From NCBI GenBank assembly GCA_947489085.1, contig CANLCJ010000012.1, positions 1 to 64,000 of the forward strand: DNA of 64,000 bases. Direction: 5' to 3'. Made by a program: the position numbers and the translations under genes. Each line of letters opens with the position of its first letter. The stretch's first letter is position 1. This document shows, piece after piece, positions 1-64,000 of this stretch. The stretch is from an uncultured Flavobacteriaceae bacterium (lineage in GTDB: Bacteria > Bacteroidota > Bacteroidia > Flavobacteriales > Flavobacteriaceae). The notes beneath the pieces were generated by a model, which saw nothing but the letters and a program-made list of their open reading frames with translations, did not search any database and had not been told where the DNA came from.

Positions 1-942
1 TTCTTCCGCAACGATTTCTCCGTTTGCACCTAGAGTAGCAGAAGCATTTCCAGTAGTATCTATGTTTTGGTCTACAATACCTTCAGTATCAGAAACCGTT
101 ATGCTGCCAGTAGCTATGCTAGATGTTGTGCCAGAAGTAGACGATGTAGTACTTTCTGTAGTTACTTCAGGCGTTTCATTGCTAGTACTAGTGCTGCTAC
201 CATCGATTTCAGTATTAGCTACTTCTGTACCTTCAGACGTTGTTTCAGATAGTGTTTCGCCACCAGATACAATGCTAGCGCTTCTGCTGCCATTGCTACT
301 GTTACCAGAAACAGCAGTGGTTGCATTTGTAACTTCTCCACCTCGTAATTCTAATAAACCACCAGCACGATTAGGCCCATTACTAGAAGTTGTTGCTTCA
401 GAGGTTTCAGCAATCGTACTGTTAATTTCGTTAGAGCTTTCTTCAGCTACAATTTCACCGTTAGCGCCAAGCGTAGCCGAAGCATTTCCAATGGTATTTA
501 TGTCTTGATCTATAATACCTTCAGTATCAGAAACCGTAATGCCACCAGTAGCCAAGCTAGAGGTTGTGCCAGAAGTGGAAGACGATGTTCGTCCTGTAGT
601 TACAGTTGGAGTTCCTTCGCTTGAAGACGTTTCATCGGTAACAGTTTCCCCATTAACATCTACAGTAACAGAAGAATTTCCAACAGCACTAGTGTCTTGA
701 TCTACTATGCCGTTGTTAGTTACTGTTACTCTACCTCTAGCACCATTCGCGCTAGTACGACGAGAACCTCTTCTCGATCTTGGTGTTCTGGTAGAACTAG
801 ATGTTGTTTCTTGAGTTGTTGTTTCTTCTGTTGTTGTTGCCATTGTACGCTCAACAGTATCAGTTGAGGGAACTGATACGTTCTGAGCGGTACATACTAA
901 CCCTGTAAATAGAAGGGGAATAATTAGTGTTTTTTTAGTCAT
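1..942 (-). CDS. Secreted Ser/Thr-rich repeat protein (3' end outside the window)
   Basis: The frame is open from an ATG at 942 down to base 1 with no stop, so the C terminus lies outside the window. The visible 314 residues start with a signal peptide (MTKKTLIIPLLFTGLVCTAQ), then a basic stretch rich in RRGSRR, then Ser/Thr/Gly-rich sequence. A block containing VSDTEGI, GNASATLGANGEIVAEE and TSGTTSS occurs twice, about 438 bp (146 codons) apart. The signal peptide is nearly the same as that of the protein at 1679-3193, so the two look like paralogues. A C-terminal T9SS sorting domain is expected by analogy but not visible. No enzymatic motif was seen; a cell-surface or matrix role is inference. 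Confidence 0.8.
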   Translation of the reverse strand, partial: MTKKTLIIPLLFTGLVCTAQNVSVPSTDTVERTMATTTEETTTQETTSSSTRTPRSRRGSRRTSANGARGRVTVTNNGIVDQDTSAVGNSSVTVDVNGETVTDETSSSEGTPTVTTGRTSSSTSGTTSSLATGGITVSDTEGIIDQDINTIGNASATLGANGEIVAEESSNEINSTIAETSEATTSSNGPNRAGGLLELRGGEVTNATTAVSGNSSNGSRSASIVSGGETLSETTSEGTEVANTEIDGSSTSTSNETPEVTTESTTSSTSGTTSSIATGSITVSDTEGIVDQNIDTTGNASATLGANGEIVAEE

Positions 943-1590
943 TTGTAATGGATTTTAGGTGTTGTTGTTTTTAAGTATTTTAATTTTTATAGTTGTTCTG
1001 CAACTCGAATAAACTACGATTAAACGAGATGGTATAGATGTTAACTACAAGCCTGTATTGTAATGCTTGTAGCTCTAAAATGTGTTAAGGTGTTGTTGTA
1101 TAGTCTTTTAAATGTGTAATTTTTAACATTTAAAAATTGAGATGTAAAATTTCTTTTTTCTTATTTAAAATCATGCAATGTTGTAAGTAATTTTTTGGTA
1201 TCAAAAGTATTGTATTGAATAGTCAGTAACAGGCGTTTTAGGCAAATGATATCTTTTTTTAGGTGGAGTACCTCGTTTTCTTAGGTGAGTTGACGAATTG
1301 TCTATTCCAAGCGCGTTATTAGTGCTTTTATAGTTTTGTTTATGCTTATTTTAGATTTAAAACAGAGGAAAAAATTTTAGAAACATACCTTTTGTTTGAG
1401 GTACAAGAATTTAAACTGAGCAAACAGCTGGTTGTGTAGAATGGGGGTTGATAATTATAGATAAGGCAGTGAATCTGAAAGGTGTTTTAGCAAATACAAC
1501 TGCAATTTTGAAAGTACCTTGTATGCGAAATTCTTATCCATAAATGGCATTAAATACTGTTAGAATTAAATTTGAAATGGTATTAGGAAT
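943..1590. other. Long AT-rich intergenic region
   Basis: About 650 bases lie between the two surface repeat genes. It holds the presumed leader and promoter of the minus-strand gene ending at 942, but no convincing TTTG/TAnnTTTG pair was found. A minus-strand TACTTTTG (1202-1209) matches the -7 element but has no TTTG at the right distance. A short inverted repeat with arms CTACAAGC (1045-1052) and GCTTGTAG (1065-1072) is present. No credible ORF or structured RNA was recognised. Confidence 0.5.
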
Positions 1591-1631
1591 AAAAAAATCC
1601 TTTGAGTTTTGTTTAAGAACTCAAAGGATTT
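1591..1631 (-). terminator. Intrinsic terminator of the 1679-3193 gene
   Basis: A perfect 14-bp stem (1595-1608 with 1618-1631, 9-nt loop) is followed on the minus strand by seven T residues (A run 1591-1597 on the plus strand). It lies about 48 bases past the stop of the minus-strand gene ending at 1679. Confidence 0.85.
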
Positions 1632-1678
1632 CAATGTTATATTAAATGTAGTCGCGTAATTTAAACGATAAGATTGTA

Positions 1679-3193
1679 TTATCTTTTAAAAAAACGTTCT
1701 ACTGTTCTGCCTTCATTAGAATAAACGTTTGCAAAATATAAACCTTCTTGTAAATCGGACACGTTAATACGTGCTCTTGATAATCCATTGATATTTTCCG
1801 ATTTTAAAAGTTCACCACTAGCAGACGTAATTTCAACTCTAGTAAGTTTAACACTAGGCGCAAATACTACTAAAGATCTTCTAGCAGGATTAGGAAACAA
1901 GATAACTCTTATCGGTGCTTGTGCCTCAATAGGCGCAGCAACATCGTTTGTAGATGTTTCTTCTGCAACAGTTTCTCCATTAGCCGTAGCGGTTAATGAT
2001 GCATTTCCAGAAGTTTCCGTTTCTAAGGTTGTTACACCTTCGTCTCCATTAGCTGTAATAGTTCCAGTAGCACTACTAGAATTTACTGGTTCATCGGCAG
2101 TATCTGTTGCATTGTTTTGATTGTTCGCAGCGATACGCGCTAAAATTTCTTCTCTCGAAAATACGGTTACTTCACCGTTTCCAGAGACTTGCGAATCTAC
2201 AGTGTTAACACTTTCGGTACTAGGAGCGGTAGTGTTCTCAGGAGCATCAACGGCGTTTGCTGCTGGTTCTTGCGCTACAAGATCTCCATTAGCCGTAGCG
2301 GTTAACGTTGCGTTTCCAGAAGTTTCCGTTTCTAAGGTTGTTACACCTTCGTCTCCATTAGCAGCAATTGTTCCAGTAGCAATGCTAGATGTTGCTGGTT
2401 CATCAGCAGTATCTGTTGCATTGTTTTGGTTGTTTGCAGCGATACGTGCTAAGATTTCCTCCCTAGAAAATACGGTGATTTCACTATTTCCAGAGATCTG
2501 AGAATCTACAGTATTAACGCTTTCGGTACTAGGAGCGGTAGTGTTCTCAGGAGCATCAACGGTGTTTGCCGCTGGTTCTTGTGCTACAAGATCTCCATTA
2601 GCCGTAGCTGTTAACGTTGCGTTTCCAGAAGTTTCCGTTTCTACTGTTGTTACACCTTCGTCTCCATTCGCTGTAATAGTTCCAGTAGCAATGCTAGATG
2701 TTGCTGGTTCATCAGCAGTATCTGTTGCATTGTTTTGGTTGTTTGCAGCGATACGTGCTAAGATTTCCTCTCTAGAAAATACGGTGATTTCACCATTTCC
2801 AGAGATCTGAGAATCTACAGTATTAACGCTTTCGGTACTAGGAGCGGTAGTGTTCTCAGGAGCATCAACGGTGTTTGCCGCTGGTTCTTGAGCTACAAGA
2901 TCTCCATTAGCCGTAGCGGTTAATGTTGCATTTCCAGAAGTTTCCGTTTCTATTGCTGTTACACCTTCGTCTCCATTAGCTGCTAGAGTTCCAGTTGCAA
3001 TGCTTGATGTTGCAGGTTGGTTAACGGCAGGTGGATTGTTCTGGTTGTTTGCAGCAATACGTGCTAAGATTTCCTCTCTAGAAAATACGGTTACTTCACC
3101 GTTTCCAGAGATTTGAGCATCTTCTGAAGTGTTTTGAGCTGTTGATACGAGTCCCGCAAATAAAAGCGGGATAATAAATGTTGTTTTTTTCAT
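1679..3193 (-). CDS. Secreted four-repeat protein with T9SS sorting domain
   Basis: A protein of 504 residues: signal peptide (1-19, ending STAQ), four tandem repeats of about 103 residues (about 26-425), then a C-terminal type IX secretion sorting domain (about 426-504) with the LFPNPA start, an EITSASGELL strand, a LYF segment and a basic FFKR end. Each repeat opens with SGNGEVTVFSREEILARIAA and ends with a Thr/Ala/Glu-rich linker; the first repeat is one residue shorter. The frame is open to a TTG at 3199, but the ATG at 3193 places the signal peptide as in the neighbouring paralogue. The protein is probably exported across the outer membrane and attached or released there. The repeat family was not recognised. 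Confidence 0.85.
   Translation of the reverse strand: MKKTTFIIPLLFAGLVSTAQNTSEDAQISGNGEVTVFSREEILARIAANNQNNPPAVNQPATSSIATGTLAANGDEGVTAIETETSGNATLTATANGDLVAQEPAANTVDAPENTTAPSTESVNTVDSQISGNGEITVFSREEILARIAANNQNNATDTADEPATSSIATGTITANGDEGVTTVETETSGNATLTATANGDLVAQEPAANTVDAPENTTAPSTESVNTVDSQISGNSEITVFSREEILARIAANNQNNATDTADEPATSSIATGTIAANGDEGVTTLETETSGNATLTATANGDLVAQEPAANAVDAPENTTAPSTESVNTVDSQVSGNGEVTVFSREEILARIAANNQNNATDTADEPVNSSSATGTITANGDEGVTTLETETSGNASLTATANGETVAEETSTNDVAAPIEAQAPIRVILFPNPARRSLVVFAPSVKLTRVEITSASGELLKSENINGLSRARINVSDLQEGLYFANVYSNEGRTVERFFKR
1905..3117 (-). repeat. 309-bp tandem repeat array inside the T9SS protein gene
   Basis: The sequence GAATCTAC recurs at 2193, 2502 and 2811, exactly 309 bp (103 codons) apart, and the flanking DNA is nearly identical between copies. 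The first coding copy (about 2812-3117) is three bases shorter; the fourth (below 2193) is more diverged. High nucleotide identity suggests recent duplication or gene-conversion homogenisation. Confidence 0.9.
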
Positions 3194-3460
3194 TTTCAAT
3201 AAATTTTAATTACTAATTTTTTTTTGGTAATACTTTTGTGTTTACTAATTTTTGTTTCTCATAGGCATTGTTTTTTAAGGGTTCATACTTTTTATTGCAA
3301 CATTATAAAGACTATAAAAAAACCTTTTTAACGTTGTTTTAGGACCATATAGGGATGAGAGTGGCTGTGTTGATTAGTAAATACTAAAAAACAGTATGCG
3401 TTAGTAAATAAAACAGGAAGCTTTTTCCTGTAAGTAACGGTTTAGCTTAAAAGACGTGTT

Positions 3461-4336
3461 TTAGAGCTGTATATGATAAGTAGCGTGAAATCCAAAAAAG
3501 AAATTACCATCTCGCGTATTAAAATTTCTTGTGGTTTGCGTAATAAAGCCGTCTTCTGTGAAAATCTGATTGTTAGTCATCTTAAATTGCAACAAAAGGT
3601 TTTTTACTTGCCAATTGGTACCTAAAGAAAAGGCGCCAAAAGTTTCTACAGATTCTAAGGGGTTGGCAACATAATAATATTCTGAAACAATAGAAACGTG
3701 ATTACTTACTTTATATCTCCCACCAAAGCCAACAGCAAAGTGGTTAGGATCATCTAAACTTGAAATAGAAGAGGTGCGATGTACAAATGTTGGAGAAATT
3801 TGAAATGAAAAATTACGAGTAAACTTTCTTGCAATAAGCAATTGAGTTGTAGAGGCAAGTTTATCTCCAAAATCATCCCGACGTTCTATGCCTATAATTC
3901 TTCTTGTGCGATACGTGCCTGCTTGTACTAAGGTAATGCCAAAAGGTATACCAGAGTTGTCTGTTTTTTGTTGTGCTAATCGGTATTTAAAATAGCCATC
4001 AAAAATACCATTGGGTACACCAACACCAGCACCTACTGTTAACTTGTCTGAGATACCATAGTCTAAGCCAAAGCGCGCACACATTCTGTCGGCTATAAAA
4101 GAATTACTGCTTTCTTGCTCTACATTCCAGTATCTGCTCATAAAAGAAACTTCTAAGGTGTTTTTTTTGCGCGTCTCTACAGAATGTCCAATCGAGATAC
4201 GTGTACCTTGAAAGGTGCCTAGTACATTAGCAACAGTGTCTATAGGTTCTTTTTCAAGTTTATCGAGAAGGCTTTGCCCTGTGGTGTAAAAAGGCAAACC
4301 TAATAAAAGGATGAGTCTTAGAGATTTAATTTTCAT
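3461..4336 (-). CDS. DUF5777-like outer-membrane beta-barrel protein
   Basis: The ATG at 4336 gives a signal peptide (MKIKSLRLILLLGLPFYTTGQ) and 291 residues; it overlaps the end of the upstream YceI gene by 11 bp, a sign of translational coupling. The start SLLDKLEKE, then FQGTRISIGHSVE and alternating amphipathic strands with many aromatic residues, match what I recall of the DUF5777 family of Bacteroidota barrels. The C terminus ends in aromatic/hydrophobic alternation (FFGFHATYHIQL), as in outer-membrane proteins. Function is unknown. It is the last gene of a three-gene cassette (OB-fold, YceI, DUF5777). The open frame extends further upstream (4423) without a credible signal sequence, so the ATG at 4336 is preferred. 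Confidence 0.75.
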   Translation of the reverse strand: MKIKSLRLILLLGLPFYTTGQSLLDKLEKEPIDTVANVLGTFQGTRISIGHSVETRKKNTLEVSFMSRYWNVEQESSNSFIADRMCARFGLDYGISDKLTVGAGVGVPNGIFDGYFKYRLAQQKTDNSGIPFGITLVQAGTYRTRRIIGIERRDDFGDKLASTTQLLIARKFTRNFSFQISPTFVHRTSSISSLDDPNHFAVGFGGRYKVSNHVSIVSEYYYVANPLESVETFGAFSLGTNWQVKNLLLQFKMTNNQIFTEDGFITQTTRNFNTRDGNFFFGFHATYHIQL

Positions 4337-4865
4337 AAGGCGCATAATTAAAATTAAAAGTAATCTCAATTTTCTTAGAGATGTTTGGAGATAAAAGTGC
4401 GGGTACTTTAATGTTATAATCATTGATTAACACATCTAAGCTTCCCTTAATAGTATAACTGTTATCTGCTTTAGAAATTGTCGCTTTAATTTCTATAGGT
4501 TTTGAAATGTTTCGAAGCGTAAAAGTACCTTTAATAAGCTTAGTCTGCAAGGCATCATTAGCATTAAAATTTTCAATTTCCCCTTCAAAAGTAGCTTTAG
4601 GGTAAAGATCAGACTCAATATAACTCGCATTAAAATGCTCGTGCATAAGCGATTTTTGAAATACAAAAGCCCGCATTAAAATTTGCACCGCAATCTGGCG
4701 TGTTTTTGGATTTAAAATACTAAGCGTTTGCGAGTTTTTAGCTTGTATGTTTTCTACAGAGGTGTATGAGAAAAACGTAACTTCTCCCTGTCGCTCAATG
4801 TATTCTGTGTTTTGTGAAAAACTTTTCATACAAATAAATAGAAAAAGTAGTAGTGTTTTATTCAT
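4326..4865 (-). CDS. YceI-like periplasmic protein
   Basis: A protein of 179 residues with a signal peptide (MNKTLLLFLFICMKSFSQ). The body has the YceI lipocalin-like pattern: GEVTFFSYTSVENIQAKNSQ near the start, FQKSLMHEHFNASYIESDLYPKATF in the middle (the segment where YceI proteins carry the conserved M-x-x-H-F-x-S/A and YP-x-A-x-F pattern), and a late strand LDVLINDYNIKVP. YceI proteins bind isoprenoid-type lipids in the periplasm; the ligand here is unknown. It lies 10 bp after the OB-fold gene and overlaps the DUF5777 gene, so the three are probably one operon. Confidence 0.85.
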   Translation of the reverse strand: MNKTLLLFLFICMKSFSQNTEYIERQGEVTFFSYTSVENIQAKNSQTLSILNPKTRQIAVQILMRAFVFQKSLMHEHFNASYIESDLYPKATFEGEIENFNANDALQTKLIKGTFTLRNISKPIEIKATISKADNSYTIKGSLDVLINDYNIKVPALLSPNISKKIEITFNFNYAPYEN

Positions 4866-4875
4866 GAAAAGGGAT

Positions 4876-5286
4876 TTAAATAATGATGCAATTTAATAAT
4901 ATGATGTCTAATAAATGGCCTTTTAGAATGCCTTTAACTAGTATTTTATCGCCAATCTTAAGATGGGGTATTTTATGTATCTCATCTTTATGTAATTCGC
5001 ACAACACGTAGGTTTTGCTTTTTTTGTGACTTAAGTAAAGTGTAAATTTTTCGTTTTTGGTATGAACAGCTTTAAGCGTACCATCAATCTCTATTACTTT
5101 TTCTACTAGATGGCTAAGCGTTGCGTTATCGTATTTATGAATTAACCTTTCCGTCGAAATATGCTTGTAAGTAGGAGCCTTGCGCATGTCGTGTAAGCAC
5201 AATGTTGCTGTTGCTAGGTAAAAACCGAGGCAAAGCACACATCCTACAGTAACGTAAATAATATTTCTATGTTTTTGCGATATCAT
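4876..5286 (-). CDS. Small membrane-anchored OB-fold (tRNA_anti-like) protein
   Basis: A protein of 136 residues with an N-terminal membrane segment or uncleaved signal (about 9-29), then a domain that looks like the OB-fold tRNA_anti-like family: VIEIDGTLKAVHTKNEKFTLYLS, then IGDKILVKGILKGHL, the usual -V-G--- strand pair. There is no lipobox; the cysteines near the membrane segment are not in a clear LxxC context. It is the first gene of the OB-fold / YceI / DUF5777 cassette. Binding of nucleic acid is not implied; extracytoplasmic OB-folds of this kind have no settled role. Confidence 0.65.
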   Translation of the reverse strand: MISQKHRNIIYVTVGCVLCLGFYLATATLCLHDMRKAPTYKHISTERLIHKYDNATLSHLVEKVIEIDGTLKAVHTKNEKFTLYLSHKKSKTYVLCELHKDEIHKIPHLKIGDKILVKGILKGHLLDIILLNCIII

Positions 5287-5572
5287 ATAAGTTTAGCTAA
5301 AAAACATTAAATTGAAAATTGTAATAAGATTTTTAAAGCATTTAGAAGCTTTATCTTTATACTATATGTTCATTAAAATGTTAAAATCGCTTCATCTTTT
5401 TATTTTCAAGTATAAAAGTATGTAATTATTGCCAATACTAGTGTTGAAAGGGGTCACAAAGTTTATAAAGCGGAAAAATAATGTCTGAAACGGAAAAAAA
5501 GCATTTGAAAATTTAACATAATTAAAGGCTATCACGTAATTTAGTACCACCAAACAAAAGCGTTTTCAATTC

Positions 5573-6712
5573 ATGAAAAATTACAAAACTTATGTTCTAA
5601 CTACAGTAGTATTCACAATTATTTATGTGTTTATGGCATACCTAGCAGTGCAGATTATAGCCAAGCAAAGTATAATTTTATTGTTAGAAAACGAGATACA
5701 ATCAGGAAAGCAACGGGCTAAGCAAATTTCATCCATAAGCGGAGCCGCTTTAGAAGCCAATGTAGAAAAAGGTATTGTTGTAAAAGGCATTCAAAAAAGT
5801 ATAGAGGGTATCGATGAAGCTAATATGTTTCTCTCTGTAATAGATTGGTCTGGTAAGATTGTGAGTTATCCGGATATTACAAAAGTGGGTACGGTAGATG
5901 CTGAAACCAATGCAGTAGTGTCTAATGTTAAAAAAGACATTTCAGCGGAAGATTTATACACTTATGTGTCCAGTTATAACATGGTCGAAGATACCCTCGA
6001 AGCATCAGAAATAGTTCGACTGGATGCCATCCCTAATTCCGATTTAATTGTGGTAACGCACATTAACCTAAGAAACGTAATTACCAAATTCAACAGATTT
6101 AAAAATAAGTACAGCTTTATATTTATAATACTTGGATTAATTATTCTGGTTATTGTTTTTGGTATTATAAGGTACATGTCTAATTACTATTACGAAGAGT
6201 TAGAACGTAAATCTACACGGCTAGAAGATAGCATGTTGAATTTGTCTAAGTTAAATGCCTCTTTAGAGAATTACCAGAAAAACATAGCTATAGAAAAAGA
6301 AAAACAAGCAAAAGAAGAGGAAAAAGAAATAGAAAAGGCTATAGCGTCTGGAGACGATGTTATTAAAGATTTACCTAAAAAACGTTTGCTTACATATATA
6401 CGTAACGAGTTGATGCCTGTAGGTATAGAAGATATCTCTTATATTTATTTAGAAAATACCATAACCTATATTGTTAGAAAAGATGGGAAGCGTTTTACTG
6501 CAAATGATAGTTTAGATCAAATATACTCTTCTTTAGACGAAAAATTATTTTTTAGAGCGAACCGTCAAATTATAGTCTCTATCTATGCCATAGATAAAAT
6601 TATTAAGTTTGGTAACAGCTCTTTAAAAATAGAAACCAAACCTTCTTCTGAAATAGATATTATTATAGGAAAAAACAAGGCGTCTTCTTTTAAGCAGTGG
6701 TTGGATTTATAA
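5573..6712 (+). CDS. Membrane-anchored LytTR transcriptional regulator
   Basis: A protein of 379 residues: transmembrane helix 1 (about 7-30), an extracytoplasmic region (31-179) with a PAS/Cache-like look (FLSVIDWSGKIVSYPD), transmembrane helix 2 (180-202), a Lys/Glu-rich coiled coil (about 205-262), and a C-terminal LytTR DNA-binding domain (about 271-379, with YIYLENTITYIVRKDGKRF, FFRANRQIIVS and the IKFGNSSLKIE strands). There is no receiver or kinase domain, so it is probably a one-component receptor that binds DNA from the membrane. It is divergent from the OB-fold cassette across 286 bp and just upstream of the Rrf2 gene. Ligand and targets are unknown. Confidence 0.85.
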   Translation: MKNYKTYVLTTVVFTIIYVFMAYLAVQIIAKQSIILLLENEIQSGKQRAKQISSISGAALEANVEKGIVVKGIQKSIEGIDEANMFLSVIDWSGKIVSYPDITKVGTVDAETNAVVSNVKKDISAEDLYTYVSSYNMVEDTLEASEIVRLDAIPNSDLIVVTHINLRNVITKFNRFKNKYSFIFIILGLIILVIVFGIIRYMSNYYYEELERKSTRLEDSMLNLSKLNASLENYQKNIAIEKEKQAKEEEKEIEKAIASGDDVIKDLPKKRLLTYIRNELMPVGIEDISYIYLENTITYIVRKDGKRFTANDSLDQIYSSLDEKLFFRANRQIIVSIYAIDKIIKFGNSSLKIETKPSSEIDIIIGKNKASSFKQWLDL

Positions 6713-6734
6713 CGGTTGGTCTAATATGTTGCGA

Positions 6735-6765
6735 TTTGGAGCATATTTTTAATTGGCTATCTTAG
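6735..6765 (+). promoter_or_regulatory. Putative promoter of the Rrf2 gene
   Basis: TTTG (6735-6738), 19 nt, then TATCTTAG (6758-6765) fits the Bacteroidota TTTG-N19-TAnnTTTG pattern with one mismatch. The -7 element ends 4 nt before the ATG at 6770, so the transcript may be nearly leaderless. An inverted repeat AATATG (6723-6728) / CATATT (6742-6747) straddles the -33 element and could be an autoregulatory site. Confidence 0.45.
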
Positions 6766-6769
6766 CAGC

Positions 6770-7183
6770 ATGTTATCCAAAAAAACAAAGTACGGTCTAA
6801 AAGCGTTAACTTACATAGCGCGAACTGGTGATGATGTTCCAGTACAAGTAAGTGCTATTGCTAAAAGCGAACAGATTCCGCAGAAATTTCTGGAGGGTAT
6901 TTTGTTAACGTTAAGAAAAGCAGGCATCTTAGGCTCTAAAAAAGGAAAACACGGTGGTTATTACTTAAGAAGTTTGCCTTCCGACATTAAAATGACCGAT
7001 GTAATGCGTGTTTTAGAAGGACCTATTGCTATGGTGCCCTGTGTAAGTCTTAACTATTACGAGAAATGCGACGATTGTCCAGATGAACACGCCTGTAGTG
7101 TTCATAAACTCATGATAGAAGTACGCGATAGTACCCTTAAAGTATTTAGGAATAAGACCTTGGGCGATCTCTCCCAAGTCTAA
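6770..7183 (+). CDS. Rrf2-family transcriptional regulator
   Basis: A protein of 137 residues with the Rrf2 winged helix at the N terminus (LSKKTKYGLKALTYIA, IPQKFLEGILLTLRKAGIL, wing KKGKHGGYYL) and the conserved TDVMRVLEGPIA helix. Four cysteines (91, 100, 103, 109) lie in the region where IscR-type members bind an Fe-S cluster; the CDDCPDEHAC spacing is compatible with a cluster or a thiol sensor. Position next to the sulfate assimilation operon and the dyad at 7311-7336 suggest a regulator of sulfur or cysteine genes (CymR-like role), but this is inference from context. Confidence 0.88.
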   Translation: MLSKKTKYGLKALTYIARTGDDVPVQVSAIAKSEQIPQKFLEGILLTLRKAGILGSKKGKHGGYYLRSLPSDIKMTDVMRVLEGPIAMVPCVSLNYYEKCDDCPDEHACSVHKLMIEVRDSTLKVFRNKTLGDLSQV

Positions 7184-7201
7184 TTGGACTTAAAAATTCT
7201 C

Positions 7202-7229
7202 AAAATCAAGGAGGTTACAGCTTGATTTT
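7202..7229 (+). terminator. Hairpin after the Rrf2 gene
   Basis: A 9-bp stem, AAAATCAAG (7202-7210) with CTTGATTTT (7221-7229), lies 18 bases after the Rrf2 stop and is followed by a T-rich stretch. It is a plausible weak terminator separating the Rrf2 gene from the sulfur operon. Confidence 0.5.
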
Positions 7230-7280
7230 CTTCATTTTATCGCTGAAATACACCAATATTCTAAAAAATAAGCCCTGTGG

Positions 7281-7310
7281 TTTGTAGTATGGAAAAAAGT
7301 ATTACTTTTG
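7281..7310 (+). promoter_or_regulatory. Promoter of the sulfate assimilation operon
   Basis: TTTG (7281-7284), 18 nt, then TACTTTTG (7303-7310) is a full match to both Bacteroidota promoter elements. The start would be near 7315, giving a leader of about 40 nt before the DUF2061 gene. Confidence 0.75.
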
Positions 7311-7336
7311 TAATCCCTACTAAATTGATAGGATTA
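7311..7336 (+). promoter_or_regulatory. Putative operator dyad at the operon start site
   Basis: Inverted arms TAATCC (7311-7316) and GGATTA (7331-7336) begin directly after the -7 element and cover the expected transcription start, a classic repressor position. The Rrf2 regulator encoded just upstream is the obvious candidate ligand; this assignment is inference. Confidence 0.5.
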
Positions 7337-7353
7337 ATATAAAATAACAACAA

Positions 7354-7611
7354 ATGATAGCGCAAATGTTATTGAAAAGTAAAGAAAAGACCACTTATAA
7401 GGAGGATGCCGTTGGAGAAAAGCCAATACGAAGTGTTGCTAAAGCTTTAAGCTGGAGAGTTGTTGGTACTTTAGATACATTGATTGTGTCATACATATTA
7501 ACAGGAGAAATGTCAGTTGCTGCATCCATAGCATCTGTAGATTTTTTAACAAAAATGGTATTATACTTTTTCCATGAGCGTATTTGGAACGCTGTAAAAT
7601 GGGGGAAATAA
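7354..7611 (+). CDS. DUF2061 small membrane protein
   Basis: A protein of 85 residues. The core, from KPIRSVAKALSWRVVGTLDT through two hydrophobic segments to FFHERIWNAVKWGK, matches the DUF2061 pattern of short membrane proteins. It is the first gene of the sulfate assimilation operon, 13 bp before cysH. I recall DUF2061 proteins near cysteine synthesis genes in other Flavobacteriaceae, which suggests a link to sulfate or sulfite handling, but no function is established. Confidence 0.8.
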   Translation: MIAQMLLKSKEKTTYKEDAVGEKPIRSVAKALSWRVVGTLDTLIVSYILTGEMSVAASIASVDFLTKMVLYFFHERIWNAVKWGK

Positions 7612-7624
7612 AATAAATAAAGCG

Positions 7625-8245
7625 ATGTTTACAGAAGATCAAATAAAAGCCTTAAACAAAACATTTGAAAATGCTGCGCCAGCCGAAATTATAGCAAAAG
7701 CTTTCGAGTTGAGTAACGAGGCAGTAGTAACAACAAATTTTAGACCTTACGAAGCTGCAATTTTGCATGCCGTAAAATCTGTAGAAGCTAAAGTACCAGT
7801 AGTATGGTGCGATACAGGTTACAACACGCCGCAAACGTATAAGCATGCAGAGCAGGTTATTAAAGACCTAGACTTAAATGTGTTTTTATACGTGCCAAAG
7901 CAAACATCATCGCATCGTGATGTTGTGATGGGGATTCCAAGTGTAGACGATCCTAAGCACGCTTTGTTTACAGAGCAAGTAAAGCTAGAGCCTTTTACCA
8001 GAGCTATGGCAGAGCACAAACCAAAAGTATGGTTTACAAACTTAAGGCAGGGGCAAACAGCGTTTAGAAATAGTATAGGCATTTTTAGCCTAAGTAAAGA
8101 TGGCGTATTAAAAGTAAGTCCGTTTTACTACTGGTCTGATGAGAAATTAGATGCGTATTTAGAAGAGCATAAGTTACCCAACGAATTTAAGTATTTCGAC
8201 CCAACCAAGGCATTAGCAAATCGAGAATGTGGTTTACATGCTTAA
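7625..8245 (+). CDS. cysH: Phosphoadenylyl/adenylyl-sulfate reductase
   Basis: A protein of 206 residues of the PAPS/APS reductase family, reducing activated sulfate to sulfite. Visible motifs are VVWCDTGYNTPQTYKHAEQV of the nucleotide fold, WFTNLRQGQTAFR, and the C-terminal ECGLHA whose cysteine (202) is the redox nucleophile. Only two cysteines are present (62 and 202); the paired cysteines that bind a 4Fe-4S cluster in classical APS reductases are absent, so by motif it is the cluster-free type. No APS kinase gene is seen in the operon, which leaves open whether APS or PAPS is the substrate. It is shorter than the roughly 240-residue E. coli enzyme. Confidence 0.9.
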   Translation: MFTEDQIKALNKTFENAAPAEIIAKAFELSNEAVVTTNFRPYEAAILHAVKSVEAKVPVVWCDTGYNTPQTYKHAEQVIKDLDLNVFLYVPKQTSSHRDVVMGIPSVDDPKHALFTEQVKLEPFTRAMAEHKPKVWFTNLRQGQTAFRNSIGIFSLSKDGVLKVSPFYYWSDEKLDAYLEEHKLPNEFKYFDPTKALANRECGLHA

Positions 8246-8349
8246 ATGGTGTTTCTCTAAGAGAACGCCTCAAAACACAAATTAAAACAATAAATAAACT
8301 TGCTTTTTTAAAGTGAGTACGCCTTTTAAAAGGCAAGTAATATACTATT

Positions 8350-9255
8350 ATGAAAAAAGACACGTCACATATCAACTCGCTAGAAAACGAAGCGATATAC
8401 ATCATGAGAGAAGTGGCAGCACAATTTGAAAAACCTGTGTTGTTATTTTCTGGAGGAAAAGATTCAATTACGCTAGTAAGATTAGCTGTAAAAGCATTTT
8501 ACCCAGCAAAAGTGCCATTCCCTTTAATGCATATTGATACAGGACATAACTTTCCAGAAACTATAGAGTTTAGAGACCGTTTGGTGAAAGAACTTGGTTT
8601 AGAATTAATTGTTAGAAATGTACAAGATTCTATCGATGAAGGTAAGGTAAAAGAAGAGTCTGGACGTTATGCAAGTAGAAACATGTTGCAAACTACAACA
8701 CTTTTAGATGCTATTGAAGAATTTAAATTTGATGCATGTATCGGTGGGGCACGTCGTGATGAAGAAAAAGCAAGAGCTAAAGAACGTATCTTTTCAGTGC
8801 GTGATGATTTTGGACAGTGGGATGAAAAAAACCAACGTCCTGAGTTGTTTGACATGCTAAATGGAGAAATAGAATTAGGACAGAATGTACGTGTGTTCCC
8901 AATTTCGAATTGGACAGAACTAGACGTATGGTCTTATATCGAAAAAGAAAATATTGAAATCCCTTCTATCTATTTTGCACACAAACGTAAAGTATTTTTA
9001 AGAGATGGTATGATATGGTCTGCTGAAGACGATGTGGTATACAGAGATGAAGATGAAGAAGTAATAGAAGAAATGGTGCGTTTTAGAACTGTAGGCGATA
9101 TGAGTTGTACCGCTGCAGTATTGTCTGAAGCCGTATCAATATCTAAAGTTGTAGAAGAGATTAGAGACTCTACAATTTCAGAACGTGGGGCGCGTATCGA
9201 TGATAAACGTTCTGAGGCAGCAATGGAAAAACGTAAGCAACAAGGGTATTTCTAA
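8350..9255 (+). CDS. cysD: Sulfate adenylyltransferase subunit 2
   Basis: A protein of 301 residues, the catalytic subunit of ATP sulfurylase, which makes APS from sulfate and ATP. The PP-loop SGGKDS (34-39), MHIDTGHNFPETIEFRD, the GGARRDEEKARAKERIFS loop and the C-terminal RSEAAMEKRKQQGYF are all characteristic, and the length is that of the family. It lies 104 bp after cysH; the gap contains a 14-bp palindrome GCCTTTTAAAAGGC. Its partner GTPase CysN follows. Confidence 0.96.
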   Translation: MKKDTSHINSLENEAIYIMREVAAQFEKPVLLFSGGKDSITLVRLAVKAFYPAKVPFPLMHIDTGHNFPETIEFRDRLVKELGLELIVRNVQDSIDEGKVKEESGRYASRNMLQTTTLLDAIEEFKFDACIGGARRDEEKARAKERIFSVRDDFGQWDEKNQRPELFDMLNGEIELGQNVRVFPISNWTELDVWSYIEKENIEIPSIYFAHKRKVFLRDGMIWSAEDDVVYRDEDEEVIEEMVRFRTVGDMSCTAAVLSEAVSISKVVEEIRDSTISERGARIDDKRSEAAMEKRKQQGYF

Positions 9256-9424
9256 ATCCCTTTGACCTCCAAAGGGGGAAGTAGCAAGTTTGTGAAAATA
9301 AAAGGACAAAGCTGTCCTACAAGGTCTAAAAGTCTTGTAGGTATGAAAAGTAAAAGAATTAAAACAAATTTTAAAATATACCTGTAAAGAATTCCTTCTC
9401 CTTTGGAGAGGGTTGGGGCGAGGA
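9256..9424. repeat. Palindromic intergenic elements between cysD and cysN
   Basis: Three short hairpins occur: CCTTTG/CAAAGG just after the cysD stop, CTACAAG/CTTGTAG around 9320-9340, and CTCCTTTGGAG (about 9398-9408), the last within a stretch that resembles the CTCC-TTT-GGAG palindromes I recall scattered between flavobacterial genes. No T run follows, so these look like dispersed or mRNA-processing elements rather than terminators. Confidence 0.45.
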
Positions 9425-10672
9425 ATGGAAGTATTAAAAATAGCAACAGCGGGTAGTGTAGACGACGGGAAAAGCACACTAATAGGGCGTATCCTTTACG
9501 ATACAAAATCTTTGACTACCGATAAATTAGAAGCCATTGAAAAAACAAGTAAGCAACGTGGATACGATTACTTAGATTTTTCGTTAGCAACAGATGGTTT
9601 AGTTGCAGAACGCGAACAAGGTATTACAATTGATGTTGCTCATATTTACTTTTCTACAAAAAAGAAAAGTTACATTATAGCAGATACACCAGGACACGTG
9701 GAATATACACGTAACATGGTTACAGGAGCATCAACATCGCAAGCCTCTATCATTTTAATAGATGCAAGAAAAGGGGTGATAGAGCAAACTAATCGTCACT
9801 TTTTTATCAATAACCTATTGCGTATAAAAGACGTTGTAGTTGCCATTAATAAAATGGACTTGGTAGATTATTCAGAAGAAGTTTACAATAAGATAAAAGC
9901 AGATTTCTCTGAGTTGATGAGTAAACGTGATTACCAAGATCAAAACATTACATTTATCCCAGTAAGTGCTTTAAAAGGAGATAATGTTGTAAACAAATCA
10001 GAAGCCATGTCTTGGTACAAAGGCGCTGCGTTGTTAGAGCATTTAGAGCAACTAGATAAAGCCGATATCTTTAATGCAGGAACACCACGTTTCCCAGTAC
10101 AGTATGTTGTACGACCTAAAACAGAAGAGTTTCACGATTATAGAGGGTACGCAGGTAAAGTGTATGGTGGTGATTTAAGTGTTGGAGATGACATTATTGT
10201 ATTGCCGTCGAAAACGCGTTCAAAAATAAAAGACATTTATTTTTACGATGAAAAGTATGAAACCGCATCGAGACGTTCATCAGTAACTATTACTTTAGAG
10301 AATGATATCAACGTAAGCCGCGGAGATATGATTGTAAAAGAAGGTGATATTCCAACCATAGATAAGCAATTTACAGCAAATGTATGTTGGATGGATAGTA
10401 ACCAATTAACAGCAGGAGGGAAATACGTTATTCAGCATGGTGTTAATAAAGTATTAGCAAAGGTAGACCGCATCAATCATAAAATCAATCCAGACTATTC
10501 TGGAATCGATAAAGAAGCAACAGGCTTAAATATAAACGATATTGCATCGGTAACCTTTAAATTAAATAAGCCTATTTTTTACGATCAATTTAAAAACCAC
10601 AGAACAAACGGGTCGTTTATCATTATCGATACACAGTCTAATAATACAGTGGGCGCTGGTTTTATACAGTAA
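9425..10672 (+). CDS. cysN: Sulfate adenylyltransferase subunit 1 (GTPase)
   Basis: A protein of 415 residues, the EF-Tu-like GTPase that drives CysD. G1 is GSVDDGKST (10-18), G3 is DTPGH (87-91), G4 is NKMD (142-145), followed by two beta-barrel domains ending with GAGFIQ. The frame is open from a TTG at 9413, but the ATG at 9425 gives the usual start. There is no C-terminal APS kinase (CysC) domain; the protein ends after the third barrel, so any APS kinase must be encoded elsewhere or be missing. Confidence 0.95.
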   Translation: MEVLKIATAGSVDDGKSTLIGRILYDTKSLTTDKLEAIEKTSKQRGYDYLDFSLATDGLVAEREQGITIDVAHIYFSTKKKSYIIADTPGHVEYTRNMVTGASTSQASIILIDARKGVIEQTNRHFFINNLLRIKDVVVAINKMDLVDYSEEVYNKIKADFSELMSKRDYQDQNITFIPVSALKGDNVVNKSEAMSWYKGAALLEHLEQLDKADIFNAGTPRFPVQYVVRPKTEEFHDYRGYAGKVYGGDLSVGDDIIVLPSKTRSKIKDIYFYDEKYETASRRSSVTITLENDINVSRGDMIVKEGDIPTIDKQFTANVCWMDSNQLTAGGKYVIQHGVNKVLAKVDRINHKINPDYSGIDKEATGLNINDIASVTFKLNKPIFYDQFKNHRTNGSFIIIDTQSNNTVGAGFIQ

Positions 10673-10769
10673 AAACTGCTAGATTTAATGCTACAGTCGT
10701 TAAATTTGCAAAAAATAGTAGGTGTACAGTTTTTAAAGCTTTACACAGTTAAAAATAAATAACAACAAT

Positions 10770-10808
10770 ATTCTTGCTTTACCCGAGTAAGAATGCCTCT
10801 AAAAGAGG
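10770..10808. repeat. Paired small hairpins before the sulfite reductase gene
   Basis: An ATTCTT/AAGAAT stem (10770-10775 with 10789-10794) is followed by CCTCT-AAA-AGAGG (10796-10808), just upstream of the sulfite reductase start. Its A/G-rich flank resembles the element before cysN. It may set differential mRNA stability within the operon. Confidence 0.35.
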
Positions 10809-10825
10809 GTAGAAGGGGTTTTGGT

Positions 10826-12919
10826 ATGCGAAGCTTTGAAACAGAAATAGAAAATCCAGTAGTACAAAAGGATATTATAGAATTAGCTAATAAAATCGAG
10901 CTGTTCCATAATGGAAAAATAGACGAAGAAAAATTTAGAAGTCTACGTTTGGCTAGAGGTGTTTACGGTCAGCGTCAAGAAGGCGTGCAAATGATTCGTA
11001 TAAAAATACCTTACGGAAAATTGAAAAGCAATCAGTTACGAAGAATATCAGCAGTATCTGATGAGTATTCTCGTGGACGATTACACATCACAACACGTCA
11101 GGACATTCAAATCCACTATGTAGATTTAAACAGAACGCCAGAACTTTGGGCAGAGTTAGAAAAAGACGATGTTACTGTTCGCGAAGCTTGTGGTAATGTG
11201 GTAAGAAACGTTACAGCATCAGAAACAGCAGGGTTTGATGTTAACGAACCTTTCGATGTATCGCCTTACGCAGACGCCTTATACAAATTCTTTTTGCGTA
11301 ACCCAATATGTCAGGAAATGGGACGTAAATTTAAAGTGTCGTTCTCTTCTACAGACGAAGATACAGGGCTGTCTTACTTACACGATATAGGGTATATTGC
11401 TAAAGAAAAAGACGGTGTTCGTGGCTTTAAAGTAATGGTTGCAGGAGGATTAGGGTCTCAACCACGTCATGCAGACGTGTTATTCGACTTTGTAGAAACC
11501 GATCAAATCATTCCAATTATGGAAGGGGTGTTACGTGTATTCGACCGTTACGGAGAGCGTAAAAGCCGAGCTAAAGCTCGTATGAAATTCTTATTAAAAG
11601 ATATCGGGTTAGATGCATTTAGAGAATTGATAGCTCAAGAGCAAAAAGCCATTGAGTTTAAAAGCGTAGCTATAGATGCGAATGCTTATATACCATCAAC
11701 ACCAATATCTGTAAAAGCACCTCAGGTAACCATAAAAGATCAAGACGCTTTCGAATTATGGAAATCTACAAACTTGATACCGCAAAAACATGAAGGTTAT
11801 GTAGCTATAGGTGTTAAAGTGTTATTAGGGGATTTTTATACAGATAAAGCACGCTTGTTAGCAAATTTAGTAGATAATTATGCTGCAGGAGAAGTGCGCT
11901 TAACATTGCGTCAAAACATAGTAATTCCTTTTGTTAAGGAAGATTTAGTACCATTCTTTTACCAAGAATTAGAAAAATTAGACTTTGTAGAAGCAGGATA
12001 CAATAAAGCCGTAGATATTACAGCATGTCCAGGAACAGACACATGTAATTTAGGTATTGCAAGCAGTACAGGAATTGCTGAAGAATTAGAACGTGTTATT
12101 AAAACAGAATACCCACAATATTTAAAAAACGAAGATCTTGTTATTAAAATTAGTGGTTGTATGAATGCTTGTGGGCAGCACAATATGGCTAACATTGGTT
12201 TTCAAGGGATGACAGTACGTACACCAGAAAAACTAATAGCCCCAGCATTGCAAGTATTATTAGGAGGAGGAAACCAAGGCGATGGTAATGCGACTTTTGC
12301 AGATAAAGTGGTAAAAGTACCAAGTAAAAGAGGGCCAGAAGCCTTACGCAGAATCTTAAACGATTTTGAAGCCAATGCCAATGGCAAATCATTTGTAGCC
12401 TACTATCAAGAAAAAGGGGAAAAGTATTTCTACGATTTCTTAAACGATTTACAAGACGCTACTAATTTAACGCAGGAAGACTTTATCGATTGGGGTGAAG
12501 AAGAGAAATACGTTAAAGAAATTGGAATAGGAGAATGTGCAGGTGTCGTTATAGATTTAATCGCAACACTATTCTTAGAAAGTGAAGAAAAAATAGGAAA
12601 CGCCAAAGAAGCATTCGAAAACGAAGTGTATTCTGGAGCAATTTATTACGCGTACCAATCTTTAGTAAATTCGGCAAAAGCACTATTACTTGCAGAAAAC
12701 AAAAAAACAAATACACACGCAGGTATAATAACACAATTTGATGAACTTTTTGTAGAATCTGGAAAAATTAGCTTAGGCGCATCGTTTGCAGACGTAATTT
12801 ATCAAATTAATAAAAATGCGCCAACCAAAGATTTCGCTTTAAACTATATCTCAAGTGCAGATAAGTTTTTAGAAGCCGTTAGAGCATTTAGAGCAGTAGA
12901 AACAAGTAAGCAGAACTAG
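10826..12919 (+). CDS. Sulfite reductase (siroheme) fused to a HEPN domain
   Basis: A protein of 697 residues. It has two ferredoxin-like/siroheme nitrite-sulfite reductase half-domains, with LRLARGVYGQRQEGVQMIRIKIPYGKL and RLHITTRQDIQIHYV at the start. The four siroheme/4Fe-4S cysteines are at 401 and 407 (ACPGTDTC) and 445 and 449 (GCMNAC). It should reduce sulfite to sulfide. Residues from about 570 form an extra helical domain whose THAGIITQFDELFVESGKI resembles the PF05168-type HEPN motif; no R-x4-6-H ribonuclease motif is present. The ATG at 10826 is preferred over 10793, because the intervening codons fall in a palindromic intergenic element and family members start with a similar M-x-SF-x-TEIENP. 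Confidence 0.9.
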   Translation: MRSFETEIENPVVQKDIIELANKIELFHNGKIDEEKFRSLRLARGVYGQRQEGVQMIRIKIPYGKLKSNQLRRISAVSDEYSRGRLHITTRQDIQIHYVDLNRTPELWAELEKDDVTVREACGNVVRNVTASETAGFDVNEPFDVSPYADALYKFFLRNPICQEMGRKFKVSFSSTDEDTGLSYLHDIGYIAKEKDGVRGFKVMVAGGLGSQPRHADVLFDFVETDQIIPIMEGVLRVFDRYGERKSRAKARMKFLLKDIGLDAFRELIAQEQKAIEFKSVAIDANAYIPSTPISVKAPQVTIKDQDAFELWKSTNLIPQKHEGYVAIGVKVLLGDFYTDKARLLANLVDNYAAGEVRLTLRQNIVIPFVKEDLVPFFYQELEKLDFVEAGYNKAVDITACPGTDTCNLGIASSTGIAEELERVIKTEYPQYLKNEDLVIKISGCMNACGQHNMANIGFQGMTVRTPEKLIAPALQVLLGGGNQGDGNATFADKVVKVPSKRGPEALRRILNDFEANANGKSFVAYYQEKGEKYFYDFLNDLQDATNLTQEDFIDWGEEEKYVKEIGIGECAGVVIDLIATLFLESEEKIGNAKEAFENEVYSGAIYYAYQSLVNSAKALLLAENKKTNTHAGIITQFDELFVESGKISLGASFADVIYQINKNAPTKDFALNYISSADKFLEAVRAFRAVETSKQN

Positions 12920-12963
12920 TTTAAATCGCAATTTTGCTCACAAAAGAGAAGTGTGGATAAAGC

Positions 12964-13743
12964 ATGAGTGTTAAAACCCCAAAATTAACTGTGGTAGGCG
13001 CAGGTCCAGGAGATGTAGATTTAATAACCCTTAAAGCTATTAAGGCAATAGAATCTGCCGATGTAATTCTGTACGATGCTCTTATAAACGAAGCATTACT
13101 AGATTATGCTTCTAAAACTACAGAACGTGTTTTCGTGGGTAAGCGCAGAGGGTGTTATGCATTTCAGCAAGAGCAGATTAACGATTTAATTGTAACAAAA
13201 GCCAAAGAAAAAGGCCATGTGGTGCGTTTAAAAGGAGGCGATCCTTTTATTTTTGGAAGAGGCGCAGAAGAGATTGATTATGTAAGGCAACATGGCGTAG
13301 AAACTTTTGTTGTACCAGGCATATCGTCGTCTGTAGCCGTACCAGCCTATCAAGGCATACCATTAACAAAACGAGGTGCTTCAGAAAGTTTCTGGGTTAT
13401 TACGGGAACCACAAAAAAGCACCAATTATCAGAAGATGTAGCACTAGCAGCAAAATCTACAGCAACGATAGTTATTTTAATGGGAATGAGTAAGCTTAGC
13501 GAAATTGTTGCCATTTTCTCGAAAGAAAATAAAGCCGATACAGCAATAGCTATTATTCAAAACGGTACAAGAGACAACCAGAATGTAGGTATAGGAACCA
13601 TAGCAACAATAGAGGGCATAGTTGCAGAAAAGCAGCTAGCAAATCCCGCTATTATAATTATAGGAGACGTAGTAAAAGAACGTGCTGTTCTGGGAGCAAT
13701 ACATAACGATGTGTTAAATAACAGAACATTAGGGCAATCATAA
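12964..13743 (+). CDS. cobA: Uroporphyrinogen-III C-methyltransferase
   Basis: A protein of 259 residues of the SUMT family, which methylates uroporphyrinogen III twice to give precorrin-2, the first step to siroheme. Signature segments are VVGAGPGDVDLITLKA at the start, RLKGGDPFIFGRGAEE, VVPGISSSVAVPAYQGIPLTKRG and the late VGIGT/NPAIIIIGDVV. It is 44 bp downstream of the sulfite reductase that needs siroheme and 6 bp upstream of the dehydrogenase/ferrochelatase gene, so cofactor and apoenzyme are co-expressed. Confidence 0.95.
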   Translation: MSVKTPKLTVVGAGPGDVDLITLKAIKAIESADVILYDALINEALLDYASKTTERVFVGKRRGCYAFQQEQINDLIVTKAKEKGHVVRLKGGDPFIFGRGAEEIDYVRQHGVETFVVPGISSSVAVPAYQGIPLTKRGASESFWVITGTTKKHQLSEDVALAAKSTATIVILMGMSKLSEIVAIFSKENKADTAIAIIQNGTRDNQNVGIGTIATIEGIVAEKQLANPAIIIIGDVVKERAVLGAIHNDVLNNRTLGQS

Positions 13744-13749
13744 ATCAGG

Positions 13750-14334
13750 ATGGAAAGAAATAACTTATATCCCATATTTTTAAAAACAAAAAACCTTAAT
13801 GTTTTAATTGTGGGAGGTGGTTTTGTTGCAGAAGAAAAATTAACGTTTCTTCTAAAATCCAGTCCAGATGCAAAAGTAACTATGGTGTCGCCAATGTTTA
13901 GAGAAGGCACAATAGCATTGGCAAAAAAAGGCTGCGTAACACTTGTAGAAGATGTGTACAATAAACGCTATTTACAAGGCAGACACATGGTAGTAGCAAC
14001 TACAGATATTCCAGAAGTAAATGTACAAGTATGGAAAGATTGTAGAGCAGAAGCCAAATTAGTAAACGTAGCAGATAACCCGCCATATTGCGATTTTTAT
14101 ATGGGTGGTATTGTAACTAAAGGTAACGTAAAAGTAGCGATTTCTACCAATGGTAAGTCGCCAACAACAGCAAAACGCCTAAGACAATTTTTCGAGGAAG
14201 TTATTCCCGAAAATGTAGACGATTTGGTGAAGAACTTAAATGAATATAGAAAAACAATAAAAGGTGATTTCGAAGAAAAAGTAGAGATACTTAACGAGTT
14301 CACAAAAGGATTAATACACAAAAAGGAGTCATAA
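13750..14334 (+). CDS. Precorrin-2 dehydrogenase / sirohydrochlorin ferrochelatase-like
   Basis: A protein of 194 residues, homologous to Met8p and the N-terminal half of CysG. The NAD-binding start is LNVLIVGGGFVAEEKLTFLL, and VVATTDIPEVN, NVADNPPYCDFYMGGIVTKGNVKVAISTNGKSPTTAKRLR is the family core. It oxidises precorrin-2 and may insert iron to make siroheme. The separate cobA gene immediately upstream provides the third activity of CysG. The stop is one base before the next start. Confidence 0.93.
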   Translation: MERNNLYPIFLKTKNLNVLIVGGGFVAEEKLTFLLKSSPDAKVTMVSPMFREGTIALAKKGCVTLVEDVYNKRYLQGRHMVVATTDIPEVNVQVWKDCRAEAKLVNVADNPPYCDFYMGGIVTKGNVKVAISTNGKSPTTAKRLRQFFEEVIPENVDDLVKNLNEYRKTIKGDFEEKVEILNEFTKGLIHKKES

Positions 14335-14335
14335 G

Positions 14336-15391
14336 ATGATAAAAACAGACATAATTGTAATTGGCGCGGGGCCCACAGGATTATTTACTGTATTCGAAGC
14401 AGGATTATTAAAATTGAAATGTCATTTAATTGATGCATTACCTCAACCAGGAGGACAATGCTCAGAGCTTTATCCTAAAAAGCCTATTTATGATATCCCT
14501 GGATTTCCAGAAATATTAGCAGGCGATTTAACAAAAAACTTATTAGAGCAAGGCAAGCAATTCGAGCCAGGTTTTACCCTTGGAGAGCGCGCAGAAACTA
14601 TAGATAAACAAGAAGATGGTACGTTTATAGTAACAACAAATAAAGGCACGCAACACCAAGCACCAGTAGTAGCTATTGCCAGTGGATTGGGAAGTTTCGA
14701 ACCAAGAAAACCTCAGTTAGAAAATCTTGAGAAATACGAAGATAAAGGCGTAGAATACATGATTAAAGAGCCCGAAGTCTATCGCGATAAAGATGTGGTT
14801 ATAGCAGGAGGAGGCGACTCTGCTTTAGATTGGTCTATTTTCTTAGCAGACGTTGCTAAAAGTGTAACTTTAGTACACAGACGTAACGAGTTTAGAGGGC
14901 ATTTAGACTCTGTAGAAAAAGTGCAAGAATTAAAGAACGAAGGTAAAATTAAGCTTATAACGCCAGCAGAGGTAACCGGCATTATTGGTGATGGTAAGGT
15001 GGAAGCCATAGAAATTACTAAAAAAGGAGAAGCCCCTGTAAAGTTAGAAACAGATCATTTTATCCCTTTATTTGGATTATCACCAAAACTAGGCCCAATA
15101 GCAAACTGGGGCTTAGAAATAGAGAAAAACGCCATTAAAGTAAATAACGCCTTAGATTACCAAACAAATATCCCAGGTATATTTGCAATAGGAGACGGTA
15201 ACTCTTACCCAGGAAAATTAAAGTTAATACTTTGCGGTTTTCATGAGGCTACAATTATGTGTCAAGAAGCCTATAAAATCATCAACCCAGGAAAGAAATT
15301 TGTGTTAAAATATACAACAGTAAGTGGAATAGAAGGGTTCGACGGCACAAAAAAACAAGCACCAAAAGCGGTAGTACAAGCAATCAATTAA
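14336..15391 (+). CDS. Thioredoxin-reductase-like ferredoxin-NADP reductase
   Basis: A protein of 351 residues with two Rossmann folds: FAD site IVIGAGPTGLFTVFEAG at the N terminus and NADPH site VVIAGGGDSALDWSIFLA with VHRRNEFRGH in the middle, plus the late GIFAIGDGNSYPGKLKLILCGFHEA. The redox CxxC of thioredoxin reductase is missing, which points to the TrxR-like ferredoxin/flavodoxin-NADP reductase group. Being last in the sulfate reduction operon, it probably feeds electrons to the sulfite reductase. An AAGGAG Shine-Dalgarno lies about 6 nt before the ATG, unusual in this phylum. A hairpin follows the gene. Confidence 0.9.
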   Translation: MIKTDIIVIGAGPTGLFTVFEAGLLKLKCHLIDALPQPGGQCSELYPKKPIYDIPGFPEILAGDLTKNLLEQGKQFEPGFTLGERAETIDKQEDGTFIVTTNKGTQHQAPVVAIASGLGSFEPRKPQLENLEKYEDKGVEYMIKEPEVYRDKDVVIAGGGDSALDWSIFLADVAKSVTLVHRRNEFRGHLDSVEKVQELKNEGKIKLITPAEVTGIIGDGKVEAIEITKKGEAPVKLETDHFIPLFGLSPKLGPIANWGLEIEKNAIKVNNALDYQTNIPGIFAIGDGNSYPGKLKLILCGFHEATIMCQEAYKIINPGKKFVLKYTTVSGIEGFDGTKKQAPKAVVQAIN

Positions 15392-15413
15392 TTTTTTGCT
15401 TAACCTTATAAAC

Positions 15414-15448
15414 AATCCCGCGATGTTGTAATTAAACCTCGCGGGATT
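15414..15448 (+). terminator. Hairpin ending the sulfate reduction operon
   Basis: A perfect 10-bp stem, AATCCCGCGA (15414-15423) with TCGCGGGATT (15439-15448), lies 22 bases after the reductase gene. The T run is poor, so termination may be partial. Confidence 0.6.
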
Positions 15449-15526
15449 TAGTATTTAATAGCGTAGTTATTTTAAAGGATAAGCTTTACTTTTATCAACA
15501 TAAAATAAACATCCAAACTGCAAAAA

Positions 15527-16270
15527 ATGAAGAGTTATAATGTTTGCTTAAAAGATACCGTAAATACGTTTTCTAAGCGCCTGTTTTATTCCTTATTCGA
15601 TTGCGAACAAGACGAAATACACAGTGATTATTTAGAAAACACATTTCTAAAAATATTAGCATCTTTAGAAATTGAAGACGCACAGAAGATTTGGAATACA
15701 TTTAGAGCAGAACTTCCTGAAATTAGAAGAAAATTAGATCTAGATGCCATTGCTTTCGAAAAAAACGATCCCGCATCGCATTGTCTACAAGAAATCTATT
15801 TGGCATACCCTGGTTTTCATGCCATTTCTATTTATCGCCTAAGTCATGCACTTTATAGACTAGGAGTTTATATCTTACCAAGAATGATGAGTGAATACAT
15901 TCATGGCATTACAGGAATAGATATTAACCCAGGAGCCACTATAGGCGAATCGTTTTATATCGATCACGGAACAGGCATTGTTATAGGAGAAAGTGCTATA
16001 ATAGGCGAACATGTAAAAATATACCAAGGTGTGACTTTGGGCGGCATTCAAGTGTCTAAAAATTTAGCCTCGACAAAAAGGCATCCCACTATAGACGATA
16101 ATGTTACCATTTACGCCAATGCAACCATTTTAGGTGGCGACATCGTTATAGGCGCTAACAGCATTATAGGTGCTAACGTATGGATTACACAGTCTGTTCC
16201 AGAAGACTCTGTAGTTACCTACCAAACAGAAATAAAAATAAGACCGAAAAGAAATGGCATACGAAAATAG
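15527..16270 (+). CDS. cysE: Serine O-acetyltransferase
   Basis: A protein of 247 residues. The C-terminal half is a left-handed beta-helix of hexapeptide repeats (INPGATIGESFYIDHGTGIVIGESAIIGEHVKIYQGVTLGG), with the catalytic DHGTG histidine and the RHPTI loop. It makes O-acetylserine, the acceptor for sulfide. The N-terminal helical region is of the longer EpsC-like type. The gene overlaps cysM by 17 bp, so the two are translationally coupled. Confidence 0.95.
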   Translation: MKSYNVCLKDTVNTFSKRLFYSLFDCEQDEIHSDYLENTFLKILASLEIEDAQKIWNTFRAELPEIRRKLDLDAIAFEKNDPASHCLQEIYLAYPGFHAISIYRLSHALYRLGVYILPRMMSEYIHGITGIDINPGATIGESFYIDHGTGIVIGESAIIGEHVKIYQGVTLGGIQVSKNLASTKRHPTIDDNVTIYANATILGGDIVIGANSIIGANVWITQSVPEDSVVTYQTEIKIRPKRNGIRK

Positions 16271-17144
16271 TATAATAGGCCAAATAGGAAACACACCCTT
16301 AGTAGAGGCTACCCATTTAATTTCAAAAAAAGGCGTTCGCTTATTTTTAAAATTAGAAGGCAATAACCCTGGTGGTAGCGTAAAAGATCGCCCAGCTTTT
16401 AATATGATAAACGAAGCTTTAAAGCGAGGAGATATTAAAAAAGGCGGTACATTAGTAGAAGCTACCAGTGGAAACACGGGTATCGCACTAGCATTTATAT
16501 CTAAGTTATTAGGTTTAAATATGGTGTTAATCATGCCAGAGAACTCTACCGAAGAACGTGTTAAGACAATGCGCGCTTATGGCGCTGAGGTTATTTTAAC
16601 ACCTGCCGATGTAGGTATAGAAGGCTCTAGAGATCTTGCATTCAAATTAAGAGATGAAAAAGGATACACCTTACTCAATCAGTTTGAAAATGACGACAAC
16701 TGGAAAGCGCACTATAAAACCACAGGGCCAGAGATTTGGAGAGACACCGAAGGTAAAATAACCCATTTTGTGGCAACAATGGGAACAACAGGTACTATTA
16801 TGGGCACCTCCCGCTATTTAAAAGAGAAAAACCCGAACATAACAATAGTAGGCGCGCAACCCGCTGATGGTGCAAGAATACCAGGCATACGCAAATGGTC
16901 GCCAGAATACGTGCCTAAATTTTTTGACCGCTCTCGCGTAGATACGGTTATTGATGTTTCTGAAGAAGACGCTAAAACAACAACCATAAAGATGGCCAAA
17001 GAAGAAGGCGTATTCGCAGGGATGAGCAGTGGTGGCTCAATGTACTGTGCTTTAAAAACAGCAGAGGCAATCGATGAAGGTATCATTGTAGCCATAGTTT
17101 GCGATAGAGGAGACCGGTATTTATCCTCCACATTATTTGAATAA
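16254..17144 (+). CDS. cysM: Cysteine synthase (CysM type)
   Basis: A protein of 296 residues, a PLP-dependent O-acetylserine sulfhydrylase. IGNTPLVE at the start, NPGGSVKDRPAFNMI (PLP lysine in SVKDR), EATSGNTGIALAF, the MGTTGTIMG phosphate loop and the C-terminal SSGGSMYCAL mark the family; NPGGSVKDRPA is the CysM-like form. It uses sulfide from the upstream operon to make cysteine. It starts inside cysE and is followed after 18 bp by the metH fragment. Confidence 0.95.
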   Translation: MAYENSIIGQIGNTPLVEATHLISKKGVRLFLKLEGNNPGGSVKDRPAFNMINEALKRGDIKKGGTLVEATSGNTGIALAFISKLLGLNMVLIMPENSTEERVKTMRAYGAEVILTPADVGIEGSRDLAFKLRDEKGYTLLNQFENDDNWKAHYKTTGPEIWRDTEGKITHFVATMGTTGTIMGTSRYLKEKNPNITIVGAQPADGARIPGIRKWSPEYVPKFFDRSRVDTVIDVSEEDAKTTTIKMAKEEGVFAGMSSGGSMYCALKTAEAIDEGIIVAIVCDRGDRYLSSTLFE

Positions 17145-17162
17145 TTATTAGAACTAAAGAAA

Positions 17163-18170
17163 ATGTCAAATATATATAAAGCGTTACAAGAGCGTATTTT
17201 AGTTTTAGATGGTGCCATGGGTACCATGCTACAAGCTTATAAATTCACAGAAGAAGATTTTAGAGGCGAGCGTTTTAAAGATTACCCCACACCGTTACAG
17301 GGCAATAACGATTTATTGTCAATAACACAGCCAGAAGCGATAAAAACCATACACGGTAAGTATTTTGAAGCAGGAGCAGATATTATAGAAACCAATACGT
17401 TCTCGGGAACAACCATTGCTATGGCAGATTACCAAATGGAAGATTTGGTATACGAGCTTAATTACCAATCTGCGAAAATAGCCAAAGAAGTTGCTGATGT
17501 ATATACGGCTAAAGAACCACATAAACCGCGTTTTGTAGCAGGCTCTATAGGCCCAACAAACCGAACAGCAAGTATGTCTCCAGATGTTAACGACCCTGGG
17601 TACAGAGCTGTAACGTTCGACGAGTTACGTATAGCTTACAAACAACAAGTAGAAGCACTGCTAGATGGCGGTTCAGATATTCTACTTGTGGAAACCGTTT
17701 TCGACACCCTAAATGCCAAAGCAGCATTATTTGCAATAGAAGAAGTAAAAGCAGAGCGCCAAATAGACGTTCCCGTAATGTTAAGTGGTACAATAACAGA
17801 CGCTTCAGGACGTACATTATCTGGACAAACAGCAGAAGCCTTCTTAATATCGGTATCGCATATACCATTATTATCGGTAGGTTTTAATTGTGCCTTAGGC
17901 GCTAATTTATTACAACCGCATTTAGAAGCTATAGCAAATAAAACAGATTTTGCCATTTCTGCACACCCTAATGCAGGCTTACCAAATGCGTTTGGAGAAT
18001 ACGACGAAACCCCAGAAGAAATGGGGGAACAAATAGAGGAATATCTTAAACGAAACCTGATAAATATAATAGGAGGCTGCTGCGGCACTTCTCCAGAACA
18101 TATAAAAGTAATTGCAGACATAGCAGCAAAATATAAGCCACGTCAAGCAGAATACCTTACGTTATCGTAA
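17163..18170 (+). CDS. metH: Methionine synthase, homocysteine-binding module (split MetH)
   Basis: A protein of 335 residues corresponding to the first domain of cobalamin-dependent methionine synthase. It starts with LDGAMGTMLQ, has GADIIETNTFSGT and FVAGSIGPTNRTASMSPDVN, and carries the zinc ligands in GFNCALG and GGCCGTSPEH. It binds and activates homocysteine. The remaining domains are encoded at 18852-21554, separated by an acetyltransferase gene, so the enzyme must assemble from two chains. Split metH genes are usual in this phylum. Confidence 0.93.
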   Translation: MSNIYKALQERILVLDGAMGTMLQAYKFTEEDFRGERFKDYPTPLQGNNDLLSITQPEAIKTIHGKYFEAGADIIETNTFSGTTIAMADYQMEDLVYELNYQSAKIAKEVADVYTAKEPHKPRFVAGSIGPTNRTASMSPDVNDPGYRAVTFDELRIAYKQQVEALLDGGSDILLVETVFDTLNAKAALFAIEEVKAERQIDVPVMLSGTITDASGRTLSGQTAEAFLISVSHIPLLSVGFNCALGANLLQPHLEAIANKTDFAISAHPNAGLPNAFGEYDETPEEMGEQIEEYLKRNLINIIGGCCGTSPEHIKVIADIAAKYKPRQAEYLTLS

Positions 18171-18174
18171 TATA

Positions 18175-18639
18175 ATGTTGCAAACTGATACACTATTCTT
18201 TGAAAAAACCAAAGAAGAAGATCTAAACAGAATTTTAATTCTAGAAAAAGAAAACCATCAGTTTGTAACACAATATGCTTTAGAAGAACATAAAGATATA
18301 GTTAATACGGAATGCCATATATCTATATTTGATAGTAAAAGTAAAGTCTTTGTAGGATACCTAATTTTAGTAGGAACTAAAACAAAAGTTATCGAATTTA
18401 GACGAATCGTTATTTTGAAAAAAGGACTAGGTTATGGGAAATTAGCTGTAGAATTAACAAAACAACTATGTTTCAATGTGTTTAAAGCACACAAAATTTG
18501 GCTAGATGTTTATGAAGATAATAAAAACGCAATAAATTTGTATGAATCCCAAGGCTTTTTAAAGGAAGATTTGGTTTTGCATAACAATCGTAAATTAAGG
18601 ATAATGACCATTGTTAATAGTAGCGATACCACAAAATGA
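18175..18639 (+). CDS. GNAT-family N-acetyltransferase
   Basis: A protein of 154 residues with the GNAT fold: strand/turn EFRRIVILKKGLGYGKLAVELTKQ (acetyl-CoA loop GLGYGK), then KIWLDVYEDNKNAINLYESQGF. It starts only 4 bp after the first metH fragment, so it is co-transcribed, yet it has no evident role in methionine synthesis. The substrate cannot be told from sequence. Confidence 0.88.
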   Translation: MLQTDTLFFEKTKEEDLNRILILEKENHQFVTQYALEEHKDIVNTECHISIFDSKSKVFVGYLILVGTKTKVIEFRRIVILKKGLGYGKLAVELTKQLCFNVFKAHKIWLDVYEDNKNAINLYESQGFLKEDLVLHNNRKLRIMTIVNSSDTTK

Positions 18640-18851
18640 TACCATTAGAAACTTAGTTTTACATCGCTTGAGATTTAGAATTTAGAACAACACACAATTT
18701 TAAGATTCTATTATGGCAAATAGATACCTGTAAAAAATTGATTAATGATTTTATACGATATTACAAAAGGTTATAAATACATAACGAAAAACTAGTAACA
18801 AACAACTAAGAACAAACAACGAAAAACGAAAGAAGAGCAACACGAGTAGTT

Positions 18852-21554
18852 ATGAGTGATACAGTTAACCAAACACCAGTAAAAATAAAGCAATCCAGAT
18901 ATATGAAATTATCAGGATTAGAACCTCTAGTACTTAATGAGAATAGTAACTTCATTAATGTTGGAGAACGAACTAATGTTGCAGGTTCTAAAAAATTTCT
19001 ACGGCTGGTTAAAGAAGAAAAGTTTGATGAAGCTTTAGATATAGCACGTCATCAAGTGGATGGAGGAGCACAAATTGTCGATGTTAATATGGACGACGGT
19101 TTAATTGATGGTAAGGAAGCCATGGTACGTTTCCTAAACCTTATTGCCGCAGAGCCAGACATTTGTAGAGTGCCGATTATGATAGATTCCTCAAAATGGG
19201 AAATTATAGAAGCAGGGCTTCAAGTAGTGCAAGGCAAATGTGTTGTAAATTCCATTTCACTTAAAGAAGGCGAAGAAAAATTTATATGGGAAGCTACGCG
19301 TATAAAGCGCTATGGCGCAGCCGTTATTGTAATGGCGTTTGACGAAGTAGGGCAAGCAGACACTTACGATAGACGTATAGAAATCGCTAAGCGCTCTTAC
19401 GATGTGTTGGTAAATAAAGTAGGCTTTCCTTCCGAAGATATTATTTTCGACCTGAACATATTCCCCGTAGCCACAGGAATGGATGAGCACCGTAAGAATG
19501 CCATCGATTTTATTCGTGCCACGCGGTGGGTAAGAGAAAATTTAGAGAACGTAAGTGTAAGTGGAGGCGTAAGTAACGTCTCGTTTTCTTTTAGAGGGAA
19601 CAACATAGTACGCGAAGCCATGCATTCGGTTTTTCTCTATTACGCCATTCAAAATGGAATGAACATGGGTATTGTAAACCCTGCGATGCTCGAGGTTTAC
19701 GATGATATTCCAAAAGACTTATTAGAGCATATAGAAGATGTTATTCTGGACAGGCGGGACGATGCTACAGAACGCCTATTAGATTTTGCAGAAACCGTAA
19801 AAGGGACAAAAGCAGAAAAGAAAGCCGATTTATCATGGCGGGAAAATCCATTGCAAGATAGAATTACCCACGCTTTGGTAAAAGGAATAGACGCTTTTAT
19901 AATAGAAGATGTAGAACAGGCTCGAATAGAAGCAGAAAAACCAATTGAAGTTATAGAAGGCAACTTAATGGCAGGGATGAATGTCGTGGGCGATTTGTTT
20001 GGTGCAGGTAAAATGTTTTTGCCACAAGTGGTAAAATCGGCACGGGTTATGAAAAAAGCAGTAGCTTATTTAAATCCGTTTATAGAAGCCGAAAAATCAG
20101 ATAAATCAGAGCCTGTGGGTAAAATATTAATGGCCACAGTAAAAGGTGATGTACACGATATTGGTAAAAATATAGTAAGCGTAGTATTGGCCTGTAACAA
20201 CTACGAAATAGTAGATCTGGGCGTAATGGTACCACCAGAGAAAATTATAGAAGCCGCTATTAACGAACGTGTGGATGCTATAGGACTTTCAGGATTAATT
20301 ACACCATCGTTAGATGAAATGGTATACTTGGCTAAAGAGATGCAGAATAAAAACTTTGAGGTGCCATTACTTATCGGAGGAGCAACAACCTCTAAAGCAC
20401 ATACAGCAGTAAAAATCGATACACAATACAAAAATGCAGTAGTGCATGTAAACGACGCTTCTAGAGCAGTAACAGTTGTTGGAGATTTATTAAATAAAAA
20501 GACATCCAACGCCTATGTTGCCAAACTAAAGAAAGATTACGATGAGTTTAGAACCAAGTTTTTAAAACGTGGTAAACAAAAAACATACATTTCAATTGAG
20601 GCTGCCAGAGCAAAAAAATACAAAATAGACTGGGAAACCTCTTCAATTGTAAAGCCTAAAGAACTAGGAGTACAAATACTTAAGCAATTAAGTTTAAAAG
20701 AGCTATTGCCGTTTATAGATTGGAGTCCGTTTTTTAGAAGTTGGGATTTACATGGGAAATACCCCGATATTTTAACAGATAAGGTAGTGGGCGAACAAGC
20801 CACACAGTTGTTTGAAGATGCTCAAGATATGGTAAAGCAAATTATAGCCAAACAAGCGTTAAAACCAAAAGCCGTTTTTGGCTTATTTGAAGCCAATGCT
20901 ATTAGCGACGATGATATAGAAGTTAAGAAAAAAGGCGGAGACACATTTGTGTTTAGAACCCTGAGGCAACAATTAAAGAAACGAGAAGGCATACCAAACC
21001 ATGCATTATCAGATTTTATAGCACCAAAGGAAACAGGTAAGACAGATTACATGGGTGCATTTTGTGTAGGTATATTTGGAGCGCAAGAACTAGCAGAGAG
21101 CTATAAAGCCAAAGACGACGATTACAATGCAATTATGGCACAAGCCATAGCAGATCGTTTTGCTGAAGCCTTTGCAGAATATTTACACAAACAAGTACGA
21201 ACCAAACATTGGGGGTATGCAGCAAATGAAGATTTAACCAACGAAGACTTAATTAAAGAGAGTTACAAAGGTATTCGTCCTGCACCAGGTTATCCAGCCT
21301 GTCCAGACCATTTAGAAAAAGAAACCATTTGGGAACTTTTAGAGGTTGAAAAATTAATTGGTGTTACGCTAACCGAAAGTTTAGCCATGTGGCCAGCCGC
21401 AGCGGTATCAGGTTATTATTTTGCAAATCCAGAAGCCAAGTATTTTGGTTTAGGTAAAATTACTACCGACCAATTGGAAGATTATGCCAAAAGAAAAGGT
21501 ATAGAAAAAACAGTAGCAAGAAAGTGGTTATACCCTAATTTGGCAGAACAATAA
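18852..21554 (+). CDS. metH: Methionine synthase, folate/cobalamin/activation domains (split MetH)
   Basis: A protein of 900 residues covering the rest of MetH. It has a pterin-binding barrel ([37 protein letters not shown]), the cobalamin cap and B12 domain with the base-off histidine in [11 protein letters not shown] plus [13 protein letters not shown] and [15 protein letters not shown], and the SAM-binding activation domain ([15 protein letters not shown]). It transfers the methyl group from methyl-THF through B12 to homocysteine bound by the partner chain at 17163-18170. The 212-bp gap upstream is low-complexity (AACAAACAAC-type) and shows no recognisable cobalamin riboswitch. Confidence 0.95.
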
Positions 21555-21579
21555 AAGAAAAATTAAATGGTAAATTTGC

Positions 21580-21604
21580 AAAGGCTAATTTTTTAGCCTT
21601 TTCG
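21580..21604 (+). terminator. Small hairpin after metH
   Basis: A 9-bp stem, AAAGGCTAA (21580-21588) with TTAGCCTTT (21593-21601), followed by a short T run. It may be an attenuating hairpin, because the next genes belong to the same pathway. Confidence 0.45.
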
Positions 21605-21637
21605 AATGTAATAAAATAACGCCAAGCGTTTGTAGCT

Positions 21638-22579
21638 ATGTTAAAATCTAAAATAGAAAATAAAACTTCAGGCATATTACTTTATGGCTTAACACCTCCA
21701 AAGTTACATGCCGATACTGCTAAAATAAAAGCCATTGCAGCAAAGCAAATGGCACGTATAAATACTTTAGATATAGACGGTTTGGTGTTGTACGATATAC
21801 AAGACGAATCTTCCAGAAACAATGCACCAAGACCCTTTCCTTTTTCGCAAACCTTAAGCCCAGATACCTATAACGATAGTTACTTGGCCGATTTAAAAAT
21901 ACCCAAAATTATATATAAAAGCGTAGGGAAATATTCCAATAACGAGCTAAACGCATGGATAGATAAAAACGCAAAACATATAGATTATTCTGTATTTGTA
22001 GGAACACCATCCAACAAGCAAAAAACAGCACTATCTTTAAACGATGCGTACCGTATTAACCAAAATGCCAATACGTCTATTCCTTTAGGAGGCGTTACCA
22101 TACCAGAGCGTCATTTTACTAAAAAAGACGAGCATCAACGGTTATTTAATAAGGTAGACAAAGGGTGTCGCTTTTTTATATCGCAATGTGTATACAACAT
22201 CAATAACACCAAAAACTTCCTTTCAGATTATTACTATAATGCGTTAGAAGAAAACAAACCACTAATGCCAATTATATTCACGTTAACGCCATGTGGTTCT
22301 TTAAAAACAATGGAGTTTATGGAGTGGTTGGGTATTGATATTCCACAGTGGCTAAAAAACGATTTAAAGCATTCCGAAGATATTTTATCCAAATCTGTTG
22401 CAATATGCAAAAATATAGCAGAAGAGTTACTGGAATATTGCCACGGTAAACATATTCCAATAGGCTTTAATATAGAAAGTGTATCCATACGAAAAGCAGA
22501 AATTGAAGCTTCAATAACACTATTAAATGATGTTAAAGTACTAATGAAGCACTACGAAACGAAAAAGGAACTCGTGTAA
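21638..22579 (+). CDS. Divergent methylenetetrahydrofolate reductase-like protein
   Basis: A protein of 313 residues with a TIM-barrel-like layout resembling MetF: GILLYGLTPPKLHADTAKIKAIAAKQM at the start, LDIDGLVLYDIQDESSRNNAPRPFPF, IPLGGVTIPERHFTKKDEHQRLFNKVDKGCRFFISQCVYN (comparable to the Q-x-F-F-D strand of MetF) and a late HIPIGFNIESVSIRKAEIEAS. The canonical FEVIPPK start and the ALRGD and TQMFFD motifs of true MetF are absent or altered, while the genuine metF lies 27 bp downstream. It is a paralogue of unknown activity, probably tied to one-carbon or methionine metabolism by context. Confidence 0.6.
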   Translation: MLKSKIENKTSGILLYGLTPPKLHADTAKIKAIAAKQMARINTLDIDGLVLYDIQDESSRNNAPRPFPFSQTLSPDTYNDSYLADLKIPKIIYKSVGKYSNNELNAWIDKNAKHIDYSVFVGTPSNKQKTALSLNDAYRINQNANTSIPLGGVTIPERHFTKKDEHQRLFNKVDKGCRFFISQCVYNINNTKNFLSDYYYNALEENKPLMPIIFTLTPCGSLKTMEFMEWLGIDIPQWLKNDLKHSEDILSKSVAICKNIAEELLEYCHGKHIPIGFNIESVSIRKAEIEASITLLNDVKVLMKHYETKKELV

Positions 22580-22606
22580 AAAACACCTCGCACTAAAAGA
22601 CCCTAA

Positions 22607-23563
22607 ATGAAAGTAACAGACCATATAAAAAAAGCCAACGGGAAAACATTATTTTCTTTTGAAGTGATTCCGCCAAAAAAAGGGAAAAATATTCAAGATT
22701 TATACAACAATATAGATCCACTAATGGCATTTAAACCACCTTTTATAGACGTAACAACATCTAGAGAAGAGTACGTTTATGTAGAAAAAGGCAATGGCCT
22801 CTTAGAAAAGCGCATCACACGTATGCGTCCTGGCACAGTAGGGATATGCGCCTCTATAAAACACAAGTACAATGTAGATGCCATTCCTCATCTTCTATGT
22901 GGGGGATTTACAAAAGAAGAAACAGAATACGTGTTGGTAGATTGCCATTATTTAGGCATAGACAATGTTATGGCATTACGAGGCGATTCTATGCGTGAAG
23001 AACCCTATTTTAAGCCTACAGAGGGCGGTAATGCTTTTGCTACCGATTTGGTAAAGCAAATAGCTAAACTCAATCAAGGGGAATACTTACACGATGGTAT
23101 TGTGGCAGAGCATAAATCAGATTTCTGTATTGGCGTAGCAGGATATCCCGAAAAACACATGGAAGCCCCATCTTTACAAACCGACTTAAAACGTCTTAAA
23201 GAAAAAGTAGACGCTGGTGCCGATTATGTAGTAACGCAAATGTTTTTCGATAATAAAAAATATTTCGAATTTGTAGAAGCAGCAAAAGCCATGGGTATTA
23301 CAGTGCCAATTATTCCAGGCATTAAACCCATAGCCGTAAAGCGCCACTTGCAATTATTACCGCAAGTGTTTAAAATAGATCTGCCACAAGATTTAATCGA
23401 TGCTGTAGAAGGTTGCAAAGATAACAAAGCGGTACGCCAAGTAGGGATAGAGTTTGCCATACAACAATCTAAAGAACTACTGGAATACGGTGTGCCTGTA
23501 TTGCATTACTATTCTATGGGGAAAAGCGATAACATAAAGGCTGTAGCCGAAGCTTTGTTTTAA
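22607..23563 (+). CDS. metF: 5,10-Methylenetetrahydrofolate reductase
   Basis: A protein of 318 residues and standard length. The signatures FSFEVIPPKKGKNIQDLY, DVTTSREEYVYVEKGNGLLEKRI, HLLCGGFTKEETEYVL, MALRGDSMREEP, AGYPEKHMEAPS, ADYVVTQMFFDNKKYFEF and IPGIKPI are all MetF. It makes methyl-THF, the methyl donor for the split MetH upstream. It is likely in one operon with the MTHFR-like gene. Confidence 0.96.
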   Translation: MKVTDHIKKANGKTLFSFEVIPPKKGKNIQDLYNNIDPLMAFKPPFIDVTTSREEYVYVEKGNGLLEKRITRMRPGTVGICASIKHKYNVDAIPHLLCGGFTKEETEYVLVDCHYLGIDNVMALRGDSMREEPYFKPTEGGNAFATDLVKQIAKLNQGEYLHDGIVAEHKSDFCIGVAGYPEKHMEAPSLQTDLKRLKEKVDAGADYVVTQMFFDNKKYFEFVEAAKAMGITVPIIPGIKPIAVKRHLQLLPQVFKIDLPQDLIDAVEGCKDNKAVRQVGIEFAIQQSKELLEYGVPVLHYYSMGKSDNIKAVAEALF

Positions 23564-23579
23564 AAAAAGGATAGTTAAA

Positions 23580-24692
23580 ATGCCCAAAATCTTTAAAATA
23601 CAATTGGTTTATTTGTGCTTGTGTAGCTTTGCTTTTTGTTTTGCTCAAAAAGATAAAACAAGCACTTCCTACATAGACGTAAACTATTTTAAAGGTAAAA
23701 TAGCGCTACATAATCCAGATATTTTACACCTCATACAAGGCAGGCCAGAAGGTATTATTGTAGGTTGGAATAAAAAGACATTTGGAGCCAAGGCCTGGGA
23801 ACAACGTTACAACTATCCAGATTATGGCGTATCGTTTTCTTACCAAGATTTAAAGAGTGAAGCCTTGGGCGATAATTACTCCCTATACGCCCACTATAAT
23901 TTTTATTTTTTAAAACGGCATTTAATGGTGCGTATAGGTCAAGGTTTAGCCTATGCTACAAATCCATTTGATAAAGAGGATAATTTTAGGAATATAGCCT
24001 TTGGTTCTCGTTTGTTAAGCAGCACTTACCTAATGCTTAATTACAAAAAAGAGCGTATTTTCGATAGATTTGGCATACAAGCAGGGCTCGCTTTATTGCA
24101 CTACTCCAATGGAAGTACCAAAGCGCCAAACACAAGTACAAACTCCATAACACTTAATGTGGGTCTTACCTATAATTTAGCAGAAACAGATCCAGAATAC
24201 CAACATACACTGGCTGCAAACGATGGTAAATTTACCCAACCTATAAAATACAATCTGGCATTTAGGGGAGGGGTTAATGAGGCAGATGTAGTAGGTAGCG
24301 GGCAGTTGCCATTTTATATAATTTCTGCCTATGCCGATAAGCGCATTACAAGAAAAAGTGCATTACAATTGGGTGCAGAAGCTTTTTATTCACGATTTTT
24401 AAAAGAGTTTATTGCATTTCGTACAGCGTCTTTTCCAGAAGATAATCTAACAGGAGATGAAGATTATAAACGTGTAGGTGTATTTGTTGGACATGAACTT
24501 TTTATCAATAAATTATCTGTAATATCTCAATTTGGGTATTATGTGTATTACCCTTTCGATTTTGAAGGCCGTACCTATATTAGAATAGGTTTAAAACGGT
24601 ATTTTGGTAAAAAATGGTTTGCCGCAGTAACCCTTAAGTCTCATGCGGCAAAAGCAGAAGCCGTAGAATATGGTGTAGGTATACGATTATGA
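23580..24692 (+). CDS. PagL-like acyloxyacyl hydrolase / lipid A 3-O-deacylase
   Basis: A protein of 370 residues with a signal peptide (about 1-22) and beta-barrel-like alternation. The motif HYSNGS (H174, S176) in the context LALLHYSNGSTKAPN is the PagL/acyloxyacyl hydrolase family's catalytic His-Ser pair. It would sit in the outer membrane and remove an acyl chain from lipid A. It is longer than bacterial PagL (about 170), as usual for Bacteroidota members. It begins 17 bp after metF and overlaps the next gene by 4 bp (ATGA). Confidence 0.75.
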   Translation: MPKIFKIQLVYLCLCSFAFCFAQKDKTSTSYIDVNYFKGKIALHNPDILHLIQGRPEGIIVGWNKKTFGAKAWEQRYNYPDYGVSFSYQDLKSEALGDNYSLYAHYNFYFLKRHLMVRIGQGLAYATNPFDKEDNFRNIAFGSRLLSSTYLMLNYKKERIFDRFGIQAGLALLHYSNGSTKAPNTSTNSITLNVGLTYNLAETDPEYQHTLAANDGKFTQPIKYNLAFRGGVNEADVVGSGQLPFYIISAYADKRITRKSALQLGAEAFYSRFLKEFIAFRTASFPEDNLTGDEDYKRVGVFVGHELFINKLSVISQFGYYVYYPFDFEGRTYIRIGLKRYFGKKWFAAVTLKSHAAKAEAVEYGVGIRL

Positions 24693-25438
24693 AACAATTA
24701 ATAACATACATATTAGCATTAAGTCTTTTTGTGGCTTGCGATAGCGAAAATGCCAACGATTGCTTTCAAACCTCGGGGCGTATAATTAGCCAAGAAATTG
24801 TTGTCGATTCCTTTTCCAGAGTTTTAGTAAATAGGGATATAACTTTAATTTTAAAAACAGGAGATACCCAGAGTGTGGTTGTAGAAACTGGAGCAAATTT
24901 ATTAAATGATGTTGAAGTTGAAGTTGTTGGAGATCGGCTTGTCCTAACAGATAACAATACCTGTAATTTTACGCGCGATTTTGGGATTACCAAGGTATAT
25001 GTAACGTCTCCAAACCTAACAGAAATACGCAGTTCTACCCAATTTGAAATCACTTCAGATGGCGTTTTAACCTTTCCAAATTTAACACTGTTATCGGAAG
25101 ATTTTGGAGCCCCAGACACATTTACGGTAGCAGATTTTAGACTTCAAGTAAATAACAACGCTTTAAGGGTGGTATTTAATAATATTTCCAATTGTTTTAT
25201 AACAGGACAAACAGAACGTCTAAACATTAATTATGCTTCAGGATCGTCGCGTTTTGAAGGTAGAGACTTTATAGCTCAAGATATTACCATATTTCATCGT
25301 AGCTCTAACGATATGATTTTAAACCCTCAAGCCTCCATACAAGGTACAATATTAAGTACAGGAGATGTTATTCTGGTAACTACTCCGCCAGTAGTAAATG
25401 TAGAAAGACGATTTACAGGCCGATTAATTGCCAATTAA
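24689..25438 (+). CDS. DUF2807 (head-GIN) lipoprotein
   Basis: A protein of 249 residues with a lipoprotein signal (LSLFVAC, cysteine 16). The DUF2807/head-GIN pattern is visible: IVVDSFSRVLVNRDITLILKTGDTQSVVVETGANLLNDVEVEV, then a run of short beta repeats (LTEIRSSTQFEI, LRVVFNNISNCFITGQTERLNINYASGSSRFEGRDF). It is presumably an envelope beta-solenoid of unknown function. It overlaps the previous gene by 4 bp and its 3' end overlaps that of ackA on the other strand by 15 bp. Confidence 0.8.
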   Translation: MKQLITYILALSLFVACDSENANDCFQTSGRIISQEIVVDSFSRVLVNRDITLILKTGDTQSVVVETGANLLNDVEVEVVGDRLVLTDNNTCNFTRDFGITKVYVTSPNLTEIRSSTQFEITSDGVLTFPNLTLLSEDFGAPDTFTVADFRLQVNNNALRVVFNNISNCFITGQTERLNINYASGSSRFEGRDFIAQDITIFHRSSNDMILNPQASIQGTILSTGDVILVTTPPVVNVERRFTGRLIAN

Positions 25439-26614
25439 TTGGGCTGCCTGGGTTGCAATTTCCAACTCTTCGTCTGTAGCAATAACCAGTACTTTTACTT
25501 TAGAATGTGCCGCGCTTATATCCAGAACACCAGTACCAAGCGTAGTATTGTTTTTAGAAGGATTAATAGCGATACCAAGATAATCTAAACGTTCGCACAC
25601 CATGTCTCGTATTTTAGGTGCGTTTTCGCCTATACCTGCAGTAAATACTATAGCATCTAAACCATTTAATACAGCCGCGTAACTGCCAATATATTTCTTT
25701 ATACGGTAAGCACTCATACTTAAAGCCAGTTGGCAGTTGCGGTCTCCATGTTCGGCATTCTCTAAAATATCTCGCAAATCGCTATGGCCTGTAAGTCCCA
25801 GCATACCACTTTTTTTATGTAGTATAGTATTAATCTCATCGAAGCTATAGCCATGTTGTTTCGCCATATGGAAAATAATAGAAGGGTCTATATCCCCACA
25901 TCGCGTACCCATTATTAAGCCATTTAAAGGCGAAAACCCAAGAGAATGATCTATGCTTTTTCCATTTTGAATAGCCGTCATGCTACAACCGTTCCCTAAG
26001 TGAATACTAATTAGTTTACTTTCAGCTTTATTTAAATGTTTTATAGCAGTTGCAGACACATATTTATGGCTTGTGCCGTGAAAGCCGTACAACCTAATAT
26101 CGTCCTTTTCCATATAGCTATTAGGAATGGCATATTTATAAGCATGTTCTGGAATGCTTTGATGAAAAGCAGTATCGAAAACTGCAATCTGCTGGGCATT
26201 AGGAAAAATAGAAGCGGCTACCGTAATCCCTTCTAAATTGGCAGGATTGTGTAGCGGTGCTAAAGAGAATAACGATTTTATTTTAGAGATTACAGCCTCT
26301 GTAATTAAGGTAGCGCCCTTAAAATATTTGCCGCCATGCACCACACGATGCCCTACAATAGCAATAGCGTTTACGGAAGTTATGCTCCCTGTTTCAGCAT
26401 CTAAAAGCTGTTGAGATACCAACTCTAACGCTGCATTGTGGTTTGCAATAGCACTTGTAAAAGTTATAGAGTGCGCTTTGGTTTTGTATTTAAATTTAGC
26501 ATCTTCTAAGCCAATACGTTCTACGATACCAGAGCAAAGTACGTTTGCCTTTGGCATGGAAAATAATTTAAATTTTAAAGAAGAACTTCCTGAGTTTAAA
26601 ACGAGTATTTGCAT
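25424..26614 (-). CDS. ackA: Acetate kinase
   Basis: A protein of 396 residues, full length. It starts MQILVLNSGSSSLKFKLF, has HRVVHGG, VFDTAFHQSIPEHAYKYAIP, RLYGFHGTSHKYVS, HLGNGCSMTAI, MGTRCGDIDPSI and FTAGIGENAP, all of the acetate kinase family. It converts acetyl phosphate and ADP to acetate and ATP, or the reverse. It begins one base after the pta stop, so the pair is one operon. The 3' end runs into the DUF2807 gene from the other side. Confidence 0.97.
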   Translation of the reverse strand: MQILVLNSGSSSLKFKLFSMPKANVLCSGIVERIGLEDAKFKYKTKAHSITFTSAIANHNAALELVSQQLLDAETGSITSVNAIAIVGHRVVHGGKYFKGATLITEAVISKIKSLFSLAPLHNPANLEGITVAASIFPNAQQIAVFDTAFHQSIPEHAYKYAIPNSYMEKDDIRLYGFHGTSHKYVSATAIKHLNKAESKLISIHLGNGCSMTAIQNGKSIDHSLGFSPLNGLIMGTRCGDIDPSIIFHMAKQHGYSFDEINTILHKKSGMLGLTGHSDLRDILENAEHGDRNCQLALSMSAYRIKKYIGSYAAVLNGLDAIVFTAGIGENAPKIRDMVCERLDYLGIAINPSKNNTTLGTGVLDISAAHSKVKVLVIATDEELEIATQAAQLIGN

Positions 26615-26615
26615 G

Positions 26616-28706
26616 TTATAAATCTTGGGCTTGAATAGCGGTTATTATTACTGTACTATAAATATCATCTACAGTACAGCCTCTGCTTAAGTCGTTAACG
26701 GGTTTGTTTAAGCCTTGCAGCATTGGGCCAATGGCAAGCGCACCTGTTTCGCGTTGTACCGCCTTATAAGTGTTGTTTCCCGTATTTAAATCTGGAAATA
26801 TAAGTACACTAGCCTGCCCTGCAACATCAGAGTTTGGGAGTTTGCTTTTTCCCACGCGTATATCTACAGCAGCATCGTATTGTATAGGCCCTTCAATTTT
26901 TAAATCGGGTGCCTTAGTTTTAGCTATTTCTGTAGCTTGCCGTACCTTATCTACATCTTCACCTTTACCCGAAGCACCAGAAGAATAAGAAAGTAAAGCC
27001 ACTTTGGGGTGTATGCCAAAGTTCTCTGCAGTTCTAGCAGAAGACACCGCAATTTCAGCCAACTGCTCGGCATTCGGATTTGGGTTTATGGCACAATCTC
27101 CAAATACAGAAACACGATCTTCTAAACACATAAAAAATACAGAAGACACAATATTAACACCCGGTTTGGTTTTTATAAACTGTAAGGCTGGGCGCAACGT
27201 GTGTGCTGTGGTATGTGCAGCACCAGACACCATGCCATCGGCGTGCCCTTTATAAATCATCATAGTGGCGAAATAAGAAACATCTGCCATGGCATCTCTA
27301 GCCATATCTAAATTAATGTTTTTATGCTTGCGCAACTCATAAAAAGTTTGCACATAATCATCAAAATTTGGAGACTGCTGTGGCGATACAATATTTAGGT
27401 GTTCCAACTGTAAAGAAATATCTTCTTCCGTAAGTATGGTCTTTATTATAGAAAGCTCCCCAATTAATGTTAAGTCTACAACCTGTTGTTCTAAAAGTCT
27501 GGCAGCAGCTTTTAATACTCGAGCATCGTGGCCTTCTGGTAAAACAATGTGTTTTTTATGTTTTAAAGCACGTTGTAATAAGTTATACTGAAACATACGT
27601 GGTGTTATGGTTTTAGATTTAAAACCAATTAAAGCCTCTGCTAATCTTTTTGTATCGACATACTTCTCGAAAGTGCTGATGGAAACTTCTATTTTCTCGG
27701 TATTTTCGGCATAAATTCTGGATTTTATCTTCCCAATGCTATTCGTTACATTAAAAGTACCTTGTTGTACGCTAATTATTGGAACCACACTAGATAAGCC
27801 CTCTATAAGCTTTAAAATAGGCGCTTCTGGTATTAGTCCGCCAGTAAGTACAATACCAGAAATTTTAGGGTAGTTTTTAGAACTATTTGCTTGTAAAGCC
27901 CCCAATATAATATCAGCACGATCTCCAGGGGTAATTACCAGGGCATTTGCTTTAAGGTGGGTCAAGTAATTGCGCAGTTGCATGGCACCAACGCTATAGT
28001 GTTGTGCTTGGTTATTTATGGCATGTTTTCCAAAAAGAACTTTCCCTCCTAGCGTTTTAATAACTTCTTTTATCGTAGGACTGGCTAAACTTTTTATTTT
28101 AGGAATTACGGCAATTTCAGTAGCATCTGTAATACGTTTGGTAAGTTTTTCTTTTAAAACAGAAACATCATTAGGTGCTATTTTATTGGCAATTATGGAA
28201 ATAACATTTACATCTTCTTTAAAAGTGTTATAGGCCAATTGTACGTTTTCCAAAATGTCATCCACCGCATTATCGCCACCTTGCGCCACCATAATAACGG
28301 GTAAGCCTAGGTTTTTAGAAATTAGCAGATTAATGTCTAGTTCTAAGCTCGAATTTTCATGAGAAAAATCGGTGCCCTCCACTAAAATAAAATCGAATTG
28401 AGTTTCTAGAGACTTATAAGCTTCTATAACTTTATTAATAACATCTCCAGCTTTTCCTCTATTATACAAATCCAATACCTCATGTCTGGTAAAGGCATAG
28501 GTGTCTTTATAAGAAATGGGTATATCGAAAAAAGAGGTAACAGTATTAATGTGGTTGTCTTTGGCACCTGTTGTATCATGCTCTATAATTGGTCTAAAAT
28601 ACCCAACCTTAGGTGTTTTTCCTAAAAGCATTCGCATTAAGCCCAATACAATAATAGATTTACCACTGTTAGGCTCTAAAGTAGCCACATATATTCCTTT
28701 GCTCAT
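26616..28706 (-). CDS. pta: Phosphate acetyltransferase (long form)
   Basis: A protein of 696 residues of the long Pta type. It has an N-terminal dethiobiotin synthetase-like P-loop domain (VATLEPNSGKSIIVLGLMRML), a DRTGG domain (about 215-320) and the catalytic phosphotransacetylase domain (about 375-690, with HIVLPEGHDARVLKAA, YFATMMIYKGHADGMVSGAAHTTA, LLSYSSGASGKGEDVDKV and IGPMLQGLNKPVNDLSRG). It interconverts acetyl-CoA and acetyl phosphate and is partnered with AckA. No clear full promoter was found upstream of 28706. Confidence 0.96.
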   Translation of the reverse strand: MSKGIYVATLEPNSGKSIIVLGLMRMLLGKTPKVGYFRPIIEHDTTGAKDNHINTVTSFFDIPISYKDTYAFTRHEVLDLYNRGKAGDVINKVIEAYKSLETQFDFILVEGTDFSHENSSLELDINLLISKNLGLPVIMVAQGGDNAVDDILENVQLAYNTFKEDVNVISIIANKIAPNDVSVLKEKLTKRITDATEIAVIPKIKSLASPTIKEVIKTLGGKVLFGKHAINNQAQHYSVGAMQLRNYLTHLKANALVITPGDRADIILGALQANSSKNYPKISGIVLTGGLIPEAPILKLIEGLSSVVPIISVQQGTFNVTNSIGKIKSRIYAENTEKIEVSISTFEKYVDTKRLAEALIGFKSKTITPRMFQYNLLQRALKHKKHIVLPEGHDARVLKAAARLLEQQVVDLTLIGELSIIKTILTEEDISLQLEHLNIVSPQQSPNFDDYVQTFYELRKHKNINLDMARDAMADVSYFATMMIYKGHADGMVSGAAHTTAHTLRPALQFIKTKPGVNIVSSVFFMCLEDRVSVFGDCAINPNPNAEQLAEIAVSSARTAENFGIHPKVALLSYSSGASGKGEDVDKVRQATEIAKTKAPDLKIEGPIQYDAAVDIRVGKSKLPNSDVAGQASVLIFPDLNTGNNTYKAVQRETGALAIGPMLQGLNKPVNDLSRGCTVDDIYSTVIITAIQAQDL

Positions 28707-28814
28707 AGTTGCGAATTTACCTTGTATAAATTTACAAAATGTATGGCGAAACTACCCTTTAAAACAGGTGGTAAAGACGATAAATATTAACGCCTAAAAT
28801 AAAAATTGAAACAG

Positions 28815-29705
28815 TTAAGCGGTTAGTTCTCTAAACAAACTTTCTAAACTTGTGTTTTTCTGGTTGAGTTGTAAAATCTTTAATTCATTGTCATGCGCAA
28901 AATCAAAAACATAAGCACGCATGTCTTCAGTAGTATTAAAGGTAATTTCGTAAACAAAACCCTCTGTGTTTTTTACACCTTCAACTTTTGGTAATTTTAA
29001 AAGAAAAGCTTCCTCTACGCGATAATCAAATTCTGCAATAACAACCTGTTTGGTGTCGTCTCGCATGGCGCTTAATTTTCGGTCTGCAACAATTTCTCCT
29101 TTGTTAATAATAATAACGCGATCGCACATGGCCTCTACTTCCTGCATGATATGCGTTGATAAAAACACAGTTTTAGTTTTACCTATACGTTTTATAAGGC
29201 TTCTAATTTCAATAAGCTGGTTGGGGTCCAAACCTGTAGTAGGTTCGTCTAAAATTAAAACCTCAGGATCGTGTAGTAAAGCAGTAGCCAAACCTACACG
29301 TTGGCGGTAGCCTTTAGAGAGTTGTCCTATTTTTTTATGCACCTCTGGAGTTAATCCTGTTAAAGTAATAACCTCCTCAATACTAGCCTTACTTACCTTA
29401 TAAATACTGGCATTAAATGCCAAATACTCTTTTACATACATGTCTAAATACAAAGGATTGTGTTCTGGCAAATACCCAACACTTCGTTGTATGCCTTTGG
29501 GGTTGCTTAACGCAATATTGTTTACCAAAACGTTTCCATTAGAAGGCGCAATGTAAGTGGTTAAAATCTTCATCATAGTAGATTTACCCGCACCATTAGG
29601 GCCAAGAAAACCAACAATCTCTGGTTTGTTTACAGCAAAGGATATTGTGCTAAGTGCTTTTTGCACACCGTAAACTTTAGAAACACCATTAACTTTAATA
29701 GACAT
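28815..29705 (-). CDS. gldA: Gliding-motility ABC transporter ATP-binding protein
   Basis: A protein of 296 residues: an ABC ATPase with Walker A GPNGAGKST (35-43), signature LSKGYRQRVGLA, Walker B VLILDEPTTGLDP and switch histidine in LSTHIMQEVEA, plus a C-terminal extension with a RDDTKQVVIAEFDYRVEE start. Sequence and length match GldA, the ATPase of the GldAFG transporter of flavobacterial gliding. gldF and gldG are not nearby. The frame opens at a TTG (29726), but the ATG at 29705 gives the family start MSI. Confidence 0.85.
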   Translation of the reverse strand: MSIKVNGVSKVYGVQKALSTISFAVNKPEIVGFLGPNGAGKSTMMKILTTYIAPSNGNVLVNNIALSNPKGIQRSVGYLPEHNPLYLDMYVKEYLAFNASIYKVSKASIEEVITLTGLTPEVHKKIGQLSKGYRQRVGLATALLHDPEVLILDEPTTGLDPNQLIEIRSLIKRIGKTKTVFLSTHIMQEVEAMCDRVIIINKGEIVADRKLSAMRDDTKQVVIAEFDYRVEEAFLLKLPKVEGVKNTEGFVYEITFNTTEDMRAYVFDFAHDNELKILQLNQKNTSLESLFRELTA

Positions 29706-29723
29706 ATATAGGTATTGTTTTGT

Positions 29724-29731
29724 CAAAAATA
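29724..29731 (-). promoter_or_regulatory. Putative -7 element of gldA
   Basis: Minus-strand TATTTTTG fits TAnnTTTG; TCTG at the right distance (29750-29753) is a one-mismatch -33 element. Transcription would start about 14 nt before the gldA ATG. Confidence 0.5.
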
Positions 29732-29811
29732 ATGATTCTTTAATGGAAACAGAATTTTGCTATAGATTCTTTAAAACTTTTTAAGAAATTGAAAAAAAAG
29801 GTTTTAATCTG

Positions 29812-29842
29812 TTTTTATTTCATAAAATAATATTTAATTTAG
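29812..29842 (+). promoter_or_regulatory. Putative promoter of the pheA leader transcript
   Basis: TTTT (29812-29815), 19 nt, then TAATTTAG (29835-29842) matches the Bacteroidota promoter with one mismatch per element. It would start RNA shortly before the leader peptide ATG at 29853, as an attenuator requires. Confidence 0.45.
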
Positions 29843-29852
29843 CGGCGTAATT

Positions 29853-29933
29853 ATGAGAACAACAGCTTTTTATACATATTTCAACTTCTTCTATTTCTTT
29901 TTTAGCAAAAGAAGCGAGACGTTATATGTATAA
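29853..29933 (+). CDS. Phe/Tyr-rich leader peptide of the pheA operon
   Basis: A 26-codon ORF, ATG to TAA. Phe occupies positions 6, 10, 12, 13, 15, 16 and 17 and Tyr positions 7, 9, 14 and 25: 11 of 26 residues are the end products of the operon downstream. It ends 51 bp before pheA (ATG 29985) and overlaps RNA segments 1 and 2 of the attenuator described in the next entry. It resembles E. coli PheL in composition and role but not in sequence. It is expected to act as a sensor through ribosome stalling at the Phe/Tyr codons, not as a functional protein. Confidence 0.85.
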   Translation: MRTTAFYTYFNFFYFFFSKRSETLYV

Positions 29934-29984
29934 TTTTAACAATAAAATTTAATATAAGTCTCGATGAAAATCGAGACTTTTTTT
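29870..29984 (+). promoter_or_regulatory. Transcription attenuator of the Phe/Tyr operon
   Basis: Three mutually exclusive stems can be drawn. 1:2 is a perfect 10-bp pairing TTATACATAT (29870-29879) with ATATGTATAA (29924-29933). 2:3, the antiterminator, pairs CGAGAC and TTATAT (29915-29920 and 29922-29927, G29921 bulged) with ATATAAGTCTCG (29952-29963), 12 bp. 3:4, the terminator, is a 10-bp stem 29956-29965 with 29970-29979, GAAA loop and seven Ts. The main Phe/Tyr codon run (29880-29903) starts directly after segment 1. A ribosome stalled there would cover segment 1 and free segment 2 for 2:3 pairing, allowing read-through; a ribosome reaching the stop at 29931 would cover segment 2 and leave 3:4 to terminate. 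Confidence 0.85.
29956..29984 (+). terminator. Attenuator terminator directly before pheA
   Basis: Stem AAGTCTCGAT / ATCGAGACTT with a GAAA tetraloop, then T7 (29978-29984). The T run abuts the pheA ATG at 29985, so the hairpin could also hide the translation start of any read-through RNA. Confidence 0.9.
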
Positions 29985-30809
29985 ATGATACATACAGTAG
30001 CCATACAAGGAGCAAGAGGGTCTTTTCACCACATAGTATCTCGGGAGTTTTTTAATACCCCTGTAGATGTTATAGAATGCATGACGTTCGATAGGGTTGT
30101 AGACGCATTGATTAATAACGAATGCGAAGCCGCTATTATGGCGTTAGAAAATTCTATAGCAGGATCTATTATACCCAATTATGCTTTAATAGACGATTAT
30201 GCACTTCGTATAGTTGGAGAACATTATTTGGATATTCAGCACAACCTAATGGCTTTGCCAGGGCAGCGTATCGAAGATATAGAAGAAGTGTACTCGCACC
30301 CTATGGCACTGTTACAATGTAAAGCGTTTTTTAAAGACTACCCGCATATTAAATTGGTAGAAGATAAAGATACTGCTGAGGTTGCAGAACGCATCCAAAA
30401 GAAAAAATTAGCCAAAACAGGTGCTATAGCAAGTGTAATGGCAGCAGAGATTTTCGAATTAGAAGTATTGGCACACAGCATACAAACGATAAAGCATAAC
30501 GAAACGCGGTTTGTAATTGTAGAGCGCCAATCTAATGTAGAACAAAATGAGAGTAATAAAGCTTCGATTAAGTTTGAAGCAGACCATAAACGCGGGAGTT
30601 TGGCCACGTTATTAAATGTAATGAGCGATTGTAAACTCAATTTAACCAAGATACAATCCTTACCCATTATAAAAACACCATGGAAGTATGCCTTTTTTGT
30701 TGATGTAACTTTCGATGCTTATGAGGATTTTGCTAAAGCAAAGTCTATAATCGAAATTATGGGGCAAAGCTTTAAAGTGTTAGGAGAATATAAAAATGCA
30801 AAGTTATGA
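29985..30809 (+). CDS. pheA: Prephenate dehydratase
   Basis: A protein of 274 residues. It has the PDT domain (MIHTVAIQGARGSFHH, IMALENSIAGSIIPNYALI, EHYLDIQHNLMALPG, YSHPMALLQC, and HNETRFVIVERQ with the catalytic TRF) and a C-terminal ACT domain (about 195-270, RGSLATLLNVMSDCKLNLTKIQSLPI). It makes phenylpyruvate and is probably feedback-inhibited by Phe through the ACT domain. There is no fused chorismate mutase; that is at 33030. An in-frame ATG at 29964 lies inside the terminator, so 29985 is the chosen start. It overlaps the next gene by 4 bp (ATGA). Confidence 0.95.
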   Translation: MIHTVAIQGARGSFHHIVSREFFNTPVDVIECMTFDRVVDALINNECEAAIMALENSIAGSIIPNYALIDDYALRIVGEHYLDIQHNLMALPGQRIEDIEEVYSHPMALLQCKAFFKDYPHIKLVEDKDTAEVAERIQKKKLAKTGAIASVMAAEIFELEVLAHSIQTIKHNETRFVIVERQSNVEQNESNKASIKFEADHKRGSLATLLNVMSDCKLNLTKIQSLPIIKTPWKYAFFVDVTFDAYEDFAKAKSIIEIMGQSFKVLGEYKNAKL

Positions 30810-31951
30810 TTGAAGTTGCAAAACGTTTACATGTTGTAGAAGAGTACTATTTCTCCAAAAAACTTAGAGAGGTAGGCGCGCTTATAGCTAGTGGAAAACC
30901 AATAATAAATTTAGGTATTGGCAGTCCAGATTTGCAACCTCCAACAGAGGTAATTAAAGCCATTTCTGGGAGTTTAGAAGATCTTACAGCGCACAAGTAC
31001 CAAAGTTACCAAGGCTTGCCAGAGCTAAGAGAAGCCATAGCAGCTTTTTACAACAGGCATTTTTCTGTAACTCTAGACGCAGCAAACGAAATATTGCCAT
31101 TAATGGGCAGTAAAGAAGGGATTATGCACATTTCTATGGCATATTTAAACGAAGGCGATGCTGTTTTAATACCCAATCCAGGATACCCAACATACCAATC
31201 TGTAACCAAGCTTGTTGGAGCAAAAGGCATTTTATACAATTTGGACGCCAGCAACAATTGGATGCCAGATATAGCGGAGCTCGAGGCTCAAGACCTAAGC
31301 AAAGTAAAGCTTATGTGGGTAAATTACCCACACATGCCAACAGGAGCAACGCCAACAGCAACTATCTTTAAAGAATTAGTAGCATTTGCAAAACGCCACG
31401 ACATATTAATTGTAAACGATAATCCTTACAGTTTTGTGCTAAACGATAATCCTACCAGTATTTTGAGTGTAGAAGGCGCTAAAGACGTATGCTTGGAGCT
31501 AAACTCATTAAGCAAAACATTTAATATGGCAGGCTGGCGTGTAGGGATGGTGTCTGGCAGCAAAACACATATAGCTAATATTTTAAAAGTAAAAAGTAAT
31601 ATGGACTCAGGTATGTTTTATGGCATACAAAAGGGCGCTATTGCTGCCTTAAATAGTTCTAATTCTTGGTACGAGAATTTAAATGAAATATATAAAAAGC
31701 GTCGTGATTTAATATGGCAAATGGCAGACGCCTTAAATAGTACGTACGATAAAAATGCAACGGGTATGTTTGTATGGGCCAAGTTACCTGCGGGCTTAAA
31801 ATCGGAAGCTTTTATAGACGATATTTTAAAAACAAAAGACATATTTATAACACCAGGAACTATTTTCGGAACACAGGGCGAAGGTTACATCCGTTTTTCG
31901 CTATGTGCGCCAACCGAAATTTTAGAGACTGCTGTTGCTAGAATTAAGTAA
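30806..31951 (+). CDS. Class I/II PLP aminotransferase (aromatic/aspartate type)
   Basis: A protein of 381 residues with the fold-type I signatures LGIGSPDLQPP, YQSYQGLPELREAIAAFY, NPGYPTYQSV, MWVNYPHMPTGA, the PLP lysine in SLSKTFNMAGWRVG, and the C-terminal RFSLCAPTEIL. Between pheA and tyrA it most likely transaminates phenylpyruvate and 4-hydroxyphenylpyruvate to Phe and Tyr, although aspartate or diaminopimelate aminotransferase activity cannot be excluded. It starts inside the pheA stop. Confidence 0.9.
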   Translation: MIEVAKRLHVVEEYYFSKKLREVGALIASGKPIINLGIGSPDLQPPTEVIKAISGSLEDLTAHKYQSYQGLPELREAIAAFYNRHFSVTLDAANEILPLMGSKEGIMHISMAYLNEGDAVLIPNPGYPTYQSVTKLVGAKGILYNLDASNNWMPDIAELEAQDLSKVKLMWVNYPHMPTGATPTATIFKELVAFAKRHDILIVNDNPYSFVLNDNPTSILSVEGAKDVCLELNSLSKTFNMAGWRVGMVSGSKTHIANILKVKSNMDSGMFYGIQKGAIAALNSSNSWYENLNEIYKKRRDLIWQMADALNSTYDKNATGMFVWAKLPAGLKSEAFIDDILKTKDIFITPGTIFGTQGEGYIRFSLCAPTEILETAVARIK

Positions 31952-32083
31952 AAACGGATTTTCCGTTTCAACACAAAAACGAAGTAGATTATACTATTAG
32001 AAAACAAGAAACACTAAAAGAGTAGTACACCCGAGTAAAAGTATTTACTTTTAGATTTAGGTGGCTGTTTAGGCAAAGGCTTT

Positions 32084-32935
32084 ATGAAAAATATATATGC
32101 AATAGGAATAGGTTTAATTGGAGGTAGCTTAGCTATCGATATTAAAAACAACAATCCAGATATAATCATCCATGGCATTAGCAGAAAAGACGCAACATTA
32201 AACAAGGCGTTAGAGCTAGGTTTAATTGATAAAAAAGCAACTTTAGAAGATTTAAAACATGCCGATTTGGTAATTGTATCTATTCCTGTAGATGCTACAG
32301 TAAAGCTATTGCCTACAATTTTAGATAAAATTCCAGACACGGCACTTGTAGTCGATGCGGGCTCTACTAAAGCAGACATCTGTAGAGCTGTAGAAAACCA
32401 TCCTAAACGCAGAAATTTTTTGGCAATGCACCCTATAGCGGGTACAGAGCATTCTGGGCCTACAGCAGCAATATCTGGCTTGTTTAAAGGAAAAACAAAT
32501 ATTGTTTGCGAAGTAGAAAAAACAACATTTAAGCTTCAGGAAAAAGCCTTAAAACTCTTTACCGATATAGGTATGAGAATACGGTACATGAATCCTGAAG
32601 AACACGATAAGCACATAGCTTATGTATCGCACTTGTCCCATATTAGTGCATTTATGTTAGGCAAAACGGTAATCGATAAAGAAAAGAACGAACGCGATAT
32701 TTTCGATATGGCAGGAAGTGGTTTTGCTTCTACAGTAAGACTTGCTAAAAGTTCGCCAGAAATGTGGACGCCCATTTTTAAGCAAAATAAAGCAAATGTG
32801 GTAGAAACATTAGAAGAGTACATAGCTAATCTTACAACGTTTAAAGAGCTTATGAAAGCAGATGATTACGAGGCTATTTTTAAAGAAATGGAGAGTACGA
32901 ATTACATTAAAGAGATATTAAAAGGAATACATTAA
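32084..32935 (+). CDS. tyrA: Prephenate dehydrogenase
   Basis: A protein of 283 residues. It has the NAD-binding start YAIGIGLIGGSLAIDIK, VDAGSTKADIC, MHPIAGTEHSGPTAA with the conserved histidine, and HIAYVSHLSHISAFML. It makes 4-hydroxyphenylpyruvate for tyrosine. The 132-bp gap upstream holds two small hairpins (AAACGGA-TTT-TCCGTTT just after the aminotransferase stop, and TAAAAGTA-TT-TACTTTTA), neither with a T run, so read-through is likely. It lacks a fused chorismate mutase. Confidence 0.94.
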   Translation: MKNIYAIGIGLIGGSLAIDIKNNNPDIIIHGISRKDATLNKALELGLIDKKATLEDLKHADLVIVSIPVDATVKLLPTILDKIPDTALVVDAGSTKADICRAVENHPKRRNFLAMHPIAGTEHSGPTAAISGLFKGKTNIVCEVEKTTFKLQEKALKLFTDIGMRIRYMNPEEHDKHIAYVSHLSHISAFMLGKTVIDKEKNERDIFDMAGSGFASTVRLAKSSPEMWTPIFKQNKANVVETLEEYIANLTTFKELMKADDYEAIFKEMESTNYIKEILKGIH

Positions 32936-33029
32936 ACGAATTACCAATTATTAAATACCAAATTCCATTACAGGCCCATTAAAAGACGATTGGGATTTGG
33001 AATTTGATTTTTGAATTTTATTACATATT

Positions 33030-34112
33030 ATGGAAAACAACAAAGAAATGAGAGCTTGGTTAGATGATTTAAATTTAGATCATCCATTAGTAATTGCTGG
33101 GCCATGTAGCGCAGAAACAGAAGAGCAGGTATTAAAAATAGCGCACGAGCTAAAAGATACAGATGTAAGCTACTTTAGAGCAGGTATTTGGAAACCAAGA
33201 ACTCGTCCAGGAAACTTCGAAGGTGTAGGAGCTTTAGGTTTAAAGTGGTTGCAAAAAGTAAAAGCAGAAACAGGTATGAAAGTATGTACCGAAGTTGCTA
33301 ATGCTGCACACGTAAAGTTGGCTTTAGAGCATGATATCGATATGTTATGGATTGGTGCACGTTCTACGGTGTCTCCTTTTATAATGCAAGAAATAGCAGA
33401 CGCTTTAAACGGTACAGACAAGCCTGTATTGGTTAAAAACCCTGTAAATCCAGATTTATCATTATGGTTAGGTGGTATAGAGCGTATTTACAGTTCTGGT
33501 GTTAAAAATATTGGAGCCATTCACAGAGGGTTTTCTACATACCAAAAAACAAAATACCGTAACATTCCAGAATGGCAAATGGCTATCGAGTTTCAAAATA
33601 AATACCCAGATATTCCATTAATAAACGATCCTTCTCATATTACAGGAAATAGAGAAATGATTTTCGATGTGTCTCAAACAGCCCTAGATTTAAATTTCGA
33701 TGGTTTAATGATTGAAACACACTACGATCCTGAAAACGCATGGAGTGATGCTGCACAACAAGTAACACCTTCAACTTTAATTCAAATTATGAAAGATTTG
33801 AAAATTAGAAAAGAATCTAATGAAGAAGAAGAGTACAATAGCACACTAAACAATTTAAGAGCGCAGATCGATGTTGTAGACAACCAAATATTAGGTTTAA
33901 TGGGACAGCGTATGAAAACTTCTGAAGAGATAGGAGATTTAAAGAAGAAGAAAAACGTAGCAGTTTTACAATCTAAACGTTGGAACGAGATTTTAGGTAA
34001 AATGGTATTAGAAGGAGAGCAACATGGTTTAAGTGAAGAGTTTATCTTAAAAATGTTTAAAGCAGTTCACCAAGAGTCTATAAATCACCAAGAAAAAGTG
34101 ATAAACGGTTAA
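33030..34112 (+). CDS. Bifunctional DAHP synthase / chorismate mutase
   Basis: A protein of 360 residues. The N-terminal DAHP synthase (about 1-260) has VIAGPCSAETEEQV, YFRAGIWKPRTRPGNFEGVG, VCTEVANAAHV, WIGARSTVSPF, VLVKNPVNPDL, NDPSHITGNREM and GLMIETHYDPENAWSDAAQQ. The C-terminal AroQ chorismate mutase (about 270-355) starts NSTLNNLRAQIDVVDNQILGLMGQRM. It thus supplies both the entry step of the shikimate pathway and the branch step to prephenate, completing the Phe/Tyr operon. A strong terminator follows. Confidence 0.95.
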   Translation: MENNKEMRAWLDDLNLDHPLVIAGPCSAETEEQVLKIAHELKDTDVSYFRAGIWKPRTRPGNFEGVGALGLKWLQKVKAETGMKVCTEVANAAHVKLALEHDIDMLWIGARSTVSPFIMQEIADALNGTDKPVLVKNPVNPDLSLWLGGIERIYSSGVKNIGAIHRGFSTYQKTKYRNIPEWQMAIEFQNKYPDIPLINDPSHITGNREMIFDVSQTALDLNFDGLMIETHYDPENAWSDAAQQVTPSTLIQIMKDLKIRKESNEEEEYNSTLNNLRAQIDVVDNQILGLMGQRMKTSEEIGDLKKKKNVAVLQSKRWNEILGKMVLEGEQHGLSEEFILKMFKAVHQESINHQEKVING

Positions 34113-34160
34113 AATAACAGCCATTTAAATAAGTCTCAGGCTTATTAAAATTGAATTATC

Positions 34161-34199
34161 AAAAAAGGCGCTATTTAAATGCTAAATAGCGCCTTTTTT
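34161..34199. terminator. Strong bidirectional terminator after the Phe/Tyr operon
   Basis: A perfect 17-bp stem (34161-34177 with 34183-34199), GGCGCTATTTA core, 5-nt loop, with A6 and T6 at the outer ends. It can serve the operon on the plus strand and the convergent peptidase gene. Confidence 0.93.
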
Positions 34200-34289
34200 A
34201 ATAATTGTGCTTAGATTATAGATTGAAGTATCGTTATTAAGGTTTCAAAAACTAATGTTTTATTAATTTCAGCGTAGTTAGCACTACGG

Positions 34290-35060
34290 TTAAATAGCAG
34301 CCTTGTACTTTTCTATAGATGCTTCAATTTTCTCAATTCTATTTTCAGGATCAGGATGCGTGCTTTTAAACTCAGGTACTCGATTAGGCCCAGCAGCAGC
34401 TTTTAAAATTTCCATAACTCCAATCATCTCCCTAGGATCGTAACCAGATCTCATCATAAACCTCACACCAAGATCATCACTTTCAAGTTCGTCGTCTCTA
34501 CCATTGGTTAACAACTTGTTTTGACCAATACCTCCAATTAAACCACCCATATCAGCACCAACAGAACCTGCAGTAGCCAAACCTTGCCAATATTCACTTT
34601 CTGCGATACGTTCGGCACTATGGCGCCCTAATACATGGCCAATTTCATGCCCTAGTACACCAGCGAGTTGATCTTCGTTCTCTAACTTAGAAAACAAAGC
34701 GTAAGTAATAAAAATTTGTCCACCAGGTAAAGCAAAGGCATTAATGGTATTGGGATCGTTTAATAAATGAAACTCGTACTTATAAGGGGTTTCTTTAGCA
34801 ATACTGTTGTTTACAAGTTTGTTACCCACATTATCAACCATAGCTTGTAAACGATGATCTGGATGTAAACCTCCATGCTGCTGCGCCATTTGTGGGGCAT
34901 TTTGAAGGCCTATGGCAATTTCGTTTTCGGCAGACATAGAAATTGTTTGCATGCGTTTGGTATATGGGTTTTCTTCTCTTTGACTACAGCGTTTCAAATA
35001 GAAAAACACAGCAATAGCTACGCCTATTAAAAGCCTGAATTTAAAATTTTTGCCTCTCAT
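34290..35060 (-). CDS. M48-family metalloprotease
   Basis: A protein of 256 residues. It has an N-terminal membrane segment (FRLLIGVAIAVFFYL), then a helical linker and a peptidase domain with zinc motif HEIGH (context GVLGHEIGHVLGRHSAERIAE) and the third ligand region DDELESDDLGVRFM. Family members (BepA/LoiP/Oma1-like) degrade misfolded envelope proteins. The ATG at 35060 is chosen because the 45-base extension upstream opens with TTG; two TAnnTTTG-like elements (35085-35092, 35103-35110, minus strand) lie just upstream. Confidence 0.88.
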   Translation of the reverse strand: MRGKNFKFRLLIGVAIAVFFYLKRCSQREENPYTKRMQTISMSAENEIAIGLQNAPQMAQQHGGLHPDHRLQAMVDNVGNKLVNNSIAKETPYKYEFHLLNDPNTINAFALPGGQIFITYALFSKLENEDQLAGVLGHEIGHVLGRHSAERIAESEYWQGLATAGSVGADMGGLIGGIGQNKLLTNGRDDELESDDLGVRFMMRSGYDPREMIGVMEILKAAAGPNRVPEFKSTHPDPENRIEKIEASIEKYKAAI

Positions 35061-35259
35061 TTTAGTAAGTCGTTTAAGTTTTAACAAATGTATTAGTACC
35101 TTCAAATATAAAAATATTCTAGCGGAATTTTATGGTCTTAAACAAAGCACATACTAAAAAGAGCAGCTCTACGCAGATAGAAAAAATCGTAATAACATTT
35201 TTTAAAGAAAAAAGTAAGCGTATGTTATCTTTACAAAACAAATTTATAAAAAAGGAGTT

Positions 35260-35688
35260 GTGACTGATTTTAAGTTTAAAATACTAGAAAGCGATGCTAT
35301 TTGCTCAATTGTACCCTTATTGGAAAAATTAAACAAACATAAAATTTCTAGAGACGTATTAAAGGCTAGATGTTTAGAAATGGTACAGCAAAATTACGAA
35401 TGCGCAGTTATTTTAGATGCAGAACATATTATTGGCATAAGCAGAATTTGGTATTGCACACGGCATTATTCAGGAAAAAGTGCAGAAGTCGATCATGTTT
35501 ACATCGATGAAAGTTACAGAGGTAAAGGCCTCGGGAAACATTTTTTTAAATGGATAGAGCAACATGTAAGAGGTAAAGGTACAGATGCCTTAGAGTTAAA
35601 TACTTATGTAGGTAATACAGGGTCTCATAAATTTTATTATAATGAAGACTGCCATATCATTGGCTATCATTTTATAAAGAAGTTGTAA
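35260..35688 (+). CDS. GNAT-family N-acetyltransferase
   Basis: A protein of 142 residues with the GNAT signature VDHVYIDESYRGKGLGKHFFKWIEQHV (acetyl-CoA loop RGKGLGK), then ALELNTYVGNTGSHKFYYNEDCHIIGYHF. The start is GTG at 35260, supported by an AAGGAG Shine-Dalgarno 4 nt upstream and the absence of an in-frame ATG before the domain. The substrate is unknown. It is followed 49 bp later by tRNA-Gly, which has its own promoter. Confidence 0.85.
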   Translation: MTDFKFKILESDAICSIVPLLEKLNKHKISRDVLKARCLEMVQQNYECAVILDAEHIIGISRIWYCTRHYSGKSAEVDHVYIDESYRGKGLGKHFFKWIEQHVRGKGTDALELNTYVGNTGSHKFYYNEDCHIIGYHFIKKL

Positions 35689-35693
35689 TTTAG

Positions 35694-35725
35694 TTTGTGT
35701 TATCAATAAATAGATTATATATTTG
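35694..35725 (+). promoter_or_regulatory. Promoter of tRNA-Gly
   Basis: TTTG (35694-35697), 20 nt, TATATTTG (35718-35725): a full consensus Bacteroidota promoter ending 11 nt before the tRNA. Confidence 0.85.
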
Positions 35726-35736
35726 CAGCCGCTAAT

Positions 35737-35809
35737 GCGGGAGTAGCTCAGTTGGTAGAGCGTCAGCCTTCCAAGCTGAATGTCGCCAGTTCGAACCTGG
35801 TCTCCCGCT
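35737..35809 (+). tRNA. tRNA-Gly (anticodon TCC)
   Basis: A 73-nt cloverleaf. Acceptor stem GCGGGAG pairs with CTCCCGC (35802-35808), D-loop AGCTCAGTTGGTAGAGC, anticodon stem TCAGC/GCTGA with TCC at 35770-35772, and T-arm with GTTCGAA. The discriminator base is T35809 and CCA is not encoded. Confidence 0.97.
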
Positions 35810-35810
35810 C

Positions 35811-35842
35811 AAAAAGCTTCATCGGTAAGATGGAGCTTTTTT
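35811..35842. terminator. Terminator shared by tRNA-Gly and pepE
   Basis: A 13-bp stem with one G-T pair (35811-35823 with 35829-35841), loop GGTAA, with A5 and T6 at the ends. It terminates the tRNA on the plus strand and overlaps the stop codon of the convergent gene. Confidence 0.85.
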
Positions 35843-36548
35843 AGTTTAAAACATTTAGGTTTGTGCCAGGTGGAATTTCGTAATGGGCTTTTTGCTGTTC
35901 GAAAACTCGCGCTTTTAAAGTGCCATTTAGCACAATGGTGTTATTGTTTAAAGACAGCCAACTGCCTTCGCGAAGCCCAACAACTGGCGTTGTGTTGTAA
36001 AAATGAAACTCTTTAATTCGAGTATCTCGTGTTTCCCCTTTGTGTTTGCTGTTAGCATCGGGTTCAATATAATGCGGATTTAAATTAAAAGGTAAAATGT
36101 TAAGTGCATTAAAGCTTTTAGGATAAACAATAGGCATATCGTTAGTAGTTTTAATGGAAACACCGCAAATATTACTGCCAGCGCTTGTACCCAAGTAAGG
36201 CGTACCATTTTCTATGGCAGCTTTTAAAGGCATCAGTAAATTGTTTTTAATTAAAGTGTCTAGGAGTACAAAAGTGTTTCCTCCTCCAACAAAAATAGCT
36301 TCGGCAGCATTAATAGCGCCAATAGGATCCTTAAAATCGTGCAAGCCAATAACTTTTTTAGAGATAGAGGACAGCGCATTGGCAGCTATAGACGTGTAAG
36401 CATCGAAAGATATACCGCTTGGTCTGGCATAGGGAATAAACGTAATAGTATTAGCGTGTTTAAAAAGACATTCCAGTTCTTCTAGCAAGTATTCTAAAAA
36501 AGAACTGCCGTGTATTGTTGAGCTACTTGCAAAAATGGCATTTTTCAT
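35841..36548 (-). CDS. pepE: Dipeptidase E (Asp-X peptidase, S51 family)
   Basis: A protein of 235 residues. The S51 nucleophile is in the elbow GTSAGSNI, preceded by AIFVGGGNTFVLLDTL and followed by LNPHYIEPD and the late VGLREGSWL, the usual order of Asp-, Ser- and His-bearing segments. PepE cleaves dipeptides with an N-terminal aspartate in the cytoplasm. The start MKNAIFASSST has no signal sequence. Confidence 0.9.
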   Translation of the reverse strand: MKNAIFASSSTIHGSSFLEYLLEELECLFKHANTITFIPYARPSGISFDAYTSIAANALSSISKKVIGLHDFKDPIGAINAAEAIFVGGGNTFVLLDTLIKNNLLMPLKAAIENGTPYLGTSAGSNICGVSIKTTNDMPIVYPKSFNALNILPFNLNPHYIEPDANSKHKGETRDTRIKEFHFYNTTPVVGLREGSWLSLNNNTIVLNGTLKARVFEQQKAHYEIPPGTNLNVLN

Positions 36549-36701
36549 TAAAGATGATTTTAGTGTTTAAAGCTAATTAAATTTTAACATAATTTAGCCC
36601 CCTTAAGAGTTAAAAGAACAAATATTAAGTTGTACTTTTATTAAAGAATAGGTATTAGGTAACTAATGCCATTATACAAAAACCTAACAGGCATCTAACC
36701 A

Positions 36702-37496
36702 ATGAAAAAAATCACATACCTTTTGTTAATTTTACCAATGCTAAGTCTTTTAGCCCAAAATGTTACCAGAACTACTGTAAAGGGTAAAATTGTTGTAGAG
36801 CATGATGATGTCTCAGGTATTACCATTTATAATGCCTCCTCTAACAAAGGCATAATAACAAACGAAAAAGGAGAGTTTAATTTGGACGTGGCGTTAAACG
36901 ATGAAATTCAAGTAAGCGCATTGCAATTTAAAAGCTTAAATTTTAAGGTAAATGAAGCAATAATCAAATCAAAAAGCATGAAAGTGTTTCTAATTGAAGA
37001 AATGAATGAGCTGGATGAAATTATTGTAAAATCTAAAGGACTCTCTGGAGATCTTAAAGCAGATATAGCAGAGGCAAAATCGTTCGATCTGCAACTAGAC
37101 GCAGTTTACTTTGGAGTTAAAAACAGCAGTGCTTATAATTACGAAACCGATAATAAAACACGAGTTATAAACAAAACGGTAGGTATTGAGCGTAACAAGT
37201 TATACAATGGTTTAAATATAATAAATGTTGTAGACCAATTGTTACTGCCAGTATTTAGAGTTGGAGTTAAAAATAAAGGAAAAGCAGAAATTCCAGAAGT
37301 TCCAGCCAAAGCCGTTAAATATTACTTTGCCTCAGAATTTTTAGTAGATAATTTTAATATACCAGAACATAGAGTTGAAGATTTTATAGCCTATGTAGAA
37401 GGCAGTGATTTCGATTTTTCATTGCTGAACTATGGCAGGGAAATGGAATTTCTAGAACTTTTAAATAAAAAAAGCATTGCCTTTCTAGAAAAGTAA
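36702..37496 (+). CDS. Carboxypeptidase-regulatory-like domain envelope protein
   Basis: A protein of 264 residues with a signal peptide (about 1-18) and a CarboxypepD_reg-like domain (about 26-115: VKGKIVVEHDDVSGITIYNASSNKGIITNEKGEFNLDV, LNELDEIIVK), the fold that opens many SusC/TonB-dependent receptors. Here no barrel follows; instead there is an alpha/beta tail (about 120-264) without recognised motifs. This stand-alone type is common in Flavobacteriaceae with no defined role. It is followed by a DUF6702 gene and an M1 peptidase gene, an arrangement I recall in related genomes. Confidence 0.75.
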   Translation: MKKITYLLLILPMLSLLAQNVTRTTVKGKIVVEHDDVSGITIYNASSNKGIITNEKGEFNLDVALNDEIQVSALQFKSLNFKVNEAIIKSKSMKVFLIEEMNELDEIIVKSKGLSGDLKADIAEAKSFDLQLDAVYFGVKNSSAYNYETDNKTRVINKTVGIERNKLYNGLNIINVVDQLLLPVFRVGVKNKGKAEIPEVPAKAVKYYFASEFLVDNFNIPEHRVEDFIAYVEGSDFDFSLLNYGREMEFLELLNKKSIAFLEK

Positions 37497-37624
37497 AGTT
37501 TTAAATACTATTTAATAGCCCCTAAAAACGAGATAGCCTGAAAGGGCGTTTTGGTTTTTAAAAATTGTTTATCATCGATTATCTGGTTTACAGTAATTTG
37601 AATAAGAATAGCTACATTCGCCTT

Positions 37625-38134
37625 ATGAAATTAGTAAGATGTATTATTTTTAGTTTTTTAATGGTTACAATCTGTGCGTCTTATACAAGTAGTTTGCACA
37701 AATACTACATAAGTAACACGCAAATTGAGTATGTTAAGGCCGAAAAAAGTATACAGATAATTTCTCGTGTTTTTATAGACGATTTAGAAAAAGTGCTCAC
37801 AGAACGTTACGAAAAGACAATAACAATTAATGACGTGTCTGGAAACGAAAATGATGCATATTTAAAGGATTATTTAAATACCAAACTTCAATTTAAAATC
37901 AATAATAAGGAAAGAACCTTAAATTTTGTAGGCAAAGAAATTAGTGGCAATCTTATAAAGTGTTATTTGGAAATTAATAAAGTAAAGCATTTAAAATCTA
38001 TAGAGGTATCTAACCAGATTTTGTTCGATCTATTCGCCGAACAACAAAATATAACAAAACTTAATATAAATAACACAACAAAAAGTTATTTGCTTTCTAA
38101 GCAAAATAGCAAAGCAAAACTAGGTTTTAATTAA
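37625..38134 (+). CDS. DUF6702 family protein
   Basis: A protein of 169 residues with a signal peptide, then SLHKYYISNTQIEYVKAEKSIQIISRVFIDDLEKVLTERYEKTITI, which is the DUF6702 pattern, and a late FVGKEISGNLIKCYLEI. It is usually encoded just before an M1 aminopeptidase in Flavobacteriaceae, as here. The ATG at 37625 is chosen over 37565 because it starts directly at the signal sequence. Function is unknown. Confidence 0.8.
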   Translation: MKLVRCIIFSFLMVTICASYTSSLHKYYISNTQIEYVKAEKSIQIISRVFIDDLEKVLTERYEKTITINDVSGNENDAYLKDYLNTKLQFKINNKERTLNFVGKEISGNLIKCYLEINKVKHLKSIEVSNQILFDLFAEQQNITKLNINNTTKSYLLSKQNSKAKLGFN

Positions 38135-38153
38135 AATTTAGTATAAAAAGTTT

Positions 38154-38161
38154 TATTTTTG
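38154..38161 (+). promoter_or_regulatory. Possible -7 element upstream of the M1 peptidase gene
   Basis: TATTTTTG fits TAnnTTTG 62 nt before the ATG; no good TTTG at the -33 spacing. Confidence 0.35.
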
Positions 38162-38223
38162 AGAACATTATAAAGTATTAGCTATAACAAGAAATTTATT
38201 TTTAAAATCATAAGGTTTATTAT

Positions 38224-40524
38224 ATGAGGAATCTTTTTTATTACATTTTAGCCTTTTTTATGACGGCTAATACCTTCGCGCAACAGCAAGATACTACAGC
38301 CGTAAAAAGAGGGCACACCAACACAAATAAATTTAAACAACTTTACGATCAGTTTTCCACCCCGAATGCTTATCGAGCCGCATCAGGAGCGCCTGGTTAT
38401 GCCTACTACCAGCAACAAGCAGATTATAAAATGAATATTACGGTAGACGATGAAAACGCACGACTATCAGGATTCGAAAAAATAACTTATACAAACAACT
38501 CTCCAGACGTTTTACGTTATTTATGGGTGCAATTAGATCAAAATGTACGCTCTAAAGATTCCAAAACACCGTTAATAGAAGGAAAGGCACTAGAACCTGT
38601 ATTTCTTCCAAAAGACTTTACCGCTAAATACACCAAGGCACCTTTTGATGGAGGCTTTGTTATAGAACACGTTAAAAACTCTAAAGGCGAGCCTCTAGCA
38701 CATACAATTCACCAAACCATGATGCGGGTAGAATTACCTAAACCCATGCAAACAGGCGATAAATTTACGTTTTCTATACAATGGTGGTATAATATAAACG
38801 ATCATGTTATAGAGCGAGACCGCTCAGGCTACGAATACTTTCCAAAAGATAAAAATAGAGCATACGTAATTGCTCAGTTTTACCCAAGAATGGCTGTTTA
38901 TAGTGATGTTGAAGGTTGGCAAAACTCTCAATTTTGGGGACGTGATGAGTTTGCGCTACCTTTTGGAGATTTTGAAGTAGATATAACAGTTCCCGCAGAT
39001 CATATTTTAGATGGTACAGGCGTACTTGTAAATAGAAAGGACGTTTATACAGAAACCATGTTAGAACGTTATGAAAACGCAAAAAAAACTTATGATAAAC
39101 CTGTTTTAATTGTAACACAAAAAGAAGCAGAAGCAGCAGAAAAAGGATTTGCAAAAACAACTAAAACATGGAAACTAAGAGCAAAAAATGTTAGGGATTT
39201 TGGTTTTGCAACCTCGCGAAAATTTATCTTAGATATGATGGCAGTCAAAATAGGGGGGAAAGACGTTATGGCCGTATCTATGTATCCTAAAGAAGGTAAT
39301 CCATTATGGGAGGAATGGTCTACAAAAGCAGTAGCGAGTACCTTAAAGACATATTCTAGAATGACTTTCGATTACCCTTACCACAAAGCAATATCTGTAC
39401 ACGCAAAAAATCAAGGAATGGAATACCCTATGATTTGTTGGAATTACGGTAGGCCTAAGGAAGACGGCACCTATAATGATCGTGTAAAGTATGCAATGAT
39501 GGGGGTTATAATTCACGAAGTAGGGCATAACTTTTTTCCTATGATTGTGAATAGCGATGAGCGCCAGTGGACATGGATGGACGAAGGTTTAAATACGTTT
39601 GTACAATATGTGGCAGAACAGGACTTTGGGAAAACCTATCCAAGTGCGCTTTCTGAGAAAGACACACATTTCCCTTCAGATAGAGGGCCTGCACACATGA
39701 TAGTGCCTTACATGAGCGGTAACCAAGACTTTATAGCGCCTATAATGACCAAAGGCAGCAACACGTACCAATTTGGTAATAATGCTTACGGGAAGCCAGC
39801 TACAGCATTAAATATATTAAGAGAAACGGTTATGGGGCACGAGTTGTTCGATTACGCTTTTAAAGAATACGCCAGACGCTGGAAATTTAAACACCCAACT
39901 CCAGAAGATTTTTTTAGAACGATGGAAGATGCTTCTGCATTCGATTTAGATTGGTTTTGGAGAGGTTGGTTTTACACTACAGATTGGGTAGATATAGGTG
40001 TAAAAGACGTAAAACGTTATTTTGTTACTTCTCAACCAAACGCCTATATAAGAGCATACTTGAAAGAACACGGTATAACACAAAAACAATTAAAACCTTT
40101 AGTATATACCGTAGAAGAAGGTAGCGAAGATTTTAAAAAGAGCATGCTAAAACAAAAGGTTGCAGATGTAGAAACCTTAAAATCCTATATTATGGATAAT
40201 TTTTCAGCAGAAGAACAAAGTGCCATCAAAGTACCACAATATTTCTACAATGTAACCTTCGAAAAGCCAGGAGGCTTAGTTATGCCTATTATAGTAGAGT
40301 ATACCTATAAGGATGGCTCTAAGCTTAAAGAAACGTACCCTGCAGAAATTTGGAGATTAAACGATAAAGAAGTAAGTAAAGTAATAGCAAGCGATAAAGA
40401 AATTGTAAGTATACAAATAGACGCAAAACTGGAAACAGCAGATGTTAATGTAGAAAACAATGTATGGCCTCGACGAGAAGTTAAAAGCGAGTTTGAACGT
40501 TTTAAGTCTACAAACAAGAATTAA
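38224..40524 (+). CDS. M1-family zinc metallopeptidase
   Basis: A protein of 766 residues with a signal peptide (about 1-19). It has an N-terminal beta domain (YKMNITVDDENARLSGFEKITYTNNSPDVLRYLWVQLDQN) and the catalytic domain with HEVGHNFFPMIVNSDERQWTWMDEGLNTF, where HExxH and the glutamate 19 residues later bind zinc. The helical domain and C-terminal strands extend to 766. It is an exported aminopeptidase-like enzyme; the classic GAMEN exopeptidase motif appears as QGMEYP, so N-terminal specificity is not assured. A terminator follows. Confidence 0.9.
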   Translation: MRNLFYYILAFFMTANTFAQQQDTTAVKRGHTNTNKFKQLYDQFSTPNAYRAASGAPGYAYYQQQADYKMNITVDDENARLSGFEKITYTNNSPDVLRYLWVQLDQNVRSKDSKTPLIEGKALEPVFLPKDFTAKYTKAPFDGGFVIEHVKNSKGEPLAHTIHQTMMRVELPKPMQTGDKFTFSIQWWYNINDHVIERDRSGYEYFPKDKNRAYVIAQFYPRMAVYSDVEGWQNSQFWGRDEFALPFGDFEVDITVPADHILDGTGVLVNRKDVYTETMLERYENAKKTYDKPVLIVTQKEAEAAEKGFAKTTKTWKLRAKNVRDFGFATSRKFILDMMAVKIGGKDVMAVSMYPKEGNPLWEEWSTKAVASTLKTYSRMTFDYPYHKAISVHAKNQGMEYPMICWNYGRPKEDGTYNDRVKYAMMGVIIHEVGHNFFPMIVNSDERQWTWMDEGLNTFVQYVAEQDFGKTYPSALSEKDTHFPSDRGPAHMIVPYMSGNQDFIAPIMTKGSNTYQFGNNAYGKPATALNILRETVMGHELFDYAFKEYARRWKFKHPTPEDFFRTMEDASAFDLDWFWRGWFYTTDWVDIGVKDVKRYFVTSQPNAYIRAYLKEHGITQKQLKPLVYTVEEGSEDFKKSMLKQKVADVETLKSYIMDNFSAEEQSAIKVPQYFYNVTFEKPGGLVMPIIVEYTYKDGSKLKETYPAEIWRLNDKEVSKVIASDKEIVSIQIDAKLETADVNVENNVWPRREVKSEFERFKSTNKN

Positions 40525-40548
40525 GTTTTTTTGAAATATTATAAGTAC

Positions 40549-40577
40549 AAAAGCCGATCTTTAAATCGGCTTTTTTT
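40549..40577 (+). terminator. Intrinsic terminator after the M1 peptidase gene
   Basis: A 10-bp stem, AAAAGCCGAT (40549-40558) with ATCGGCTTTT (40565-40574), then a T run to 40577. Confidence 0.9.
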
Positions 40578-40597
40578 ATTCTAAGGAAACAGTTTAG

Positions 40598-40605
40598 TAT
40601 ATTTG
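40598..40605 (+). promoter_or_regulatory. -7 element of the tatA promoter
   Basis: TATATTTG is a perfect TAnnTTTG, with TTTA 19 nt upstream as a -33 element. It ends 4 nt before the GTG start at 40610, so the mRNA may be leaderless. Confidence 0.55.
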
Positions 40606-40609
40606 CAAT

Positions 40610-40897
40610 GTGATACAGCAAGCAATTCTTTTATTTATAAGCGGAGCAGAAATAGGATTTATTCTATTTATAGCTATTTTAGTTTTTGGTGCAGATAAAC
40701 TGCCCGAAATAGCAAGAGGTTTAGGTAAAGGGATGCGAACGTTAAAAGATGCTACAAACGACATTAAACACGAGATCACAAAAACAGCAGAACAGCATGG
40801 TTTAGACACTTCGGTAACCAAAGATGTAAAGAAAGAAATCGACAAGGTAAAAGAGGACCTTGAAGACTTTACAGGTTCTGTTAAAAGAAAAATATGA
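40610..40897 (+). CDS. tatA: Sec-independent translocase subunit TatA
   Basis: A protein of 95 residues. It has a short N-terminal membrane helix (about 12-27, EIGFILFIAILVFGADKLP) with the FGADKLPEIARGLGKGMR hinge and amphipathic helix of TatA/TatB, then a charged tail. TatA forms the pore for folded proteins. The start is GTG. No tatC lies nearby, so the rest of the Tat system is elsewhere. Confidence 0.92.
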   Translation: MIQQAILLFISGAEIGFILFIAILVFGADKLPEIARGLGKGMRTLKDATNDIKHEITKTAEQHGLDTSVTKDVKKEIDKVKEDLEDFTGSVKRKI

Positions 40898-41015
40898 CAA
40901 AATTTTGTTAAAAAACTAGTGTTTTTGCAATTTACCCCCGATTTTTGCGTTTTATCGGTTATTAATTGTTATATTAGTGAAAAATTGCCCCAAATCCACC
41001 TATTACCACTTTAAA

Positions 41016-43280
41016 ATGAGGACAACCTCTCTTATTTGTTTTCTCTTATTTACAACATTTTTGTTTGCTAACGAAGACCGTAAAATTATCGACAAAATCG
41101 ATAAGATGAACGGTAGTGCTATGGAATATTACAAGAAAAATAAAATTGTAAAATCCGTTAATCTTTTTTTAGAAGCCAAACACTTGGCAGATTCTATAAA
41201 CGACTACTATGGATTTGCCATCGCCAATTATAATTTAGGGAAAATTCATTCTAAAATAGAAAATAAAAGCGATGCAAAAGCTTATTTTTTAAGAACTTTA
41301 GATGCTTCAAAAAAAGTAGATAACGACATCCTAATTGCAAAAACTTACATACAATTAGCAAACATATCCAAAGCAGAAGAAGCAACAGAAGAAGCTAATG
41401 AGTATTTGGAAAAAGCTATAGAATATTCAGAAATAAAAAACTATCATACAGAAGTAGATAAAGATAAACTCAATTTTTTAAGTATAGCCGCAGGTACCTA
41501 CCTCTGCGATTTGCTTGTAGATACAGATCAATTAGAAAAAGGCTTAATCAACCTTCTTAAAGTAAAAAAGTTATTAGAGGTTAATACGCCAAATTTAAGA
41601 ACCAAAGGTTTCTTTAAATATATATACGCCAATTACTTTTTTAAAAAAGGACTTTATAATGCAGCAAAGGCAAATTACGAAGAAGCTATTGCTTTGGTAG
41701 AAGGCGATAAACATAAAATAAATGTTGAATTGTTAAGCAAAGTGTTTAAAAATGCTTCTCTTAATTATTATAAAGTAGAAGAGCCTGAGAAAGCTTATGC
41801 AGCCTTATTAAAATACGATACTTATAAAAGTCAATTTCTAAACACCACAAAATTAGAACACGACAATATTATAAAGTCTAAGTACTTATTAGAAGACTAC
41901 AAAAGCGACGCAGAGAAAGCTAACATAGAGCGTTTACAACAAGTAGAAGTGGCTAACCGATTAAAAAGGGGCAACAATGTAGCTATCTTAATGTTAGTGT
42001 TACTTTTGGTTTCTATAATTATTATAAGTTACGGTTACCTAACCAAACGCAGACTTTCTAAAGCTTTGAGAGCAAGAAACACAGAACTAGAGATTACCAA
42101 AAATGAAGCACTTAAATCTTCGGAATTAAAATCTAAGTTTATATCTAACGTTACACACGAATTAAGAACACCACTTTATGGCGTTGTTGGAATTACGTCT
42201 ATTTTGTTACAAAATAATGATTTGAAAGAACAGGATAGAAAGCACCTAAACTCACTTAAATATTCAGGAGATTACCTTTTAAATTTAATTAACGACATTT
42301 TACAGATAGGGCAAATTGAAGCGAATAAAGTAAAATTGAAAAAGACATCTGTCAATCTAGAGCAACTCTTTAAAAATATTATAAATTCTTTTGAAAGTAG
42401 ACTTAACGAAACAAATAATAACATCAGGTTAACTATAGACGAAGAGGTGCCTAAACACATTAAATGTGATAAGGTAAGATTGTCTCAAATTATTTTCAAT
42501 CTGGCAGGTAATAGTATAAAATTTACATACAATGGTACAATAGACTTGCGCATTAAATTGTTGGATGTAAAAGGGCGAAGAGCCAATTTAACGTTTGAAG
42601 TTGAAGACAATGGAGCTGGCATACCAAAAAGTAAATTTAAAACCATATTCGATAATTTTTCTCAACTAGAAGATAGCAATGTAAACTATCAAGGTACAGG
42701 TTTAGGCTTAGCCATTACTAAAAACTTAATCAATCTCTTTGGAAGTAAAATACATATAGAAAGCGAAATAGGTAAAGGCACCAAATTTAGTTTTACTATT
42801 AATTTTGAAATAGATTCTAGTGCACACATCGAAAAACGTGTAAAACAAGAAGAGGCTAGACACTTAATAGAAACGAATAAAAATTACAAAATTTTAATTG
42901 TTGAAGACAATAAAATAAATCAAATAGTAACTAAAAGTTTGCTAGAAAAGCAAGATTACCAATGTGTTGTTGTGCAAAATGGTAAAGAAGCCTTAGAGGA
43001 AGTAAGAGCCAACAAGTACGATCTGGTGTTAATGGACATAAATATGCCTATTATGAATGGTAATGAAGCTACAGAAATAATCCGTAGTTTTAATACAACA
43101 CTACCAATAATAGCACTAACCGCAGCAGATATAGAAGAAGTAAAGGATAATTATTTAGAAATAGGTTATAACGACATCATTATAAAACCATTCGATAATT
43201 ACGAGTTTTTTCAAACAATTAATACACAAATACAAAAAAGCCAACTTAGCAGCGGTGTAGATTTTACCAAAGCATCTTGA
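41016..43280 (+). CDS. TPR-containing hybrid sensor histidine kinase
   Basis: A protein of 754 residues: signal peptide, TPR helices (about 20-300, exported), a membrane helix (about 319-341), HisKA with phosphorylated His381 in NVTHELRTP, HATPase_c (DNGAGIPKS, GTGLGLAITKNL), and a C-terminal receiver with Asp674 (LVLMDINMP), the Thr/Lys pair in IALTAAD and IIKPFD. There is no output domain, so it must pass phosphate to another protein or act through protein contacts. The ATG at 41016 starts the signal peptide; an in-frame GTG at 40977 is less likely. No cognate regulator is adjacent. Confidence 0.92.
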   Translation: MRTTSLICFLLFTTFLFANEDRKIIDKIDKMNGSAMEYYKKNKIVKSVNLFLEAKHLADSINDYYGFAIANYNLGKIHSKIENKSDAKAYFLRTLDASKKVDNDILIAKTYIQLANISKAEEATEEANEYLEKAIEYSEIKNYHTEVDKDKLNFLSIAAGTYLCDLLVDTDQLEKGLINLLKVKKLLEVNTPNLRTKGFFKYIYANYFFKKGLYNAAKANYEEAIALVEGDKHKINVELLSKVFKNASLNYYKVEEPEKAYAALLKYDTYKSQFLNTTKLEHDNIIKSKYLLEDYKSDAEKANIERLQQVEVANRLKRGNNVAILMLVLLLVSIIIISYGYLTKRRLSKALRARNTELEITKNEALKSSELKSKFISNVTHELRTPLYGVVGITSILLQNNDLKEQDRKHLNSLKYSGDYLLNLINDILQIGQIEANKVKLKKTSVNLEQLFKNIINSFESRLNETNNNIRLTIDEEVPKHIKCDKVRLSQIIFNLAGNSIKFTYNGTIDLRIKLLDVKGRRANLTFEVEDNGAGIPKSKFKTIFDNFSQLEDSNVNYQGTGLGLAITKNLINLFGSKIHIESEIGKGTKFSFTINFEIDSSAHIEKRVKQEEARHLIETNKNYKILIVEDNKINQIVTKSLLEKQDYQCVVVQNGKEALEEVRANKYDLVLMDINMPIMNGNEATEIIRSFNTTLPIIALTAADIEEVKDNYLEIGYNDIIIKPFDNYEFFQTINTQIQKSQLSSGVDFTKAS

Positions 43281-43299
43281 AGAGCACTTAAAAAATAAA

Positions 43300-43941
43300 T
43301 TAGAGCTTTCTGCTAATAGTTAAGCCATCTCTAATAGGTAATAAAACCGTCTCAATACGAGGATCTTCTTTTAATAAGCTATTGTATTCCAATAGCGCCT
43401 TTGTTGCGAAATCATCAGCTTTAACGTTTTCTAATATTTTTCCACTCCACAAAACATTATCAGATAAAATAATGCCCCCAGGATTCAGTCTGTCGATAAT
43501 ACAATTAAAATAATTAGGGTAATTTACCTTATCGGCATCAATAAAAATCAAATCGAAAGTGTAGCTCAGTTGAGGTATAATGTTTAAAGCAGGCCCTAGA
43601 TGTTGGTGTATTTGGGCGCCATAAGGGGAAGCGTCAAAATATTTTCTTTGAAAATCAAAAAGTTCCTCATTAGTATCTATAGTATGCAACTGCCCATCTT
43701 CTTGCAACCCTTCAGCCAAACACAATGCAGAATACCCAGTGTATGTACCAATTTCTAGAATATACTTAGGCCTAACAAGTTTAGATATCATACTTAAAAT
43801 ACGGCCTTGATAATGCCCGCTAAGCATGCGTGGCTGTAGTATTTTTTGATAAGTTTCTCTAGTTAAAGCCTCTAAAAGTTCAGGCTCATTTTCAGAGTGT
43901 GCCACAACGTAGGCGTCTAAATCTTCTGTTATAAAATGCAT
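43300..43941 (-). CDS. Class I SAM-dependent O-methyltransferase
   Basis: A protein of 213 residues of the O-methyltransferase family 3 (COMT-like). YILEIGTYTGYSALCLAEGL binds SAM, FDLIFIDADKVNYPNYF carries the metal-binding acids and GGIILSDNVLWSGKI the second ligand segment. The substrate may be a catechol or a small phenol. It is convergent with the kinase gene; 19 bp separate their stops. Confidence 0.92.
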   Translation of the reverse strand: MHFITEDLDAYVVAHSENEPELLEALTRETYQKILQPRMLSGHYQGRILSMISKLVRPKYILEIGTYTGYSALCLAEGLQEDGQLHTIDTNEELFDFQRKYFDASPYGAQIHQHLGPALNIIPQLSYTFDLIFIDADKVNYPNYFNCIIDRLNPGGIILSDNVLWSGKILENVKADDFATKALLEYNSLLKEDPRIETVLLPIRDGLTISRKL

Positions 43942-44137
43942 GCTAATAAATTAAAGACCAAAAATACTACTTTTAGCGCAGTTGTACTATGGCTCTTTGT
44001 AATACCTAAATATAGCATGTAAAACTATACATTCGATCTACAAAAATGTGCGCTTCAAGTTATAAGTTGACTAAATTGCCCAACCTAGTTTGTACTACCA
44101 TTCAAAATAAAAGCAAGATTACTGTGTAACATTATTA

Positions 44138-44145
44138 TAGATTTG
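44138..44145 (+). promoter_or_regulatory. Possible -7 element upstream of the M16 peptidase gene
   Basis: TAGATTTG fits TAnnTTTG, 46 nt before the ATG; no TTTG at the -33 spacing. Confidence 0.35.
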
Positions 44146-44191
44146 TATACAAACGGAAAGTAAATCAATGATAAATTCTTAAAATCCAGCC

Positions 44192-47038
44192 ATGAAACAC
44201 CTCCTAATTGCCTTACTATTAATAGTGCCATGCTTCGCAAACGCCCAAGACCCTATGCCGCAATATAATTTAGACCAATCTTTACCAAAAGATACCACCG
44301 CAGTTCGAGGTACATTGGCAAATGGATTTAAATATTACATTAAAAAAAATGAAAAACCAGAGCACACAGCTTATATGTATCTTATCGTTAAAGCGGGGCA
44401 TATGCATCAAGACGAAGCGCAATTGGGTTTAGCACACCTTTTAGAACATATGGGTTTTAATGGTACAAAACATTTTAAAAAAGACAAACTTATAACGTAT
44501 TTAGAAAGTATAGGAATGACGTTTGGAGCAGATCTTAATGCAAGTACAGGTAATTACGAAACCACATATAAGTTAACCATACCAACTAAAAATAGAAAAA
44601 ATGTAGATAAATCGTTTCAAATTTTAGAAGACTGGGCGCATAATATGTCTTTAGAAGAAGATGCAATAAACGCAGAACGTCCAGTAGTATTGGAGGAATT
44701 TAGACGAAGACTAGGCAGTAGAGAACGTGTAGGTAAACAGGTTCTTAACTTCTTATATAAAGATATGCTGCATACAAGAACATTTAAAGATGATAAATTA
44801 GAAAACATTAAAAACTTTGAGACTAAACACTTGCGTCGTTTTTATAAAGAATGGTACCGCCCTAATATCATGGGACTGGTTGTAGTTGGAGATGTAGACC
44901 CTAGTTACGTTGAAAATAAAATAAAAGCGCATTTCGAAAAGCTGGTAAATCCAGATAACGAAAAACGTTTAGCCCTTGTAGATAGTGTGCCATTTCATAA
45001 AGGTACAAAGGCTAAAATAATTACAGATCCAGAAACTACAAGAACTCAAATGAGTTTAAGTTTTATAGATACACAAAGTACAGAAGGAGAAAAAAACGCT
45101 TTAAAAAAAGAACGCGATTTTATTACTAGAAGGCTGCTTCTAGGTATGTTGAATAAGCGTTTACGCGAACTATCTAATAGCGATAATCCTCCATTTATTA
45201 ACGCAGGCGCAGGGAAAAGAGGTACATTAAGTCGCTATTTTGAGCAATTTACAATAAGTGCATCTGTAAAAGAAACAGAAGCAGAGACAGGCTTAGAGCA
45301 TCTAATTACCGAGTTAGAACGCGTAAAACGTTTTGGGTTTTCCCCAGAAGAATTACAGAAATCTAAAAAAGAAGTTTTAGAAGACAACGAAGCATATAAC
45401 GAAAGTAAAAACGATTGGGACTCCAAAAGATATCTAAGACCTTTAATCGGTGAGTTTTTAAATACAGGTGTATTAGCTGATAAGACATTTTTATACGAGT
45501 TTTACAAAGCTGAAGTACCCAATATTAGTTTAGAAGATGTAAATGCATTGTTTAAAACCTACTATAAAAAGGATAATAGAGCCTTAATTTTAATAGCGCC
45601 AGAAAAAGAAGATTTAAAGCTACCTACGGTTGAAAACCTTCTGGCGGTTATTACAAAAACAGAGAATAATCCTAGCATTACCAGATATAAGCCTCAGGTA
45701 TTAGATACTGAGCTTATAAAGAATTTAAGACCAAAGGGAAGTATAGTATCAGAAGAAAGCAAACGCCATGGTATAAAAAAAATAACGTTAAGTAACGGAT
45801 CTACAGTATTGTATAAAAAAACAGATTTCGATAAGGATAAAGTGCTATTTAAAGCAGTAAGTAATGGCGGCACATCGTTACTTTCAGATGCAGATTATAA
45901 AGGTGTGGGGCAAGTATTGCAGTTCGCCAGTTCTACAGGTGTTGGCGGTTATAAAAACTACGAACTACAAGAATTGTTATCCGATAAAGATGTACACTTA
46001 AATTCCAGAGTAAGACCTTATAAAGAAGAACTTAAAGGACACGCAAGATCGAAAGATTTAGAAACATTATTTCAGCTTATATACTTACGGTTTACAGCCA
46101 TAAACGAAGATGCAAAAACGTACAATAAAACAGCAGAGAAAGTAAAAGCATCAATAAAAAATAGAGCCTTAAGCCCAACAAGTCTATTTAGGCAAGAAAT
46201 AAACAAGCTAAGTCAAAAAGGAAACCCTAGATTTATAGACACCCGAGGTAAAGGTAATTACGAGCGTATACTAGATTCTGTACCTTATGAGGACGTATAT
46301 AAAACATATACAGAACGTTTTGAAAATTCGGGAGATTTTAATTTTGTATTTGTGGGCGATTTTGATGAAACCGAATTGAAGACTTTATGCGAAACCTATA
46401 TCGCATCGCTACCTTTTACAGCAGATCGCGAAAAGTTTGTACTTTCTGATTTTAAACACAGTTTAGAAAACGAAAAGTTAACCGTTTACAAAGGTTTAGA
46501 AGACAAAGCGACATTAGAAATGTATTTTGAAGCAGATGCTAAATATAGAAAAAGTGAGAACGACGCCATTAAGATATTTGGAGCTGTACTAAAACAGCGT
46601 TTAAAAAAAGCATTACGCGAAGAAGAAGGAGGTATATATGCATTAGGGAGTAGTTTTAAGCATTATAAAAGACCTTACCCAAGATATTCAGCATATATAA
46701 CATTCGATTGTAGCCCAAAGAATATAGACGCTTTAGAAAAAGAAGCTTTGGCGGTTATAAAAACATTTATAGAAAAAGGGCCAACAAAAAAGGAAGTAGA
46801 AGCTATTAAGGAGAATAGAATACTAAGTCACGAAAAATCACTTAAAAAAAACAGTTACTGGTTAGGTTACCTCTACGATAAAGCGAGGTGGAATAAAAAT
46901 AAATTTTATGATGTTACAGTGTCTAAAAAATTTTTAAAAAAATTAACACCAAAATTTATTAAAAGTGTTTCTAAAAAATACATTACAACACCCTATTTAA
47001 CAGCGAAACTATTACCAGAAGCTAAGAAAGAAAAGTAA
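44192..47038 (+). CDS. M16-family zinc peptidase (insulinase-like)
   Basis: A protein of 948 residues with a signal peptide (about 1-18). The first M16 domain has the inverted zinc motif in HLLEHMGFNGTKHF (HxxEH) and the downstream acidic segment AERPVVLEEFRRRLGSRERVG; two further M16C domains and an inactive C-terminal M16 copy follow, ending at about residue 940. It is periplasmic, of the PqqL-like type, and digests peptides or peptide-like substrates. Confidence 0.92.
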   Translation: MKHLLIALLLIVPCFANAQDPMPQYNLDQSLPKDTTAVRGTLANGFKYYIKKNEKPEHTAYMYLIVKAGHMHQDEAQLGLAHLLEHMGFNGTKHFKKDKLITYLESIGMTFGADLNASTGNYETTYKLTIPTKNRKNVDKSFQILEDWAHNMSLEEDAINAERPVVLEEFRRRLGSRERVGKQVLNFLYKDMLHTRTFKDDKLENIKNFETKHLRRFYKEWYRPNIMGLVVVGDVDPSYVENKIKAHFEKLVNPDNEKRLALVDSVPFHKGTKAKIITDPETTRTQMSLSFIDTQSTEGEKNALKKERDFITRRLLLGMLNKRLRELSNSDNPPFINAGAGKRGTLSRYFEQFTISASVKETEAETGLEHLITELERVKRFGFSPEELQKSKKEVLEDNEAYNESKNDWDSKRYLRPLIGEFLNTGVLADKTFLYEFYKAEVPNISLEDVNALFKTYYKKDNRALILIAPEKEDLKLPTVENLLAVITKTENNPSITRYKPQVLDTELIKNLRPKGSIVSEESKRHGIKKITLSNGSTVLYKKTDFDKDKVLFKAVSNGGTSLLSDADYKGVGQVLQFASSTGVGGYKNYELQELLSDKDVHLNSRVRPYKEELKGHARSKDLETLFQLIYLRFTAINEDAKTYNKTAEKVKASIKNRALSPTSLFRQEINKLSQKGNPRFIDTRGKGNYERILDSVPYEDVYKTYTERFENSGDFNFVFVGDFDETELKTLCETYIASLPFTADREKFVLSDFKHSLENEKLTVYKGLEDKATLEMYFEADAKYRKSENDAIKIFGAVLKQRLKKALREEEGGIYALGSSFKHYKRPYPRYSAYITFDCSPKNIDALEKEALAVIKTFIEKGPTKKEVEAIKENRILSHEKSLKKNSYWLGYLYDKARWNKNKFYDVTVSKKFLKKLTPKFIKSVSKKYITTPYLTAKLLPEAKKEK

Positions 47039-47247
47039 TAATACTATAGTTTTTAAAGAGTTAAAATTTTTTTGTTATGGAGAGGTTGTAGTAGGTAAAA
47101 TAATAAATAACATAAAGTAAACTATATATATGGTTAAATCGTAATGGTTTTACACCTAAAAAAAGTATGAGTTAAACTATTATGTAAGATTTTTATAATA
47201 TTCTGATGTAACTTTAGGGCATTAATAACACCCTAACCATCCCAATT

Positions 47248-48759
47248 ATGAAAAAAATTATAGTCCTTATCTTTTGTGTGTATTGTAATAGTATTATAGC
47301 ACAAGTGCCAACAATTAAAGAGCGTTACAAAAAAAATGATAATAAGAATTTTGCGATAAACTATAAAAAGTTACGAGAATTAAAAAAGGATACATCTAGT
47401 TGCATCGTCAAACTATTAGAAGGTTTAAAGGTAAACGATGAAATAACGTCTAATAGTGATTTGAAGACCAAAATTCAGAAATTAGAATGTCAACTTAAAC
47501 TTGAAAAATCATGTGATACAACTAAAGTTACTAAACTTTCTAAGGAAGAAATTGACACAAAAATTTCGCAATTAAAAATTATTGAAGCAGGACTGACTTT
47601 TAGTTATAATGATGATAAGAAATTTGAATTTACTGTAAACTCTGGATTCTCAGAAAAAAAGCTGTTAAACACCTTGAATGATTTAGGGTTTGAGATGGAA
47701 TGTTACACCATAAAAGACGCGGGTTGCGGTTTTTTGCAAAATGATGATAAGCAGGTAGACCCTCTTGTAGTAAGATTACTGCCTAAGGCAGCAATACGGT
47801 ATTTTGAAGATGTCATGGAACATGCCAAAGACACACTTGCAAAAAGTGAAGAGGAATTAGCAAAAGCAAAAGATATAAACGAAATAATAAAATTATCAGA
47901 TGCTATTAAAGCTGAACGCGAAACTTTTAAATTTGCAAACAGATCTTTATTGTGTGCTAAAAAGAAACACTTTTGGGGAGATGCGTTTTTCCCAACATCC
48001 GATGCCACAAAGGGGCAGGCCTTCGAGGCAATTTATGATAAAGATAACGAGCAAAGTTTCTATTTTGGAAACGAGGCCACATTGTTATTTAACACCAACG
48101 GCAGTGGTGCTACTATAGAAACAGAACTGGCATCGGCTTATTTAGGCGCTTTTAAAATTACATTTGGATCCTTACTATCTAATCAAGGTACCATTGAAAC
48201 AAATAACGACAGTACAGAAGATGGCAACATGCAAAATGCGGAAGATGCAGAAGAGAATACTATGGAAAATACCGAGCAAAGCATGGAGGAGGCTGATGAA
48301 ACTGCTGCTTTTCAACGTTTAATTTCTAAAGGCGGTAATGCGTATCTGGAAATTGTATATCCCATCCATTACTACCAGAGTAAACGTGCTTTTACGTATT
48401 TAAATTTGGGCGCTAGAGCAGGAGTAGAATTGCAAGAATTTAATACCGATGTAAATACCTCTAATGGGGTAGGAAGCCTTTTTGGTAATTTTTATTACAG
48501 TCTTTCCACAGACGATAATACTTTTAATTTCTTTACCAACATAAATTATGGCCTTTACGCGGGAGGCAGCGATTTTTACCAGAGATTATCTGTAGAAGAT
48601 GAAAAGCCTTTTGGTTTTGGAAATATTACGGCAGGCGTAACCATACAAGGTAGTGTGCGTTTTGCAGTAACGTTTGCCACGTTGAGTTCAGATCGAGATT
48701 TAAGAAGCAACTCTATTATGTTAAGTACACAAATTTTATCGAATATTTTTAACAAGTAG
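47248..48759 (+). CDS. Unrecognised secreted protein with a barrel-like C terminus
   Basis: A protein of 503 residues. It has a signal peptide (about 1-19), a Lys-rich N-terminal part, a helical segment (about 190-225, Glu/Lys-rich), then alternating beta-strands (FYFGNEATLLFN, AYLGAFKITFGSLL, AYLEIVYPIHYY, FTYLNLGARAGVEL, GNITAGVTIQGSVRFAVTFATLS) broken by an acidic loop about 325-352 with many Glu/Asp. It ends in SIMLSTQILSNIFNK. This layout suggests an outer-membrane or surface protein. I do not recognise the family. It lies alone between the M16 gene and groEL. Confidence 0.6.
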   Translation: MKKIIVLIFCVYCNSIIAQVPTIKERYKKNDNKNFAINYKKLRELKKDTSSCIVKLLEGLKVNDEITSNSDLKTKIQKLECQLKLEKSCDTTKVTKLSKEEIDTKISQLKIIEAGLTFSYNDDKKFEFTVNSGFSEKKLLNTLNDLGFEMECYTIKDAGCGFLQNDDKQVDPLVVRLLPKAAIRYFEDVMEHAKDTLAKSEEELAKAKDINEIIKLSDAIKAERETFKFANRSLLCAKKKHFWGDAFFPTSDATKGQAFEAIYDKDNEQSFYFGNEATLLFNTNGSGATIETELASAYLGAFKITFGSLLSNQGTIETNNDSTEDGNMQNAEDAEENTMENTEQSMEEADETAAFQRLISKGGNAYLEIVYPIHYYQSKRAFTYLNLGARAGVELQEFNTDVNTSNGVGSLFGNFYYSLSTDDNTFNFFTNINYGLYAGGSDFYQRLSVEDEKPFGFGNITAGVTIQGSVRFAVTFATLSSDRDLRSNSIMLSTQILSNIFNK

Positions 48760-48765
48760 AGATAA

Positions 48766-48803
48766 AAAAATCCCTTCTAAAACTTACTTTAGAAGGGATT
48801 TTT
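48766..48803. terminator. Bidirectional terminator between 48759 and groEL
   Basis: A perfect 16-bp stem, 48766-48781 with 48788-48803, core TCCCTTCTAAA, ACTTAC loop, A and T runs at the ends. It serves the unrecognised secreted gene and convergent groEL. Confidence 0.9.
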
Positions 48804-48826
48804 AATATTTCACTAAGATGTGTTTT

Positions 48827-50488
<1,662 letters not shown>

Positions 50489-50561
50489 TTATGCTGTTGG
50501 ATTTTTAAATAATTAATTTTTAAGATTGCTGAAAAGTCATGCGTTAACAGCAGGACACTAT

Positions 50562-50837
50562 TTATATAATAGCCAATATGTCGCTTTCGCGCATAATTAG
50601 GTAATCGCTACCTTCTAATTTAAGGTCTGTACCAGCATATTTACCATATAAAACAGTATCTCCTACTTTAACGGTAACAGGCTCGTCTTTTGTACCAGGT
50701 CCAGCAGCAACTACAGTTCCTTTTTGTGGTTTTTCTTTGGCGTTATCAGGAATAATAATTCCAGAAGCTGTTTTTGTCTCAGCTGCAGCAGGTTCTATAA
50801 GAACTCTATCTGCTAAAGGTTTAATGTTTAATCCCAT
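50562..50837 (-). CDS. groES: Co-chaperonin GroES
   Basis: A protein of 91 residues. [64 protein letters not shown] and [13 protein letters not shown] span the GroES fold, with the mobile loop [12 protein letters not shown]. It caps GroEL. Confidence 0.98.
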
Positions 50838-50888
50838 TTTAGTTTTATATTTTAATAAATTATGTTATTGTTAAACGCTTATTAGATA

Positions 50889-50930
50889 AGCTAAAAATGT
50901 GCCACGACATTTAAACTGACAAACTTTCAG
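50889..50930 (-). promoter_or_regulatory. Putative groES regulatory region (sigma-54-like)
   Basis: On the minus strand TGGCAC (50899-50904), 5 nt, then TAGCT (50889-50893) resembles a -24/-12 promoter with one mismatch at -12. An inverted repeat CTGA-N7-TCAG (50916-50930) lies just upstream. The palindrome is closer to the promoter than usual activator sites, so the assignment is tentative; a sigma-54 activator is encoded at 54296-55567. Confidence 0.4.
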
Positions 50931-50934
50931 CAAT

Positions 50935-50966
50935 AAAAAAATGCCAACTTAAAAAGTTGACATTTT
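50935..50966 (-). terminator. Intrinsic terminator of secG
   Basis: A 12-bp stem with one mismatch (50938-50950 with 50954-50966), followed on the minus strand by a T run (50935-50941 region). It lies just downstream of secG. Confidence 0.8.
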
Positions 50967-50989
50967 GTATGTTTTATTTAAGATAAGAC

Positions 50990-51343
50990 TTATTGAGCAG
51001 CGTCGTTCGCAGTACCAGCATCTGGCAAAGCTTGCGATGGTGCGTCTTGTATAGGTTGTGTTGTTTGTGCGTTTTCGTCGAAAGCTTTAGATTCTGTAGC
51101 GCTACCTCCTCTATTTATAGCAACATTAGATACTAGAATAAGAACTAAAAGAAGTGTAGCTAACGTCCAAGTACTTCTGTCTAAAAAATCTGTTGTTTTT
51201 TTAACACCTCCTAATTGTTGTGTGCCACCGCCACCAAACGATGAAGATAACCCACCACCTTTTGGGTTTTGTACCATAACTACTACTATTAGTAAAAATG
51301 CTACAACTACGATAAGGACTAAAAATATTGTAAACGTACCCAT
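50990..51343 (-). CDS. secG: Preprotein translocase subunit SecG
   Basis: A protein of 117 residues with two membrane helices (about 4-23 and 58-78), the conserved MVQNPKGGGLSSSFGGGGTQQLGGVKKTTDFLDRSTW loop and a hydrophilic C-terminal tail. SecG assists the SecYE channel. It lies 4 bp downstream of the TPR-like gene in a conserved flavobacterial order with lptE and groES. Confidence 0.95.
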   Translation of the reverse strand: MGTFTIFLVLIVVVAFLLIVVVMVQNPKGGGLSSSFGGGGTQQLGGVKKTTDFLDRSTWTLATLLLVLILVSNVAINRGGSATESKAFDENAQTTQPIQDAPSQALPDAGTANDAAQ

Positions 51344-51347
51344 TATT

Positions 51348-52307
51348 CTATTTATTTTGTTCTTGTAATTGTTCTACTGCTTTAATTTGGTTTGCAAAGA
51401 AACTACTTTTTTCTGGATATTTCAAACTTAATATCTTATAGGATTGAATTGCCTTTTTATAGTTTTTCTGTTCCACATAAATTCGAGCCAATGTTTCCGT
51501 CATTAACCCCTCTGGTTCTGCAACGCGTATTGTTACAGGATTATTTTTAATAGTGCTTGCTTTTTTTGGCGTTATTTTTGGGTTTTCTGCAATAAACTTA
51601 TCTATAAGTTCATTCTGTTTTATTTTGTGTGGTTCTTTATCGTGTTGTGCCTCGGGTGTTAATTCTTGTTGAGGTACTGGTGCAGATTTCGTTCGTTTAA
51701 CGGGCTGTAATGTTGTAAGTTTAAGCCATTCGTTAAAAGAGTGTGTTTCTCTTTTTTCAAATACAAGAGGTTTTCCCAAATTAAGTGTGGCCTCTGGAGT
51801 ACGTTCTTGAGGTGCTTCTACTTTTTGTGATGGTGTTGTTGTGTTGTTTTTTAACGGAGACTTTGGCTGAAATAATTCTGGATCTAAAACACCATCGGTA
51901 TCTTTAATGTGTTGCTTCAAAACATCATCTACAGTCAAGTGTTTATCTGTAGAAACGTCGCTTACAGTTACATCTATAGCATTTATAGAAATGTTGTTCT
52001 GTTTTATGTTTTTAGATATTTCGTTTTGTAAAAACACATTAGAAGTTATAAAATCGAATAAAATACTTCTGTCTGTAGTGTAAGCAGCTGTAATTTTTAG
52101 ATGCGTATTATAGGTTTCGCTTTCTTGTTGCCTTAAGCCTTTAAGGTATAACGCTTTTGCAGCTTGAAAATAAGGATGCTCCGTAACAACGCGTTTTAAT
52201 GCTTCTGTTTTTTGGGCATTAACCTGTTGTGGGTGTTGCAATAAGGTTGTAAAATCGTGACTATTCAAAACACTGTTACCATTTTGCCAAAGAGGCGTTA
52301 AATACAT
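51348..52307 (-). CDS. TPR-like cytoplasmic protein of the lptE-secG locus
   Basis: A protein of 319 residues from the ATG at 52307. It opens with VTEHPYFQAAKALYLKGLRQQ, AAYTTDRSILFDFITS, the pattern of a Flavobacteriia family found between lptE and secG, and has a C-terminal TPR (ETLARIYVEQKNYKKAIQSYKILSLKYPE). The middle (about 140-260) is Pro/Thr/Lys-rich and unstructured. There is no signal peptide. The start is uncertain: a TTG at 52268, clear of the lptE stop, would give a start MNSHDFTTLL typical of homologues, whereas the ATG overlaps lptE by 32 bp. Function is unknown. Confidence 0.75.
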   Translation of the reverse strand: MYLTPLWQNGNSVLNSHDFTTLLQHPQQVNAQKTEALKRVVTEHPYFQAAKALYLKGLRQQESETYNTHLKITAAYTTDRSILFDFITSNVFLQNEISKNIKQNNISINAIDVTVSDVSTDKHLTVDDVLKQHIKDTDGVLDPELFQPKSPLKNNTTTPSQKVEAPQERTPEATLNLGKPLVFEKRETHSFNEWLKLTTLQPVKRTKSAPVPQQELTPEAQHDKEPHKIKQNELIDKFIAENPKITPKKASTIKNNPVTIRVAEPEGLMTETLARIYVEQKNYKKAIQSYKILSLKYPEKSSFFANQIKAVEQLQEQNK

Positions 52308-52785
52308 CTTGCGTAATACGCTCAAAAATTTCTTCTATAGCATTATCTCTAACAGCTCCTGTAAGTTGCAAAGTACCATCATAATCACTAAAAAAGGAAA
52401 AGGCTTGGTCGAATTCTGCCTCAGGATCGTTTTTATCAAAAAAATGAATTTTTATTGTAATTGTGAGTCTGTTTTGAGCGGCTGTATTGTCTGCTGTTGC
52501 CGTTGTTGGCGAAATACGGTATTCTGTTATTTCACCTTCATATACGATATCTCCATTGGAGTTTACGTTATTAAGATTGGTTTGGTTCTCCAGAATCTCA
52601 ATCATACTATTTCTAAAGAGCAGTTCTAATCCGGGTTCTATAAGTAGCGCATTGTTTTCAAACCGATTTACCTGAAATGTTTTTGTGTCTGGAGAGATAG
52701 AGGCTCCTGTAAAGGAGTATATGCCACATGAGGTATTGAGAATACTAAATAGAAAAATTGTACAAAGAAGATTTAAAAATTTCAT
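52276..52785 (-). CDS. lptE: LptE-like LPS assembly lipoprotein
   Basis: A protein of 169 residues with a lipoprotein signal whose cysteine (20) is in NTSCGIYSFTGASI, a start typical of Bacteroidota LptE. The two-layer sandwich strands include FQVNRFENNALLIEPGL, and the C-terminal TGAVRDNAIEEIFERITQDVFN helix. LptE plugs the LptD channel that delivers LPS to the outer membrane. Confidence 0.85.
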   Translation of the reverse strand: MKFLNLLCTIFLFSILNTSCGIYSFTGASISPDTKTFQVNRFENNALLIEPGLELLFRNSMIEILENQTNLNNVNSNGDIVYEGEITEYRISPTTATADNTAAQNRLTITIKIHFFDKNDPEAEFDQAFSFFSDYDGTLQLTGAVRDNAIEEIFERITQDVFNASLAKW

Positions 52786-52805
52786 AAGAATTTAAAAATA
52801 ACACA

Positions 52806-54227
52806 TTAAAGTTTAATTATTTTTTTTGCGAGTATTGCATCTTCAAAAGATGCTTTCATTATGTAAACACCAGAAGCTAATAAGCGTGTATCAACAGTTG
52901 CATTATTACTTGTAGCAACTTTAATACCGTTTATATTAAATACATCTATTTTTGTTATTTTTTTAGGGCTTTCTACAACTAGCTTATCTTTAATAGGATT
53001 AATAAATTTTATATTCTCTACGATCGTTTCATTTATAGACAATGTATTTGATAGGGCGTACTTTGCTAAAACCAAACGTGCTATGTTCTGATTAGAAATA
53101 CTAATGCCGACAGCAAATAAAGAGTTTTCTGTAGCCTGAACGTCATTGAAAAATAAACTTGGTAAATTATTTTCTATATAAAAAGGCTCATTGTTTAGAT
53201 TGATTGATTCGCCAGATAAATTGTAGGCTTCGAAAAAAGGCGCAACCCCAAAATCATTATTTTGTTCTATATCTCCCATAGTATAAAAAATAGTATTTGA
53301 AAATGTATGTGCAAAATAGCCCTGAATTCGAGGGTCGTTTACAGATTTTAAATCTGTAAATCCGTTGCTATTAAAATTAGTGTCTAAAACTCCATTTAAA
53401 TCTATTTTGTATAGTCTACTAATTGGAGGAGAACCTGTGGTTATAGAATAAACAAATTGATCGTCAAAGATTCTAGCATCATAATCACTTTGATCATCAA
53501 CAGGGAAAGAGAAAACCCCTTCCTCTCCAAAACTTTCGACCAATTCGCCATCGATGTCCTGTTTGACTATGCTTGTAGTAGTTGCCGAAAATATTTCATT
53601 ATTTTCACTAACTCCAAATACATAAGTAATAGAAGCATTTTGCATGCCATTATTCCCGAAAGAAGTATCTAATTGACCACTGGTAGTGTAGCGGCTTACC
53701 ACACCAACAGAGCTTGTTATCAAAAACGTGTTGTCATTTAACACGACCAGACTATCACCAGAAGAAGACTGGTTAACCATGGGTGTCCTCAACTCTCCAT
53801 TATCAGCAAAAGAAATGTCTAAGTTTCCGTTGGAATCGTATCGAAATATAGATTGTTGACTAGTTGAAGTATTTGTTCTTCTAAAATGCACTAAAAATCC
53901 GTCGAGGTGTTCCTGTATATCAAATTCACTATCGAAATCTACTATATCTAGAATGCCGTTATTACCAAAATTTTGATCTAAAGATCCATTTGAAGTTAGT
54001 TTTACGATGAAATTATCTGTTTCATTATTGGTAAAAGCAACACTAACCCCAACTAAAGTGGTTTCACCTTCGTTTAGTATTGTTAATGTCGTAAAGCTTG
54101 ATTCACCTGCAAGAGGTAGTGTGAAAAATCCGTTATCACCAAAACTAGTATCAGGAACTATAGTTTGCGAATTTAAAATTTGTGATATTGAGATAATTAA
54201 AAATAAAAGGCTTAATTTTTTTTTCAT
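52806..54227 (-). CDS. Secreted delta-60 repeat protein with T9SS sorting domain
   Basis: A protein of 473 residues with a signal peptide (about 1-20). Six delta-60-like repeats share the form LDxxFGxNGxxxx (DTSFGDNGFFT, LDQNFGNNGILDI, LDISFADNGELRT, LDTSFGNNGMQNA, ESFGEEGVFSF, LDTNFNSNGFTDL), suggesting a propeller. The C-terminal T9SS sorting domain (about 400-473) has FINPIKDKLVVESPKKITKIDVFNINGIKV and ends KKIIKL. It lies between lptE and the sigma-54 activator gene, which I recall as adjacent in other Flavobacteriaceae, so it may be an insertion. The ligand is unknown. Confidence 0.85.
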   Translation of the reverse strand: MKKKLSLLFLIISISQILNSQTIVPDTSFGDNGFFTLPLAGESSFTTLTILNEGETTLVGVSVAFTNNETDNFIVKLTSNGSLDQNFGNNGILDIVDFDSEFDIQEHLDGFLVHFRRTNTSTSQQSIFRYDSNGNLDISFADNGELRTPMVNQSSSGDSLVVLNDNTFLITSSVGVVSRYTTSGQLDTSFGNNGMQNASITYVFGVSENNEIFSATTTSIVKQDIDGELVESFGEEGVFSFPVDDQSDYDARIFDDQFVYSITTGSPPISRLYKIDLNGVLDTNFNSNGFTDLKSVNDPRIQGYFAHTFSNTIFYTMGDIEQNNDFGVAPFFEAYNLSGESINLNNEPFYIENNLPSLFFNDVQATENSLFAVGISISNQNIARLVLAKYALSNTLSINETIVENIKFINPIKDKLVVESPKKITKIDVFNINGIKVATSNNATVDTRLLASGVYIMKASFEDAILAKKIIKL

Positions 54228-54295
54228 AAGTTGTTTTTTAATGCTTGTTTGGGGCGTTGTATAATAAATTAATTATGTGTTAGATATAAATCTTT

Positions 54296-55567
54296 TTAAA
54301 GATCGTATTGTTTTATTTTTCGATATAATGTGCGTTCGCTAATTCCTAGCTCGGATGCCGCTAATTTGCGTTTGCCATTATGGCGTTCTAAAGATTTCTT
54401 AATAAGTTCTAATTCTTTATCATGCAAAGATAATGTTTCTTCTTCCTCAATTTCTTCAGCAAAATGGTATTTATCTCCGTTATTGCTCACATTGGCGCGT
54501 TCTGGTATAGAGAGTACTTCTGGTCTTTCCACGACAGTTTCCTCTTCAAAAGCAAAATCTTCAGAAACGGCATCGTCATCACCATATATTTTTTGAATTA
54601 GGTGTTCATTCTCTTTTTCAACGTCTTTAGAGTTTCCATTTTTCATAAGTTCCATGGTTAACTTCTTAAGGTCGTTTAAATCGCTCTTCATATCGAAGAG
54701 TACTTTATAGAGAATTTCCCGTTCGCTGCTAAAATCGCTTTCACTTTTAGACGATTTTACTACGGCAGGCAAATTGTTTGCCCCATAAACAGGAAGGTAG
54801 GTTTTTAAAGCCTCGCCCGTAATAGTTCTGTTTTGCTCTAAAACAGAAACCTGTTCTGCCACATTTCGCAGTTGCCTAATATTACCGCTCCACCTGTGTT
54901 TTTGTAATAATTGCACGGCATTATCGGTTAACTTAACCGTTGGCATTTTATACTTTAGAGCAAAATCGCTGGCAAATTTTCGAAATAATAAGTGAATGTC
55001 TTCCGTACGTTCTCTAAGTGGAGGTAATAGTAGTTCTACTGTGCTAAGGCGGTAATAGAGGTCTTCTCTAAATTTCTCTTTCTCTATAGCTTCGAACATA
55101 TTTACGTTTGTCGCCGCAACAATACGCACATTGGTCTTTTGTACTTTACTAGAGCCTACTTTAATAAATTCACCATTCTCTAAAACACGTAATAAGCGCA
55201 CTTGCGTGGTTAGGGGGAGTTCTCCAACTTCGTCTAAAAAAATAGTGCCACCATCTGCAACTTCAAAATACCCACTGCGTGTAGATGTAGCTCCTGTAAA
55301 AGCGCCTTTTTCGTGTCCAAACAATTCACTGTCTATAGTGCCTTCTGGAATAGCACCACAGTTTACAGCAATGTATTTGTTATGTTTACGGTGGGAGAGT
55401 TGGTGTATTATTTTAGGAATACTTTCTTTACCAACGCCACTTTCGCCTGTTACTAAAACAGAAATGTCTGTTGGTGCAACGCGTATAGCTTTTTCTATAG
55501 CGCGATTAAGTGCCAAGGTATTGCCTATAATGCCAAAACGTTGTTTTATGGCTTGTACTGATTCCAT
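54296..55567 (-). CDS. Sigma-54-dependent transcriptional activator
   Basis: A protein of 423 residues without an N-terminal receiver. The AAA+ domain (about 10-240) has Walker A GESGVGKE, the sigma-54 contact loop GAFTGAT, Walker B FLDEVGELP and the arginine finger region RFREDLYYRL. A variable acidic linker follows, and a Fis-type helix-turn-helix ends the protein (ELELIKKSLERHNGKRKLAASELGISERTLYRKIKQYDL). With no sensory domain its activity may be set by level or partner. It lies between miaB and the lptE cluster. Confidence 0.92.
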   Translation of the reverse strand: MESVQAIKQRFGIIGNTLALNRAIEKAIRVAPTDISVLVTGESGVGKESIPKIIHQLSHRKHNKYIAVNCGAIPEGTIDSELFGHEKGAFTGATSTRSGYFEVADGGTIFLDEVGELPLTTQVRLLRVLENGEFIKVGSSKVQKTNVRIVAATNVNMFEAIEKEKFREDLYYRLSTVELLLPPLRERTEDIHLLFRKFASDFALKYKMPTVKLTDNAVQLLQKHRWSGNIRQLRNVAEQVSVLEQNRTITGEALKTYLPVYGANNLPAVVKSSKSESDFSSEREILYKVLFDMKSDLNDLKKLTMELMKNGNSKDVEKENEHLIQKIYGDDDAVSEDFAFEEETVVERPEVLSIPERANVSNNGDKYHFAEEIEEEETLSLHDKELELIKKSLERHNGKRKLAASELGISERTLYRKIKQYDL

Positions 55568-55761
55568 AGGTGCTTAGTTTTCAATATATTCAGAAATGCC
55601 TGTTTTTTTAGTTTACCTGCTTTTAGCATTGCAATAGTTTTACCAAAGGTTAGTTATAAAATAACTAGCAGCAACCACACTACCTTTTCGTTTGCGTTCA
55701 AATAAGGGCTTTAAGTTTTCAACTAGAGAAAATGTTCTGTTATTAAAATTAAACATTTATT

Positions 55762-57210
55762 TTAATTGTTTTCGGAGTATCCCACAGGTTCGCCCAATAG
55801 CGTAGCACTGGTGCAATCTGTAATTTTAACATTAACAAAATCGCCTACCTTGTAATTTCCTTTAGGAAAAACTACAACAGTATTTTGTGTGTTTCTTCCA
55901 GACCAATGTGCGTCTGATCTTTTAGAGGCTTTTTCAATTAAAACTTCTTCCGTTCTGCCAATATGTTCTTGTGTACGGTATAAACTATGTTCCTGTTGCA
56001 AGGCTATAATTTCGTTAAGTCTGCGTTTTTTTACGGCTTCGGGAATATCGTCTTCCATTTTGCGTTCTGCAAGTGTGCCAGGACGTTCAGAATAAGCAAA
56101 CATAAAACCAAAGTCGTACTTAACGTAAGCCATTAGAGAGAGTGTGTCTTGGTGGTCTTCCTCGGTTTCTGTGGGGAAACCAGCTATCATGTCTTGGCTT
56201 ATGGCACAATCTGGAATTAAACGTTTTATGTTATCGATAAGCTTAAAATAGTCTTCGCGCGTGTGCAAGCGGTTCATTTCTTTTAGTATGCGGTTGCTGC
56301 CACTTTGTACAGGCAGGTGTATGTAATTGCAAATGTTTCTATGCTTGGCCATAGTTTCAATAACATCTAACGTAAAGTCTTGAGGGTTAGATGTGGAAAA
56401 GCGAAAACGCATTTTAGGTTGGGCTTTGGCACACATATCTAAAAGCATGGCAAAATTAACAGCTGTAGCTTTCTCGAAGTCTGTAGCTTTTTCAAAATCT
56501 TTTTTAAGTCCGCCACCATACCACAAATAGCTGTCTACATTTTGGCCTAAAAGTGTAACTTCCTTATAGCCTTTGTCCCAAAGCTCGTTTATTTCTTCTA
56601 TAATACTTTGTGGTTCTCTGCTGCGTTCTCTACCTCTGGTAAACGGTACCACACAAAATGTACACATGTTATCGCAACCTCTGGTAATAGAAACAAAGGC
56701 AGTAACCCCGTTGGTATTTAAACGTACTGGTGCAATATCTCCATAAGTTTCTTCTTTAGAAAGGATAACGTTAATGGCATCTCTACCATCTTCAACTTCT
56801 GCTAAAAGATTAGGTAAATCTTTATAAGCGTCTGGCCCAACCACTAGATCTACAATTTTTTCTTCTTCTAAAAACTTACTCTTTAAGCGTTCTGCCATAC
56901 AGCCTAAAACCCCAACCTTCATGTCTGGGTTGGAGCTTTGCTTTACAGCATTGTATTTCTCTAAACGTTTTCTAACAGTTTGTTCGGCTTTATCTCTAAT
57001 AGAGCAGGTGTTTACCAAAACCAAATCGGCATCTTCTAAGTTCTGTGTTGTGTTATAACCTTGCTTTGCAAGAATAGAAGCTACAATTTCACTATCGCTA
57101 AAATTCATTTGGCAGCCATAACTTTCTATAAAAAGTTTACGTGTGTTTTCTGCTTTATTCTCTATATTTAGAGAAGCGCCCTGCTTGCTTTCGTCTATAA
57201 TTTTTTCCAT
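55762..57210 (-). CDS. miaB: tRNA-2-methylthio-N6-dimethylallyladenosine synthase
   Basis: A protein of 482 residues. It has an N-terminal UPF0004 domain with its three cluster cysteines ([38 protein letters not shown]), the radical SAM motif [22 protein letters not shown] (CxxxCxxC) and a C-terminal TRAM domain. It thiomethylates A37 of tRNAs reading UNN codons. The length is slightly above E. coli MiaB because of an N-terminal extension. Confidence 0.96.
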
Positions 57211-57373
57211 AATAATCTACAACTCATCAAGAGTTAATATGCATGCAAAGATACAATATAATTGACTATTGTGACAAAGTGACAGGTTGATTTTTAATAT
57301 AATTTTTAGATTTTATTGAAATCATTTTCTTATTTTGAGCATCCACTAAATAGGTTGTAAAAGTTTGAAGAAG

Positions 57374-58081
57374 ATGAAGTTAATAAAGCATGTGCTTTTT
57401 ATTGTTTCCATATCGTTTTGTTTCATGAATATGAAATGCGAAAGTAATGATGAGGTAATTATAGATACAGATAATTTATTATTAGGCAGTTGGGAAGCAA
57501 CAGCATTTAATGAAAATAAAATTACGTTTAACAGAACTTCAGAATTACCAGAAAATAATTTTGGCATTCAGTTTAAAGAAAAAGGGCAATTAGTAGACCG
57601 GTCTCCAGGATGGGGAAAAACGCCACCACTTATTTTTCAGGCCTTTAAAGGAAAGTGGGAAATGATAGATAATACGATAGCCATAACGCAGGAGCATTTT
57701 CCAAATAATTACCAATGGAAAATCGAAGCGTTAAGCAATACAGAGTTAATTGTAACTCGAGATATCTCTCCTCAAGAATTAGATTATCTAGATTTATTAT
57801 TTAAATTCGATGCCATTGCAAAAGATGTTACAGGTATAACTTGTAGCGATACCAGTGCTTTTTGTGCTGTGCCATACGGCGCTAAAGCCTGTGGCGGCCC
57901 TCAGGGTTTTGCTTTCTATCCCAAAACAATAGATACATTAGCCTTTTTAGAAAAAGTGGATAAGTACACACAGGCAGAAATAAGTTACAACGAGAAGTGG
58001 GGAGTGTTTTCTACTTGCGATGCTCCCCATAAGCCTGAGACCGTAATTTGCGAGAACGGCGTACCAACGTTATTGTACTAA
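57374..58081 (+). CDS. Lipocalin-like lipoprotein with a Cys-rich tail
   Basis: A protein of 235 residues. A lipoprotein-like signal ends MNMKCES, the lipocalin-type core (about 38-135) has LLGSWEATAFNENKITF, FGIQFKEKGQLVDRSP, FKGKWEMIDNTIAIT and ELIVTRD, and the tail (about 150-235) contains six cysteines (ITCSDTSAFCAVPYGAKACGG, FSTCDAP, VICENG), a possible second disulfide-bonded domain. It is probably periplasmic or surface exposed. The ATG at 57374 is preferred over the TTG at 57365. The tail family is not recognised. Confidence 0.65.
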   Translation: MKLIKHVLFIVSISFCFMNMKCESNDEVIIDTDNLLLGSWEATAFNENKITFNRTSELPENNFGIQFKEKGQLVDRSPGWGKTPPLIFQAFKGKWEMIDNTIAITQEHFPNNYQWKIEALSNTELIVTRDISPQELDYLDLLFKFDAIAKDVTGITCSDTSAFCAVPYGAKACGGPQGFAFYPKTIDTLAFLEKVDKYTQAEISYNEKWGVFSTCDAPHKPETVICENGVPTLLY

Positions 58082-58171
58082 CTTATTTTATATTTTAATA
58101 GCATTTATTTTACGTGTTGCAATGCATGGTGTTTTTGCGTATAATTGTAGTTTATTTACACAAAGTAAACT

Positions 58172-58945
58172 ATGCAACCATTCCAAACTCTTTTAGAAAA
58201 AATAGAAAATGCAAAAACACTCGATTTTGGCGATCTTGTAAGCGAGTCTATAGAATTATTTAAGAAAGTTTGGGTGCAGGGGTTGTTGTTACAGGTCTTT
58301 ACTTTGGTGGTGTTTATTCCTTTAATAGCTATTTTTTACGTACCATTATTAGGTTTTGTAATTACGGAACAAGGAAATAATCCAGAGGGGATTAACAATT
58401 TTGTAGAGAGCATGTCTATACCATACATTTTAATTATTACCGTAGGTTTTATAGTGTTGGGAGTGGTAGTATCTGCCTTAAATGCTGCTTTTTACAGAAT
58501 TATAAAGCTCGTAGACAATGGAGATGCTGTTACAAACTCAGATTTCTTTTATTTTATAAAAGAAGGACGTTTAAAGCGGGTGGCCGTACTTACGCTAATA
58601 GGTTTGCTATTAATAATACCGTCTGCTTTGCTGTGCTATATACCACTTATCTATATGGTAGTGCCTCTAGCTTTTTTAATGCCAGTTTTTGTTTATAATG
58701 AAACATTGAGTTTGAGCGAAGTATTAAAACTTAGTTTTAAAATAGCCAATAAAAATTGGCTCATTGCATTTGGGCTCATAGTACTGGCTTACATGGCAAT
58801 TCTTGTTATAGGGATGTTAAGCTGTGGTATCGGGCAATTTTTCTTGCAAACATTTGTGTATTTACCATCCTACCTTATTTACAAGCATGTTGTAGATTTT
58901 GATACGAAAACAGATATTGATAAAATAGGAGCTACAGCATTGTAA
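58172..58945 (+). CDS. Integral membrane protein of unknown function
   Basis: A protein of 257 residues with about five or six hydrophobic segments (GLLLQVFTLVVFIPLIAIFY, ILIITVGFIVLGVVVSALNAAFY, VAVLTLIGLLLIIPSALLC, IYMVVPLAFLMPVFVY, WLIAFGLIVLAYMAILVIGM). The N-terminal DFGDLVSESIELFKKVWVQG and middle KLSFKIANKNW recall membrane proteins with glycerophosphoryl phosphodiesterase-like membrane domains, but that is weak. A short inverted repeat TAGTTTA/TAAACTA flanks the start codon. Confidence 0.55.
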   Translation: MQPFQTLLEKIENAKTLDFGDLVSESIELFKKVWVQGLLLQVFTLVVFIPLIAIFYVPLLGFVITEQGNNPEGINNFVESMSIPYILIITVGFIVLGVVVSALNAAFYRIIKLVDNGDAVTNSDFFYFIKEGRLKRVAVLTLIGLLLIIPSALLCYIPLIYMVVPLAFLMPVFVYNETLSLSEVLKLSFKIANKNWLIAFGLIVLAYMAILVIGMLSCGIGQFFLQTFVYLPSYLIYKHVVDFDTKTDIDKIGATAL

Positions 58946-59089
58946 AGTATACAAACCAGAAGTGTTTGTATCTAATATCTTGCACGCTAGCTACAATTGG
59001 TCCTGTTGCAGTAAACATTTTAGACTAATTGATAGTAAAGTTCTAAAGAGTCGACTACCTAAGTTACCAAGCCAAAACCTAAATTACAA

Positions 59090-59992
59090 TTGAGAGCATT
59101 ACTTTATATTTTATTGTTTTTATCCGCACAGGTCGCAAGTTCTCAAAATAATCAGTTAGAATTAAAAATAAGTAACGATAAATTTATATTTCAAGACAGG
59201 TATTACACAGCAGGTTTTCATGCAACTTATAGAAAATCGATTAAATCTTTGCCTTTATTGAAAACGCAACCAGAAGAGAAACTGCAATTAAGTGTAGCGC
59301 TAGGTAGCGAAATTTATACCCCCACAAATTTAATTTCTACAGATGTAAATAATTTTGATCGCCCTTATGCAGGTTGGCTTTTTGTGGCTATAGAAATAGC
59401 TAAAATCAAACAGAAATCAGCATTGTTTTTAGCTTTAGAAACAGGGGTTACGGGCACGCCTTCTCTAGCAAGCAATTTACAAATTGGGTTCCATGATTTT
59501 TTTAATATAGAAAGCGACCCACCGTGGACAGACGAGATTGCATCTAGTTGGTTAGTTAACCTCAAGGCTTTAAAAGTATACGAAGTAACCTCGACTGCTA
59601 AAACAAGTTTTCAAAACCACAGTTCTGTAAGTTTAGGGAGCAAAGACACCTATGTGGCTAACGAGTTCCAATTTTTCTTTGGAAAGTTTCTAGATCTTCA
59701 AAACTCCTATAGGTTGAATGCTCTATCTGGAAAAACACGCAAAGAAGTGTTTGGTTTTGTAACCGCAGGATACAGGTACGTTTTGTTAAACGCTTTAATA
59801 GAAGGTAATCCTTTTAATAATAACGATCCTTTTACAACGGCTATAGAACGTCAAATTTTAACATTAAAAGCAGGTGGTGTTTGGAGAACAGAACATTACA
59901 TATACAAGTTAGAATACAATTTTAATACAAAAGAAACACCAACAGCTGTGGCACATGCCTTTGGTGCATTTACTTTTGGTTTTAACTTTTAG
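59090..59992 (+). CDS. LpxR-like lipid A deacylase
   Basis: A protein of 300 residues with a signal peptide and the DUF2219/LpxR pattern: NDKFIFQDRYYTAGFHATYRKS, YTPTNLISTDVNNFDRPYAGWLFVAIE and a C-terminal outer-membrane-type strand ending FTFGFNF. LpxR removes the 3'-acyloxyacyl chains of lipid A in the outer membrane, Ca-dependent. The frame starts at a TTG directly at the signal peptide; the nearest upstream in-frame codon is a stop and no ATG precedes the motif region, so TTG initiation is likely. Confidence 0.8.
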   Translation: MRALLYILLFLSAQVASSQNNQLELKISNDKFIFQDRYYTAGFHATYRKSIKSLPLLKTQPEEKLQLSVALGSEIYTPTNLISTDVNNFDRPYAGWLFVAIEIAKIKQKSALFLALETGVTGTPSLASNLQIGFHDFFNIESDPPWTDEIASSWLVNLKALKVYEVTSTAKTSFQNHSSVSLGSKDTYVANEFQFFFGKFLDLQNSYRLNALSGKTRKEVFGFVTAGYRYVLLNALIEGNPFNNNDPFTTAIERQILTLKAGGVWRTEHYIYKLEYNFNTKETPTAVAHAFGAFTFGFNF

Positions 59993-60076
59993 AAAAATAT
60001 AAAACGTAAACTGGCTGTCATAATATTAAGATTGTGTAAATTACCGATAAATTAGGTAGATAAACTTTTTTTCATA

Positions 60077-60084
60077 TACATTTG
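60077..60084 (+). promoter_or_regulatory. -7 element upstream of topA
   Basis: TACATTTG fits TAnnTTTG; a -33 TTTG at the right distance is not seen. The start would be about 15-20 nt before the ATG. Confidence 0.45.
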
Positions 60085-60103
60085 TAGCTACAAAAAACAA
60101 CGT

Positions 60104-62659
60104 ATGGCGAAGAATTTAGTAATAGTAGAGTCACCAGCCAAGGCTAAGACTATAGAGAAATTTTTAGGAAAAGATTTTAAAGTAGAGTCTAGTTTTGGAC
60201 ATATAGCAGACCTGCCCTCGAAGGAGTTGGGTGTTAATGTAGATGGTGATTTTAAACCTAAATACGAAGTATCTAAAGACAAAAAAGAAGTTGTAAAAAA
60301 ACTTAAAGATTTAGCAAAACGCGCAGAGATTGTTTGGCTAGCTAGTGATGAGGATCGAGAAGGAGAAGCCATTGCGTGGCACTTAGCGGAAACCTTAAAA
60401 TTAGATAAAGAAAAAACAAAACGCATTGTTTTTCATGAAATTACCAAGGCAGCAATTAAGAAGGCCATAGAAAACCCAAGAGGTATAGATTACGATCTTG
60501 TAGATGCGCAACAGGCGCGTCGTGTTTTAGATAGAATAGTAGGATATGAGCTTTCGCCTGTATTGTGGCGTAAAGTAAAAGGCGGTTTATCTGCAGGCCG
60601 CGTACAATCGGTATCCGTACGTCTTATTGTAGAAAAAGAAAGAGAAATTCAAGGGTTTACGCCTAAAGCATCTTATAGAATAGATGCGGAATTTTCTAAT
60701 GAAGACGGTCAAAGCTTTAAAGCCAAACTGCCTAAGAATTTTGAAACAAAAGCAGAAGCACAAAAGTTTCTAGAATTAAATGCGCCAGCAAATTTTAAAG
60801 TAGCCGATCTCCAAAAGAAACCTGCAAAAAAATCGCCAGCAGCGCCCTTTACAACATCTACCTTGCAGCAAGAAGCATCTCGAAAGTTATACTTTTCGGT
60901 AAGTAAAACCATGACGATGGCACAGCGTTTATACGAAGCAGGTTTAATAACATATATGAGAACAGATAGTGTAAACCTATCTGATGAGGCAAGGCAAGGG
61001 GCACAAGCAGAAATAGAAACTGCCTACGGCTCTAATTACAGCAATCCAAGAAATTATAAAGGAAAAGCAAAAGGCGCACAAGAGGCTCACGAAGCCATAA
61101 GACCAACCGATTTTTCCAGACATACCGTAGATATAGATAGAGACCAAGCACGTTTATACGAGCTGATTTGGAAAAGAGCTATAGCCTCCCAAATGAGCGA
61201 TGCACAATTGGAACGTACAAACGTAAAAATAGCAGGATCTACCCATAAGGAAACATTTACTGCTAACGGAGAAGTTATAAAATTTGAAGGATTTTTAAAA
61301 GTATACCTAGAAGGTACAGACGATGAAGATGCAGAGCAAGACGGTATGTTACCAGCAATGCAGGTACAAGAAACATTACTCAATAGTTATATTTCGGCAA
61401 CAGAACGCTATACAAGACCGCCAGCACGTTTTACAGAGGCCTCTTTAGTGAAAAAATTGGAAGAGTTAGGTATTGGACGACCGTCTACTTATGCCCCTAC
61501 GATTTCAACCATTCAGAATAGAAATTATGTGGAAAAAGGCACAGTAGAAGGCACAGAACGCGAATACACACAATTAAAATTAGAAGAGGGGCAAGTAAAA
61601 ACAATTACCCTTTCTGAAAAAGTAGGCTCAGACAAAGGCAAACTGGTGCCAACAGATATAGGCATGATTGTAACCGATTTTCTGGTAAATCATTTCGAAG
61701 CTATTTTAGATTACAACTTTACAGCAAAAGTAGAAGAAGATTTCGACGAAATTGCGGAAGGAAAAGAAGATTGGACCGAAATGATGCAATCTTTCTATAA
61801 AAAATTCCATCCCGTTGTAGAAGATGTAAAAGAAAATGCAGAACGTGAGTCTGGCGAGCGTATTTTAGGAGAAGATCCTAAAACAGGACGACGGGTAAGC
61901 GTACGTTTGGGTAAATTTGGCCCAATGGTTCAAATAGGAACTGTAGATGATGAAGAAAAACCGCAGTTTGCAAGTTTAGGGCCAGAACAACAATTAAATA
62001 CGATAACCTACGAAGAAGCGCTAGACCTGTTTCAGCTGCCAAAGCATTTAGGAGAATACGAAGGCGAAGAGGTTTTAGTGAATAATGGACGTTTTGGGCC
62101 GTATGTGAAGTTTGGTACCGCTTATGTGTCTTTGCCAAAAGGACAAGATGCTTTAAGCGTTGAGCTTGAAGATGCTATTGTTTTAATAAAAGAAAAACAA
62201 AAAGCAGACGCGCCAATATACATTTATAAAGATTTACCTGTACAAAAAGGAAAAGGACGTTTTGGCCCATTTATAAAATGGAACAATATGTTTATAAACG
62301 TCAATAAAAAATACGATTGGGATAACCTGTCTGATGCAGATATTGTACAACTGGTAGAAGATAAAATCCAAAAGGAAAAAGACAAATTGATCCACCATTG
62401 GGAAGACGAAGGCATTCGCGTAGAAAAAGCAAGATGGGGAAGGCATAATGTGATAAAAGGTAAAATAAAAGTAGAGCTGCCTAAAACAGTAGATGTTTCT
62501 GAAATGACTTTAGAAGAAGCACAAGCTCATATTGCAACAAAAGCACCAAAGAAAAAAGCTGCAGCTAAAAAGAAAGCGCCCGCTAAAAAGAAAGCAACAA
62601 CTAAAAAAACAACGGCCAAGAAAACAACAACTCGAAAAACGGCCGCAAAGAAAAAATAA
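60104..62659 (+). CDS. topA: DNA topoisomerase I
   Basis: A protein of 851 residues: Toprim domain (NLVIVESPAKAKTIEKFLG, LASDEDREGEAIAWHL), the catalytic tyrosine in ITYMRTDSVNLS, and C-terminal repeats of GRFGPMVQIG / GRFGPYVKFG / GRFGPFIKWN type in place of zinc ribbons. A final 36-residue Lys/Ala/Thr tail (KKK-A-AKKK) is histone-like, as in several Bacteroidota topoisomerases, and probably binds DNA. It relaxes negative supercoils. Confidence 0.97.
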   Translation: MAKNLVIVESPAKAKTIEKFLGKDFKVESSFGHIADLPSKELGVNVDGDFKPKYEVSKDKKEVVKKLKDLAKRAEIVWLASDEDREGEAIAWHLAETLKLDKEKTKRIVFHEITKAAIKKAIENPRGIDYDLVDAQQARRVLDRIVGYELSPVLWRKVKGGLSAGRVQSVSVRLIVEKEREIQGFTPKASYRIDAEFSNEDGQSFKAKLPKNFETKAEAQKFLELNAPANFKVADLQKKPAKKSPAAPFTTSTLQQEASRKLYFSVSKTMTMAQRLYEAGLITYMRTDSVNLSDEARQGAQAEIETAYGSNYSNPRNYKGKAKGAQEAHEAIRPTDFSRHTVDIDRDQARLYELIWKRAIASQMSDAQLERTNVKIAGSTHKETFTANGEVIKFEGFLKVYLEGTDDEDAEQDGMLPAMQVQETLLNSYISATERYTRPPARFTEASLVKKLEELGIGRPSTYAPTISTIQNRNYVEKGTVEGTEREYTQLKLEEGQVKTITLSEKVGSDKGKLVPTDIGMIVTDFLVNHFEAILDYNFTAKVEEDFDEIAEGKEDWTEMMQSFYKKFHPVVEDVKENAERESGERILGEDPKTGRRVSVRLGKFGPMVQIGTVDDEEKPQFASLGPEQQLNTITYEEALDLFQLPKHLGEYEGEEVLVNNGRFGPYVKFGTAYVSLPKGQDALSVELEDAIVLIKEKQKADAPIYIYKDLPVQKGKGRFGPFIKWNNMFINVNKKYDWDNLSDADIVQLVEDKIQKEKDKLIHHWEDEGIRVEKARWGRHNVIKGKIKVELPKTVDVSEMTLEEAQAHIATKAPKKKAAAKKKAPAKKKATTKKTTAKKTTTRKTAAKKK

Positions 62660-62669
62660 CTAACACCTC

Positions 62670-63836
62670 ATGAATTTTAATTTTCTTTCACCAGTATCAG
62701 ATGCCGTTTTAGCACATAATGAATTGCTGTCTGAACAAGCATTAGGAAGAAAACTAAACATACATTCCATACAAAACGGAATCCCTTCCTTAGAAGGTGT
62801 CGATATCGCTGTTTTAGGAGTTGTAGAAAATAGAAATCATGTAGATTATATAGGCGAAGGCTTCGCCCTAGACGAAATACGAAAAGCATTTTACGCACTT
62901 TTTCCAGGAGCTTGGACAACCAATGTGGTAGATCTAGGCGATATAAATGCTGGCGCAAGTGTAGAAGACACCTATTTTGCTTTACGAGAAACTATAGAAA
63001 TTCTTGTAAAACAAAACGTAATACCATTACTTTTAGGGGGCACACAAGATTTAACCTATGCCAATTACCGTGCTTACGATGCGTTAATGCCAATGGTTAA
63101 TTTGGTAAATATAGACAGTAAGTTCGATTTAGGAGATTCTGCAAAACCTATAAAAAACAATAGTTTTGTTGGTAAAGTAATTTTAGACGAACCTTATAAC
63201 CTCTTTAATTACGCAAATATTGGTTATCAAACCTATTTTAATTCTCAAGAAGAAATCGATTTAATGGATAGGCTCTATTTTGAGTCTTACAGGTTAGGAG
63301 AAATTAATAGAGATATTACCTTAGTAGAGCCCGTTTTAAGAGATGCCAACATTGTTAGTATCGATTTAACAGCCGTTAAAGGCGCAGAAGTAAGTTTAAA
63401 ACAAAAATTTTCGCCAAACGGTTTAGATGGCAAAGAAATCTGTGCCATAGCACGATATGCCGGTATAAGTAATAAAGTAAGTTCCTTTGGTATTTATGAG
63501 TACAAGCCTTCTCCCGACGACGATATAACATCTATGCTAGTAGCACAAATAATGTGGTATTTTATAGAAGGCGTTAATTGTAGAATAAAAGACGATGATT
63601 TTTCTAACGAAAACAACTTTCAAAAGTATTTTACGCTTTTAGAAGCCCAAGAACTCATATTTTATAAAAGTAATAAGACTGGACGATGGTGGGTCGAGAT
63701 TCCTTTTTTAGCAAATGTTAATAATAAATTAAAAAGACATACGTTATTACCATGCACGCATCAAGATTATTTGGACGCATGCAACAATATTGTGCCAGAC
63801 AGATGGTTTAAGGCATTTCAAAAGAATTCAATTTAA
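62670..63836 (+). CDS. Ureohydrolase-fold protein (formimidoylglutamase-like), metal site degenerate
   Basis: A protein of 388 residues with the arginase/agmatinase fold layout: AVLGVVENRNHVDYIGEGFALDEIRKAF, VIPLLLGGTQDLTYANYRAY, MVNLVNIDSKFDLGDS, ANIVSIDLTAVKGAEVS. The metal ligands of active members (GGDH, DAHxD, SxDxD) appear as GGTQ, DSKFD and SIDLT, so three of six ligands are altered. It is annotated as formimidoylglutamase in related genomes as I recall, but catalysis is doubtful. It lies 10 bp after topA. Confidence 0.7.
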   Translation: MNFNFLSPVSDAVLAHNELLSEQALGRKLNIHSIQNGIPSLEGVDIAVLGVVENRNHVDYIGEGFALDEIRKAFYALFPGAWTTNVVDLGDINAGASVEDTYFALRETIEILVKQNVIPLLLGGTQDLTYANYRAYDALMPMVNLVNIDSKFDLGDSAKPIKNNSFVGKVILDEPYNLFNYANIGYQTYFNSQEEIDLMDRLYFESYRLGEINRDITLVEPVLRDANIVSIDLTAVKGAEVSLKQKFSPNGLDGKEICAIARYAGISNKVSSFGIYEYKPSPDDDITSMLVAQIMWYFIEGVNCRIKDDDFSNENNFQKYFTLLEAQELIFYKSNKTGRWWVEIPFLANVNNKLKRHTLLPCTHQDYLDACNNIVPDRWFKAFQKNSI

Positions 63837-64000
63837 CCAAAATAGAAGAGGCCAAGACAGTAGGTTTATCGGTAAAAGGGTAATTTTTCACGACGAAATG
63901 TTATTTTTTTAGATAAAAAGTTGTTTTTTAGAAAATATATAAATATGTTTACGGTCTCAAAATATAAGCTATAATAATTAACCTCGAGTTTTCTATGTAT
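63837..64000. other. AT-rich region after the ureohydrolase-like gene
   Basis: About 160 bases without a credible ORF. No terminator hairpin or full promoter was recognised. In several Flavobacteriaceae I recall gldKLMN following this gene pair, so it may hold their promoter. Confidence 0.3.

Follow-up and report, generated by a model that had tools for sequence, protein, structure and literature searches.

Introduction

In enterobacteria, pheA is preceded by a Phe-rich leader peptide and a terminator, an arrangement shared with the locus described here; the E. coli pheA leader is Phe-only, unlike the present one. The E. coli ilvGMEDA leader resembles it in being multivalent, with codons for several end products of one pathway, but concerns branched-chain rather than aromatic amino acids and uses a Shine-Dalgarno start. 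Bacteroidetes may also be covered by the work of Lopatovskaya and colleagues, who compared attenuation systems in 2010. Leader-peptide RNA is likewise known from the same phylum as RF01692 (Bacteroid-trp, Bacteroidete tryptophan peptide leader RNA), the Bacteroidetes Trp leader that forms a table row of Weinberg 2010 (PMC2864571). In Bacteroides thetaiotaomicron, short ORFs in long 5′ UTRs are described in a passage of PMC7366714 as reminiscent of attenuation leaders. A passage of the 2021 study of F. psychrophilum (PMC9723704) names a structured element in the 5′ region of pheA, which other genera of the Flavobacteriaceae are reported to share and which has no Rfam hit, and offers general clues to leader-peptide attenuation before amino-acid operons.

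Here we analyse the region before pheA in a 64,000-nucleotide stretch of DNA (the window) from an uncultured Flavobacteriaceae bacterium. Judging from this sequence and its relatives, the element before the pheA operon is, with a probability of about 0.88, a classical ribosome-mediated transcription attenuator that would sense charged aromatic tRNAs. Such attenuation was the core of the original prediction, and it is well supported by codons and stems that are conserved and covary in relatives; promoter, start site, stalling, termination and its release are parts of the attenuator model that we infer.

Gene context of the leader

The stretch 29835-29985 lies between the divergent gldA and pheA, in the following context:

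28815-29726, minus strand: gldA (TIGR03522 above cut-off)
29985..30809, plus strand: pheA, prephenate dehydratase (PF00800, PDT domain)
30806..31951, plus strand: class I/II aminotransferase (PF00155)
32084..32935, plus strand: tyrA, prephenate dehydrogenase (NF006307 above cut-off; PF02153 and PF20463)
33030..34112, plus strand: DAHP synthase-chorismate mutase fusion (PF00793 and PF01817)

The domains, namely prephenate dehydratase, aminotransferase, prephenate dehydrogenase and DAHP synthase/chorismate mutase, agree with the predicted operon for Phe and Tyr synthesis. The ACT match of the pheA product is weak and under its cut-off, and among the 25 NCBIfam matches listed for the aminotransferase none reaches cut-off; from its context this enzyme is probably aromatic. 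Of 80 named loci, 78 have the whole gene order, from divergent gldA through pheA, aminotransferase and tyrA to DAHP synthase, and two have part of it.

The ORF finder puts the pheA start at ATG 29964, inside the terminator loop and 7 codons before the likely start. We prefer ATG 29985, directly 3′ of the T run, as the likely start, because nearly all relatives align ATG, TTG or GTG there and the stretch before it varies. At loci L014-L020 the first codon of the pheA frame, at the aligned position, is TTG, and the terminator T run lies some 40-65 nt upstream. Elsewhere in the window, in the gap that separates the pheA operon from a convergent gene, a long hairpin (34157-34203) was called as a minus-strand terminator and, judging by its A/T-rich flanks, may be used in both directions; a tRNA gene was found at 35737-35809 in the Rfam scan.

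The leader ORF and its conservation

Two features define the leader:

29853..29933, plus strand: leader peptide ORF, MRTTAFYTYFNFFYFFFSKRSETLYV followed by a stop codon (translation; aromatic leader in 176/177 upstreams)
29880..29903, plus strand: dense aromatic run FNFFYFFF, presumed stall zone (last five alignment columns 94-100% aromatic)

Translation agrees with the 26 codons, 7 of them Phe and 4 Tyr, that had been read from the sequence; the window thus has the short ORF rich in end-product codons that an attenuator calls for. A first sample of 120 pheA loci was obtained by PheA searches from the window's genus and family, plus named contigs that are mostly Flavobacteriaceae, with a few titled only Flavobacteriales or Bacteroidia. 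After removal of 23 loci with identical upstreams, an aromatic-rich leader ORF was found in 97/97 distinct upstreams, and likewise in 79 of 80 more distant family members drawn from among the matches listed. A terminator follows the leader in each of these, giving an aromatic leader plus terminator before pheA in 176/177 upstreams in or near the family; from leader to terminator, 173 of the 176 differ in sequence. The leader was taken as the ORF of highest aromatic density, and the counts are conditional on that choice; best density was 7-10 of 12 residues in 176/176 leaders, and only 4 of the 177 regions reached at least 7 when read as reverse complement. The one exception, L130 (genome G024), shows a GC-rich hairpin upstream of pheA and neither a leader nor an aromatic ORF.

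Alternative stems in the window

The leader RNA can be divided into the following segments, all on the plus strand:

29870..29879: segment 1, partner of 29924-29933 (base check, covariation, partner swaps)
29915..29927: segment 2, the 5′ half of antiterminator 2:3, with G29921 bulged (covariation, duplex tests)
29924..29933: 3′ half of stem 1:2, holding the leader stop codon (base check, covariation, partner swaps)
29952..29963: segment 3, the 3′ half of the antiterminator (covariation, duplex tests)
29956..29984: intrinsic terminator 3:4, with GAAA loop and T run (terminator scan, covariation)

A script check of the bases bore out all three mutually exclusive stems at the predicted positions, for 3:4 in its outer 9 pairs. 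Stem 1:2 joins 29870-29879 to 29924-29933 (10 bp, perfect); stem 2:3 joins 29915-29920 to 29958-29963 and 29922-29927 to 29952-29957 (12 bp); stem 3:4 joins 29956-29965 to 29970-29979 and is followed by the T run 29978-29984. Two details had to be amended. The stop codon, predicted to lie in segment 2, does fall in the 1:2 partner (29931-29933) but outside the part that forms 2:3; and segment 1, said to end where the dense run begins, has two Tyr codons inside it. One further Tyr codon of the window lies in its partner.

Folding of 29845-30000, which had been proposed as a check, gave −34.1 kcal/mol (z −4.79), with 0/200 shuffles as good. Chance or low complexity was rejected as an explanation from this fold against shuffles and from the aromatic density against shuffles and against the reverse complement. 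Four terminator-like sites were found on the plus strand of 28700-34500, two inside gldA, one inside tyrA and, as the sole intergenic one, 29956..29984. An intrinsic terminator stands between the leader ORF and the first gene. A terminator of the upstream gene was rejected, gldA being on the opposite strand: since gldA is divergent, there is no plus-strand gene upstream for it to end.

In the window the pheA ATG follows directly on the T run, and according to a proposal in a passage of PMC4833913, ribosomes reinitiate after leader genes in many phyla, Bacteroidetes among them. Control could on these grounds be translational, the terminator hairpin hiding the pheA start codon or ribosomes reinitiating from leader to pheA, with no termination of transcription. 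This is very improbable, as many relatives start pheA tens of bases past the T run with hairpin and T run unchanged, and the conserved T run itself points to termination.

Covariation and partner swaps

The alignment of pheA upstreams in Flavobacteriaceae that had been suggested as a check shows conserved leader codons and covarying stems; a lack of either, which would have spoken against attenuation, was not found. In alignment A1, built with MAFFT from the window plus 67 of the 79 distant leaders (68 rows in all), 99.2% of the cells of terminator 3:4 are paired and 5 of its 9 pairs have changed on both sides. Cells changed on both sides numbered 41 for 3:4 against 5.2 in shuffles, 55 for 2:3 against 31.1, and 71 for 1:2 against 40.0, each with 0/500 shuffles as high, although none of the covariation, core-type and swap tests fully corrects for relatedness. 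For 2:3 and 1:2, paired cells and covariation score also exceeded each of the 500 shuffles, with only 67.5% and 73.2% of cells paired, respectively. No excess was seen in the number of pairs changed on both sides (reached by 56/500 shuffles for 2:3 and 91/500 for 1:2) or in further pair types (162/500 and 209/500). In A1, segment 2 of the CGGGAC type is shifted by one base relative to that of the CGAGAC type. This shift lowers the 2:3 count, and alignment-free tests were therefore added.

Two of the 176 leaders, whose terminator core was unreadable, were dropped, leaving 174. Exact matches in segment 2 follow the type of the terminator core: core GTCTCG goes with exact CGAGAC in 70/141 leaders (135/141 pair when G-U is allowed), GTCCCG with exact CGGGAC in 15/23, GTCCTG with CAGGAC in 2/5 and GTTCCG with CGGAAC in 1/3. 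With G-U allowed, pairing of the GTCCCG-type leaders is just as good with each of three other core types (19/23 each), and 12/174 leaders have no full Watson-Crick plus G-U complement of the core in segment 2. Partners were then swapped within core types among the 79 distant leaders and the window. The true partner was favoured for 1:2 (0/10000 permutations as good) and, overall, for 2:3 (5/10000); within the GTCCCG type there was no excess for 2:3 (z −0.1, 4461/10000 permutations as good). In combination, mutually exclusive antiterminator and protector stems with covariation were found, with some measures and one subgroup showing no excess.

Aromatic specificity

In the last five columns of the dense run, TTT alternates with TTC and TAT with TAC, the aromatic residue being kept. 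Phe and Tyr occur in 165/165 distinct leader peptides of relatives, and Trp in 104/165; the window's own leader has no Trp. In one column outside the three named stems the residues are W 77, F 36 and Y 29, and in one inside segment 1 they are Y 127, W 26 and F 11; the two columns are 92% and 99% aromatic, respectively. This exchange of F, Y and W with aromaticity kept suggests that selection acts for 'aromatic', as in multivalent leaders such as ilvGMEDA. The dual Phe plus Tyr sensor of the original prediction fits the window's leader and falls short for relatives, which carry Trp too, and across these the attenuator looks pan-aromatic.

Could it sense Phe alone, the Tyr and Trp codons being tolerated because they fit the stems or the F-rich context? 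We regard this as unlikely, given Tyr in every distinct leader, Trp in most of them, the exchanges in the two columns and an operon that also makes Tyr and includes DAHP synthase, even though Phe is the commonest leader residue (21.9%), pheA is the first gene and three of the window's Tyr codons lie in segment 1 or its partner.

Predicted promoter and 5′ end

One feature precedes the leader:

29835..29842, plus strand: TAATTTAG, predicted −7 box for sigma-A (TAnnTTTG with one mismatch)

A sigma-70 promoter scan gave no plus-strand match between 29026 and 30112. Flavobacterial sigma-A motifs are given in a passage of PMC9723704 as variations around TAnnTTTG at −12 to −5. The exact consensus TA..TTTG occurs within 90 nt in only 8/176 leaders. 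In 168/176 leaders the form TA..TT.G is found no more than 45 nt before the leader ATG, against 7.8% of approximate dinucleotide shuffles, a comparison that is not blind because the pattern was loosened from TA..TTTG after inspection of the sequences. Its commonest form is TACTTTAGC (118 of the 170 upstreams with a box within 60 nt). With the box at −12 to −5, transcription of the window's leader is predicted to start near 29847, giving a 5′ UTR of about 6 nt; the same arithmetic predicts about 4-18 nt in 163 of the 170 upstreams with a box. Such a 5′ UTR is short, though not exceptional, since a passage of PMC9723704 puts the median in F. psychrophilum at 24 nt and counts 5.5% of mRNAs as leaderless. 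The leader AUG would lie some 6 nt inside the predicted transcript, which a ribosome could bind nearly at the moment its first bases are exposed.

Presumed stall geometry and proposed mechanism

Between the last aromatic codon of the run and segment 2 there is a gap of 10-11 nt in 156 of the 162 leaders with a site (14 of the 176 had none). A ribosome footprint reaches about 14 nt, and a ribosome halted on the last Phe codon, held in the A site, would thus have its front edge roughly at segment 2; a stall in this zone would block segment 1 yet free segment 2.

The position of the stop codon varies, preceding segment 2 in ten leaders, and several leaders end the ORF right after the aromatic run with the segment 2 RNA kept (e.g. 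L052, L059, L072, L093, L104). It is therefore the cis pairing that is conserved, not the C terminus of the peptide, which makes it most improbable, more so than translational control, that a constitutive partial terminator merely releases a leader RNA or peptide to act in trans as proposed for peTrpL; a trans role of the Sinorhizobium Trp leader peptide is reported in a passage of PMC7298713. Attenuation in cis remains the preferred reading.

In folding calculations, nascent RNA reaching to 29963-29975 with a stalled ribosome, tried at two positions, adopts the antiterminator fold (−13.4 to −14.5 kcal/mol), and the terminator forms with the ribosome at the stop codon or absent. At full length with a stalled ribosome the terminator is preferred (−17.1 kcal/mol), lying about 2.6 kcal/mol below the antiterminator, whose base-pair probability is 0.07-0.14. 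As equilibrium favours the terminator at full length, release by antitermination must be kinetic.

Under the proposed mechanism, transcription would begin a few bases before the leader ATG. With Phe-tRNA or Tyr-tRNA plentiful, the ribosome would reach the stop codon and cover segment 2, and terminator 3:4 would form before pheA; in most sampled relatives Trp-tRNA would be sensed too. A ribosome stalled in the aromatic run would cover segment 1 and leave segment 2 free, so that 2:3 would pair once segment 3 is out and segment 4 is still to be transcribed, and RNA polymerase would read on. If the leader is not translated, 1:2 would form and the terminator would win.

Spread beyond the family

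A wider sample comprised 54 regions, of which 47 remained after removal of 7 from other classes of the phylum that lacked a pheA start; several were placed on weak matches, and L280 (E 0.47) and L281 (E 4.1) are unreliable. Within the class, a leader was accepted at a shuffle p ≤ 0.02 and a density of at least 5. Other families had an aromatic leader in 22/37 pheA upstreams (13/21 families); 15/37 fell short, among which three, two of family f17 and one of f32, missed narrowly (p 0.023-0.043). A density of at least 6 was reached in 24/37 upstreams against 2/37 in the reverse complement. In some leaderless genomes (f16) pheA may closely follow another coding sequence. Outside the class, aromatic leaders stand before pheA at L271 (G507) and L273 (G465), whose PheA is 43-44% identical to that of the window.

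Duplexes between segments 2 and 3 were compared for 26 leaders (19 from other families of the class, 5 from the window's family and 2 from other classes), a set from which 14/47 regions were removed manually because they had no aromatic leader, and 7/47 because their larger-loop hairpins were missed by the terminator finder. The total for the leaders' own duplexes is −390.9 kcal/mol, and for swapped partners it is −273.6 (sd 14.6), with 0/20000 permutations as good; the own partner was better than the average of the others in 23/26 leaders and worse in three (L254, L261, L273). Covariance model R1 was unspecific, 13 of its 26 class matches (the window's own included) lying upstream of a pheA match and 13 not. 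The chances are about even that attenuation of a pan-aromatic kind (Phe, Tyr, Trp) arose early in Bacteroidia and was often rewired by compensatory change, on a nearly leaderless mRNA without a Shine-Dalgarno start and with the position from stall to antiterminator held at 10-11 nt.

Comparison with known systems

The Rfam 15 scan of the window returned only a tRNA match, with no riboswitch, T-box or other family at cut-off for the pheA leader, and none of 12 pheA loci tested had a family at gathering cut-off. RF01859 (Phe_leader), which we take to be the enterobacterial pheA leader, scored 18.7 bits (E 0.81) against the window, below its gathering cut-off of 55. RF01692, which differs from the window's pheA leader in its Trp run and its operon, had no match in the window and none up to E 10 in 29780-30050; at the trpE locus of the same genome (L295, C45) it scored 68.4 bits (gathering cut-off 49). 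The leader there, MTLQLNISWWWHYRN, has three Trp codons and a terminator-like hairpin. Before hisG of the same genome (L294, C35), a short ORF with His codons, MIITQNHHHIHTCKQAR, is followed by a terminator-like hairpin and has no Rfam match above cut-off; from its sequence it is a probable His attenuator. The presence of these two leaders elsewhere in the genome speaks for attenuation before pheA as well.

The element of PMC9723704 shares gene and family with the window's and is likened to it by these, not by sequence; the section on the element gives no leader sequence, stems, sensed amino acids or spread beyond the family. The present element defines an RNA family without a match in Rfam 15 and offers a concrete leader sequence, three covarying stems and a spacing open to test. 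The control of aromatic amino-acid synthesis to which these belong is widespread, and the phylum concerned initiates translation without Shine-Dalgarno sequences. As attenuation needs a ribosome close behind RNA polymerase, it would serve as a natural assay of transcription-translation coupling in Bacteroidota. The literature searched for prior art yielded no pan-aromatic anatomy, class-wide spread or predicted 5′ UTR of about 6 nt. A Phe/Tyr attenuator in Bacteroidota had been expected to be notable; as a kind it is not new, because RF01692 covers the Bacteroidetes Trp leader and the part of PMC9723704 concerned had named a pheA element, and what the present analysis adds to prior knowledge is the apparent pan-aromatic sensing, the breadth and the geometry.
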